Positions 1 through 39,664 of a stretch of 39,664 nucleotides of DNA are shown here, one piece after another (within the stretch, counting starts at the first letter, position 1; each line of letters begins with the position of its first letter). The notes beneath the pieces are model-generated. The model did not search any database. It was not told the origin of the DNA and saw only the letters and a program-made list of their open reading frames with translations. Location of the stretch: the NCBI GenBank assembly GCA_017476665.1, contig JAFUZJ010000009.1:1-39664 (forward strand). The letters are read 5' to 3'. The stretch is from Lachnospiraceae bacterium. GTDB taxonomy: Bacteria; Bacillota; Clostridia; Lachnospirales; Lachnospiraceae. Made by a program: the position numbers and the translations under genes.

Positions 1-43
1 CACGGAACTGCTTACGACGCTTTACTCTTTTCGGCATTAACAT
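1..43 (-). CDS. rplP: 50S ribosomal protein L16, N-terminal fragment
   Basis: Only the first 14 codons are inside the window. They read [14 protein letters not shown], the invariant start of bacterial L16, which sits at the base of the central protuberance near the A site. The start ATG overlaps the rpsC stop in a TAATG arrangement, so translation is probably coupled to rpsC. This position directly after rpsC is the usual S10/spc order. The coupling matters because rpsC carries a premature stop upstream. Confidence 0.9.
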   Translation of the reverse strand, partial: MLMPKRVKRRKQFR

Positions 44-702
44 TATTTATCACTCCCTTCCTCTTGGTTTCCTTTTGTAGGAAGCACCTCGCCTTTATAA
101 ATCCAAACCTTTACACCAACTTTACCATAAGTGGTATCTGCCTCTGCAAAACCATAGTCGATATCTGCTCTCAGGGTCTGAAGAGGAATGGTGCCCTAGC
201 TGTAGAACTCGCTTCTTGCGATATCAGCACCGCCCAGACGTCCGCCGCAGGCTGCCTTGATACCAAGAGCGCCGGCCTTCATGGTTCTGCCCATGCAGGA
301 CTTTACAGCACGTCTGTAAGATACACGGTTCTCCAGCTGCTGTGCAATGTTCTCAGCTACCAGCTGTGCATCTCTGTCAGGTCTCTTGATCTCCTTGATG
401 TCAACCAGAACCTTCTTGCCTGTCATCTTTGCGAGCTCGCCCTTAGTCACCTCGATCTCAGCGCCGCCCTTACCGATGATCAAACCGGGCTTTGCGGTGT
501 AGATGATAACCTTTACTCTGTCAGATGCTCTCTCGATCTCAATCTTAGAGATACCTGCACTGTATAATTTCTTCTTCAGATACTTTCTGATCTCGTAGTC
601 CTCTTTCAGATAATCAGCGAACTCGCCCTCAGCGTACCATTTGGAATCCCAATCTTTGATTACTCCGACTCTTAAGCCGTGAGGATTAACTTTCTGTCCC
701 AT
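43..702 (-). CDS. rpsC: 30S ribosomal protein S3, interrupted by an in-frame TAG
   Basis: S3 binds 16S rRNA in the head of the small subunit and lines the mRNA entry channel. The start is the ATG at 702 ([11 protein letters not shown]), preceded by an AGGAAAGGAG site; the reading frame is open further upstream, but without a ribosome binding site. The N-terminal KH domain motif [11 protein letters not shown] and the C-terminal domain are clear. After [12 protein letters not shown] the frame hits TAG at 198-196, where S3 proteins normally have Glu. The frame then continues with [15 protein letters not shown] and ends at the TAA at 45-43, overlapping rplP. Full length would be about 219 residues, the normal S3 size; the truncated product would be 168. 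One base (A at 198 instead of C) explains it. A sequence error is the simplest explanation, a real nonsense mutation the alternative. Confidence 0.9.
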
Positions 703-718
703 TCTATTCGCTCCTTTC

Positions 719-1108
719 CTACTTCTTCTCGTCAAGCACGATGGTGATGTGGCTCATTCTCTTCTCGATCCTGTAAGCTCTGCCCTGTGCTCTGGGCTGA
801 ACACGCTTCATTGTCGGTCCCTTGTTTGCGTAGCACTCTGCCACATACAGGTTCTCGGTGTTCATGCCGTTGTTGTTCTCAGCGTTAGCGATTGCTGACT
901 GAAGCAGTTTCTTGATGATGCTGGAAGCGTATCTGGGATTGTACTCCAGAATTGCCAGTGCTGTCTGCACATCTTTTCCTCTGATGGCATCCAGTACGAA
1001 GCAAGCCTTCTGTACGGATACTCTTGCATAAGACAGCTTTGCGGAAGGTCTGTTGTCCTTTACCGCATTTCTCTCTCTCTTGATTTGGGATCTATGTCCT
1101 TTAGCCAT
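719..1108 (-). CDS. rplV: 50S ribosomal protein L22
   Basis: L22 lines the peptide exit tunnel of the large subunit. The start is the ATG at 1108 ([14 protein letters not shown]), preceded by AAAAGGAGGACAATATCT. Upstream in-frame codons are open but have no such site. The product is 129 residues, slightly longer than average. The C-terminal hairpin-loop signature [20 protein letters not shown] is intact. It lies 16 bases upstream of rpsC and 162 bases downstream of rpsS, a gap that holds a compact set of inverted repeats. Confidence 0.97.
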
Positions 1109-1153
1109 AGATATTGTCCTCCTTTTAAAGACTTCGTGAAAACGCATCCTCTA

Positions 1154-1252
1154 CGGTGCCTTGCACACCGCAGTCCGGAAACAGGAGCCTTTTATCTCTC
1201 AGGCTCCCGGAGAGTGTAAACTCTCTTGCCTGCCCTCTCGGGCGTGACTGCG
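1154..1252 (-). promoter_or_regulatory. Hairpin-rich spacer between rpsS and rplV
   Basis: This part of the unusually long rpsS-rplV gap contains several perfect inverted repeats. They are CGGTG/CACCG (1154-1170), GGAGCC/GGCTCC (1184-1207), GAGAGT/ACTCTC (1210-1225) and GCCC/GGGC (1232-1243). A 7-bp pair CGCAGTC/GACTGCG (1169-1175 with 1246-1252) encloses the last three and competes slightly with the first at its edge. No T-run follows, so it is not an ordinary terminator. A protein-binding or processing site in the S10 mRNA is inferred, not shown. Confidence 0.45.
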
Positions 1253-1270
1253 TCTGGTTACTGAATGAAT

Positions 1271-1552
1271 TTATTTTACTTTGGACTTCTTCTCGTCCTT
1301 ACCATGACCTCTGTAGGTTCTGGTTGCTACGAACTCGCCGAGCTTGTGACCAACCATATCCTCGGTTACATATACAGGCACATGTTTTCTTCCGTCATGC
1401 ACAGCAATCGTATGTCCCACAAAAGAAGGGAAAATTGTTGAGCGACGGGACCAGGTCTTGATAACCTGCTTCTGTCCTGCTGCATTTAAAGCATCCACTT
1501 TCTTTAACAGACTCGCATCTGCGAAAGGTCCTTTTTTCAGTGATCTAGCCAT
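1271..1552 (-). CDS. rpsS: 30S ribosomal protein S19
   Basis: S19 is a head protein of the small subunit that forms a complex with S13 and contacts the A-site finger. The 93-residue product begins [19 protein letters not shown] and contains the family signature [23 protein letters not shown]; both are near-identical to Firmicute S19. It lies 17 bases downstream of rplB with an AGGAGGAAAG binding site, in normal operon order. It ends before the structured gap that precedes rplV. Confidence 0.98.
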
Positions 1553-1569
1553 TGTCTTTCCTCCTCCTA

Positions 1570-2412
1570 TTATTTGATTGCCTTGCCGTCACGTCTTCTT
1601 ACGATCAGCTTGTTGGAAGCCTTCTTGCTCTTACGTGTCTTCAGACCAAGAGCGGGCTTGCCCCAAGGAGTGGAAGGACCGGGACGTCCGATACCGGTCT
1701 TACCCTCACCACCACCATGAGGATGGTCGTTGGGGTTCATTACAGAACCGCGGACTGTCGGGCGGATACCCATGTGACGCTTACGTCCAGCCTTACCGAT
1801 GTTTACCAGGTTGTGATCTCCGTTGCCAACCACACCAACTGTAGCGCGGCATACCAAAGGAACCATTCTCATCTCACCGGAGGGAAGACGCAGGGTTGCG
1901 TACTTGCCTTCCTTCGCCATCAGCTGTGCGCTGTTGCCAGCGGAACGAACCATCTGGCCGCCCTTACCGGGATACAGCTCGATGTTGTGCAGCTGAGTAC
2001 CTACCGGGATCTCGGAAAGCGGTAAGCAGTTACCGATTCTTACTTCTGCCTCTGCTCCGTTCATAACGGTCATACCGTCGGTCAGGCCCTCGGGAGCAAG
2101 GATATATGCCTTCTCGCCGTCTGCATAGCAGATCAAAGCGATGTTAGCGGTTCTGTTGGGATCGTATTCGATGCCGATTACCTTTGCAGGAATACCGTCC
2201 TTATTTCTCTTAAAATCGATCATTCTGTACTGTCTTCTGGAGCCGCCGCCGTGATGTCTTACAGTGATCTTACCCTGATTGTTACGACCTGCGTTCTTCT
2301 TCAGAGAAACACAAAGGCTCTTCTCGGGAGTGGTCTTTGTGATCTCGGAGAAATCAGAACCGGTCATATTTCTTCTGGATGGTGTATAGGGATTATATGT
2401 CTTGATTCCCAT
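1570..2412 (-). CDS. rplB: 50S ribosomal protein L2
   Basis: L2 is a core large-subunit protein needed for subunit association and peptidyl transferase assembly. The 280-residue product is normal length. It starts [18 protein letters not shown] and contains the C-terminal signature [20 protein letters not shown] with the conserved His of the peptidyl transferase region. The 82-base gap from rplW contains a GC-rich 7-bp inverted repeat (GCGGCGC ATG GCGCTGC on the minus strand) without a T-run. The gene is intact and typical. Confidence 0.98.
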
Positions 2413-2494
2413 TGTTTCTTTCTCCTTTTCTCTTTGATTCTTTGCGCAGCGCCATGCGCCGCATACTTAAATCGGCTCACCGGTTTGATCTATC

Positions 2495-2794
2495 TTACAG
2501 ACCGGAGAAAATCTCGATTTCCTTGCTGTCCTCGGTCAGCTGAACAATTGCCTTCTTGGTCTTGGCGGTCTTGCCGACTACCATACCGCGTCTCTTGTTC
2601 TTGCCGTCGTGGTTCATGGTGTTCACCTTAGCTACCTTGGTGCCCTCGAACATCTTCTCTACAGCTTCCTTGATCTGAGACTTGTTTGCCTCGGGATGTA
2701 CAAGGAACACATACTTCTTCTCGCTCATACCGGACATGCTCTTCTCGGTGATGACCGGTTTGAGGATTACGTCATAGTATTTAATGTCTGCCAT
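2495..2794 (-). CDS. rplW: 50S ribosomal protein L23
   Basis: L23 lies at the tunnel exit and is the docking point for trigger factor and SRP. The 99-residue product starts [19 protein letters not shown]; the VITEKS motif near the N-terminus and the [13 protein letters not shown] segment are family hallmarks. Its ATG shares a base with the rplD stop (TAATG), so the two are probably translationally coupled. Length and sequence look normal. Confidence 0.98.
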
Positions 2795-3414
2795 TATGCG
2801 TACACCTCCTCGATCTTCGCTACAGCGTCCTTGGTCAGCACAACTGTCTTAGCCTTCATGATATCGAATACATTGATCTCATTTACCAGGCTGGTGTTAA
2901 CTGCTTCTACGTTTCTTGCGGACATAACCACATTTGTGTCATTCTCAGCGATCACAACCAGACCTTTTTCAACCTTCAGGTTGTTCATTACGTTTGCAAA
3001 ATTCTTAGTCTTGATCTCATCAAACTTCAGCTCATCCAGTACGATCAGATTGCTGTTTGCAACCTTATCGCTGAGTGCAGACTTTAAAGCCGCTCTCTTC
3101 TCTTTCTTGTTGAGCTTGAAGGAATAATCTCTGGGAACGGGAGCGAATACCATGCCGCCACCGGTCCACTGGGGAGATCTGGTCGAACCCTGTCTTGCGT
3201 GACCGGTTCCTTTTTGTCTCCAAGGTTTTCTTCCGCCTCCGGATACCTCAGAACGGGTCTTTGCCTTCTGAGTACCCTGACGATTATTTGCAAGCTGCTG
3301 TACCACTGCCATATGAACCAGATGCTCGTTTACTTCTACACCGAACACTGCGTCATTCAGCTCGATGGTGCCAACTTCCTTGCCTTCCATATTAAATACA
3401 GATACGTTAGCCAT
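2794..3414 (-). CDS. rplD: 50S ribosomal protein L4
   Basis: L4 is an early assembly protein whose extended loop reaches the exit tunnel. In E. coli it also represses the S10 operon. The 206-residue product starts [16 protein letters not shown] and contains the loop region [19 protein letters not shown]. An AAAGGAGGACC site precedes the ATG by a normal distance. It overlaps rplW by one base. The long structured leader upstream of rpsJ makes L4-type autoregulation conceivable, but nothing in the sequence identifies the ligand. Confidence 0.98.
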
Positions 3415-3450
3415 CTGTTAGGTCCTCCTTTCAACGCGCCTCTTGTCTTC

Positions 3451-4119
3451 TTATGCTTCCACTCTTGTGGTCTCTTTGATGGTTACCAGTGCCTTCTTTG
3501 CTCCGGGAACTGCGCCCTTTACCAGAAGAAGATTCTTCTCAGCATCCACTCTTACGACCTCAAGATTCTGAACCGTTACCTTTACGCAACCCATGTGACC
3601 GGGCATTCCCTTGCCTTTAAATACACGGCTGGGGGAGGAACATGCGCCGTTGGAACCCTGATGACGATGGAACTTGGAACCGTGCTTCATGGGTCCTCTG
3701 TGCTGTCCCAGTCTCTTGATGGCGCCCTGGAAGCCTTTACCTTTGGAAATGGCAGTTGCATCAACCTTATCGCCGCTTGCGAAGATGTCAGCCTTGATCT
3801 CTGCGCCCAAAGTATACTCATCCGCGTTCTCAAACTTGAACTCTCTTACATATCTCTTGGAACTTGTACCGGCCTTCTTAAAGTGACCCTGCTCCGCCTT
3901 GTTTGCACCATGTCTGTGGTACAGCTTGTCGTTAGCGTACAATTGATCCTTCTTGTCAACAAATCCGACCTGTACTGCGCTGTACCCGTCGTTCTCAACA
4001 GTCTTGAGCTGTGTTACCACACAGGGACCTGCCTGAAGTACGGTTACAGGGATCAGCACGCCATCCTCGCCGAAAACCTGTGTCATTCCAACCTTAGTTG
4101 CCAAAATTGCTTTCTTCAT
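3451..4119 (-). CDS. rplC: 50S ribosomal protein L3
   Basis: L3 nucleates large-subunit assembly near the 23S 3' end. The 222-residue product starts [20 protein letters not shown] and contains the signature [21 protein letters not shown]. It is about ten residues longer than many L3 proteins but otherwise normal. A GGAGGTAAAAA site precedes the ATG. The 176-base gap from rpsJ is longer than usual and contains two strong palindromes. Confidence 0.98.
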
Positions 4120-4153
4120 TTTTTACCTCCGTTTTGTTCTACATAGCGGACCA

Positions 4154-4203
4154 AAAGAAAATCGCCTGCGATTTTCTTTAGAAATTTTGCTGCGCAAAAT
4201 TTC
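4154..4203 (-). repeat. Two tandem perfect palindromes between rpsJ and rplC
   Basis: Positions 4154-4179 form a 12-bp perfect inverted repeat with a two-base centre (AAAGAAAATCGC/GCGATTTTCTTT). Positions 4181-4203 form a 10-bp perfect one with a TGC loop (GAAATTTTGC/GCAAAATTTC). Neither is followed by a clean T-run on the minus strand. They could act as RNA hairpins affecting processing or read-through, or be copies of a dispersed REP-like palindrome. Confidence 0.6.
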
Positions 4204-4295
4204 CCGGGTATCAGGAAACCTGCTGCTCGAAATTTCCCAGCCAGTGTTGCCCTGACCGTGTTCATACGTCTAAGTAGAGGTTTGTTTGTTTTGAT

Positions 4296-4613
4296 TTACT
4301 TGTTCTTCATTTTTATATCAATGTAAACACCGGCCGGCATTTCCAATCTCTGCAGTGCATCGATCGTCTTCGGTGTCGGTGCAATGATATCAATGAGTCT
4401 CTTATGAGTTCTCTGCTCAAACTGCTCTCTGGAGTCTTTGTACTTGTGTACGGCTCTCAGAATCGTAACAACTTCCTTCTTAGTAGGAAGGGGAACCGGT
4501 CCGCTCACCTGGGAACCGTTCTTCTTTACTGTTTCGATGATTTTCTTGGCAGATGCATCAACCAACTGATGCTCATAAGCTTTCAATGTGATTCTCATTA
4601 CTTGACTTGCCAT
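4296..4613 (-). CDS. rpsJ: 30S ribosomal protein S10
   Basis: S10 (also transcription factor NusE) binds the head of the small subunit and links NusG to ribosomes. The start is the ATG at 4613 ([19 protein letters not shown]), preceded by AAAAGGAGGCGAC; the open frame upstream lacks coding character. The product is 105 residues, normal length, with the signature [16 protein letters not shown]. It is the first gene of the S10 operon and has a leader of about 290 bases. Confidence 0.98.
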
Positions 4614-4905
4614 AAAAAAAGTCGCCTCCTTTTCGCACTTTTGTTCAAGCATTCCATGCCGTTCAGCATCCGGCATCTCCTGCTTTTAGTACGACAAGCG
4701 GTGACTGTACACTCTCCCGTGTGTTTCCTAAATCCTTAGCAACATAATCCGGACCGGTATCCCACACGTTGTTTCTGCTCTAGCGCAGACCATATCGTAC
4801 AGTGACTTGTCGTCAGTTTCCTAACTTGACATTCGCTCCACGGAAAACCTGATGATCATTGCTGACCACCAGCAACCTCACGCTTCATAGCTATCATGCC
4901 ACAGC
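4614..4905 (-). promoter_or_regulatory. Structured 5' leader of the S10 operon
   Basis: This stretch between the predicted start site and rpsJ has no long ORF but shows long-range pairing on the minus strand. ACGACAAG (4806-4813) pairs with CTTGTCGT (4691-4698), and ACTGTAC (4797-4803) pairs with GTACAGT (4704-4710), closing a domain of about 120 bases. Inside it are TCTGC/GCAGA and CGTGTG/CACACG hairpins. A separate TGCCG/CGGCA hairpin lies nearer rpsJ. This fits an r-protein autoregulatory leader by analogy with other S10 operons; the ligand cannot be named. Confidence 0.6.
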
Positions 4906-4912
4906 AAGACCT

Positions 4913-4941
4913 AGTATAACTGATGTTCCTGCGCTTTGCAA
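4913..4941 (-). promoter_or_regulatory. Sigma-A-type promoter of the S10 operon
   Basis: On the minus strand TTGCAA (4941-4936) and TATACT (4918-4913) are separated by exactly 17 bases. Transcription would begin near 4905. This is the best promoter-like match upstream of rpsJ. Confidence 0.75.
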
Positions 4942-5008
4942 GCAGTTTTTTTCAGAAATTGTATTTTTTTTGTATTTTTTTAAGTACAAAGCCTCCTGGC
5001 TCCCCTTC

Positions 5009-5037
5009 TTGAAATCTATCCTAAAATACGGTATAGT
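5009..5037 (+). promoter_or_regulatory. Sigma-A-type promoter for the methyltransferase gene
   Basis: TTGAAA (5009-5014) and TATAGT (5032-5037) are 17 bases apart, giving a leader of about 65 bases to the ATG at 5109. It is divergent from the S10 promoter. Confidence 0.7.
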
Positions 5038-5108
5038 AAATTGCAACTTCAAATTTACTTTTTATGTACTTTTATTTATATAGGTTTATACTAAGAAAGG
5101 AACCCGCC

Positions 5109-5984
5109 ATGTGGATTGCAGATAACTGGAAAGATTACGAGGTGCTGGACACTTCCGCCGGAGAAAAACTAGAGCGTTGGGGAGATTATATCCTCGTGCG
5201 CCCCGACCCCCAGGTCATCTGGAGCACACCCCATGAGCACATCGGCTGGAAAAAGAAAAACGGCCACTACCATCGCAGCGCCAAGGGCGGCGGTGAGTGG
5301 GAATTTTTTAACCTGCCAGACGAGTGGAGCATCCGATACGGCTCCCTCACGTTCCGCTTAAAGCCTTTCAGTTTTAAACACACCGGACTTTTCCCGGAGC
5401 AGGCAACCAATTGGGACTGGTTCTCCGGCCTCATCACCAAGACCCGCGCAGAGGATCCTTCCCGCCAGATTAAGGTTTTGAATCTATTTGCCTATACCGG
5501 CGGTGCCACACTGGCTGCCGCCGCTGCCGGGGCAAGCGTCACCCATGTGGACGCATCCAAGGGCATGGTGGGCTGGGCAAAAGAAAATGCCGAGATCTCA
5601 GGTCTCGGCAATGCTCCGGTACGCTATTTTGTGGATGACTGTGTCAAGCTGGTGGAACGGGAGATCCGCCGCGGCAATAAATATGACGGCATTATTATGG
5701 ACCCTCCCTCTTACGGCAGAGGCCCCAAAGGCGAGATCTGGAAGATCGAGGACAATATCTTTCCTTTTATCGAGCTGACCGCCAAGCTTCTGAGCGACGA
5801 TGCCCTGTTCTTCCTGATCAACTCCTATACCACCGGACTGCAGCCCGCTGTCCTTTCCTATATGATAAATACTACAATCACCAGGCGCTTCGGCGGACGT
5901 GTGGAAGCCGAAGAGATCGGTCTTCCTGTGACGGAAAGCGGTCTCGTGCTGCCCTGCGGCGCCTCCGCACGGTGGGAGCGCTAG
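5109..5984 (+). CDS. Class I SAM-dependent methyltransferase, RlmI-like (COG1092), without PUA domain
   Basis: Probably an S-adenosylmethionine-dependent rRNA or RNA methyltransferase of the RlmI/RlmK family. The start is ATG 5109 (MWIADNWKDYEVLD), preceded by AAGAAAGGAACCC. Motif I is VLNLFAYTGGATLAAAAAGA around residue 130, followed by the acidic VDAS loop and the catalytic DPPSYGRGPKGEIW motif around residue 200. The length of 291 residues is shorter than E. coli RlmI because the N-terminal PUA domain is missing, as in several Firmicute homologues. It is monocistronic with its own promoter and ends one base from the convergent lipoprotein gene. The TAG stop shows that amber works as a stop in this genome. 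The substrate is unknown. Confidence 0.85.
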   Translation: MWIADNWKDYEVLDTSAGEKLERWGDYILVRPDPQVIWSTPHEHIGWKKKNGHYHRSAKGGGEWEFFNLPDEWSIRYGSLTFRLKPFSFKHTGLFPEQATNWDWFSGLITKTRAEDPSRQIKVLNLFAYTGGATLAAAAAGASVTHVDASKGMVGWAKENAEISGLGNAPVRYFVDDCVKLVEREIRRGNKYDGIIMDPPSYGRGPKGEIWKIEDNIFPFIELTAKLLSDDALFFLINSYTTGLQPAVLSYMINTTITRRFGGRVEAEEIGLPVTESGLVLPCGASARWER

Positions 5985-5985
5985 T

Positions 5986-6777
5986 TCAGTCTGTTCCGGT
6001 GACTTCATCTGCCGGCGGATATTGACAGGTCTGACACACATTTCCGTGCAGCGGCGATACGGAATACACATCTGTGATCACTGCCGGATCTGTGCCCTCC
6101 AGATTATTTTTACAGATCACGCACAATCCATTCCCGGGGCTCAGGGATTCCACCGGAATATTGATATCGCACTCATAGTGCTCCAGGCTGAGCTTGTATC
6201 TTTCGTTCTCCTTTATCTTCCCGGAAAACATCTGCGACACCCCCCTATCTGTCCTGACGATCACATAGCCGTCCTCCGTCACTTCCTCCACCGTAGCCAA
6301 AAACTGCGCCACGCTCGCGGGAATATAGCCCTCCTTTTTGCTGCCCTGTGCCGCAAAAATACAGAATTCCCCGTCTATAGGCACCTCTATAGTGTCCTCT
6401 TCAACCCCCATCTGCCAGCCTGCTGCCATAAAATTCGCCTGTCCGTCCTCTGTGGGAATCTCCATGTCGCTTATCACATTGTCTATGCTTCCATCCAGAT
6501 TTCCGCACCGTCCCCATATGCCGGACACATAGCCGGTATCCACATACAACGTGCCGTTCACCATCAGCATCCGCTGCGGTCCAGGCTGTTCTGTCAGAGA
6601 CTCTGTCTCTGCCGTGGTTTCCGCATACGTGCTCTCTGTATGTTCTGTCTGTTCTGCCGGAAGCATAACACCCGGCACACTTTCCTGCGCTGCAGTCCGG
6701 CTTACAGTCCCACAGGCACTCATTCCCAACAGCAGCAGGATTCCTCCTACCGTCAACCCCTTTTTCCCCTTTTTCAT
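5986..6777 (-). CDS. Lipoprotein of unknown function, third gene of the ECF sigma operon
   Basis: The start is taken at ATG 6777 (MKKGKKGLTVGG), with AAAGGAGG upstream; the GTG four codons earlier overlaps that site. A hydrophobic segment ends in the lipobox MSAC, so the protein should be lipid-anchored outside the membrane. A Thr/Glu-rich linker (about residues 30-65) leads to an extracellular domain. Four Cys residues are present near the C-terminus (GLCVICKN and CQTCQ), the last pair resembling a redox or metal pair. It follows the anti-sigma gene by 24 bases and probably shares its envelope-stress role. I do not recognise a named family. Confidence 0.7.
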   Translation of the reverse strand: MKKGKKGLTVGGILLLLGMSACGTVSRTAAQESVPGVMLPAEQTEHTESTYAETTAETESLTEQPGPQRMLMVNGTLYVDTGYVSGIWGRCGNLDGSIDNVISDMEIPTEDGQANFMAAGWQMGVEEDTIEVPIDGEFCIFAAQGSKKEGYIPASVAQFLATVEEVTEDGYVIVRTDRGVSQMFSGKIKENERYKLSLEHYECDINIPVESLSPGNGLCVICKNNLEGTDPAVITDVYSVSPLHGNVCQTCQYPPADEVTGTD

Positions 6778-6801
6778 ACGACACGTCACCTCCTTTGTAT
6801 C

Positions 6802-7749
6802 TTACGGCCGGATCGATGCCATCATCTCCCACACTTCTTTCGCATCTCCGCTTCCGATGAACCGCACCAGCACATAGTGCTCACCCCTCTGATAGATCAC
6901 GCCGAAATCGCCTGCCCCACTTGCCAGTTCTTTCGCTACACAACTCTCATCAAATTCTGCTTCCATATAAGTCTTCCCGATCCTGTCCGCTCCGGGCATC
7001 TGCTCTCCCAGATCCATAATGCGCAAAGTGAAAGTCTCCTGCCTGTCCGGATAGCTCCCCGATACCTCCAGATACTGAGAGGACTCGCTCTGCGCCTCTT
7101 TGTTCGCAATCCACTGCTGCTCCGTCACGCAGCCCCGGGGCCATACTTTGGGTACATAGGCATACACATCCGGCACTGTCTTCTCCTGGTTTCTGCTATT
7201 GCTGCTCTGCACGACTCCGGCATTCCTATCCACAGAATTGACCTGATCTTGCACATTATCCTTCAACATGCTTTCATCCGATGAATCCCCTGATACCGCC
7301 ACCTCCGGTGCCGCTTCCAAGGCAGCTTCCCATGTCGGCTCCGGTACTGCCTCCGGCATTTCCTCTACCGATGAATCAGCCTTCGCGGCGGCTTCTCCCT
7401 GCAGCATGCCGGAACTATATGCCATCCCGTTGCTTTGTCCCTCTGCCTGCTGTACTTCCTGATCCGCGATAGCCATATTGGTACTCATGGAGGCTTCCTT
7501 CCCCATGCGCAGGGAATGCATGCCCAGATATCCGGCGCCTACCACACCAAACACCAGCGCCGCGGCCACGAATTTTCCGTATTTTCGGGAAAACCGCGCC
7601 AGCCCCGCAAAGGGAATCACCTTCTTCCCCCGGCTGTCCGCAGCCTGCCCGCCTGCCTCCCGCTCACACACCTCCAGATACTGCTCGTCCACTCCGGAGA
7701 GCGCCTCAAAGATCCGCATCGCGCCCTCTCTCTTTTCTCTTTCGCTCAT
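6802..7749 (-). CDS. Membrane-anchored anti-sigma factor, DUF4367-like extracellular part
   Basis: The product probably holds the ECF sigma factor inactive at the membrane. The N-terminus (about 1-58) is cytoplasmic and starts MSEREKREGAMRIFEALSGVD. One transmembrane helix lies at about residues 59-80 (FVAAALVFGVVGAGYLG). A low-complexity Glu/Ala/Ser linker follows, then a C-terminal domain (about 215-315) that resembles DUF4367 modules. No zinc-binding HxxxCxxC motif is visible. Its ATG overlaps the sigma stop by four bases, the normal arrangement for a sigma/anti-sigma pair. The stimulus is unknown. Confidence 0.75.
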   Translation of the reverse strand: MSEREKREGAMRIFEALSGVDEQYLEVCEREAGGQAADSRGKKVIPFAGLARFSRKYGKFVAAALVFGVVGAGYLGMHSLRMGKEASMSTNMAIADQEVQQAEGQSNGMAYSSGMLQGEAAAKADSSVEEMPEAVPEPTWEAALEAAPEVAVSGDSSDESMLKDNVQDQVNSVDRNAGVVQSSNSRNQEKTVPDVYAYVPKVWPRGCVTEQQWIANKEAQSESSQYLEVSGSYPDRQETFTLRIMDLGEQMPGADRIGKTYMEAEFDESCVAKELASGAGDFGVIYQRGEHYVLVRFIGSGDAKEVWEMMASIRP

Positions 7750-8306
7750 AGCACCACACCCTCCTGTTCCAGATACGCTTTCAGCTTCCCTCTCACTCTG
7801 AAAAGCGTGGTCTTTACCGTGTTTAAGTTCAGCCCATACCGGTCGGCGATCTCACCGTACTCCTCCGCGTACCAATATCTGCGCAGGAAAATGTTCCGCT
7901 CTTTCTCCTTCAACGTCCCCAGAAACAGATTGATCTGGCGCTCCAGCTCCTTCTGGGCCACAATCTCCTCCGTATTGCTCTTGTCCGGTATGCATTCTGC
8001 CAGCTCATCCAATGTCGCTTCCATCTCTCCGCTCCCCCGCTTCATGGCATTTTTTTGTTTCCACCTGTCAAAAGACAGATTGCGGGTAATCGTGCCCAGG
8101 AAAAGGGACAGCCTTGCCGGCCGCGCGGGCGGTATGGCATTCCAGGCTCGCATCCAGGTGTCATTGACGCACTCCTCCGAGTCCTCTTTTCCATGTAAAA
8201 TATGAAAGGCAATGCTGTAACAATAATTGCCGTAAGCAGCCTGCGTCTCCGTGATGGCGCTCTCGTTCCGCGCCCAATACAGATCCAGAATTTCCGTATC
8301 TTTCAT
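7746..8306 (-). CDS. RNA polymerase ECF-type sigma factor
   Basis: This 186-residue protein directs RNA polymerase to ECF promoters. Region 2 is visible as CYSIAFHILHGKEDSEECVNDTWMRAWN (about residues 28-55, written here in part) with the core-binding acidic cluster. Region 4 is an HTH ending YWYAEEYGEIADRYGLNLNT VKTTLFRVRGKLK (about 142-175). The start ATG is preceded by AAAGGAGAAGTT. The gene overlaps the anti-sigma gene. Upstream lies an AAC/CGT-type promoter, so it probably activates its own transcription. Confidence 0.9.
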   Translation of the reverse strand: MKDTEILDLYWARNESAITETQAAYGNYCYSIAFHILHGKEDSEECVNDTWMRAWNAIPPARPARLSLFLGTITRNLSFDRWKQKNAMKRGSGEMEATLDELAECIPDKSNTEEIVAQKELERQINLFLGTLKEKERNIFLRRYWYAEEYGEIADRYGLNLNTVKTTLFRVRGKLKAYLEQEGVVL

Positions 8307-8342
8307 AACTTCTCCTTTGGTAATTTCCCGCTTCTGTCAGAT

Positions 8343-8370
8343 AAGACGAAGTTTTCACCATAAAGTTTCA
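8343..8370 (-). promoter_or_regulatory. ECF-type promoter upstream of the sigma factor gene
   Basis: On the minus strand TGAAAC (8370-8365) is followed after 16 bases by CGTCTT (8348-8343). This matches the AAC -35 and CGTC -10 pattern known for Firmicute ECF sigma factors such as SigM, SigV and SigW. It lies about 37 bases before the sigma start codon, which suggests autoregulation. Confidence 0.65.
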
Positions 8371-8392
8371 CTTTTTCTCAAAAAAGTTCTTA

Positions 8393-8866
8393 TCATCCCA
8401 AAAAAGCAATATAAAAATTCAGATAAGCCGCAAACGTAAGCCATACCAGATAAGGCACCAGCAGATACCCTGCGACCTTGTTCAGCTCCGAGAACTTCTG
8501 CCAGGTCACAAACACCAGATACCACAGCAAAAGCAGCCAGAAAAACGCCGTGACATACGCATCCAGCCGAAAGAAGATCACCGGCCAGAAGAAATTCACA
8601 ATCAGCTGCGCCCCATAATACAGCAGGGCACTCCGCTTCTCCTCACCAGACGGCTCCAGCCAGATCAAATAGGCCGCCACCCCCATCAGCACATACAAAA
8701 CGGTCCACACCACCGGAAAAAGCCATCCGGGCGGCGCCAAAGGGGGATTCGGTATCGCCGCATACTCCCCCGCTATGTTCGGTGTGAACAAAGAAGACAG
8801 AATGCCCACACCCAGGCTTAAGCCCACGCTGATCAGAAGCGGTTTCCATTGTATTTTTGTCTGCAT
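8393..8866 (-). CDS. tspO: TspO/MBR family tryptophan-rich sensory protein
   Basis: TspO proteins are five-helix membrane proteins that bind porphyrins and related ligands. The start is ATG 8866 (MQTKIQWKPLLISVGLSLG) with a modest GGAG upstream; the earlier open frame has no coding character. The product has 157 residues with five hydrophobic segments and the family core PPLAPPGWLFPVVWTVLYVL followed by GVAAYLIW. Several conserved Trp residues are present. It stands between the ECF operon and the helical-bundle gene; no heme or porphyrin genes are nearby to narrow its role. Confidence 0.88.
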   Translation of the reverse strand: MQTKIQWKPLLISVGLSLGVGILSSLFTPNIAGEYAAIPNPPLAPPGWLFPVVWTVLYVLMGVAAYLIWLEPSGEEKRSALLYYGAQLIVNFFWPVIFFRLDAYVTAFFWLLLLWYLVFVTWQKFSELNKVAGYLLVPYLVWLTFAAYLNFYIAFLG

Positions 8867-8934
8867 AAAACACTCCGAAACATTTGTTACTTCATATATA
8901 TGCCCATCCGTCCCGGAACATGCAGACAACTCCT

Positions 8935-9366
8935 CTACACGTATCCCTTCATCTCCTGCATGAAATCCTCCTCAATCCCAATCAGCTTCTTCGCCACATC
9001 CTGACTCTCCCTGGAAGCGTCCGGATACTTATTCACATACTCGCTGACCGACTGAATACCCATGTTGCAGCCGTCCATCATGATCTTCGCCACCTCGTGG
9101 TCGTCGGGATGCACCATCATCTTCAGGCTCATCTCCATATTTGCCATGATCTCGGCCATCTTGCTCGGCGCACTCTCATCCTTGCCGCAGTCCCGCAGCT
9201 GATCTGAGATCTCACTCTCCAGCTGTCTGTGCTTTTCCCCATAGGACTCCAGCAGATCATTCAGCTTTGCATCCTTGGCGTACTCCCGCATTTTTTTCAC
9301 ACTGTCCATCGCCATCTGACATCCGGAACTACATTCCTTCAACAATTCGATCGTATTTGCATCCAT
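8935..9366 (-). CDS. Four-helix-bundle protein, DUF2383/ferritin-like
   Basis: A 143-residue, largely helical, acidic protein starting MDANTIELLKECSSGCQMAMDS. It is rich in Met, Glu and Lys with heptad-like spacing across four predicted helices, and has His residues at HRQLE and HPDDHE. Length and pattern fit the DUF2383 (PA2169-type) ferritin-like group, but the di-iron ligand pattern was not confirmed. A GGAGGGTAAGGT site precedes the ATG. It lies 68 bases upstream of tspO. The function is unknown. Confidence 0.6.
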   Translation of the reverse strand: MDANTIELLKECSSGCQMAMDSVKKMREYAKDAKLNDLLESYGEKHRQLESEISDQLRDCGKDESAPSKMAEIMANMEMSLKMMVHPDDHEVAKIMMDGCNMGIQSVSEYVNKYPDASRESQDVAKKLIGIEEDFMQEMKGYV

Positions 9367-9444
9367 ACCTTACCCTCCATTTTGATCCGAATTTACAAGA
9401 TAGGATGCACCGACTCCGTGCAATTTATACAGACAAAATTCCAA

Positions 9445-10566
9445 TTACTCCGTTCCCTTTATTGTAAATAGTGCCACTTCACCGGAATACGCCGGATAAA
9501 ACAGATACTGCCGGATGCGGTCATTCAGCCTTCCCTCATGCCGAAAGTGCAAGTGTCCCGCAAGCACCGCCACCACAGGACACCCGGAATCCCGGAGCAG
9601 ATCCAGATATTCCTGTGTCACATCATCTGCCCGATAATTGCCATCATCTCCCCACAGCAACACTCTGCCGTCCCAGTTTTCCCTGGAATACTCTCTGAGC
9701 GGCTCATCCTCTCCGAAATCCAGCGGCACATGTTGTACCAGGATCACCGGTTTCCCCAGCGCGAACACCTGCCGGATCTCCTGCAGCATCGACTCTGTCA
9801 GCTGCGAAGTACTGTCACTGATCCCCAGAATCAAAAATTCCCCATAGTCCAAAACCTGCACCGGCTCATACGGAAGTTCCTCCCGAAGCGCATCCTGCTC
9901 CTCCTCGGAATACTCCGTCCACCATGCGCGCAGATCATGGTCAGCAGTCACATACAGATAAGGCATCGTAAGCTTTCCCAGTCCTTCTTTCAGGCAACGG
10001 CTGTTTGCCTCGCTCAGAAAATCCATGATATCGCCGCCGAGAAGCACACCGTCCAGATCCATGTCCTCCGCGCTCTCCGCAATCTTTCCAAAAACCTGCC
10101 CGGATGAATTGCCGTCCCGCGTAAACCCTTCCAGCCTCCGCTGCACAGTCCCGCGATCCCGCTCCGCAATCTCTTCATTGGCTATCGCAATGTGCATATC
10201 GGACAGATATAAAAAATAATACTCCTCCCGCAGCCCGGGAATCTCTATCACCCGCTCCTCCACATTTGCAGCCGCACCGCTCTCCAGCAAAACCGCCTTC
10301 CGCGCTTCATTGGACATTCTGATGACAGGTTCCGGCTCGGAGGACGGCTCCGGTTCTTCCGGCTCGGTTTCCTCCACCGGCTCCTCCCCTGTCATCTCCT
10401 CCGGCAACGCTGCCTTCGTCATAGAGCTTTCCTCCACTGGGATCTCAAGCACCGCCCAGTTCTTTTTCCCGCAGCCGATGAAAAGCAAAGCGCACATCAG
10501 ACAGGTGCAGGTGAAAAGAATTCTTTTCTTTCTATTCTTTTGATTACTGTTCTCATTCCGTTTCAT
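9445..10566 (-). CDS. Lipoprotein calcineurin-like metallophosphoesterase
   Basis: This 373-residue protein has a basic N-terminus, a hydrophobic segment and the lipobox LFIGC around residue 32, so it should be anchored outside the membrane. A Glu/Pro-rich linker follows (about 50-85). The metallophosphoesterase motifs are present in order: SDMHIA (DxH), GGDIMDF (GD), TADHD in place of the usual GNHE, VQHVPLDF, and the C-terminal GHLHF (GHxH). The third motif is divergent but keeps a His. The substrate is unknown. No binding site precedes the ATG, and a TATAAT lies only eight bases upstream, which suggests a leaderless transcript. Confidence 0.85.
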   Translation of the reverse strand: MKRNENSNQKNRKKRILFTCTCLMCALLFIGCGKKNWAVLEIPVEESSMTKAALPEEMTGEEPVEETEPEEPEPSSEPEPVIRMSNEARKAVLLESGAAANVEERVIEIPGLREEYYFLYLSDMHIAIANEEIAERDRGTVQRRLEGFTRDGNSSGQVFGKIAESAEDMDLDGVLLGGDIMDFLSEANSRCLKEGLGKLTMPYLYVTADHDLRAWWTEYSEEEQDALREELPYEPVQVLDYGEFLILGISDSTSQLTESMLQEIRQVFALGKPVILVQHVPLDFGEDEPLREYSRENWDGRVLLWGDDGNYRADDVTQEYLDLLRDSGCPVVAVLAGHLHFRHEGRLNDRIRQYLFYPAYSGEVALFTIKGTE

Positions 10567-10574
10567 AATGCTTC

Positions 10575-10604
10575 ATTATACCGTATCTGCAGTCGGTTTG
10601 TAAA
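10575..10604 (-). promoter_or_regulatory. Promoter abutting the metallophosphoesterase start codon
   Basis: TTTACA (10604-10599) and TATAAT (10580-10575) are 18 bases apart on the minus strand. The -10 box ends eight bases before the ATG at 10566, so the mRNA would have almost no 5' leader. Confidence 0.6.
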
Positions 10605-10726
10605 TGAATCTGCCATCATATTCCTGTCGTCAGCAAAAGCTCCAGATCGTCATTTTCCGAAAATAAATTTCCGCACACAGTTTTGCGGTTTTGCTTTCTT
10701 CAAATGTACGCCAGGCGCACCACGAC

Positions 10727-10761
10727 AAAAAGATCCGGCCACCTTAATAGGTGTTGCCGGA
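10727..10761 (-). terminator. Intrinsic terminator after the aldo/keto reductase gene
   Basis: On the minus strand TCCGGC-AA-CACC, loop TATTAA, GGTG-GCCGGA is followed by TCTTTTT. The stem overlaps the last codons of the reductase gene and would end the sulfatase/EAL/reductase transcript. Confidence 0.75.
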
Positions 10762-11805
10762 CCTTGTCATTTCTTTCGCCGCTCTGATGTCCTTTCCTGC
10801 CAGGATCTCCCGATAATCCCGATAATTTTTCTCCAACAGTTCCGGGGTATTTAACCCGTACGGACATCTGGCACTGCAGCGTCCGCAATGCATGCAATCC
10901 TTGATCCTGTGCATTTTTGCCTGCATTTCGGGGGTCAGCTGACTCTCCGACGGCGCCCGCCGAATCAACAGACTCATTCTGGCGCAATTGTTGATCTCAA
11001 TCCCCGCCGGGCAGGGCATACAATACCCGCAGCCTCTGCAGAATTCCCCGGAGAGTTCCTCTCTGTCCTTCTCAATGACCGCTTTCAATTCCTCCGTCAG
11101 CACCGGCGGATGCTCTATGTATGATAAAAACTCATCCAGCTCCGACTCCCGCTGCACGCCCCAGATTGGCAGTACATTGTCGAACTGGTTCAGATAGGCG
11201 TATGCCGCGGCCGAATTGTTGATCAGCCCTCCCGCCAGCGCTTTCATACAGATAAATCCCATATCCGCCTTCCTGCACCGCTCCACAATATCCATATCCG
11301 CTTCCGATGCCAGATAGCTGAACGGGAACTGCAGGGTTTCATAAAATCCGGATGCAATGGCTTCCTTCGCCACTGCCAGCCTGTGATTGGTAATGCCGAT
11401 GTGCCGTACCTTCCCCTGCGCCTTCGCCTCCAGCATCGCCTCATAAAGTCCCGTGCCGTCCCCGGGTTTCGGACAGAACGCCGGATTATGGAACTGATAA
11501 ATGTCGATATACTCCGTGCGCAGATTGCCTAACGACGTCTCCAGATCCTTCCAGAATCCTTCCGCCGTTGTGGCACCGGTCTTCGTGGCAATATACACTT
11601 TCTCCCGCATCCCATCAAACGCCTCTCCCACTTTGACCTCAGAATCGGTATACCATCTGGCCGTGTCAAAAAAACGCACACCCCGATCATACGCCTTCCG
11701 CAGCAGCCGCACCGCTTCCGCCTGCGAGATGCGCTGGATTGGCAGCGCGCCAAAGGCATTTTTCTCTACGACGATCTCCGTCTTCCCCAGTCTCACCTGT
11801 CCCAT
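10744..11805 (-). CDS. Aldo/keto reductase with C-terminal 4Fe-4S ferredoxin domain (COG1453)
   Basis: Predicted oxidoreductase with an NAD(P)-dependent (alpha/beta)8 barrel. The catalytic Asp-Tyr-Lys-His set is visible in FFDTARWYT, IATKTG and IYQFHNP. The C-terminal part (about 270-335) has two clusters, CRGCGYCMPCP and CMHCGRCSARCP, typical of the clostridial ferredoxin-linked subgroup. The start is placed at ATG 11805 (MGQVRLGKTEIVV), ten bases after AAGGAG; the ATG at 11814 sits almost on that site. It begins one base after the EAL stop, so the two genes are coupled. The substrate is unknown. An intrinsic terminator overlaps its 3' end. Confidence 0.88.
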   Translation of the reverse strand: MGQVRLGKTEIVVEKNAFGALPIQRISQAEAVRLLRKAYDRGVRFFDTARWYTDSEVKVGEAFDGMREKVYIATKTGATTAEGFWKDLETSLGNLRTEYIDIYQFHNPAFCPKPGDGTGLYEAMLEAKAQGKVRHIGITNHRLAVAKEAIASGFYETLQFPFSYLASEADMDIVERCRKADMGFICMKALAGGLINNSAAAYAYLNQFDNVLPIWGVQRESELDEFLSYIEHPPVLTEELKAVIEKDREELSGEFCRGCGYCMPCPAGIEINNCARMSLLIRRAPSESQLTPEMQAKMHRIKDCMHCGRCSARCPYGLNTPELLEKNYRDYREILAGKDIRAAKEMTRSGNTY

Positions 11806-11806
11806 A

Positions 11807-13726
11807 TCATACATTCTCCTTTAAAAACTCCAGATACTTCTCCTGCGGCACCGGTTTGGAAAAATAATACCCCTGCAGATAATCACAGCCCTCGCTCACA
11901 AGGAAATCCATCATCTCCTTAGTCTCCACGCCCTCCACCACAATCTTTTTGTTCACTTCCTTGATCATGCGGATCGTGTGCTGCAGCACCATCAACGCCA
12001 CCTTATCCTCCATGGCCTGCCAGAGAATGCTCTTGTCGATCTTCACCAGATCCATGGGCAGCTTTACCAGATAATCGATTGCCGCAAACCCGGAGCCGAA
12101 ATCATCAATGGCGAACGTCACACCGTAGTTGTGCAGTCGGTTCATGATCCCCGTCATCTTGAGCATCTCACTGCTCTCCATCTCTGCGGTTTCCGTGATC
12201 TCCAGATTGATCCGGCTGGGCTCAATATCATATTCCTCCATGGTGCCCAACAGCGTTTCCACCAGGTTCACCTGCCTGCACTGCACCGGTGACAGATTGA
12301 TCTCTATGTAATCCACCCCGTATTCGCAGCAGTTGCTGTTCCGCATGAATTCACACACCTTTTCAAACACCATTTTCCCGATGGCGTCAATCTGTCCCCT
12401 GCTTTCCGCCAGCGGAATAAATTCCTCCGGACTGATGAAACCGAACTTTTCATCCTGTAGCCTGACCAGTGCTTCCGCACTGTGAAACTTCATCGTCTTT
12501 GTATCAAGAATCGGCTGATAATATACCTCAAAACGCTCCTGCCGGATTGCCTCATTGATGATGCGGATCAGCTCTCTCCTCCTGTGCACACTTGCCACAG
12601 TCTTCTCCACATTTTCAATCTCATGCGTATCTTCCGCTCCCGCGCTCATGATCTCATGGACAATCTCCTCCATCTCCATCCCGTCAATGTCAAACCGCAC
12701 AATGGGAATCTTTTTCACCACCACGTCAATGGGAATATCACGACTCTCATCTTCGGCGTCGACGGAAAAAGGAGTCTCAAAACTCTCTTTAACCTTTTTG
12801 ATCAGCTGTGCGCACTCTTCCTCTGTGGTCAGTATCGCAAAACAATTGATACTGAGCGCATAAGCCTTATTGCCGAACACATTATTCAGCCGCTCCGCAA
12901 TCTTGCCGGAGATGATTGCCACATTCTCCTGCCCATAAGCATTGACCACCACATCGAAACCCGCCATCTTGATCCCAATGATCGTGTAGGGCTCCTCCTT
13001 CTTCCGGATCCGGTGAACCGTCTCCAAAAAGGCCTGCCTGTTGTAACATCGCGTATCATTGTAGGTATAATACGCCGGGTTCTCGAAAGCGGAATACAGG
13101 AAAAACAACATCAATGCACAGGTAAAATTGCTGATCACATAGGGCGGATGAAACGCCTGAAAGATCACACTCACAAAAATGCAGAGCACAAAGCCCGTAA
13201 TGGAAAACACCTGGTACGCATTAAAACGCTTCCTCGCCGCCACAAAAACAATATTGGCCGCAAACACCGCCACAAAGGCCGTCACATAGAGCAGGATCAT
13301 CAAAGGGCCGTGACGGTATACAAGATTTTCATCATAATAAATCGAAAGATGCGTAAAGGGCGAAGAGAACAGAAGAAATACATCCACCGCCAGAATCCCG
13401 GCCGCCAACAGTTGTATTCCCTTTTTAAACCGCGGGATCTTGATCATGACATCAATGTAAAGCATAAAGATGACACCCAGCAGATTGAACAGGAGCAGAT
13501 AGACCTGATTGCTCAGATAGTTCAGCCACATGGGATACCGTTCCGGAAAAGATATGGTGTAAAACGTCAATATATTCAATGCGGATGCAAACAGATTATC
13601 GATCAGCATACAGACAAAAAGTCTGTTCTGCCTGGTCGCATAATTTTCTTTCATCAGATACATGATCAACAGAACAATCGTAGCCGCAACAGCGGCCTGG
13701 CAATACTGGGGATAATATTTTAGCAT
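11807..13726 (-). CDS. Membrane c-di-GMP phosphodiesterase, degenerate GGDEF plus intact EAL domain
   Basis: The protein probably hydrolyses cyclic di-GMP. The N-terminal half holds about seven hydrophobic segments (MASE-like sensory region, residues 1-220). A GGDEF-like domain follows (about 240-360) without a GGDEF motif, so cyclase activity is unlikely. The EAL domain (about 390-640) keeps the key motifs EALVR, NLSP, EITE, DDFGSG, KIDKS, VEGVE and QGYYFSKP, which suggests an active enzyme. The start is placed at ATG 13726 (MLKYYPQYC), preceded by AAAAGGAT; an ATG at 13747 is possible but lacks a binding site. It is in an operon with the sulfatase gene upstream and the reductase downstream. 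Confidence 0.88.
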   Translation of the reverse strand: MLKYYPQYCQAAVAATIVLLIMYLMKENYATRQNRLFVCMLIDNLFASALNILTFYTISFPERYPMWLNYLSNQVYLLLFNLLGVIFMLYIDVMIKIPRFKKGIQLLAAGILAVDVFLLFSSPFTHLSIYYDENLVYRHGPLMILLYVTAFVAVFAANIVFVAARKRFNAYQVFSITGFVLCIFVSVIFQAFHPPYVISNFTCALMLFFLYSAFENPAYYTYNDTRCYNRQAFLETVHRIRKKEEPYTIIGIKMAGFDVVVNAYGQENVAIISGKIAERLNNVFGNKAYALSINCFAILTTEEECAQLIKKVKESFETPFSVDAEDESRDIPIDVVVKKIPIVRFDIDGMEMEEIVHEIMSAGAEDTHEIENVEKTVASVHRRRELIRIINEAIRQERFEVYYQPILDTKTMKFHSAEALVRLQDEKFGFISPEEFIPLAESRGQIDAIGKMVFEKVCEFMRNSNCCEYGVDYIEINLSPVQCRQVNLVETLLGTMEEYDIEPSRINLEITETAEMESSEMLKMTGIMNRLHNYGVTFAIDDFGSGFAAIDYLVKLPMDLVKIDKSILWQAMEDKVALMVLQHTIRMIKEVNKKIVVEGVETKEMMDFLVSEGCDYLQGYYFSKPVPQEKYLEFLKENV

Positions 13727-13750
13727 AATAGGATCCTTTTCACTCATAAA

Positions 13751-15427
13751 CTATTCTTTGTTATAATCAAACACTCTGCCGGTGGGCTGCATTGTACTCT
13801 CATCTGACGCATGTCCGGTCTGCACATATTCCTCCATATGCTCCCTGACCGTCACATGATAAAGCAGATACCGCCTTTCCCGCTGCTGTCCTTCCCACTG
13901 AACAAACACCTCATCAGAAGCATCCCCCGAAAGCAATCTCTGATATGCTCCCACATAATCTTCATGACTTACCGGGGTATCCAAAACCTGCAGGGAATCA
14001 TGCTGCTCTCCTATGCCTTTTATCAGCAAAACAGGGTGCTGCCTTCCCGCCATCACTTTCTCATCTGCTCCCAGGCCATGATCGGACATCACTGCGATCA
14101 CGGTATTGTCATAAACGCCGCTCTCCCGCAGCTTCTCCAGATATGCCTGAAACACAGTAAAGGATGCTTCTATGCAGGATACATAGTCCGAACCATGTAC
14201 CCGCTCCCCTGCAGCATTATATCGGAACGGCGCGTGTGCCCCCTCCAGATGGATCAGCTTAAATTGCTTCTGATCTGTATACGTGACAGACTGCGCCTTG
14301 AGATCCGCATAAAAAACAAAGTCTTCCCACATGAATATCTCCTGGTCCACATCCACTGCTCTCTGATTCCACAGCTGATGCGCGTCAAACCAGCAATATT
14401 GCTTGCATACCCACGGCATATATTTAAATCCCACCATCTTCATCTGCCTCTTGGCAAAAAGAATGGGATCCGACAATTTTAATTTGGTATGCACCAGGTT
14501 CTGATAGCGGTCGCCGATCACACTCTCGGAGAGCTGCAGATCTTCCTCATAAATACTCATTCCATAGCCCAGCTGCTCCAGTTCATCAAAAAATTCCCCT
14601 TCCCCGTATACATGATGAACATAGTCCTCAAACGCTTCCTCATTCTCATACCATTCTCCCGACAGCAGTAACGGCACCGCGCAATCCGTACAAGGATACC
14701 CTCCCATGACATTCGAATAATATGTGAAATCCTTCATATTCTCCCTGTACTCCGGATGCCGTTCCATGGCTTCTTCGAACTTCCCCGCATCCACAGCATC
14801 CAGCAGGAAAATAATAAAATTGGTGTCGACCGACATTTCGAACTGATCATCCTTCACACAGGTGAGCGCGTCCTTCTTCTGATATCCCTCTGCGGTAAAA
14901 AACAGCGTCAGTACCGTGACCGCCAAGAGCAGGAAAAGGAAAAGGCTGACTCCTCCCACGATCTTGCGAAATGCTTTCTTTTTCAGAAAAATACAAAGTC
15001 CCACCGCAAGCAGCGCCAGCACACCCCAGATGATGCCGGAAGCGATCCTCTCGCTCTTATAATCCGCGAGGACAAATTCCGAGCCATCCAATGCCGGCAG
15101 ATTTTTCACCTGAAAATTTCCCTGTACATAACAACCGGTCAGCGCCAGAAACGCTGCTCCCAGTCCCACATCATAGACGCGGTCGCCCAGAAACCATAAC
15201 AGTCCAAACAACAGCGCCATACCGATAAACGCAACGCCGAAATACAGCAGACACCATGGAAGCAGGAACCACGCATCATACCAGAATTCCCCCTGGTTAT
15301 TCAGATAAATCTCCATCGGTGCAAAAAACATTATCATAAAACTGATCGCCAATGCCGCTGCCATGCCCGGACTCCACAATCCGCAGGCGGCTCTGGCGTT
15401 CCATCTGCCTTTTATATATGTCTTCAA
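13751..15427 (-). CDS. Membrane-bound sulfatase / phosphoglycerol transferase-like hydrolase
   Basis: A 558-residue protein of the alkaline phosphatase-like superfamily, resembling lipoteichoic acid synthase-type envelope enzymes. The first about 190 residues contain five hydrophobic segments. The extracytoplasmic domain begins with NFIIFLLDAVDAGKFEEA, where the LDA motif marks the first metal site. The position of the nucleophile (GGYPCTDCAVPLLLSG) is Thr/Cys-containing, and the C-terminal metal site is VMSDHGLGADEKVM. The conserved HLEGAHAPF segment is also present. It probably modifies an envelope polymer or glycan; the substrate cannot be told. It heads a three-gene operon with the EAL and reductase genes. 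Confidence 0.78.
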   Translation of the reverse strand: MKTYIKGRWNARAACGLWSPGMAAALAISFMIMFFAPMEIYLNNQGEFWYDAWFLLPWCLLYFGVAFIGMALLFGLLWFLGDRVYDVGLGAAFLALTGCYVQGNFQVKNLPALDGSEFVLADYKSERIASGIIWGVLALLAVGLCIFLKKKAFRKIVGGVSLFLFLLLAVTVLTLFFTAEGYQKKDALTCVKDDQFEMSVDTNFIIFLLDAVDAGKFEEAMERHPEYRENMKDFTYYSNVMGGYPCTDCAVPLLLSGEWYENEEAFEDYVHHVYGEGEFFDELEQLGYGMSIYEEDLQLSESVIGDRYQNLVHTKLKLSDPILFAKRQMKMVGFKYMPWVCKQYCWFDAHQLWNQRAVDVDQEIFMWEDFVFYADLKAQSVTYTDQKQFKLIHLEGAHAPFRYNAAGERVHGSDYVSCIEASFTVFQAYLEKLRESGVYDNTVIAVMSDHGLGADEKVMAGRQHPVLLIKGIGEQHDSLQVLDTPVSHEDYVGAYQRLLSGDASDEVFVQWEGQQRERRYLLYHVTVREHMEEYVQTGHASDESTMQPTGRVFDYNKE

Positions 15428-15501
15428 CTCATCCTACCTCTGTCTCTGCCATGCCGATTCCGCACAGATCACCGGCATTCCCCTAAAACATCTTATAGAA
15501 C

Positions 15502-15531
15502 ATTATAACACGCCCCAAAACATTACTGCAA
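15502..15531 (-). promoter_or_regulatory. Promoter of the sulfatase-EAL-reductase operon
   Basis: TTGCAG (15531-15526) and a consensus TATAAT (15507-15502) are 18 bases apart on the minus strand, about 75 bases before the sulfatase ATG. It lies in the divergent gap with the DUF421 gene. Confidence 0.7.
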
Positions 15532-15607
15532 CCGCTTATCCGACCGTTTATGAATATCCTGCCCAAAACAGGCAATGCTATGAAAAAACAAAGGAGCAAC
15601 TTTCAGC

Positions 15608-16282
15608 ATGGACATTCTGAACATCATCATGACCACTGTTCTCTCCGCGATCGCCCTGTTTTTCCTGACTAAGATCATGGGGCACAAGCAGGTCGCGGAG
15701 CTTGATATTTATGACTACATCACCGGGATCACCATCGGATCCATCGGGGCAGAACTGGCCACCGAGCTGGAGGAGCCATGGAAACCGCTGACCGCGATGA
15801 TCGTCTATGGGCTGATCACCTGGTCTTTAAGCCTGGTGACCAAGAAGATCTTCCGCACCGGAAAATATATCAACGGCACCCCCACGATCATCCTGGACAG
15901 CGGCAGGCTTTTCCGGGACAATATGAAAAAAGCCAATCTGGACCTGAGCGAATTCCTGCTCATGTGCAGACAGGCCGGATATTTTAACCTGAGTGATATA
16001 CAGACGGCGGTGTTTGAGTACAACGGCAGACTGTCCGTGCTTCCCGTCAGCGGCAAACGGCCCGCCACACCGGCAGATATGAATCTGAATCCCGCCCAGG
16101 AATCCATCCTGACCGAAGTCATCATGGACGGCAGAGTGCTGGGCGGAAACCTGAAAAAGCTGGGACTGGATGCCGCATGGCTGGAGGAACAGGTGAAGGC
16201 ACAGGGCTATCCGGATGCGAAAGCGGTGTTCCTCGGACTGTGCGACGGAAATCACGGGCTGACCCTGTATGCGGGGGAATGA
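15608..16282 (+). CDS. DUF421 (YetF/YcaP-like) membrane protein
   Basis: A 224-residue protein of the DUF421 family. The N-terminus has three hydrophobic segments and the family core KIMGHKQVAELDIYDYITGITIGSIGAELA (about 24-53, quoted here as the KIMGHKQVAELD region). The cytoplasmic C-terminus contains the second conserved part, PTIILDSGRL through SEFLLMCRQAGYFNLSDI. An AAAGGAGC site precedes the ATG. It is divergent from the sulfatase gene and ends a few bases from the convergent binding-protein gene. The B. subtilis relatives are envelope and sporulation-related, but the molecular function is unknown. Confidence 0.85.
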   Translation: MDILNIIMTTVLSAIALFFLTKIMGHKQVAELDIYDYITGITIGSIGAELATELEEPWKPLTAMIVYGLITWSLSLVTKKIFRTGKYINGTPTIILDSGRLFRDNMKKANLDLSEFLLMCRQAGYFNLSDIQTAVFEYNGRLSVLPVSGKRPATPADMNLNPAQESILTEVIMDGRVLGGNLKKLGLDAAWLEEQVKAQGYPDAKAVFLGLCDGNHGLTLYAGE

Positions 16283-16288
16283 ACCGCT

Positions 16289-17725
16289 TCATTTCACCCG
16301 TTCACTGACATACATCTGCGCCCTCCCCTGAATGACCCGTGCTGTTTCCTCCAAGGTCTTATCGCCGTTGAAATAATAATCCGCCTCCTCCAACAGAATA
16401 CGATAAAGCCGATCGTCCAACGCATTGTGCATCTCTGCAGACGCGATAAGCTCCCGCAGCTTCTCCGCCTGGGCTTCTGAAATGGCATAGATTTCGACAG
16501 GTTCCTCTCCCTCAAACAGAATCTGATTTTTTACCACAGGTTTCCTGTTCCCCTCGGAATCTATTTCATATTCCGCTTCCAGTGCATTTTGTAACTGTGC
16601 TTCGAAAACACTTTTCCGGACGGGAAGTCCCCATTTTAACTGACTCTGCCCTTCCTCCCCCAGACACCAGGCAATGAATTCCCATGCCCGTTCCTTTTGC
16701 TTACTGCTCTTGCTGATCGCCAGCACCGACCTGCCCGGTGTCACCACCGTACCGCTTTCGCCTTCCACCGGAAATCCGATGTAAGTAATGCTTTTCTCCT
16801 CAAAAATATACTCCTCCTCACAAATTTGGTAGACGTCCTCAATCAGAACCGGCATCAGCAGCGCCTTGTTGTCCGCAAAGATCTGCTTTACCGAATAGTC
16901 CTCCGCCATTTTCAATGTATCGGGAAACAGGTTGCAGAAAGCCAGCATGTCCTGAAATTCCTGCCCATCAAACGCACATGTCCCCGTCTCCCAGTCAATA
17001 TAATAATTGATATTACCGGAAAGAATCCACCCCAACACCTGTTTCTTTGTTTCCCCCGGAACCAGGATCCGATCCGCCCTCTGTCTCTCATAACATTCCA
17101 TCATCTCTGCAATATTCCAGTGCTCCAGACCGCCCAGATTCTCCGTCGTTCCCGCAAAAGAGTGTAACGCGAATCCAGTAGGAACCGCATATAATCCGTC
17201 TTTATATCGAAAAACAGAGAGAATATTTTCAAAGTAGTCTTCCATTCCCTCCCTCGCCAAATAGGTCATTAAATCCTCTGTGTAGCATCCCGCAATGTCA
17301 CTGATGGAAAATCCGCCTCCAAAATCAATGATATCCGGACCCTTTCCCGCCATAACTTCCCGCTGCAGTCTGGCAATTCCGTCTTCCTCAGGCTGATCGG
17401 ACCTCGTATAGGTCTGAATCTCAATTTTCCAGGCCGGATGACTTTGGCGGAACGCTTCCACCTGTCTGCGCAATTCTCCGTTTTCTTCAAACATGGCAAT
17501 TGTAAGATTTACCGGTTCACCTGCCAAATCCGGCTCCCCTGCATCCGCAGCATCTGCTGATTCCACGGCTGAGGATTTCTCCTCTCCGCTCCTCCCTACA
17601 CAGGCAGCTCCGAATATTATGATGGTAAACAGGAACACAAAAATCCACCTGTTCCGAAAATATACCTTTTTCTGTTTTCTCACTGACTGTTTCAAAGTTA
17701 CCAACCCTTGATCATGTTTTCCCAA
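16289..17725 (-). CDS. Extracellular solute-binding lipoprotein (family 1), orphan
   Basis: Looks like a sugar-type ABC transporter binding protein. There is no ATG near the N-terminus. The TTG at 17725 lies nine bases after GGGAGG and is the best start; another TTG three codons earlier sits on that site. A hydrophobic segment ends in the lipobox FGAAC. The mature part begins with an acidic linker and NLTIAMFEENGELRRQVEAF, typical of SBP_bac_1, with the GPDIIDFGG and RSVLAISKSSKQKERAWEFI segments that mark this fold. No permease or ATPase gene is nearby, so it may serve a transporter elsewhere or have a sensing role with the lipoprotein gene upstream. Confidence 0.82.
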   Translation of the reverse strand: MGKHDQGLVTLKQSVRKQKKVYFRNRWIFVFLFTIIIFGAACVGRSGEEKSSAVESADAADAGEPDLAGEPVNLTIAMFEENGELRRQVEAFRQSHPAWKIEIQTYTRSDQPEEDGIARLQREVMAGKGPDIIDFGGGFSISDIAGCYTEDLMTYLAREGMEDYFENILSVFRYKDGLYAVPTGFALHSFAGTTENLGGLEHWNIAEMMECYERQRADRILVPGETKKQVLGWILSGNINYYIDWETGTCAFDGQEFQDMLAFCNLFPDTLKMAEDYSVKQIFADNKALLMPVLIEDVYQICEEEYIFEEKSITYIGFPVEGESGTVVTPGRSVLAISKSSKQKERAWEFIAWCLGEEGQSQLKWGLPVRKSVFEAQLQNALEAEYEIDSEGNRKPVVKNQILFEGEEPVEIYAISEAQAEKLRELIASAEMHNALDDRLYRILLEEADYYFNGDKTLEETARVIQGRAQMYVSERVK

Positions 17726-17817
17726 TTTCCACAACCTCCCTGTCTGGCATTACCTCAACCTTTTTTGCCGCCTGACCTTCCCGACTCATTTTCCTGTCAA
17801 TCCGATTTCTCTCCGAC

Positions 17818-18972
17818 TCACCTGCCTGCAGGAACATAATAGAATCGAATCTCCGGTTCCGATGCCAGAAGGCACAGCCTTCCGTCCCGCAAAAAACCAC
17901 CTTCCGCAGCATTCGACCCCGGAACCGGCATATCCTCTTCTGCCACCCGGTGCTCCACCTCACTATCACCGTCGCTGTACGCATAGATTCCGCCCAACTT
18001 GTTATATAGCAGGATATCCGTATCCGTTCCGGCAGCAACACACGAAAACCACGCTCTCACATCCGGCAATGTCACTCCGCAGGAGACAAATTGCTCCGTT
18101 CCGGAAGCATCCGCCTCCAGCCTTCCCAGATAACGATTGCCCTCTTGATCCACACAGGTACAATAGATGCTCCCATTCTTTCCCACACCAATCCCTTCGA
18201 TCATGCTGCATCCCGCGCAGTCAATCACCTGAACCGTACTGCCATCCGCCGATACTTTTACAATCGACGCCCAACTCTCATGGGAACTGCTCTCCATATA
18301 ATAATTGCCCTCCACGTCTACGGAGAAACAATAAGGACACCCCTTCAATACGCGTTCCTCCTCGGAATACAAACATTCAGACAGATCCAGCATTTTTTGC
18401 TGCCTCCCTTCGCTGTCCATAACTGTGATACAGCATTTTGCAAAATCCAGCACATAGGAGGTTCCATATTGGTCGATCATGGGTTTCACGCTCATCCACA
18501 AAATATGACACCTGTTCTGCTCATCTACTCTCATCCGCATCGCCTTCATAATGCTTCCGTCCGGCTTCGCACTCTCAAAGGGAATCTCACATTCCCGGAA
18601 AACATCTCCCTCCTTGTCCATGCACCCCAGAAAATTACTTCCGTCTGCCTTGATTCCATTGACATACAGAACACTTCCACCCGCCGCAAAGACAGAGAGT
18701 TGAAATTCTTCTCCCGCATACGGAATCATTACCGCCCGGTCGGATGCCGGAGCTTTATCAGCTGTTTGCTCTTTATCTGTTGCTTGCTCTGATGTTTTCT
18801 GCTCCGCCGGGTTCTGCGCAGAATCCGTCTCCACATCTGCACTTTGCACCATAGAACTCTCCGACATCACCCCTTCTATTTCCCTGTTGCCCGCACAGGA
18901 CGCAAATCCCAACATCCACAGAACCAGCATGATCAGCGCAAGCGCTGCACATTTTTTGCATTTCATACACAT
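17818..18972 (-). CDS. Lipoprotein, probable beta-propeller, partner of the solute-binding protein
   Basis: The start is placed at ATG 18972 (MCMKCKKCAALALIM) or the ATG two codons later; the longer open frame upstream is not supported. The signal ends in the lipobox GFASC. A Thr/Ala/Glu-rich linker (about 35-75) is followed by repeated segments such as GSVLYVNGIKADGSNFLG, GNYYMESSSHES and GSIYCTCVDQEGNRYLG, which look like propeller blades. Similar propeller lipoproteins sit beside family 1 binding proteins in many Clostridia. It lies about 90 bases upstream of the binding-protein gene in the same direction, probably co-transcribed. The ligand is unknown. Confidence 0.65.
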   Translation of the reverse strand: MCMKCKKCAALALIMLVLWMLGFASCAGNREIEGVMSESSMVQSADVETDSAQNPAEQKTSEQATDKEQTADKAPASDRAVMIPYAGEEFQLSVFAAGGSVLYVNGIKADGSNFLGCMDKEGDVFRECEIPFESAKPDGSIMKAMRMRVDEQNRCHILWMSVKPMIDQYGTSYVLDFAKCCITVMDSEGRQQKMLDLSECLYSEEERVLKGCPYCFSVDVEGNYYMESSSHESWASIVKVSADGSTVQVIDCAGCSMIEGIGVGKNGSIYCTCVDQEGNRYLGRLEADASGTEQFVSCGVTLPDVRAWFSCVAAGTDTDILLYNKLGGIYAYSDGDSEVEHRVAEEDMPVPGSNAAEGGFLRDGRLCLLASEPEIRFYYVPAGR

Positions 18973-19039
18973 ATTCTTATCACCATTTCCAATCAAAATT
19001 TTATATATGAGATTTCCGTGCCAAAAAAACCGCCTCATG

Positions 19040-19388
19040 CCTGTTAAAATCCCATTCTGATCTTAACACGTATGGGACGGGAAAAAGGTGACAAAAACTT
19101 TCAATGTTCCATAACGCCTTCCGCTATACCTGTTATCGCATGCGGATGTTAGGTTAGGAACTCCCTGATTGCCTCCAGAAACCGCCCGATTCCGCCGACT
19201 ATTCTTTCGGCTACCCTCTCGTCCTCTATCCTGAGCTCTCTCAGATTCACCAGCTTTGCCTCTGCGGCAATACCCTTCCATGACCTGAAACCTTCGCGCA
19301 TCCCGCTGTTTAATGAGGTTAATGTCTTCCGGAAATACTTCGGTAAAATCTAGATTTGCAGGAGGTATTCGCACCGTTTTGGCACCGG
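19040..19388. other. Intergenic stretch with a coding-like open frame but no supported gene
   Basis: No long conserved ORF is evident. On the minus strand one frame from 19149 upward reads 50 codons from an ATG at 19301 (MREGFRSWKGIAAEAKLVNL to the TAA) and stays open for 16 more codons upstream to a TAG. It has helix-like composition but no ribosome binding site. A second overlapping frame of 103 codons (19063-19374) has a strange Arg/Gly-rich composition and is probably not real. This could be a decayed gene remnant. Confidence 0.3.
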
Positions 19389-21095
19389 CTATCTATTGAT
19401 CATTACAACCCTGTCAAAATCCTTCTCCCACTCTTCTGTATGCGTGACCATGATCACAAGTTTTCCTTTCATCAATTTTTTCAGCGCCTCATGGATCATA
19501 TCCCTGCTTTCTTCATCTAACGCAGACGATGGCTCATCCATAAACAGTATCGGTGAATTCTTTAAAAACGCTCTGGCTATGGCAATTCTCTGCCTTTGAC
19601 CGCCGGACAGATTTCTTCCACCTTCTGCTACTTGTGTATGATATCCGTCTGCAAATTTCTCAATAAATTCATTCGCATAGGCAAGGCGCGCAGACCTCAC
19701 CACTTCTTCCCCGGTCACAGCAATGGCATCTGTCATGTTCGCTACAGCCGTTTCACTGCCAAAAGCAATGTTTTCCGCAATTGTTCCTTCAAATAGATAG
19801 CATTCCTGCGGAATATATGTAATCAGCTTTCTAAGCTCTCTTATAGATAATTGTCTGATATCCGTACCATTTATTTCAATGGAGCCTGCCTGAACATCAT
19901 AGAAGCGCAATAGCAGTTTTAATAATGTGCTTTTCCCACCACCCGATTTCCCTTTTATCATAAGTTTTTCTTGCGGTTTTATATCAATAGACCAATCCTC
20001 ATATATGTTTTTTTGTGCTTCATAACCAAAGGTAATGTTCTTGATCTTTATAGAGGCTTTGACCACCGCCTCTTCATGACTGTTTTTCTCATTACCAGCT
20101 GCATCTGCTTTGTTGGTTTCTCCCTCTCCATAATTCCACTTTTCTTCGCAGGCCAATTCCAGAAAATCAAAGACACGCCCCGCCTTTACAAGAGAATTGG
20201 TAAATGTAGCGACGGAACTTCCCAGTCTCTGCATGGTACTGCTCAGCGAAATTTGTAGTGTGACCACAGCCATTACCGTTCCATAGTCCAACTGCCCCCT
20301 TGCCGCCAGATAGGTACCTGCAAGAATGGTTCCAAAACTGCCTGTGATTCCCAGCAGGAAACTCAGCATTTCCAACAGAGCCGCCTTCTTTACTCTCACC
20401 ATCTCCTGACGTGTTACAGACTGATTTTCTTCAAAGAAGCGATCTGTAACGATACCGGAGCCGGCATATATTTTTAATACAATAAATCCTGCCAGCAGGT
20501 CGCTTAATTTTCCTGCGAGCCTTACCGCACCATTCTGAACCGTTTGGGCGTTCTTTCGCATTGTCTGATTCAGCCAAACCGTCATGAAACCTGTGAAAAT
20601 ACAGACCAGAAAAGCAATCCCCGCAAGGAGTGGGCTGTACAGCAACATTGCAATAAGCGCCGATACGCCCAAAGTAATCTTACCAAGTACCCAATAGACA
20701 TGCGAAAACCAGGAATCCTTCAGCGAATTTGCGTCCCAGTTCAGTGTTTTGATGCCATCTGCGCTGTGGCTCTTTTCATAAAAATTCATGTCCAGCCGCA
20801 TCAACTTCTGAAAAAGTGCAATCTTTAATTCAAAGACCATCTTTCTTACCAGCTTGATCATGAAATATCTGAGATACGGAAACAGACATTTCAGAACCAC
20901 CACAATCGCACACAGCACTGCTGCCTGTCCAAACAATTGTGTGTCCACGTATTCCACCGCATTCAATGTCTGCTTGTTGATATAGGAGTAGAGTATCTGT
21001 AATGTACTTTCGATCACAAGCGTGGCAATCAGTATTCCCCAGTATAGGTACAGATTTTTCCCCATATATGTAAAGTATCTTTTAAGTTCTTTCAT
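19389..21095 (-). CDS. ABC exporter half-transporter (permease + ATPase), second subunit
   Basis: A 568-residue protein with an N-terminal six-helix exporter domain (about 1-310) and a C-terminal nucleotide-binding domain. Walker A is GKSGGGKST, the Q-loop is TYIPQECYLF, the signature LSGGQRQRIAIARA, Walker B ILFMDEPSSALDEES and the switch His VTHTEEWEK. The start is ATG 21095 (MKELKRYFTYMGKNL), with GAAGGAGGCGAAG upstream, inside the end of the preceding gene. The two genes probably form a heterodimeric exporter of a peptide, lipid or drug. A divergent AraC regulator lies close by. The substrate is not apparent. Confidence 0.9.
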   Translation of the reverse strand: MKELKRYFTYMGKNLYLYWGILIATLVIESTLQILYSYINKQTLNAVEYVDTQLFGQAAVLCAIVVVLKCLFPYLRYFMIKLVRKMVFELKIALFQKLMRLDMNFYEKSHSADGIKTLNWDANSLKDSWFSHVYWVLGKITLGVSALIAMLLYSPLLAGIAFLVCIFTGFMTVWLNQTMRKNAQTVQNGAVRLAGKLSDLLAGFIVLKIYAGSGIVTDRFFEENQSVTRQEMVRVKKAALLEMLSFLLGITGSFGTILAGTYLAARGQLDYGTVMAVVTLQISLSSTMQRLGSSVATFTNSLVKAGRVFDFLELACEEKWNYGEGETNKADAAGNEKNSHEEAVVKASIKIKNITFGYEAQKNIYEDWSIDIKPQEKLMIKGKSGGGKSTLLKLLLRFYDVQAGSIEINGTDIRQLSIRELRKLITYIPQECYLFEGTIAENIAFGSETAVANMTDAIAVTGEEVVRSARLAYANEFIEKFADGYHTQVAEGGRNLSGGQRQRIAIARAFLKNSPILFMDEPSSALDEESRDMIHEALKKLMKGKLVIMVTHTEEWEKDFDRVVMINR

Positions 21096-22704
21096 CTTCG
21101 CCTCCTTCGAGCCTGATAATCTGCCCATTCTCTACAGCATAAACAAGATCATAGTTTTGTATGGTGGATGGCCTGTGTGTCACGGTAATCACCGTCTTGT
21201 CCTTTGGCAATGTTTCTATGGTACGGCAAATAATGCGTTCTGTTTCATCGTCCAGCGCCGAAGTGGGCTCATCAAAGAGATAAATATCCGCATCTTTAAC
21301 AATTGCCCTCGCCATTGCAAGCCGCTGTCTTTGTCCGCCGGACAGGTTGCTTCCTCTTTCCGCCAATATGACATCTGCAAAATTTTCACATCCTGCCTTC
21401 TGGATTGCCTCCTTGATCTGTTCTTTGCTCGCCCCTGGATTTCCAACCCGCACATTCTCCTCCACAGACAAAGGGAACAGAATATCATCCTGCGAAACAT
21501 AAGCGAGTTTTTGCCTGATCTGCTCAGGACAAAGCGTTTTATAATCTCGATCAAATAGTTTGATCCTCCCCTCATCCGGCTCCAAAAATGTGGCAATTAG
21601 CTTTAAGATTGTGCTTTTTCCGCTTCCGCTCCTGCCGACGAAAGCGGCGTGACTGCCTTGAGGAATCTCAAAGCTGATATTTCTCAATACCTTCTCTTCA
21701 TCTGTTCCATACCTGAATGATACCTTTTCAACTTGTATGGCAGTCAGGGGCTGTGGCTTTTCCTCTACGGATTCCCCCTTTCTCTCTTTAGGCATGTCAA
21801 TGATCTCAAACACTCTGGTCACAGAGACAATGGCTGTCTGTGACCGAACCACAAGCTGATAGCACATGGAAAGCGGGTCCACAAGCTTGCGGAGTATGCT
21901 GATATAGGCAATCAAAACACCCAGCGTTATTCTATCCTCCAGTACAGAAAACCCTCCCAGGATTAATGCCAGGGCCACTGGCAGTTCCTGAATTGCCCTG
22001 GATACCGGTTCTAAGTGATATTGCTTCCGATCCGTGTCATTGGATATTTTGAGCAGTCTATGCAGAGCGACATAATACTTTTTTTCCATACGTTCCTGTA
22101 AGTTATACGCTTTAATCGTTGCAGCACCGTCAAACACTTCCTGAATTCGGTTATTTGTCAGTCCCATCTCTCGATTGTAAGCAAACTGCATCAATTTGAT
22201 CGGCTTCATATATCTGACATTGAGCGGAACCAGGATCATCAACGGCACCAGGCAAAAAGAAGCCAGCACCGCATCCATGCGGAACAAATAGCCAGCATAC
22301 ACAAGTCCCATAATGGGCACATAGAGACAATCCTTGAAATAACCCTGAATAAACTCCGCCAAGCCCTCTACATCCGACTCCACCCGCTCCATAATATCGC
22401 CACGGCTATAACTGTTTATATGAATCGGCGCCGCCTGCATAAGTCCCTGCACACAATCCGCTCTCAGGTCTCTTAATAGCCCCGCACCAATATAGCCCGT
22501 CGTATATATGACCAGATAATTGCTGCAAACGCCGATTGCCAGAATAAGAAATATTTGCCACATTGTATTTGATACATCGCGATCCACAAAATGCTTCAAT
22601 ACATTTGTCAACATGACCGTTGAAGCGGAAGCCCCCATACAGGCAACCGCCGCCAATACAATAGAGAAATAGTAATTCTTTACATACTTTATGAGCCTTA
22701 GCAT
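21082..22704 (-). CDS. ABC exporter half-transporter (permease + ATPase), first subunit
   Basis: A 540-residue exporter subunit: membrane domain at about 1-300, ATPase at about 320-540. Walker A is GRSGSGKST, the Q-loop AYVSQDDILFP, the signature LSGGQRQRLAMARA, Walker B IYLFDEPTSALDDET and the switch VTHRPST. The catalytic Glu follows the Walker B Asp in both subunits, so no site is obviously degenerate. AAGGAGTGAATTGTCTAT precedes the ATG. It overlaps the second subunit by 14 bases. It is transcribed away from the AraC-type gene, which may control it. Confidence 0.9.
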   Translation of the reverse strand: MLRLIKYVKNYYFSIVLAAVACMGASASTVMLTNVLKHFVDRDVSNTMWQIFLILAIGVCSNYLVIYTTGYIGAGLLRDLRADCVQGLMQAAPIHINSYSRGDIMERVESDVEGLAEFIQGYFKDCLYVPIMGLVYAGYLFRMDAVLASFCLVPLMILVPLNVRYMKPIKLMQFAYNREMGLTNNRIQEVFDGAATIKAYNLQERMEKKYYVALHRLLKISNDTDRKQYHLEPVSRAIQELPVALALILGGFSVLEDRITLGVLIAYISILRKLVDPLSMCYQLVVRSQTAIVSVTRVFEIIDMPKERKGESVEEKPQPLTAIQVEKVSFRYGTDEEKVLRNISFEIPQGSHAAFVGRSGSGKSTILKLIATFLEPDEGRIKLFDRDYKTLCPEQIRQKLAYVSQDDILFPLSVEENVRVGNPGASKEQIKEAIQKAGCENFADVILAERGSNLSGGQRQRLAMARAIVKDADIYLFDEPTSALDDETERIICRTIETLPKDKTVITVTHRPSTIQNYDLVYAVENGQIIRLEGGEDERT

Positions 22705-22796
22705 ATAGACAATTCACTCCTTGTAAGTTATACTTTTTACAGGATAGCAAAACTGTTTTATGATAACAATTGAAGATATGCAGCAATTAACTATAT

Positions 22797-22821
22797 TTTC
22801 TGCACATACACATTGCAGAAA
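22797..22821. promoter_or_regulatory. Inverted repeat in the exporter/AraC divergent gap, candidate operator
   Basis: TTTCTGCA (22797-22804), nine bases, TGCAGAAA (22814-22821): a perfect 8-bp dyad between two divergent genes. A TATAAG at 22823-22828 just after it could be the -10 box for the regulator. Its role as an AraC binding site is inferred. Confidence 0.4.
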
Positions 22822-22858
22822 GTATAAGAATTAGGAAAAGGACAAAGTGAGGGATATT

Positions 22859-23791
22859 ATGCCGCAGACAGACCGACACAAGGAACGAACCATTCCGATT
22901 GAATTTGACTTTTATGATACCTTGCAGAGCCTGCCGGCAAGGGACAGGTGCTCCATCGTGCTCTTTACCTGCGGAACAGCCACCGTCAACATCAATTCGC
23001 ACTATCAAACCGTACCGGCTCCCAGCGTATTGTGTCTCTCCCAATATGACACGTTTTCACTGGTAAACTCAGACAACTTAAGCGCCAAAACCTTCCATTT
23101 CGATCCGTGGTACATCAAGGCCTGTTTGGCATTTGAAAATCTGGACGAGGATATCGAGATCGATGAGCACTATACCTATGACAGGCAGATGCTATATATG
23201 TTCACAAAGCACAGCGGAAACTTTCAGGGCATTTTCCGCCTGACACCGCAGCAGTACCTTCATATCAATGAGCTCATGCTGATGATCGGCGGGGAGACCT
23301 ATGCACAAAGCGACGGCTTCTGGACTTGCCGCATCCGCCGCATGTTGCTGCAGGCTCTGAATTGCATCTATGACATTTATATGGATCAACGGAAACTACA
23401 CTTCTTTGAATTGACGGAAAATACTAATCCGGCAACAATTTGTGCCGACTACATTCATGCGAACTACAACCGGGAAATTTCTCTGGAAACGCTTTGCAAG
23501 CTTGTGAATTTAAACCGCACATCCCTCAACCAGAGATTCAAGGAACAGTATCAATGCACCTGTATGGAGTATCTGCTGCGCTATCGATTAAAGATTGCCC
23601 AGGAGCTTTTGTCCAATACAAATATGAAGATTGCGGAAGTTGCGGAGAATTGTGGGTTTAAATATGATACTTATTTTGAAAAACAGTTTAAGCACAGATT
23701 GGGGATCTCACCGGCAATGTACCGGAAAAATCCCCTGGGATATACGGCGTTTGAAGGGAATGGGGAGATTAAAAGCATCTCTCAGATGTAA
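22859..23791 (+). CDS. AraC family transcriptional regulator
   Basis: A 310-residue regulator with an N-terminal cupin-like sensor domain (about 1-180) and a C-terminal double HTH. The first HTH reads ISLETLCKLVNLNRTSLNQRFKEQ (quoted as ISLETLCKLVNLNRTSLNQR) and the second contains KIAEVAENCGFKYDTYFEKQFK, ending with the family GISPAMYRK motif. The start is placed at ATG 22859 (MPQTDRHKERTIPIE), preceded by GTGAGGG; a GTG four codons earlier is an alternative. It is divergent from the exporter operon, with an inverted repeat between them, and probably controls it. The inducer is unknown. Confidence 0.88.
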   Translation: MPQTDRHKERTIPIEFDFYDTLQSLPARDRCSIVLFTCGTATVNINSHYQTVPAPSVLCLSQYDTFSLVNSDNLSAKTFHFDPWYIKACLAFENLDEDIEIDEHYTYDRQMLYMFTKHSGNFQGIFRLTPQQYLHINELMLMIGGETYAQSDGFWTCRIRRMLLQALNCIYDIYMDQRKLHFFELTENTNPATICADYIHANYNREISLETLCKLVNLNRTSLNQRFKEQYQCTCMEYLLRYRLKIAQELLSNTNMKIAEVAENCGFKYDTYFEKQFKHRLGISPAMYRKNPLGYTAFEGNGEIKSISQM

Positions 23792-23805
23792 GGGAGTCGA
23801 GTACA

Positions 23806-25164
23806 TTAAGTATACAATTGTGTTTCAAATGATTGTATATAATCCAAAATACCGTCTTTTAATTCCTTTCTCTCCATATCAGCCCAAAAACTTTGTAAAA
23901 AGATACTTATATCAGCCCTTACGCTTTCATCAGCAGACTTCAATACTGTTGCTTTTATCTCAGCACTTATCTCTCCAGAAACATAAAATTCAAATAGAGC
24001 AGCTATCCATAAAGGTATAACCATAACCCAGTTTCGTTTTTGCTCATATTCAGTATAATTTGTGAACAACTCACTTAAGTTCCTTGTAATAATGCATATC
24101 CTGTTCTCTTTACTCATATGATCACTAAATGCTACCGCTCTGCATAGTGCCGCAATATCAAGAAATGAATGAACATATTTATGAAATTTAGATACTTCTA
24201 TCATCTGCACGGTCCCCACAAATTTGCTTCTACCTGCGCAAGTCAAATAGTACCCCCACTCATCATAGATACATCGAATTCCTATTTTATATAAACATTC
24301 CAAATCTATGTGTTTATATATGCTAAGCAGGACTCCAAATATTATTATAAGTCCAATAACCGCAAACAACTTATTTAACATGCCAAATTTCAAGCTTATC
24401 ACAACAATAAATATGCTTACCATTACAAATATCTTCATAAAACATGCTGCTTTTGCATACCATAATTTTCTATGTACTCCGGCCAAATTTACATATTCTA
24501 TCGTACGCAATTCTTTAATTTCTCTATATCTACACATGTATTCAGCAAAATATTTCTCACAATGCTTAATCAATTCGATATCTGATACATTTACCGCCAG
24601 CCCAGGAGTGCGATAGTACAAATCTTTTCTGATACCTTTTGAGGGTAGTTTTTTAGGATAATATTTATTGCTTTCTTTTCGCATTTCAAACATTGCGGCA
24701 AGAAATACCGTTATATATATTGTTATTAATACGTTCAATGTAATTCTACACTCTGAAAATGCTTTAGCATCTTCGGTATCAATGATATATCCTACTAAAC
24801 TAAAAAGAGCCGCTGATACAAAGAGACACCCATTCCATACTGATTGGATATTAAAGTTCTTTTCCTTAATCCAAGTGACAAACATTGGAAATAAAGCAAC
24901 AATAAATATTCCTTTATACCATTCTAAAAGCTTTTTAATCCATACATCGGGGAAAAGCCATATTATAGTGTATATAAACAAACTCATAGAAATTAGCCAA
25001 AAAAATTGTGGCAAAATATCCATTAATTTATCACCCAAACTTTTCACGTTTTCTATTGAGCGTTGGCGCAGTTTATTTTGATATTTTGTTATATCTTTCC
25101 TAAGTGGCAATATTAATAAGAACACCATATCTATAACGATCCACATCGTCAGCAATATATCCAT
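23806..25164 (-). CDS. Multi-pass membrane protein of unknown function
   Basis: I do not recognise this 452-residue protein. Start is ATG 25164 (MDILLTMWIVIDMVF), after AAAAAAGGAAAATATATT; an in-frame TTG ten codons earlier has no site. About five hydrophobic segments lie in residues 1-160, two more around 240-275, and a C-terminal soluble part of about 180 residues contains IYDEWGYYLTCAGRSKFVGT. The gene is clearly more AT-rich than its neighbours and stands alone between the AraC gene and argS, which suggests recent acquisition. It ends 15 bases from the convergent AraC gene. Confidence 0.65.
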   Translation of the reverse strand: MDILLTMWIVIDMVFLLILPLRKDITKYQNKLRQRSIENVKSLGDKLMDILPQFFWLISMSLFIYTIIWLFPDVWIKKLLEWYKGIFIVALFPMFVTWIKEKNFNIQSVWNGCLFVSAALFSLVGYIIDTEDAKAFSECRITLNVLITIYITVFLAAMFEMRKESNKYYPKKLPSKGIRKDLYYRTPGLAVNVSDIELIKHCEKYFAEYMCRYREIKELRTIEYVNLAGVHRKLWYAKAACFMKIFVMVSIFIVVISLKFGMLNKLFAVIGLIIIFGVLLSIYKHIDLECLYKIGIRCIYDEWGYYLTCAGRSKFVGTVQMIEVSKFHKYVHSFLDIAALCRAVAFSDHMSKENRICIITRNLSELFTNYTEYEQKRNWVMVIPLWIAALFEFYVSGEISAEIKATVLKSADESVRADISIFLQSFWADMERKELKDGILDYIQSFETQLYT

Positions 25165-25391
25165 AATATATTTTCCTTTTTTATTTAGAATCAAAATACC
25201 AAAAACTCTTAATGCTATTATTATACTAGTTTATATTAATTTTTCTATATAATTTTATAAAATAAATTTTTATCCCAAACCATAATTCTTAATTTCTCAA
25301 AGATTATAGCATTTTACTTTTTCCATTTGGCTGTATTTTTTCAGAGTCAAAAAAGAACCAGATGCAGGCTGCTGATCAAGTGCTATTTCTT

Positions 25392-27101
25392 CTACATTTC
25401 CTCCGGGCACTTTACGCCTAACAATCCACAAGCATCCTTCAGGATACGCTGTACCATATCAACCACGAACAACCTAGCGTTACGGACATTCTCTTTCTCT
25501 TGCCGCAGAATCGGACACTCCTGATAAAACTGATTAAATGCCGCTGCCACGCTGATGATATACCGTGCAATGACAGATGGTTCATATTGCTCTGCAGCTC
25601 GCATTACTGCATCTGAGTATCCTGACAACGTTTTGATCAGTCCAAATGTAATGCCATCTGTAAGCGTTTCATAATCTACTTGCCCCATATCATTTCTGTC
25701 TGTGATAAATTGACTTTTCCGCAAAATACTCTTTGCCCGGGCATACGTATATTGCACATAAGGTCCGGTCGTTCCGTCGAAACTCAAAACATCTTTCCAT
25801 TTAAAATCCACGTTCTTCATCCGCTGATGGAACAGATCATGGAAAATGACTGCACCCACTCCTACTTTTTGCGCCACCTCCTCCTGATTTGATAAGGTAG
25901 GATTCTTTTCATGTATCAATTCTGCCGCCCGTTTTACCGCCTCATTTAAGATATCCTCCGCATAGATAATGTTCCCGTTTCGCGTGGACAGTTTTGCCCC
26001 ATCCAAACTGACCAACCCATAGGGAATGTGCACCAGCCCATCATACCACTTATAGCCCATCAGCTCTATCGTCTTAAATACCTGCTTAAAGTGCAGGCTC
26101 TGCTCCAAACCCGTCACGTAGAGACACTTCTCAAAATCATACTGCTCTTTCCGATACAATATGGCGGCAATATCCCTGGAGTGATAAATGGATCCCCCAT
26201 CCTTTTTGGTGATCAGGCAAGGCGGCATATCATATGCCGACAGATCTACAATGTTCGCTCCTTGACTCTCTGTGAGCAAATTTTTTTTCTTCAGCTTTTC
26301 CACCAAAGCAGGAACCCGACTCCTGTAAAAGCTTTCTCCCAAATAGGAATCAAAGGAAATATCAAGCATCCGGTAAACCCGTTCAAATTCAACCATACTG
26401 ATTTCTTTGAACCAATTCCATATCTCCAATGCTTCCTTGTCATCCTGTTCCATTTTTACAAACCATGCCCGCGCCTCATCTATGAGCTCCGGATGATTTT
26501 CCGCTTCCGCATTAAATTTGATGTATATGGCAAGCAGCTCATCAATCCCTTTCTCTTCCACCCGCTCCCTGCTGCTCCATTTCTTATACGCAACGATCAG
26601 TTTGCCGAACTGTGTCCCCCAATCACCCAAATGATTGATCCGAACCACCTGATACCCCAACTTGTCATAAATCTTATAAATGGAGTTTCCGATGATAGTG
26701 GTCCGCAGATGTCCCACATGAAAATTCTTAGCAATGTTGGGTGAAGAATAATCCATACAGATGGTCTTACCCACACCGATTTTTTCTATGGCAAAATCCT
26801 CAAGCTGCAATTGTTCCAAACAATTTTGAACATACACTCCCCTATTGAGATAGATATTGCAATATCCGCCTACCTGCTCCATTTTCTGTATGCTGAGTTC
26901 TTCCTGCTTTGCAGACAGCAATTGCTTGATTTCCTCCGCAATAACTGCAGGGCTCTTATGGAGTAATTTTGCAAAAGGAAAACACGGAATTGCATAATCG
27001 CCCATTTTGCTGTCCGGCGGGATTTCGATCAGGTCTGACACCTGCTCCGGACTGCATTCTCCAATAAACTCTGCAACATACTGACCGATCTCTTTTTTCA
27101 T
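25392..27101 (-). CDS. argS: Arginyl-tRNA synthetase, class Ia
   Basis: Charges tRNA-Arg with arginine. The 569-residue length is normal. The N-terminal ArgS-specific domain is followed by SSPNIAKNFHVGHLRTTIIG, where HVGH (residues 128-131) is the HIGH signature. The KMSKS-like site is KLSTRNGN, as is usual for ArgS with its relaxed loop. The C-terminal anticodon-binding domain contains YVQYTYARAKSILRK. AAAAGGAGGCAATACC precedes the ATG. Upstream are a T-rich terminator, a competing hairpin and an Arg-codon-rich leader ORF, so expression should rise when Arg-tRNA is short. Whether it is the only argS of the genome cannot be told. Confidence 0.95.
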   Translation of the reverse strand: MKKEIGQYVAEFIGECSPEQVSDLIEIPPDSKMGDYAIPCFPFAKLLHKSPAVIAEEIKQLLSAKQEELSIQKMEQVGGYCNIYLNRGVYVQNCLEQLQLEDFAIEKIGVGKTICMDYSSPNIAKNFHVGHLRTTIIGNSIYKIYDKLGYQVVRINHLGDWGTQFGKLIVAYKKWSSRERVEEKGIDELLAIYIKFNAEAENHPELIDEARAWFVKMEQDDKEALEIWNWFKEISMVEFERVYRMLDISFDSYLGESFYRSRVPALVEKLKKKNLLTESQGANIVDLSAYDMPPCLITKKDGGSIYHSRDIAAILYRKEQYDFEKCLYVTGLEQSLHFKQVFKTIELMGYKWYDGLVHIPYGLVSLDGAKLSTRNGNIIYAEDILNEAVKRAAELIHEKNPTLSNQEEVAQKVGVGAVIFHDLFHQRMKNVDFKWKDVLSFDGTTGPYVQYTYARAKSILRKSQFITDRNDMGQVDYETLTDGITFGLIKTLSGYSDAVMRAAEQYEPSVIARYIISVAAAFNQFYQECPILRQEKENVRNARLFVVDMVQRILKDACGLLGVKCPEEM

Positions 27102-27125
27102 GGTATTGCCTCCTTTTATTTTTAT

Positions 27126-27174
27126 AAAAAAAGAACCGCAATAGATATAGCCTGTGCTAAATCATTACGGTTCT
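27126..27174 (-). terminator. Attenuator terminator of argS
   Basis: On the minus strand AGAACCGTAAT (27174-27164) pairs with ATTGCGGTTCT (27142-27132), with one G-T pair, followed by seven T. It lies about 25 bases before the argS ATG and would stop transcription unless the antiterminator forms. Confidence 0.88.
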
Positions 27175-27210
27175 GCATAGTTCAGCATATTGAAACTATC
27201 AACAGCACCG
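27168..27210 (-). promoter_or_regulatory. Antiterminator hairpin of the argS leader
   Basis: CGGTGCTG pairs with CAGAACCG (one mismatch) and, inside it, ATAGTT pairs with AACTAT. The 3' arm contains AGAACCG, the 5' arm of the terminator, so the two structures exclude each other. Confidence 0.75.
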
Positions 27211-27306
27211 CACGGCAAACAAGACGTTTAGCTCTTGTAACCATGCGGAAAATCTGCAAAATTACAAGAGCGAACGTCTTCTCTGTCTGCGTCTTAAACT
27301 GTTGAT
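27198..27306 (-). promoter_or_regulatory. Competing (protector) hairpin of the argS leader
   Basis: An outer pair ATCAACAG (27306-27299, inside the leader ORF) with CTGTTGAT (27205-27198) surrounds a strong stem. The stem pairs AAGACGTT with AACGTCTT and GCTCTTGTAA with TTACAAGAGC (27280-27262 with 27240-27221). The outer 3' arm overlaps the antiterminator 5' arm. A ribosome stalled on the Arg codons would block this structure and allow antitermination. Confidence 0.8.
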
Positions 27307-27321
27307 CAGTAATGTGTTCAT
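27262..27321 (-). CDS. Arginine-rich leader peptide of argS
   Basis: A 19-residue ORF, MNTLLINSLRRRQRRRSLL, with a GAAAGGATG site before its ATG at 27321. Six of seven consecutive codons (10 to 16) are Arg (AGA CGC AGA CAG AGA AGA CGT). The stop codon lies in the 5' arm of the protector stem. Slow translation when Arg-tRNA is low should switch the leader to the antiterminator. No T-box core motif (GGTGGNACCGCG-like) is present, so this is a trp-type attenuator rather than a T-box. The promoter is 44 bases upstream. The peptide itself probably has no function. Confidence 0.85.
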   Translation of the reverse strand: MNTLLINSLRRRQRRRSLL

Positions 27322-27364
27322 GGAATACATCCTTTCATAATTGATCTTCTTAAATAATACGGTC

Positions 27365-27393
27365 AGTATACAACGTTTGTTAAAAGTATGCAA
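27365..27393 (-). promoter_or_regulatory. Promoter of the argS leader and argS
   Basis: TTGCAT (27393-27388) and TATACT (27370-27365) are 17 bases apart on the minus strand. Transcription would begin near 27358, about 37 bases before the leader ATG. Confidence 0.75.
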
Positions 27394-27420
27394 GTGTTTT
27401 TATTTCCATGTTTCACAATT

Positions 27421-27786
27421 TTATATGTGCAAAGGAATTGTTTCCAAATAGCGCCTTTCTACATTTGCATGAACAGCTCCATACTCTATCATTTCATCCC
27501 ATGTTTCGTCTCTTATTAAAGATATTTCAAACCATTTACCTTTTAATACGACAAGCAATCTTTCATCACTAAAAGCATGGCAGTACCATGTTTCTTTTAT
27601 GTGCTGTTTTAACCTATCTGCTACATCCTTAATTTTGTCCTCTGCAACTTGGTATTCATTTACATGCCACACTGGGCATTCATCTTCCGACACATTTTCA
27701 ATACGCTGTGACACAAAATATGGAGTCAAACCACATAGTATATCTTCATTATCAATACTTTCTTCAATGATCCCCAGTCTATACAT
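27421..27786 (-). CDS. Hypothetical protein, coupled to an XRE regulator
   Basis: A 121-residue acidic protein beginning MYRLGIIEESIDNEDILCGL. It has no signal peptide or membrane segment and no motif I recognise. Segments such as ETWYCHAFSDERLLVVLKGKWFEISL suggest a small alpha/beta fold. GGAG precedes its ATG, and it begins nine bases after the XRE stop, so the two are co-transcribed. It is more AT-rich than the central part of the window. A small regulatory or toxin/antitoxin-like role with the XRE protein is possible but unproven. Confidence 0.55.
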   Translation of the reverse strand: MYRLGIIEESIDNEDILCGLTPYFVSQRIENVSEDECPVWHVNEYQVAEDKIKDVADRLKQHIKETWYCHAFSDERLLVVLKGKWFEISLIRDETWDEMIEYGAVHANVERRYLETIPLHI

Positions 27787-27795
27787 TAGAATCTC

Positions 27796-28413
27796 CTATT
27801 CTGACCAATTCATTTCTCCATCGGAAATTCCCATTTTCCGACATTCGTTGTATACATAATCTTTTTCCGCCTGATTGCCAATCTGATATTTCAGTATTTT
27901 ATCTTTGAAAACAATGTACTTCACATTCCCGGCCTTAAAATCAACAAACCAATTTCCACCGTTATTCGGATCCGTTCCCATTACTTTGGATACTTGCTCC
28001 GGGAAATCCTTTATATTACTGGTAAAAAACAATACCGTCCAGTATTTCGGCTTTCCTCCGGTATTCCACAATTCAATCTTATGCACATTCAGCAGATCGA
28101 TGATCGCATCATCTGTTACACTTTCTTTGATCAGTGTCCCTTCATATACTTCCTGTTTTTTCCCTTGAATTGCATTATTTCCACAACTATGCACTTCCTT
28201 AATTTCACTTAATGTCAATTCATCCTTTAACAACACATCCATGGAAACATGAAATAGCTCGCCCAGTAATAATAGTTTTTCGGTTTCCGGTAATGCGATA
28301 TCCGCCTCCCACTTGGATATGGATTGCCTGCTTACATTGCATTTCTCCGCAAGCTCTTCTTGGGTCATTCCATTTGCCTTTCGTAACACTACGATCTTTT
28401 CAGACAGCTTCAT
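27796..28413 (-). CDS. XRE-type HTH regulator with an extra C-terminal domain
   Basis: The start is ATG 28413 ([20 protein letters not shown]), preceded by AGGAGGCAACCATCC. The HTH occupies about residues 1-60 ([20 protein letters not shown]), the usual Cro/CI form. The remaining about 145 residues contain [20 protein letters not shown] and [21 protein letters not shown], which look like a globular alpha/beta domain that I cannot name. The gene precedes a 121-residue unknown by nine bases. A dyad TGCAA-N7-TTGCA lies upstream (about 28495-28511) and may be an operator. Confidence 0.75.
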
Positions 28414-28547
28414 GGATGGTTGCCTCCTACATTTGATACCTTTATTGTACATAAGCTTTGTTTTGTTTTCTACCAATTGCAAAGCTCTTTTTTGCAACCA
28501 TAAGTTGCACAATCAAAAATATGTACCCACTACTAGCACTGAAACCA

Positions 28548-29168
28548 TCAACATAAAAAGAGTCTCTTTAACTCTGATAAATGATTTACTTCTTTCTCTG
28601 GCATTTCTTCTTCATTGATTCTCCACAATCCACCAAATCCTTGTTTAATCCACACGGTATGCATCCCAATTCTCTTGGCCGGCACGATGTCATTATCTAT
28701 TCTATCTCCAATCATAACTGCATTTTCCGGCTTGCATCCGCTTCGTTCTAATGCAATCTGAAAAATCTTTGGATTTGGTTTAGATACACCTTCCTCTGCA
28801 GATGCAACTACTAAATCCACATATTTCAATATTCCATGTTGCTCCAAACGGCTTGCCGTTCCAAAAGATTGATTTGCAATCACACCAATTTTATATTTCT
28901 GTCTTAAAATTTCTAAGCATTCCATCGCATCTGAATAAAGTTCTTCCTCTTCCAAATACCTGTTTAGCGCCGGAATACCATACATTTTGGCAAGTTCTAA
29001 GTCACCTTTTTTATTTTCTTTGTAGAAACGAATTGCCATATCATATATTTTCCCGTAGGATTCTCCCGTTGCATCAGCAATATCATAAAATATATGCTTA
29101 TAAACTTTTTCTTCATTTATCAACGTAGAACCAACATCAAAAAACAGCCATTCTATATTTCTAAACAT
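28548..29168 (-). CDS. HAD-superfamily hydrolase coupled to jetD
   Basis: A 206-residue HAD hydrolase (MFRNIEWLFFDVGSTLINEEK). Motif I is DVGST, with Gly at the second Asp position usual in phosphatases (DxD). Motif II is VIANQS, the motif III Lys is in GVSKPNPKIF, and motif IV is MIGDRIDND. The cap domain is of the short helical type. The ATG overlaps the 3' end of jetD by eight bases with GAGGTGCTATGGAGT upstream, so it is translated as part of the Wadjet operon. HAD proteins are not core Wadjet components; whether it takes part in defence is open. Confidence 0.82.
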   Translation of the reverse strand: MFRNIEWLFFDVGSTLINEEKVYKHIFYDIADATGESYGKIYDMAIRFYKENKKGDLELAKMYGIPALNRYLEEEELYSDAMECLEILRQKYKIGVIANQSFGTASRLEQHGILKYVDLVVASAEEGVSKPNPKIFQIALERSGCKPENAVMIGDRIDNDIVPAKRIGMHTVWIKQGFGGLWRINEEEMPEKEVNHLSELKRLFLC

Positions 29169-30465
29169 ACTCCATAGCACCTCTGCTTGTTTGTCGAACA
29201 CACTCCTGCTCAAGCTTCACATCATGCTCTAACATATACTGAATGGTTTCCCGCCACTGCGTGGACTCTTTCGCCAAGGCTTCCAATCTTTTTCTGTCGC
29301 TTCCGCTAAGCTTCTTCCCATATTTTTCGTACTGCATGATAGTATCCAGATCCATGTGGTATGCCACAAACGGTATTCCGGTTTTCTTCTGAAGATCTCT
29401 TAAAATAGCAAAACCTCCCGCATCGATATCCCCGAAGTGCCAATACTGCACATCCGGCAATGCCTGATAGATTTCTTTCAACAACCGTCTTCTGACACTA
29501 TTGTGATAACCTCCCAAATAAATGATCAGGCAATCCTGCTCTTTCCAACGAAAAAAAGTCGTGAGGTTTTCTATCGTAAGCACCTTCTTTATCTTTGAAA
29601 GCTCTGCAAAGCGAACAGCCGAGATATCCTCCCCAGACAATCCGATTCCCTGATGAAACCTGTCTAGATGAATCATTTCATCTCCCAGCATGATTCCGGC
29701 ATTTCCCTTAAAATACACATAGTTCGGCGTGTGGTAAATGCCATGTTCCGCCAGAATCTCATCATCATCCGTTTCAGAAAAACCTTTCTGAAATTTCCGA
29801 AATATTCCGGCGACCTGATGCTCCACACTCTCAAAATATTTAGAATCTTGAAAATGTCTGACAGAAAACTCTCTGACATAACAGGCTTCTTTATTCTGCT
29901 CCACAAAACGGACAGCCTGCAAAAGCCGGCGTGTAGCATCCGTTTTGGTCAGATCGATATATTCCTTCACTGTCTGGTGACTGCACAGCCGGGATAGAAG
30001 ATACTCTGCAAATTTATGTGCTACTGTTTCAGACAACGGCACTATATCTTCCCCGCAAAAATGTGCTGGTGTATGACCTGCCGCTTTGGAAATATCAGTT
30101 GACAATTGATCCAGATACTCCGTGAGCAGCGCAATATTCTTCTGCTCCAGCTCATTCTTCGGCACCCTTCCCAAAACGGAATAGATCTCATCCACCCGGT
30201 CTGTATTCATACGGACTCTCTCGATCTGATGGTCCCGCTTCTTATTTTTCCAGAGAATCTCCACAAACTCTTTTTCTTCCAGTGCCTTCATCAGTATATG
30301 GATTGTTTCATATTCCAATGTGCTTTCGTCAAAATATTGCGGCAGATTTTTCTTGGTAAGAACAAAGTCTATATGAACCGTCCGCTTGTTTTCTCCGATT
30401 GAAAGCAGACTGTTCTCGTAGGAATCCAGCAGGGCGTTCAGAATTTTATGATCATATCGAACCAT
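29161..30465 (-). CDS. jetD: Wadjet system nuclease subunit JetD (DUF2220/TOPRIM-like)
   Basis: JetD is the nuclease that cuts circular DNA after loop extrusion by JetABC. The start is ATG 30465 (MVRYDHKILNALLDSYENSL), with GGAGAGGTACATCA upstream, overlapping jetC by 14 bases. The N-terminal part is helical (DUF3322-like). The C-terminal DUF2220 domain shows the TOPRIM-like acidic residues in TIENLTTFF and FGDIDAGGFAILRDL. The 434-residue length fits JetD. Its gene order after jetA, jetB and jetC is the standard Wadjet order. It is followed by a coupled HAD gene. Confidence 0.9.
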   Translation of the reverse strand: MVRYDHKILNALLDSYENSLLSIGENKRTVHIDFVLTKKNLPQYFDESTLEYETIHILMKALEEKEFVEILWKNKKRDHQIERVRMNTDRVDEIYSVLGRVPKNELEQKNIALLTEYLDQLSTDISKAAGHTPAHFCGEDIVPLSETVAHKFAEYLLSRLCSHQTVKEYIDLTKTDATRRLLQAVRFVEQNKEACYVREFSVRHFQDSKYFESVEHQVAGIFRKFQKGFSETDDDEILAEHGIYHTPNYVYFKGNAGIMLGDEMIHLDRFHQGIGLSGEDISAVRFAELSKIKKVLTIENLTTFFRWKEQDCLIIYLGGYHNSVRRRLLKEIYQALPDVQYWHFGDIDAGGFAILRDLQKKTGIPFVAYHMDLDTIMQYEKYGKKLSGSDRKRLEALAKESTQWRETIQYMLEHDVKLEQECVRQTSRGAMEYV

Positions 30466-33400
30466 TGATGTACCTCTCCACAAAGCTCACTTTCTCATCT
30501 GTCATAACCAGAAGCGTCTCCTCCACCGCCGGGCTGATATACTGGATCTTATCCGGCGGAGCTGCGATCAAAATCTGCAAGGGCAGCTTGCGCAGGAACT
30601 GAAGCACACCGCCAATTCTTTCATCATCCATATTGTTGAAGGCCTCGTCAAACATGACAAGCCCAACCGCTTCTCCGCCGATATTATTGCGATAGAGCTG
30701 CACAAAGGAAGCTGCCACCGTCACATAAAAAGGCGTCTGCGTTTCACCGCCGCTCTTTTCCTCACAGACCTTGGAATATAGGGAATAGTTGTTGTCACTG
30801 TGCCAAATGCGGATATCATAATCCATATAGGTCCGATAGTCCGTAAATTCATCCAACGCCTTTGCCGTGTTGTCATTGTCCAGCGCCAGACGTTCAAACA
30901 ACTCCTCAATCACTGCTTTATGCGTCTCATGAAAAATGCCGCTGAAAATAGACTCCCCCTGTGTCGCATTGAAATCATCCATGATCATTTCATAGTATTG
31001 ACGGTACTTTTTACTGGGCATATACAAAAATTCATAGCGTTCATTACTGAACAGGATGTCCTGAAGCGCCTGGTTCAGATTCTTGAATTCGCTTTGTGCA
31101 GTCTTCATGTTCTCCTGCAATTTTGAGAGGAACTGCTCTCGGAATTCTTCTTCTGCCGCCTGTCTCGCACTTTCTACCTTCTCCTCATACTGTAGCAGTT
31201 CGGAGTCCTTTAATTTTACAAATTCAGTCTCAAAGTCTGGATAACCCTCCATAGATGCCGCTGCGCCAAAATCATGCGCTGTCTTATACTCCGTCATAGC
31301 TTCCTTCATGGCATATTCCGAATTGCCTATGACAGTCTGGTTCGCCTTGCGTGCTTTTGTATAATTATCCTTAAACTCCGATAAGGATCTCTCAGCGATT
31401 CTCTTTTCATATTCTTTATCCCACGAAATGCTCTGTGTGCCTGCTTTTGTTCCCATTTCGCGATAATAGACAGTTCGGGTGTCCAAATCTGCCTCCCGCA
31501 GTTTTAGTTGTTCCTTATTTGTGAAAATTTTTTGCTCCGTCTTACCGATTGTCCGATCCAATCCGCTGTACTGTTCCATAAGCTCTGCCAATATTTTCTC
31601 TAGCGCAGATAACTGAATTTGCTTCTGTAGCATGTTGGAATTCTTCTCCAGAGTAGCAATATTATCCTTACAGTTCTGTATCTCCGTCCCATTTTGGCGT
31701 AGCTCTGCCAGAACATCAATGCGATACTTAATATCAGTATCATATTCAATTGCAAGCGGTTCCAGCACCGACTCCATTGCAGTAAGTCTCTCCGTCAGTC
31801 CTTTCATCTCCTCCTTCAACGCACTGATTTTTCCTTTTGTCTGCTCCAACTGAACTTTTATCGCATTCTGCCCAATATAGGGTGTTTCAAAAATTTCCGG
31901 TTTGATGGCATTGGCCACGTGGTTTTGGTAACGCATGCATTCTCTGGTGATCGCTGTCTTATGTTTTTTCAGCTCCGGATAGGTGTCACACATCATAACC
32001 TTCCCCAAGATCATATTGATATAGCGTTTGGCAAATTTGTTCTTTGAGGTGACTACTGTGGCAAGAGACATCTCCGGTGCCGTATCATACTCCTCCAACT
32101 TCTGCGTATTGATCAGACCGACTCCAAACGCCTTCCTTTCTCTGCGCAAATTGTCATAGGTTCCCAATGCAATGTCAAAATTTTCCGGTTCAACAAGAAT
32201 ATAAAAACGCTGCGTGTTTAAATAGCCTTCCACTGCGTTACGCCAGGAATCATCCGTAATCTCCAAAAGCTCACATAAAATTCTGGGTGCCGGCGTTCTT
32301 CCAATGCGGTTGAACTCATCCCGAATCACTGTCATCACCCGTTCTACCTCCGGAGGATAGGAAAACTTTTTCCTCATGAGATTTTCCAGTTTCAGATTCA
32401 ATTCCTGCCTCTCGTGCTCCAATTGCCGAACCTGTTCTGAGACTTCCGCTCTCTTTAAGATTAGCTTATTTCTCATCTCCTCCTTGTATGTAATCACTTG
32501 CTGAAGATTATTTTTCACATCTGAAAGCAACTCAATTTTTTCCAGATTGCCTAAATATTCATAATATGTCCGCACGGAATCATCGACATCCTTAACTTCC
32601 AGTAATTTTTTTGCCTGTTCCCTGGCCTTACTTACACTCTTCACCAAATCTTTCTTTTCGTCCAAAAGCTCCGTGTGCTTTAGTTGAAGCTCCCGCAGTT
32701 TCTTTTCCTGTTCATCTTTCGCGATAAAATCTTTATCGCTTATCAGCTCCGTTCTGAGATCATCCCTGATCTTCTGTTTCTCCTCCTGCTCTTTTCTGAC
32801 TGCCAATAATGCTTTATTATGCTCTTCAAGACGATGCTCATCAGCGCGCACACTGTCTGTCAGGATTCGGATATCCTCCTGTGTCAGATCTGCCTCGATC
32901 CGCGCCAGAAAGTATTCATACATCCTGTCTTTCCCAAGACCATCCACCACAGTTTCATGTGCCTTTGCTATTTTGTCCAGCTTCCCGATACGCACTTTCA
33001 CATCTTCCAATGTTCTCTGCAAATCCTGGTAAGACCGCACATTTTCCCTGAGCATATCAATGTTGACTTCTTTTTCATCCAGCACATAGGAGTATACAAA
33101 ATCCTTGATATCGTCAATGGGCCTAAATGCCAACGCCTTCGGTATCAGACGGAAAAATTTATCCTCCAGCCTTCCGAAGCGGTTTTTGATCATGGACTTT
33201 GCCTCTTTCTCCGTACTGCACCACTGCTTGATCACCTTTGCATTCGTAGTACGGAACTGGTTGATGGACTTGGGCGCCCTTCCCTGAAAGAAAAGATCAT
33301 CCTCCAGTCTCTGTCCGTCTATCAGGTAACGGACCGTTTTCTCCTGTCCCTCCGAAGCAGAATCCACCACAGCGCCCACAATAAAATATTTATCGCGTTT

Positions 33401-33694
33401 TTCCTCATAAAATTCCAAGGCCACATGCGCGCTGATCTCACCGCTTCTCTCATATGGTCTGTTTTCCTTCCCTGTTTTGCACCGGATATACCCTGTCAGC
33501 TTTCGCTTTCCGTTCTCATGTGCAGCTTTATTAAAATGATTCGTAGAACAGGTCACCACAAATTGTATGGCATCTAACAGTGTAGACTTCCCTGCGCCGT
33601 TTTCTCCGGAAATCAGGGTGGAATCCTCAAAATCGACATAGGTATTCGTAAAACGATGCCAGTTAATCAGTTTCACTCTCATCAATTTCTTCAT
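30452..33694 (-). CDS. jetC: Wadjet SMC-like ATPase JetC (MukB/SbcC-like)
   Basis: JetC is the SMC-type motor that, with JetA and JetB, extrudes DNA loops and recognises small circular plasmids. The start is ATG 33694 (MKKLMRVKLINWHRFTNTYV), with GGGGGAG upstream; the longer frame overlaps jetB without a site. Walker A is GENGAGKST at residues 30-38. Long coiled coils flank a hinge region around SWRNAVEGYLNTQRFY. The C-terminus has the signature SGGETQTPFYV and Walker B GLVMFDEAFNNMDDER. The length of about 1,080 residues is typical. It overlaps jetB by 32 bases and jetD by 14. Confidence 0.93.
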   Translation of the reverse strand: MKKLMRVKLINWHRFTNTYVDFEDSTLISGENGAGKSTLLDAIQFVVTCSTNHFNKAAHENGKRKLTGYIRCKTGKENRPYERSGEISAHVALEFYEEKRDKYFIVGAVVDSASEGQEKTVRYLIDGQRLEDDLFFQGRAPKSINQFRTTNAKVIKQWCSTEKEAKSMIKNRFGRLEDKFFRLIPKALAFRPIDDIKDFVYSYVLDEKEVNIDMLRENVRSYQDLQRTLEDVKVRIGKLDKIAKAHETVVDGLGKDRMYEYFLARIEADLTQEDIRILTDSVRADEHRLEEHNKALLAVRKEQEEKQKIRDDLRTELISDKDFIAKDEQEKKLRELQLKHTELLDEKKDLVKSVSKAREQAKKLLEVKDVDDSVRTYYEYLGNLEKIELLSDVKNNLQQVITYKEEMRNKLILKRAEVSEQVRQLEHERQELNLKLENLMRKKFSYPPEVERVMTVIRDEFNRIGRTPAPRILCELLEITDDSWRNAVEGYLNTQRFYILVEPENFDIALGTYDNLRRERKAFGVGLINTQKLEEYDTAPEMSLATVVTSKNKFAKRYINMILGKVMMCDTYPELKKHKTAITRECMRYQNHVANAIKPEIFETPYIGQNAIKVQLEQTKGKISALKEEMKGLTERLTAMESVLEPLAIEYDTDIKYRIDVLAELRQNGTEIQNCKDNIATLEKNSNMLQKQIQLSALEKILAELMEQYSGLDRTIGKTEQKIFTNKEQLKLREADLDTRTVYYREMGTKAGTQSISWDKEYEKRIAERSLSEFKDNYTKARKANQTVIGNSEYAMKEAMTEYKTAHDFGAAASMEGYPDFETEFVKLKDSELLQYEEKVESARQAAEEEFREQFLSKLQENMKTAQSEFKNLNQALQDILFSNERYEFLYMPSKKYRQYYEMIMDDFNATQGESIFSGIFHETHKAVIEELFERLALDNDNTAKALDEFTDYRTYMDYDIRIWHSDNNYSLYSKVCEEKSGGETQTPFYVTVAASFVQLYRNNIGGEAVGLVMFDEAFNNMDDERIGGVLQFLRKLPLQILIAAPPDKIQYISPAVEETLLVMTDEKVSFVERYINGSI

Positions 33695-34277
33695 TTTCCT
33701 TCTCCCCCTTCCGATAAATTTCCAGCTTTTCATACGCCTGCTTAATGTCTTCCACACGCACTGCCATCAAAATAGAATCAAAAATCAAAATTCTGCTGTC
33801 CTCATTGGTCAGATCACGATCCAATGTCTCAATCAATTGAAAACGCCTGAAGGTACTGATTGCATTCCGTAATGTCGTCTTGTCAATCATTTTATCCCGG
33901 ATCTTTAAACTTAAGAATTTATCGTGAATGTCTCCGACATTTACAATCACCTCGTCCGACACAGATAACTCCCTTCTCTTTTCATCATACAGAATCCTCA
34001 GGATCAGCAGAATCACCGATTCAAAAAGCTTGAGGTTGTATCTGTTATAATTCAGCGGATTGGTCAGTTGAATCACCCCATACCCCTCATTGATCTCTAA
34101 CCGATATCCCATAAGAGACAGATAATCCGAGAACTTTTCGCGGTATTTAATCACAAAATAATAGTCTGCTTTATTTGTTTCATTCCGTTTGCATAAAAAA
34201 CAGCTGGACAACAATCGGTTACATATTCTTGTAAATTCCGCTTTATCCTTCTGTAACATGCCCTCCAGATAATCCAT
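33663..34277 (-). CDS. jetB: Wadjet subunit JetB (MukE-like, DUF4194)
   Basis: JetB is the MukE/KITE-like partner that binds the kleisin JetA in the loop-extruding complex. The 204-residue product starts MDYLEGMLQKDKAEFTRICN and contains a winged-helix-like core. The GYGVIQLTNPLNYNRYNLKL segment and the TLRNAISTFRRFQLIETLD part fit DUF4194. The C-terminus is an acidic tail (KENEEIDESETD). Its ATG lies two bases after the jetA stop and its end overlaps jetC. The assignment rests on size, order and motif feel rather than on a unique signature. Confidence 0.85.
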   Translation of the reverse strand: MDYLEGMLQKDKAEFTRICNRLLSSCFLCKRNETNKADYYFVIKYREKFSDYLSLMGYRLEINEGYGVIQLTNPLNYNRYNLKLFESVILLILRILYDEKRRELSVSDEVIVNVGDIHDKFLSLKIRDKMIDKTTLRNAISTFRRFQLIETLDRDLTNEDSRILIFDSILMAVRVEDIKQAYEKLEIYRKGEKENEEIDESETD

Positions 34278-34279
34278 CC

Positions 34280-35839
34280 CTATTTTGGCTCCTTCCTGAA
34301 AATTTCAAAATCCTGAAAGCGATATCCCGCCCGTGCTCTGTATACCGATCGTTCACTCTGTGTCAGCTGTTTCTGTGTCAAATGATTCTGTTTCGACTGT
34401 TCCTGCACATGCTGTTCCTGTGTCAAATTTTCCCGCGATGACTGCGCCCCTTGTACGGTTCTGTCTTTTTCCTCTGTAGGCACAATAATCGAATATTTCA
34501 TATTTTTTCTCTGTCCGTACAGGCGGATGTAGATCAGCTTTACAAAATCCTCCACTGTATCAAGCGGCAGTTGTGATGCCATAATTTTCTGTCTGTCCCC
34601 TAACTGCTGCTCCACATATGTCTCAATTCGTTCGGGGCTCAATACCCGGGCCAGTTTCTCCATCATGTGTTTTATTTTTTCATTCCGCAGTGCCAGATCT
34701 ACATCCTCGTCGGAAATAGCCGTAGGCATAAATGATTTTTTACCCTCAATCGGCGTATAGAGGGATTTTTCATCTATCACGGAAACAGTGTAAAGCCGGA
34801 TCAGCTCGTCCATAAATTCAATCCTGTAAATTCCTGACAGATCCATATTTTCTGCTAAAATCCGGTCACTCATACCGGACAAGAGCTCCTTTAACTGTCC
34901 TCTAACATCTTCGCCCCCGATCAGATAAAATTTGGCACGGTTGATCGCCGCACGTTGATATTGTGTATTTTTGTGATTGATTTCAGACAGAATGTCATCC
35001 ATGTTGTGAAAGGCTTCCACCACCTGATGAATATAATAATATGTCAGTTCCCTTGCGTCCTCTTTGGAAATTTCTCTGATCCCGGCAAGCTCTTCGCTGG
35101 CCTTTTCTATATATTTCGAATTTCTGCTCTTAGCCTCAAGCCTCTCCACAATCTCCGGCCTGAACTTTGACACGTTGTCGGAAGTGAGCAGACGATGATA
35201 TGCCTTGTCCACAATATTTTCAATGTAATCGTTGAACAAAACATTCATGATCTCCGCAGGCGTCTTATACTTTGTGAGATCGTCAATATAATTTTTGATA
35301 CTGGAGCTTAAGTTTTTCAACCCCGTAATCAGCATATCCGTATTTTCTACAATAGAAAGAAGCACTACACCCGGATTTTCTGTGTTTGTCCTCACCAATG
35401 TATAGATGGTATAGATATATCCCTGATATTCAATGCGCTTTCCCTCGGCAATTTCCAACAGCGTCTTGATCACCTTGACAGCATGTTCCTTGAAATTCAC
35501 TCGCTGCACATAGCTCTTGTCCGTCTCAATGTCGATCCAACCGTAAGCCTCCAGCTTGCGAAGCATCCAGTTCGCCTGATCCCTGGCGGATTTTCCCGCT
35601 ATTTCCTCCTCTAAAAGATTGTCTCTTGTCTCTAATAAATTGCCCTTTGTCTCTTTGATATCTGCGGCCTGTGTCTGTTCAAAATAATACTGTAATTCCT
35701 CCACAAGCACATCTCTTTCCACGCCAAAAGAAAGCTGATGATCCATGACGGAAAACAGCTTGCAGATACATTCCCAATATACGGTTTTATTCGGGGAAGC
35801 GAGTGGAACAAAGAAGTTCTCTCCGACAATGTGGTACAA
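34280..35839 (-). CDS. jetA: Wadjet subunit JetA (MukF/kleisin-like, DUF5716-like; type II)
   Basis: JetA is the kleisin-like subunit. The 519-residue product starts at a TTG (35839), seven bases after AAGGAG; the next residues are YHIVGENFFVPLASPNKTVY. N-terminal winged-helix region (about 1-110) includes RDQANWMLRKLEAYGWIDIE, then a helical middle part and a Gln-rich C-terminal linker (about 455-500, QEQSKQNHLTQKQLTQ). The sequence resembles DUF5716, which marks type II Wadjet as I recall it, rather than DUF3375 of type I. It is the first gene of the operon and has its own promoter 65 bases upstream. Confidence 0.82.
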   Translation of the reverse strand: MYHIVGENFFVPLASPNKTVYWECICKLFSVMDHQLSFGVERDVLVEELQYYFEQTQAADIKETKGNLLETRDNLLEEEIAGKSARDQANWMLRKLEAYGWIDIETDKSYVQRVNFKEHAVKVIKTLLEIAEGKRIEYQGYIYTIYTLVRTNTENPGVVLLSIVENTDMLITGLKNLSSSIKNYIDDLTKYKTPAEIMNVLFNDYIENIVDKAYHRLLTSDNVSKFRPEIVERLEAKSRNSKYIEKASEELAGIREISKEDARELTYYYIHQVVEAFHNMDDILSEINHKNTQYQRAAINRAKFYLIGGEDVRGQLKELLSGMSDRILAENMDLSGIYRIEFMDELIRLYTVSVIDEKSLYTPIEGKKSFMPTAISDEDVDLALRNEKIKHMMEKLARVLSPERIETYVEQQLGDRQKIMASQLPLDTVEDFVKLIYIRLYGQRKNMKYSIIVPTEEKDRTVQGAQSSRENLTQEQHVQEQSKQNHLTQKQLTQSERSVYRARAGYRFQDFEIFRKEPK

Positions 35840-35903
35840 TGGTTTGCTCCTTATCGTTGTATCTTATCGTATTTTTCGTATAATTTTTCTTCATTACAGA
35901 AAT

Positions 35904-35932
35904 AGTATACTGGGTCTGGATGATATGTGCAA
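35904..35932 (-). promoter_or_regulatory. Promoter of the jetABCD operon
   Basis: TTGCAC (35932-35927) and TATACT (35909-35904) are 17 bases apart on the minus strand. The leader to the jetA TTG would be about 58 bases. Confidence 0.75.
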
Positions 35933-36013
35933 TTACAAATTTTCAAATAATACTTTCTCTGATTTGGAAAAAGCATGCGCATTGGCTTAAAATGCTTAGT
36001 TTTTTATAATCCT

Positions 36014-36218
36014 CCGCCAATCGAGTAGGGGGTAATGGAATCACTCTACTCACTGCGTTGGACGCGCCCGGCAAGGTCAGGATAATACCTTGCGCATAAA
36101 AATGGTTGGGAGTTTTATCCGCCAATAATGGGGAACCTCCCCATCCGCTGATGGACCCGGTCTTTCGACCAATCCAAAGATGTGAAGCATCACAGGGAAG
36201 GTGATAAAACCTTCCCTG
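36014..36218 (-). other. Hairpin-dense block upstream of jetA, possible RNA element or intron remnant
   Basis: The block contains several inverted repeats. They are CAGGGAAGGT/ACCTTCCCTG (36193-36218), GGTC-TTTC-GACC (36159-36170, a GAAA tetraloop on the minus strand), TGGGG/CCCCA (36129-36143), CAAGGT/ACCTTG (36072-36092) and GCG/CGC. On the minus strand it ends with CCCCCTACTCGATT. The last ten bases of that, CTACTCGATT, are identical to the end of the group II intron at 39471-39480, and GAGTAG/CTACTC pairs there like an intron domain VI. A domain V was not found. The 92-codon open frame across it looks non-coding. Confidence 0.4.
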
Positions 36219-36229
36219 CATAATATATA

Positions 36230-36460
36230 CTATAAGTTTTTATCTTTAGGTGGACATGGATCATTACCATAACTATTACATGTTCGGAATCGTCCGTCTC
36301 TACCTTGCACTCTCATTTCCGAGTGCTGATTTTGGGCAATTTCACGAGCTATTGATATCGCTTCACTTTGTGTAGAAACAATTCTAGTCAATTTACTGTT
36401 ATTCGCACCACGAACTGCCCAGTCACTTCCATGTCTTACAACATATTGATCTTTGTTCAT
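36230..36460 (-). CDS. DUF2188 domain protein
   Basis: A 76-residue protein, MNKDQYVVRHGSDWAVRGAN, followed by SEAISIAREIAQNQHSEM and VQGRDGRF. This is the DUF2188 pattern (small beta-beta-alpha unit with the VxGRDGR motif). An AGGTGAAGTA site precedes the ATG. It lies between the jet promoter region and the ATPase/TOPRIM pair and is AT-rich. DUF2188 proteins are common in mobile and accessory regions, but their function is unknown. Confidence 0.85.
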   Translation of the reverse strand: MNKDQYVVRHGSDWAVRGANNSKLTRIVSTQSEAISIAREIAQNQHSEMRVQGRDGRFRTCNSYGNDPCPPKDKNL

Positions 36461-36522
36461 TACTTCACCTGCTTTCTTAAAAATGGTGAAAATGAACCAT
36501 CCAACATTTTCACTTTGTTAAA

Positions 36523-36639
36523 TTAGTCGTTAATTGGAATCTTAAACACCTTACCGTTTTTAGGGTAAATTCTTACACCATTCTTGGTAATGTAGCGTCT
36601 ATAGATGTACTTTTGATTCTTGTCTTCAGTTTTCTTCAT
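36523..36639 (-). CDS. Small basic protein of 38 residues, unknown
   Basis: The ORF reads MKKTEDKNQKYIYRRYITKN, then GVRIYPKNGKVFKIPIND. The ATG at 36639 follows AAGGGAGG by seven bases (ATGTTGTCT overlaps as a second possible start). The product is very basic, with a beta-hairpin-like pattern of alternating aromatic and charged residues. It lies 62 bases upstream of the DUF2188 gene in the same direction, so the two are probably co-transcribed. I recognise no family. Confidence 0.55.
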   Translation of the reverse strand: MKKTEDKNQKYIYRRYITKNGVRIYPKNGKVFKIPIND

Positions 36640-36706
36640 AGACAACATCCTCCCTTCTTTTATTCGCTTGTAAAATTTTCAAAATCGAACAAACGTGTCT
36701 TGTTTT

Positions 36707-36815
36707 CCAGGAAGGATTTTGCTAAACTTATTTTGTACATTTTGTAAGCGGATGGTTAAAATCCTTCGCTGGCATTCAAGGAGCACAAGGCTGCAACCTA
36801 GTGCTTCTTTTTATT
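36707..36815 (+). ncRNA. Candidate small RNA with intrinsic terminator
   Basis: On the plus strand CCAG-G-AAGGATTTT (36707-36720) pairs with AAAATCCTT-CG-CTGG (36758-36772), 13 bp with one asymmetric bulge, around a 37-base loop. It is followed by the hairpin AGCACAAGG/CCTAGTGCT and TCTTTTTATT. No coding gene on the plus strand explains that terminator. No clear promoter was found upstream, so transcription is not established. Confidence 0.4.
36782..36815 (+). terminator. Intrinsic terminator on the plus strand
   Basis: AGCAC-A-AGG (36782-36790), loop CTGCAA, CCT-A-GTGCT (36797-36805), then TCTTTTTATT. One A/A mismatch interrupts the stem. All protein genes around it lie on the other strand. 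Confidence 0.65.
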
Positions 36816-36905
36816 GCAAAATGGTTAACCCATTAATACAAACATACCTTTCCACAATAATCTTATCTTTTCGGTCACATATTGTATTTATGTACATTCT
36901 CTCTT

Positions 36906-37565
36906 CTATATTTTGCGTTTCATTTCATTTTCTAATCTATTTAAATCTATTGGTCCTTTAGCTATGATTTTCTGAAAGTCTAAACTTTCTACCATATCTG
37001 CAGATTTTTCGCCTTCATGATATGTATTGCCGCAAGACCTATATAAAGCTTTCATCTTAGCCTTGCCTTTACGCCCTTTAAGTTCTCTCGGAACTGGTAT
37101 CCCTAAGTATTCGCATATACCCTCAAGGTCAACCAGCATTACATCTTCAATATCAGCACTGGCGGCAAGATCTATTATTTCTTTAGCTTTCGCCTTTTTT
37201 AATTCATCCCTAAGCAGTTTCCAATCATCTTCATAGAACTTACTTATATCTTTATCAGGGCTGTCTGTATCATAGCATAGAAATACCTGCCAGGGAATTT
37301 TGTACTTTTTAGCACATGTATTGGCAAACCACTTTCCAGAATGAATAACCTGTGTAACTGCGCCAACAACATTAAATTTGATTAGTAAAAACTTTTCTCC
37401 AGATGTCCATTCAAATGCAATCTCACCAATATCCAAGTTGTCTATTTTATCAAAGCTACAACCTTCATTATTTTCTGCCAACCACCGTAAGAAACTTCTA
37501 TAAAAAACTTTTTCAGTTGCCCCTTCCATAATGAAAGCTATGCCTCTTGTATACTTACTACTCAA
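36906..37565 (-). CDS. TOPRIM-type nuclease-like protein (RloB / PARIS AriB / split-OLD type)
   Basis: A 219-residue protein that keeps TOPRIM landmarks: IMEGATEKVFY near the N-terminus (catalytic Glu in EGATE, residues 14-18) and LCYDTDSPDKD (DxD) in the middle. A third acidic patch is IEDVMLVDLEG. Such proteins act with an SMC-like ATPase as effector nucleases or ribonucleases in phage defence. The start is a TTG (37565) eight bases after GGAGGTG and overlapping the ATPase stop (TTGA), so the two genes are tightly coupled. It is shorter than AriB, and closer in size to RloB-type proteins. Confidence 0.75.
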   Translation of the reverse strand: MSSKYTRGIAFIMEGATEKVFYRSFLRWLAENNEGCSFDKIDNLDIGEIAFEWTSGEKFLLIKFNVVGAVTQVIHSGKWFANTCAKKYKIPWQVFLCYDTDSPDKDISKFYEDDWKLLRDELKKAKAKEIIDLAASADIEDVMLVDLEGICEYLGIPVPRELKGRKGKAKMKALYRSCGNTYHEGEKSADMVESLDFQKIIAKGPIDLNRLENEMKRKI

Positions 37566-38896
37566 TTCTCAGGCACCTCCAAATAGCTTTCTAAAATTGC
37601 ATAAGCATCTGAATCACCTGATAACATTTCAAACAAGTACTCTCCTACAGAAAGTCCCATATCTCTTGCATTACTAATAAGAATTTTTACCTTATTTTTC
37701 TGAATTCTTCTAAAATCAGCTACTCCATTAGAATTCGGAATTCCAATATAAATTTTTTCTGGCTTAAGATACTGTACAAGATATGGCGAATGGCTCGAAA
37801 CTATAAACGGCGATTCTCCCAATGCTTCATTAAGCACTTCTAACAACTGTCTCATCATCTTAGGATGGATACTGGTTTCAATTTCTTCTACTCCAACTAT
37901 TCCTGTATTAACATGATTCGCAATAAAAGCATTAGCCAAAAGCCAAATAACGCGTTTTGTTCCTGTAGACATATTAGCCACACTCATCGGCTGATTCAAG
38001 TATTCGCATTTAACAAACAAGCGATAAATATGCTCTCTAAGCTTAAATGGTATATCTTCTCCATCTGAAGATATTTCCTTGTCATCTACCTTTACCGTTA
38101 TCTTCTTTACGCTCGATTGCTGATCTGTCAAAGTGTACTCATTCAAATTGATAGATGTAAACTCTGGAAACAGTGTATATACAGCATCCTCAAACATTGC
38201 ATATAATTCTGGATTTTTCTTCTGTAAAACACATAATGCCTTAGGAAGATCCGCATCGTCAAATCGTATAGTATCTTCATCATCCTCTATATATTCCAAT
38301 GGGGATGGCTGATATCTATCTCGCAAATCTAATGAAGAACAGATCCTAAATGTAATATTCTGAATCGCTTTAATAACATCATTTATCTCAATATCTTCAA
38401 TTAACCCAAGCACGTCTATTGCCAGTTGTAACCCATCTATTTCCATTTTTCTATAGGCAGATGTTGACTTTCCTTTTCTATATTTACTTTCATTTCTTTT
38501 CAAGAAAGCTGTATACCGCACACTAGTATTTTCGCGCGTTTCTATCCATTCATCAGTAATAATATCTCCGCTCTCATCATCTCTATGCCACTTAAAACAA
38601 TAACCGTATTTTACATACTTATACTCTCCTAATGATTCATCTTCGAATTCTATTTCGAAGAAATACTCATCATTCTCCATTACTGAGCAAAGAGGCACCG
38701 CTTTTATCCAAGACATCATTGACTTTCTGCCTTTTCTGGATTCATGAATAAAATCAAATCCGAATCCAATTGCTTCAATCAAATTTGATTTGCCATAGTT
38801 ATTAGGCGAAATAATTGCACATATATTATCAAGCTCTAACTTAGTCTTTTTTATATTTTTAAATCCAGCTACAGTGATATTACTAATTTTCATCAT
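37562..38896 (-). CDS. SMC/OLD-like AAA ATPase, partner of the TOPRIM protein
   Basis: A 444-residue ABC-type ATPase of the AAA_15/AAA_21 group seen in OLD, RloA, PARIS AriA and similar defence proteins. It starts at ATG 38896 (MMKISNITVAGFKNIKKTKL), with GGAGGG upstream. Walker A is SPNNYGKSN (residues 30-38). The middle is an insertion of about 200 residues with acidic stretches. The C-terminus has the signature NMSTGTKRVIWLLANAF, Walker B IVGVEEIETSIHP (Val-Glu-Glu instead of the usual Asp-Glu) and the switch VSSHSPYLVQ. No TOPRIM domain is fused; that function is in the next gene. Near-consensus promoter upstream. Confidence 0.82.
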   Translation of the reverse strand: MMKISNITVAGFKNIKKTKLELDNICAIISPNNYGKSNLIEAIGFGFDFIHESRKGRKSMMSWIKAVPLCSVMENDEYFFEIEFEDESLGEYKYVKYGYCFKWHRDDESGDIITDEWIETRENTSVRYTAFLKRNESKYRKGKSTSAYRKMEIDGLQLAIDVLGLIEDIEINDVIKAIQNITFRICSSLDLRDRYQPSPLEYIEDDEDTIRFDDADLPKALCVLQKKNPELYAMFEDAVYTLFPEFTSINLNEYTLTDQQSSVKKITVKVDDKEISSDGEDIPFKLREHIYRLFVKCEYLNQPMSVANMSTGTKRVIWLLANAFIANHVNTGIVGVEEIETSIHPKMMRQLLEVLNEALGESPFIVSSHSPYLVQYLKPEKIYIGIPNSNGVADFRRIQKNKVKILISNARDMGLSVGEYLFEMLSGDSDAYAILESYLEVPEN

Positions 38897-38917
38897 ACAG
38901 CCCTCCACTTCAATATG

Positions 38918-38946
38918 ATTATATATCTATTATATGTTAAAGTCAA
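38918..38946 (-). promoter_or_regulatory. Promoter of the ATPase/TOPRIM operon
   Basis: TTGACT (38946-38941) and consensus TATAAT (38923-38918) are 17 bases apart on the minus strand, about 20 bases before the start codon. This is the strongest promoter match in the window. Confidence 0.8.
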
Positions 38947-38949
38947 CTT

Positions 38950-39260
38950 TTTTATGTAACTCATTTTTATATTTTACTTATTTTTTGTATTTTTAGAAAA
39001 TGTTATTTACTAAAATATGTATTTCGTTTACATTGTTGTTTTGATTACTGAACTAACATCAGAAACTCCAGTTTGCAAGTTTTATTTCCAATTCATCTAT
39101 GCCTTATGTTTGAAAATGAAATTAGCAAAGTACTTTTCAACAAAAATGCGTTATCATATTTAAAAAGTGAAACTCATTTCAAAATATCACTCATTTTTGT
39201 GTTAAAGCAAAAATGAGTTCAACTTTATAAGGTCAAAAAATCAAACTCATTTTAAAATCT
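38950..39260. repeat. AT-rich gap with repeated ACTCATTT units and a perfect hairpin
   Basis: No gene is visible in this stretch. The core ACTCATTT occurs four times on the plus strand (near 38958, 39174, 39189 and 39245) and once inverted. The inverted copy makes an 11-bp perfect hairpin, ACTCATTTTTG (39189-39199), loop TGTTAAAG, CAAAAATGAGT (39208-39218). The copies may be repressor sites for the ATPase promoter or a small RNA element; nothing decides between these. Confidence 0.45.
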
Positions 39261-39302
39261 TAAAATTTTTTCAGCTATGATAAATTTCCCCTCATCTTTC
39301 CC

Positions 39303-39471
39303 CTAAGCTTCTGCAACAACAGCATCTTTTTTAGTGTAATTAATTCCTAGCAAATCCGATAATAGCATATTTATTTGGGACTCATGTCTTACTAACTTTA
39401 TTCTTGATAAAAATGGATCCATTCCAGAACCAAAATGGTAATGTTTGCTATTCTTTTCTGTTAAATCAAGA
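39303..39471 (-). pseudogene. 3' exon of an unidentified gene interrupted by a group II intron
   Basis: After the intron end the minus strand keeps a clean reading frame: ILDLTEKNSKHYHFGSGMDP, FLSRIKLVRHESQINMLLSD, LLGINYTKKDAVVAEA and TAG. It has no start codon of its own next to a binding site. The 5' part of the gene should lie beyond the window edge, on the other side of the intron. The intron may splice and restore the protein, or the gene may be dead. I do not recognise the family. Confidence 0.65.
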
Positions 39472-39664
39472 ATCGAGTAGGAGGTAGGTGATTATTTCAC
39501 CTACCGACCTCTCACACCACCGTACGTACCGTTCGGTATACGGCGGTTCAATCAACTTAACAAGTAACACACTTTGCAGTGTAGTAGTCTAACATGGAGA
39601 TTTGTCCGAATTCGGCTAATCTCTTATTGTTTATGGCTTGATGAACATCCCAACTTCTTGCAGG
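39472..39664 (-). mobile_element. Group II intron, 3' end (domains V and VI, maturase tail)
   Basis: On the minus strand a domain V hairpin is clear at 39549-39508: ACCGCCGTA pairs with TACGGTGGT around TACC-GAAC-GGTA with a CG bulge. Domain VI follows at 39505-39483 (GGTAGGTGA, AATAA, TCACCTACC) and the intron ends near CCTACTCGAT at 39472. The maturase ORF ends just before domain V. The 5' end is beyond the window. These introns are mobile ribozymes that move by retrohoming. Confidence 0.88.
39557..39664 (-). CDS. ltrA: Group II intron reverse transcriptase/maturase, C-terminal fragment
   Basis: The 35 visible codons include ARSWDVHQAINNKRLAEFGQ and end ISMLDYYTAKCVTC before the TAA. The frame is open to the window edge. 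Position directly before domain V supports an intron-encoded reverse transcriptase/maturase, which helps splicing and reverse-splices the intron into DNA. Too little is visible to tell whether it carries an endonuclease domain or is active. Confidence 0.78.
   Translation of the reverse strand, partial: PARSWDVHQAINNKRLAEFGQISMLDYYTAKCVTC

Follow-up and report, generated by a model that had tools for sequence, protein, structure and literature searches.

A candidate arginine-codon attenuator upstream of a spare arginyl-tRNA synthetase gene in Lachnospiraceae

An attenuator upstream of argS2, the gene of an auxiliary arginyl-tRNA synthetase, is confirmed as an observation in the DNA of this Lachnospiraceae bacterium (the window, i.e. 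the whole stretch analysed, is 39,664 nucleotides long). In its most probable reading, to which we assign a probability of about 0.86, it is a ribosome-mediated transcription attenuator of the trp type that would hold argS2 off until charged Arg-tRNA becomes short. The same interpretation had been offered in the original prediction, and at the level of sequence comparison it is supported.

Parts of the element in the window

The element runs along the minus strand from 27393 to 27102, the strand on which all its parts had been reported. It comprises a promoter region, the leader ORF of 19 codons, helices that can form alternatively and, just ahead of argS2, an intrinsic terminator. Its features are the following:

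25392..27101, minus strand: argS2, auxiliary arginyl-tRNA synthetase, 569 aa (TIGR00456, 496.9 bits, cut-off 261.65)
27354..27383, minus strand: candidate promoter TTAACA-18-TATTAT (10/12 consensus bases)
27365-27393, minus strand: overlapping alternative promoter TTGCAT-17-TATACT (8/12 consensus bases)
27262..27321, minus strand: leader ORF, 19 codons plus stop, peptide MNTLLINSLRRRQRRRSLL, Arg at codons 10-12 and 14-16 (kept in 33/33 distinct relatives)
27299..27306, minus strand: P1a 5' arm ATCAACAG, leader codons 5-8 (covaries with its partner)
27198..27205, minus strand: P1a 3' arm CTGTTGAT, also part of the antiterminator (covaries with the 5' arm)
27273..27280, minus strand: P1b 5' arm AAGACGTT, Arg codons 15-16 (fold and pairing in relatives)
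27221..27228, minus strand: P1b 3' arm AACGTCTT (fold and pairing in relatives)
27262..27271, minus strand: P1c 5' arm GCTCTTGTAA, end of the leader ORF and stop (fold and pairing in relatives)
27231..27240, minus strand: P1c 3' arm TTACAAGAGC (fold and pairing in relatives)
27241..27248, minus strand: P2 5' arm CCGCATGG (98.9% of cells paired)
27208..27215, minus strand: P2 3' arm CCGTGCGG, overlapping the antiterminator 5' arm (pairing in relatives)
27194..27212, minus strand: antiterminator 5' arm TGCGGTGCTGTTGATAGTT (96.4% of cells paired, nearly invariant)
27166..27182, minus strand: antiterminator 3' arm AACTATGCAGAACCGTA, of which AGAACCGTA is common to the terminator (pairing; three-strand change in L279 and L282)
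27126..27174, minus strand: intrinsic terminator AGAACCGTAAT...ATTGCGGTTCT plus T run, hairpin 27174-27132 (98.1% of cells paired in 33 leaders)

Six Arg codons lie within codons 10-16 of the leader ORF, as originally described. Of 315 ORFs in the whole window that start with ATG and encode 12-24 aa, only this one reaches such a density (at least six Arg in seven codons); the listing counts it twice, owing to two in-frame ATGs. An ORF of this kind occurs in 0/5000 shuffles of the 300-nt upstream region. Hence, a stray ORF was rejected and the Arg-rich ORF is not a product of chance.

Concerning the transcription start point, the two overlapping promoter candidates leave it ambiguous, and the distance found in relatives would favour TTAACA-18-TATTAT. 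This promoter begins 62 nt ahead of the leader ATG; in 20/32 leaders, the one in the window included, the box with the best score begins 57-63 nt ahead of it. The originally proposed TTGCAT-17-TATACT is not listed by the promoter scan and starts at 72 nt. Promoter scores are only modestly above those of shuffles, being at least 9 in 18/32 leaders vs 30% of shuffles.

The 243-nt RNA folds with -83.7 kcal/mol (z = -7.24), better than all 200 shuffles, and its protector, antiterminator and T-tailed terminator are mutually exclusive. The protector hairpin had been traced to ATCAACAG:CTGTTGAT, a pairing that stands, but it extends further, through AAGACGTT:AACGTCTT and GCTCTTGTAA:TTACAAGAGC. The antiterminator that shares a protector segment and a terminator arm is likewise present, and is longer than had been described (in full, TGCGGT.CTGT.ATAGTT with AACTAT.GCAG.ACCGTA). 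An additional helix, P2, in which CCGCATGG pairs with CCGTGCGG on the same antiterminator arm, had been overlooked; the terminator lies just before argS2, where it had been placed. A CTTGTTT-like linker between P1b and P2 (window 27221-27214; A2 columns 108-115) is nearly invariant in argS leaders, recognisable in the Asp and ABC leaders described below and largely without a partner in the structure model.

At gathering thresholds Rfam gives no match over the element and no T-box anywhere in the window, in agreement with the lack of a T-box core noted originally, so neither a T-box, with its core and specifier stem, nor a known riboswitch is recognised there. Among other argS loci, 0/19 primary ones and 0/22 leaderless relatives carry a T-box core by motif, and the Rfam T-box search agrees for the 19 primary loci and for 20 of the 22 leaderless ones. 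Other Rfam matches in the window, all on the minus strand, are an S10-Clostridia leader (4807-4896), a DUF3800-XI RNA (36130-36176) and a group II intron fragment (39472-39548).

Conservation, covariation and folding under stalling

The leader precedes 33/33 distinct argS copies of the argS2 type (at least 59% identity, upstream DNA present; 27 distinct leaders from the first sets and six from a wider argS search), and is absent from all 22 argS loci at 54-58% identity. Before these counts L013 and L053, whose contigs begin within argS, were dropped, as were L032, which lacks the 5' part of argS, the duplicate rows L033, L044, L045, L048 and L112, and L051 and L125, matched by a loose regex only; argS copies of G279, G429 and G315, at 55-56% identity and without a locus, were left out as well. 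L186, L211, L236, L237 and L239 appear in the tree (38 leader rows) and stand outside the 33-leader statistics.

All 33 copies keep ORF, stems and terminator, none having lost ORF or stems around a retained terminator. Each holds a short ORF, predicted to be translated, with a sensor-codon run, which begins at codon 10 in 32/33 leaders; Arg codon use is AGA 112, CGT 32, CGC 26, CGA 6 and AGG 2. The reading frame is preserved through 3-nt indels and the distance from the ATG to the Arg run is kept. As judged from sequence, then, the parts, their conservation, the covariation of P1a and a constant AUG-to-sensor distance are all present. A highly conserved RNA, with a possible pseudoknot of P1c with P2, could also be expected of a translation-independent switch, with ArgRS, tRNA or arginine binding the RNA directly; the missing Rfam match over the element, together with the retained frame and distance of the ORF, makes this very improbable.

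Across the 33 leaders, 94.7% of 1453 cells in P1a, P1b, P1c, P2 and the terminator are paired (31-53% in slid-register controls), and both sides change at 14 pairs vs a shuffled mean of 6.3, which 0/500 shuffles bring up to the observed value. P1a contributes most clearly: matched duplexes give -10.04 vs -8.14 for permuted ones (sd 0.31), and 0/2000 permutations are as low. For P1b (-9.71 vs -9.23, sd 0.16) and P1c (-12.52 vs -11.58, sd 0.31) the lowest permutations are lower still, and for P2 the test is not significant (-12.75 vs -12.33, sd 0.24, some permutations as low); P2 shows both-side changes at 2 pairs in a wider set that includes other members of the scaffold. In L049 and L118 the AACAG:CUGUU pairs are swapped for pairs of the AUUAGUAA:UUACUGAU type, the peptide being altered there. 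Of the three stems in which the original prediction proposed to look for covariation, the antiterminator is nearly invariant in argS leaders, and these lend it no covariation support. L279 and L282, two Asp leaders, show a joint change of three strands (AUGUGG / CCACAU / GUGUGG or AUGUGG). This is the only result used from a three-arm search of 53 leaders, which returned no triple for L011, L054, L280 and L281 and chose unlikely segments in some others (e.g. L012, L212, L241, L246).

It should be noted that RNA pairing might itself produce an Arg run as a by-product, AGACG codons matching ACGTCT, in which case the element would be a terminator or pause with a non-sensing ORF. Arg codons 15-16 do lie inside P1b, and pairing therefore constrains some of the Arg codons. 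Codons 10-12, however, lie outside the modelled stems and yet are Arg in nearly all leaders, codon 11 varies between CGC, CGA and CGT, and in L173 the P1b arms change together as the residues become Lys/His, hence pairing does not force Arg. We consider a mere by-product scarcely credible, and the sensing ORF remains the preferred reading.

The mechanism that we propose for the attenuator involves two states. With the ribosome absent, or gone at the stop codon past the Arg run, the GCGGT.GCTGTT arm would be kept occupied by P1a (codons ~4-8), by P1b and P1c, to which codons near the stop contribute, and by P2, which the CCGCATGG segment forms on the same antiterminator arm, possibly as a second lock; the terminator would then form and transcription would stop before argS2. 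Stalling at Arg codons 10-14 would make the ribosome cover the 5' arm of P1a, and the freed GCTGTT arm would pair with ACAG.AACCGT, taking the terminator 5' arm and letting argS2 be transcribed. The signal would presumably be a shortage of Arg-tRNA.

The 33 leaders were folded as far as the antiterminator, either free or with an assumed ribosome footprint kept unpaired, in a model that leaves pseudoknots aside; the outcome is consistent with this switch. The median antiterminator probability is 0.00 in free RNA, 0.91, 0.82, 0.82, 0.80 and 0.79 with the A site at codons 10 to 14, respectively, and 0.00 again at codons 15, 16 and the stop. It is below 0.2 in 28/33 leaders when free and in 28/33 at the stop; a stall at codon 10 raises it above the free value in 31/33, and it exceeds 0.8 at one of codons 10-13 in 21/33. 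Comparison of the alternative states and covariation thus both speak for the originally suggested logic, in which a stalled ribosome would block the protector and let the antiterminator form. Opening by a stall and closing upon completion are properties of the computed folds, in which five leaders fail: L040, L043, L046, L054 and L116 stay off when stalled at codon 10 (0.00-0.10). Further misfits are partly on when free (L008, L012, L036, L049, L115; 0.51-0.77) or on at the stop codon (L009, L012, L049, L060, L115; 0.35-0.99). The switch is predicted to work in Butyrivibrio proteoclasticus P6B7 (L034; 0.01 free, 0.80 stalled), in contrast to Lacrimispora xylanisolvens DSM 3808 (L043), for which the fold model predicts none.

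The spare argS and its distribution

The original prediction had missed that the argS controlled here is a second copy, and that the primary argS and a leaderless sister clade lack the element. The genome of the window holds another argS (G000:C37:13927-15558) with 32% identity to argS2. Full-length argS2 occurs in 11/101 sampled genomes of the genus (65-100% identity), all 11 of which also match the other argS type; in G007 the argS2-type match is a contig-end fragment only. Outside the genus, primary argS and argS2 are both present in 9/9 leader-bearing genomes tested, and in total the primary argS is also held by 20/20 leader-bearing genomes tested, as expected for an inducible auxiliary synthetase. 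The sister clade has a single argS in 12/12 genomes tested, which correspond to 12 of the 22 leaderless argS loci; G997 (75% complete), the last of the 22 genomes in the argS copy test, gave no argS match. Among the genomes tested, the leader is thus restricted to those with a second argS (20/20 vs 0/12). A tree of 65 proteins places the 38 leader-bearing argS together, all on the same side of a branch supported at 100/99.

Leaders whose argS is lost or broken (L142, L153, L167, L185, L238) suggest that argS2 is frequently lost. Its benefit would presumably lie in conditions where the primary ArgRS is limiting or inhibited. An origin in a plasmid or phage element was rejected, as the leader of one relative (L060) has no blastn match at E <= 0.01 and one exact core pattern no viral-contig match. 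Upstream of the argS2 region, a Wadjet-type defence locus (window 29161-35839, minus strand) encodes JetA (PF18982), a DUF4194/MksE-like protein, an SbcC-like ATPase and JetD_C.

Recurrence of the scaffold and its meaning

The recurrence of the scaffold before other genes, also missed originally, emerged from covariance models R1, R2 and R3 run on whole genomes. At E <= 0.01, R1 matches 12/397 family genomes and 21/138 genus genomes, the window's own genome having a single copy. In the genus, argS comes next in 17/21 genomes (L171 ends just inside argS); in G095 (L167) the leader frame is disrupted and an argS start is followed by a different gene. In the family, argS follows in 8/12 genomes; in G107 (L142) no argS follows the leader, in G214 (L149) MNNVFVNSLERREEERRLL stands before a methyltransferase, and G263 and G301 give weak matches with no leader of the argS2 kind. 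A second copy in G443 (L153) also lacks an argS and lies close to BlaI-like and M56 genes. R2 at E <= 0.1 matches 24/392 order genomes (five at >=130 bits, the rest weak) and 31/396 more complete family genomes (nine at >=100 bits, the rest weak); L186 and L211 stand before argS, L185 before an argS cut after 29 codons, and L212 carries MKLSFANSIRRRFRYRLL directly before a GNAT. R3 matches 37/40 preselected genomes (E <= 0.05) and 10/15 genomes of one other genus (E <= 0.01).

Weak RNA-model matches (about 24-42 bits) were treated as background, and eight that were inspected (L151, L152, L187, L213, L214, L215, L216, L218) show no leader of the argS2 kind. True divergent members lie at 36-54 bits (L242 37.4, L245 35.9, L246 40.9, L241 45.1, L244 51.6, L240 53.9) and overlap with weak scores, so bits alone do not separate them and other weak matches may hide more. 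The numbers given for non-argS members are minima, since filters were stricter wherever a scan covered more than 40 genomes; reverse-strand echoes of true elements were ignored.

In L242 a leader MQNLSFMKLNRDDDR precedes the gene of a spare, non-discriminating AspRS (PRK05159, 540.8 bits, cut-off 353), here aspS2, and this protein finds a match in 33/100 family genomes. An Asn10-Arg11-Asp12-Asp13-Asp14 leader is present in 4/4 cases, L242 and its three closest copies at 64-74% identity (the loci bear paired ids, L242/L282, L249/L279, L250/L280 and L251/L281), so that the sensor codons are cognate to the gene here as with Arg and argS2. Ordinary AspRS copies show a T-box core by motif in 23/27 other loci examined, and the Rfam gathering score calls a T-box only at L254 among 20 AspRS loci; G123 and G144 hold both AspRS kinds, their ordinary copies with a T-box core. 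In stall folding, L279, L280, L281 and L282 give 0.00, 0.00, 0.71 and 0.06 when free, 0.25, 0.38, 0.96 and 0.46 at Asn10 and 0.22, 0.01, 0.96 and 0.37 at Asp12; at Asp12 two of the four barely respond, which supports a switch less than the argS leaders do.

Before GNAT enzymes, L173-L175 (G503, G522, G011) carry MNLRLTNNLKQRQRKHKFL or a near copy; in G505 a second copy (L176) carries MNTLFVNNSEQKEERKLL and is followed by a further GNAT-type ORF. Among NCBIfam models the L173 enzyme scores best with ArsN1b, at 150.7 bits, below the cut-off of 210. Gln, Lys and Arg codons precede the ArsN1/phosphinothricin-acetyltransferase-like GNAT in L173-L175. Gln at codons 11 and 13 of L173 and L174 would fit sensing of glutamine-synthetase inhibition; L175 has Gln10-Pro11 instead, against that fit, and the L173 antiterminator is predicted even in free RNA (0.92), against a simple switch.

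In the other genus mentioned, L227, L240, L241, L244, L245 and L246 precede an ABC-type ATPase and have hydrophobic leaders. L227 (G941; R2 match of 46.7 bits), whose ATPase is followed by a membrane-protein-like ORF without Pfam match, has Ile at codons 10-13; the other five are mixed, and most ABC leaders thus point to no one cognate amino acid. Stall folding opens the antiterminator in 6/6 at codons 7-9 and in 5/6 at codon 10 (L241 0.40).

Antibiotics arrest ribosomes on Arg-x-Arg motifs, as in the macrolide '+x(+)' arrest motif, and RRR is such a motif. The leader might then sense a drug-bound, slowed ribosome instead of Arg-tRNA, with the scaffold driving resistance-type genes. The GNAT acetyltransferases, methyltransferase and ABC ATPases behind non-argS members would suit this, and the bmrB leader of Bacillus subtilis offers a Firmicute precedent (PMC4191407). 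Against an antibiotic-stalling class (erm, msrD, bmrB type) speaks the match of codons and synthetase for argS2 and aspS2, as Asp runs ahead of AspRS would not be expected from drug arrest; by inspection, the L149 and L176 peptides also lack a +x+ motif. Drug sensing is, therefore, unlikely, and Arg-tRNA sensing remains the preferred reading for argS2.

For the scaffold as a whole we tentatively envisage, as a possibility short of even odds, a modular attenuator cassette of Lachnospiraceae, in which the sensor block near codon 10 is re-coded per downstream gene and the stems are compensated. Its members might form a joint defence regulon that responds, whenever one charged tRNA is depleted, by switching on a spare target or a detoxifying enzyme. 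Arg would then match the spare ArgRS and Asn/Asp the spare non-discriminating AspRS; possibly, Gln would match the ArsN1/phosphinothricin-acetyltransferase-like enzyme, Glu another acetyltransferase and Ile some exporters.

As to known systems, Vecchione and Sello reportedly described in 2010 an auxiliary, indolmycin-resistant TrpRS gene (trpRS1) of Streptomyces under ribosome-mediated transcription attenuation. It would resemble argS2 as a spare synthetase gene under attenuation, and differs in belonging to Actinobacteria and Trp and in a link to drug resistance, named in the title of that paper, which here is only a hypothesis. In the sections cited here, Seliverstov 2005 (PMC1262725) finds Firmicute synthetase genes mostly under T-boxes and none under classical attenuation; the Streptomyces trpS and leuS attenuators given there share leader peptide, antiterminator and terminator at a synthetase gene, in Actinobacteria. 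Closest in Firmicutes are the His leader peptides that Naville and Gautheret 2010 (PMC2965389) predicted in bacilli upstream of the hisS* and hisZ paralogues, so a leader peptide on a paralogue is not new in principle. These too combine a synthetase-family paralogue and a cognate-codon leader with a T-box on hisS; unlike the present leaders, they concern His, not Arg/Asp, and the cited part mentions no scaffold common to other genes. As far as the portions cited describe them, the Leu-rich ilv-leu attenuator of Staphylococcus aureus (PMC5794164) is a Firmicute codon-run leader with a terminator, on a biosynthetic operon for branched-chain amino acids; the bmrB leader of B. subtilis bmrCD is comparable to the ABC members in its ribosome-mediated transcription attenuation, its inducer being ribosome-targeting antibiotics and not a cognate amino acid (PMC4191407); and in Salmonella speF orf34 (PMC6386406) ribosome pausing at consecutive Arg leader codons selects the RNA structure, with Rho and RNase G as effectors and an ornithine decarboxylase gene as the target. 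No Arg- or Asp-codon attenuator on a synthetase gene appears among the open-access full-text matches listed, which does not prove absence and agrees with the original remark that an Arg attenuator on argS is not widely described. Leader-peptide attenuation is, hence, already known; what looks new is the specificity for Arg and Asp, the rule that the spare copy carries the leader, and the re-coding of one scaffold.

The argS2 leader would place ribosome-based sensing of charged tRNA beside the T-box at Firmicute synthetase genes, used on the spare copy in the genomes tested. Since the codons would name the amino acid whose charging is threatened, the scaffold leaders may be read as predictions of what each gene protects against. 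That of argS2 points to circumstances in which arginyl-tRNA synthetase is impaired, or to unknown inhibitors of it, and, if the defence-regulon reading is true, natural ArgRS and AspRS inhibitors would be implied in Lachnospiraceae habitats.
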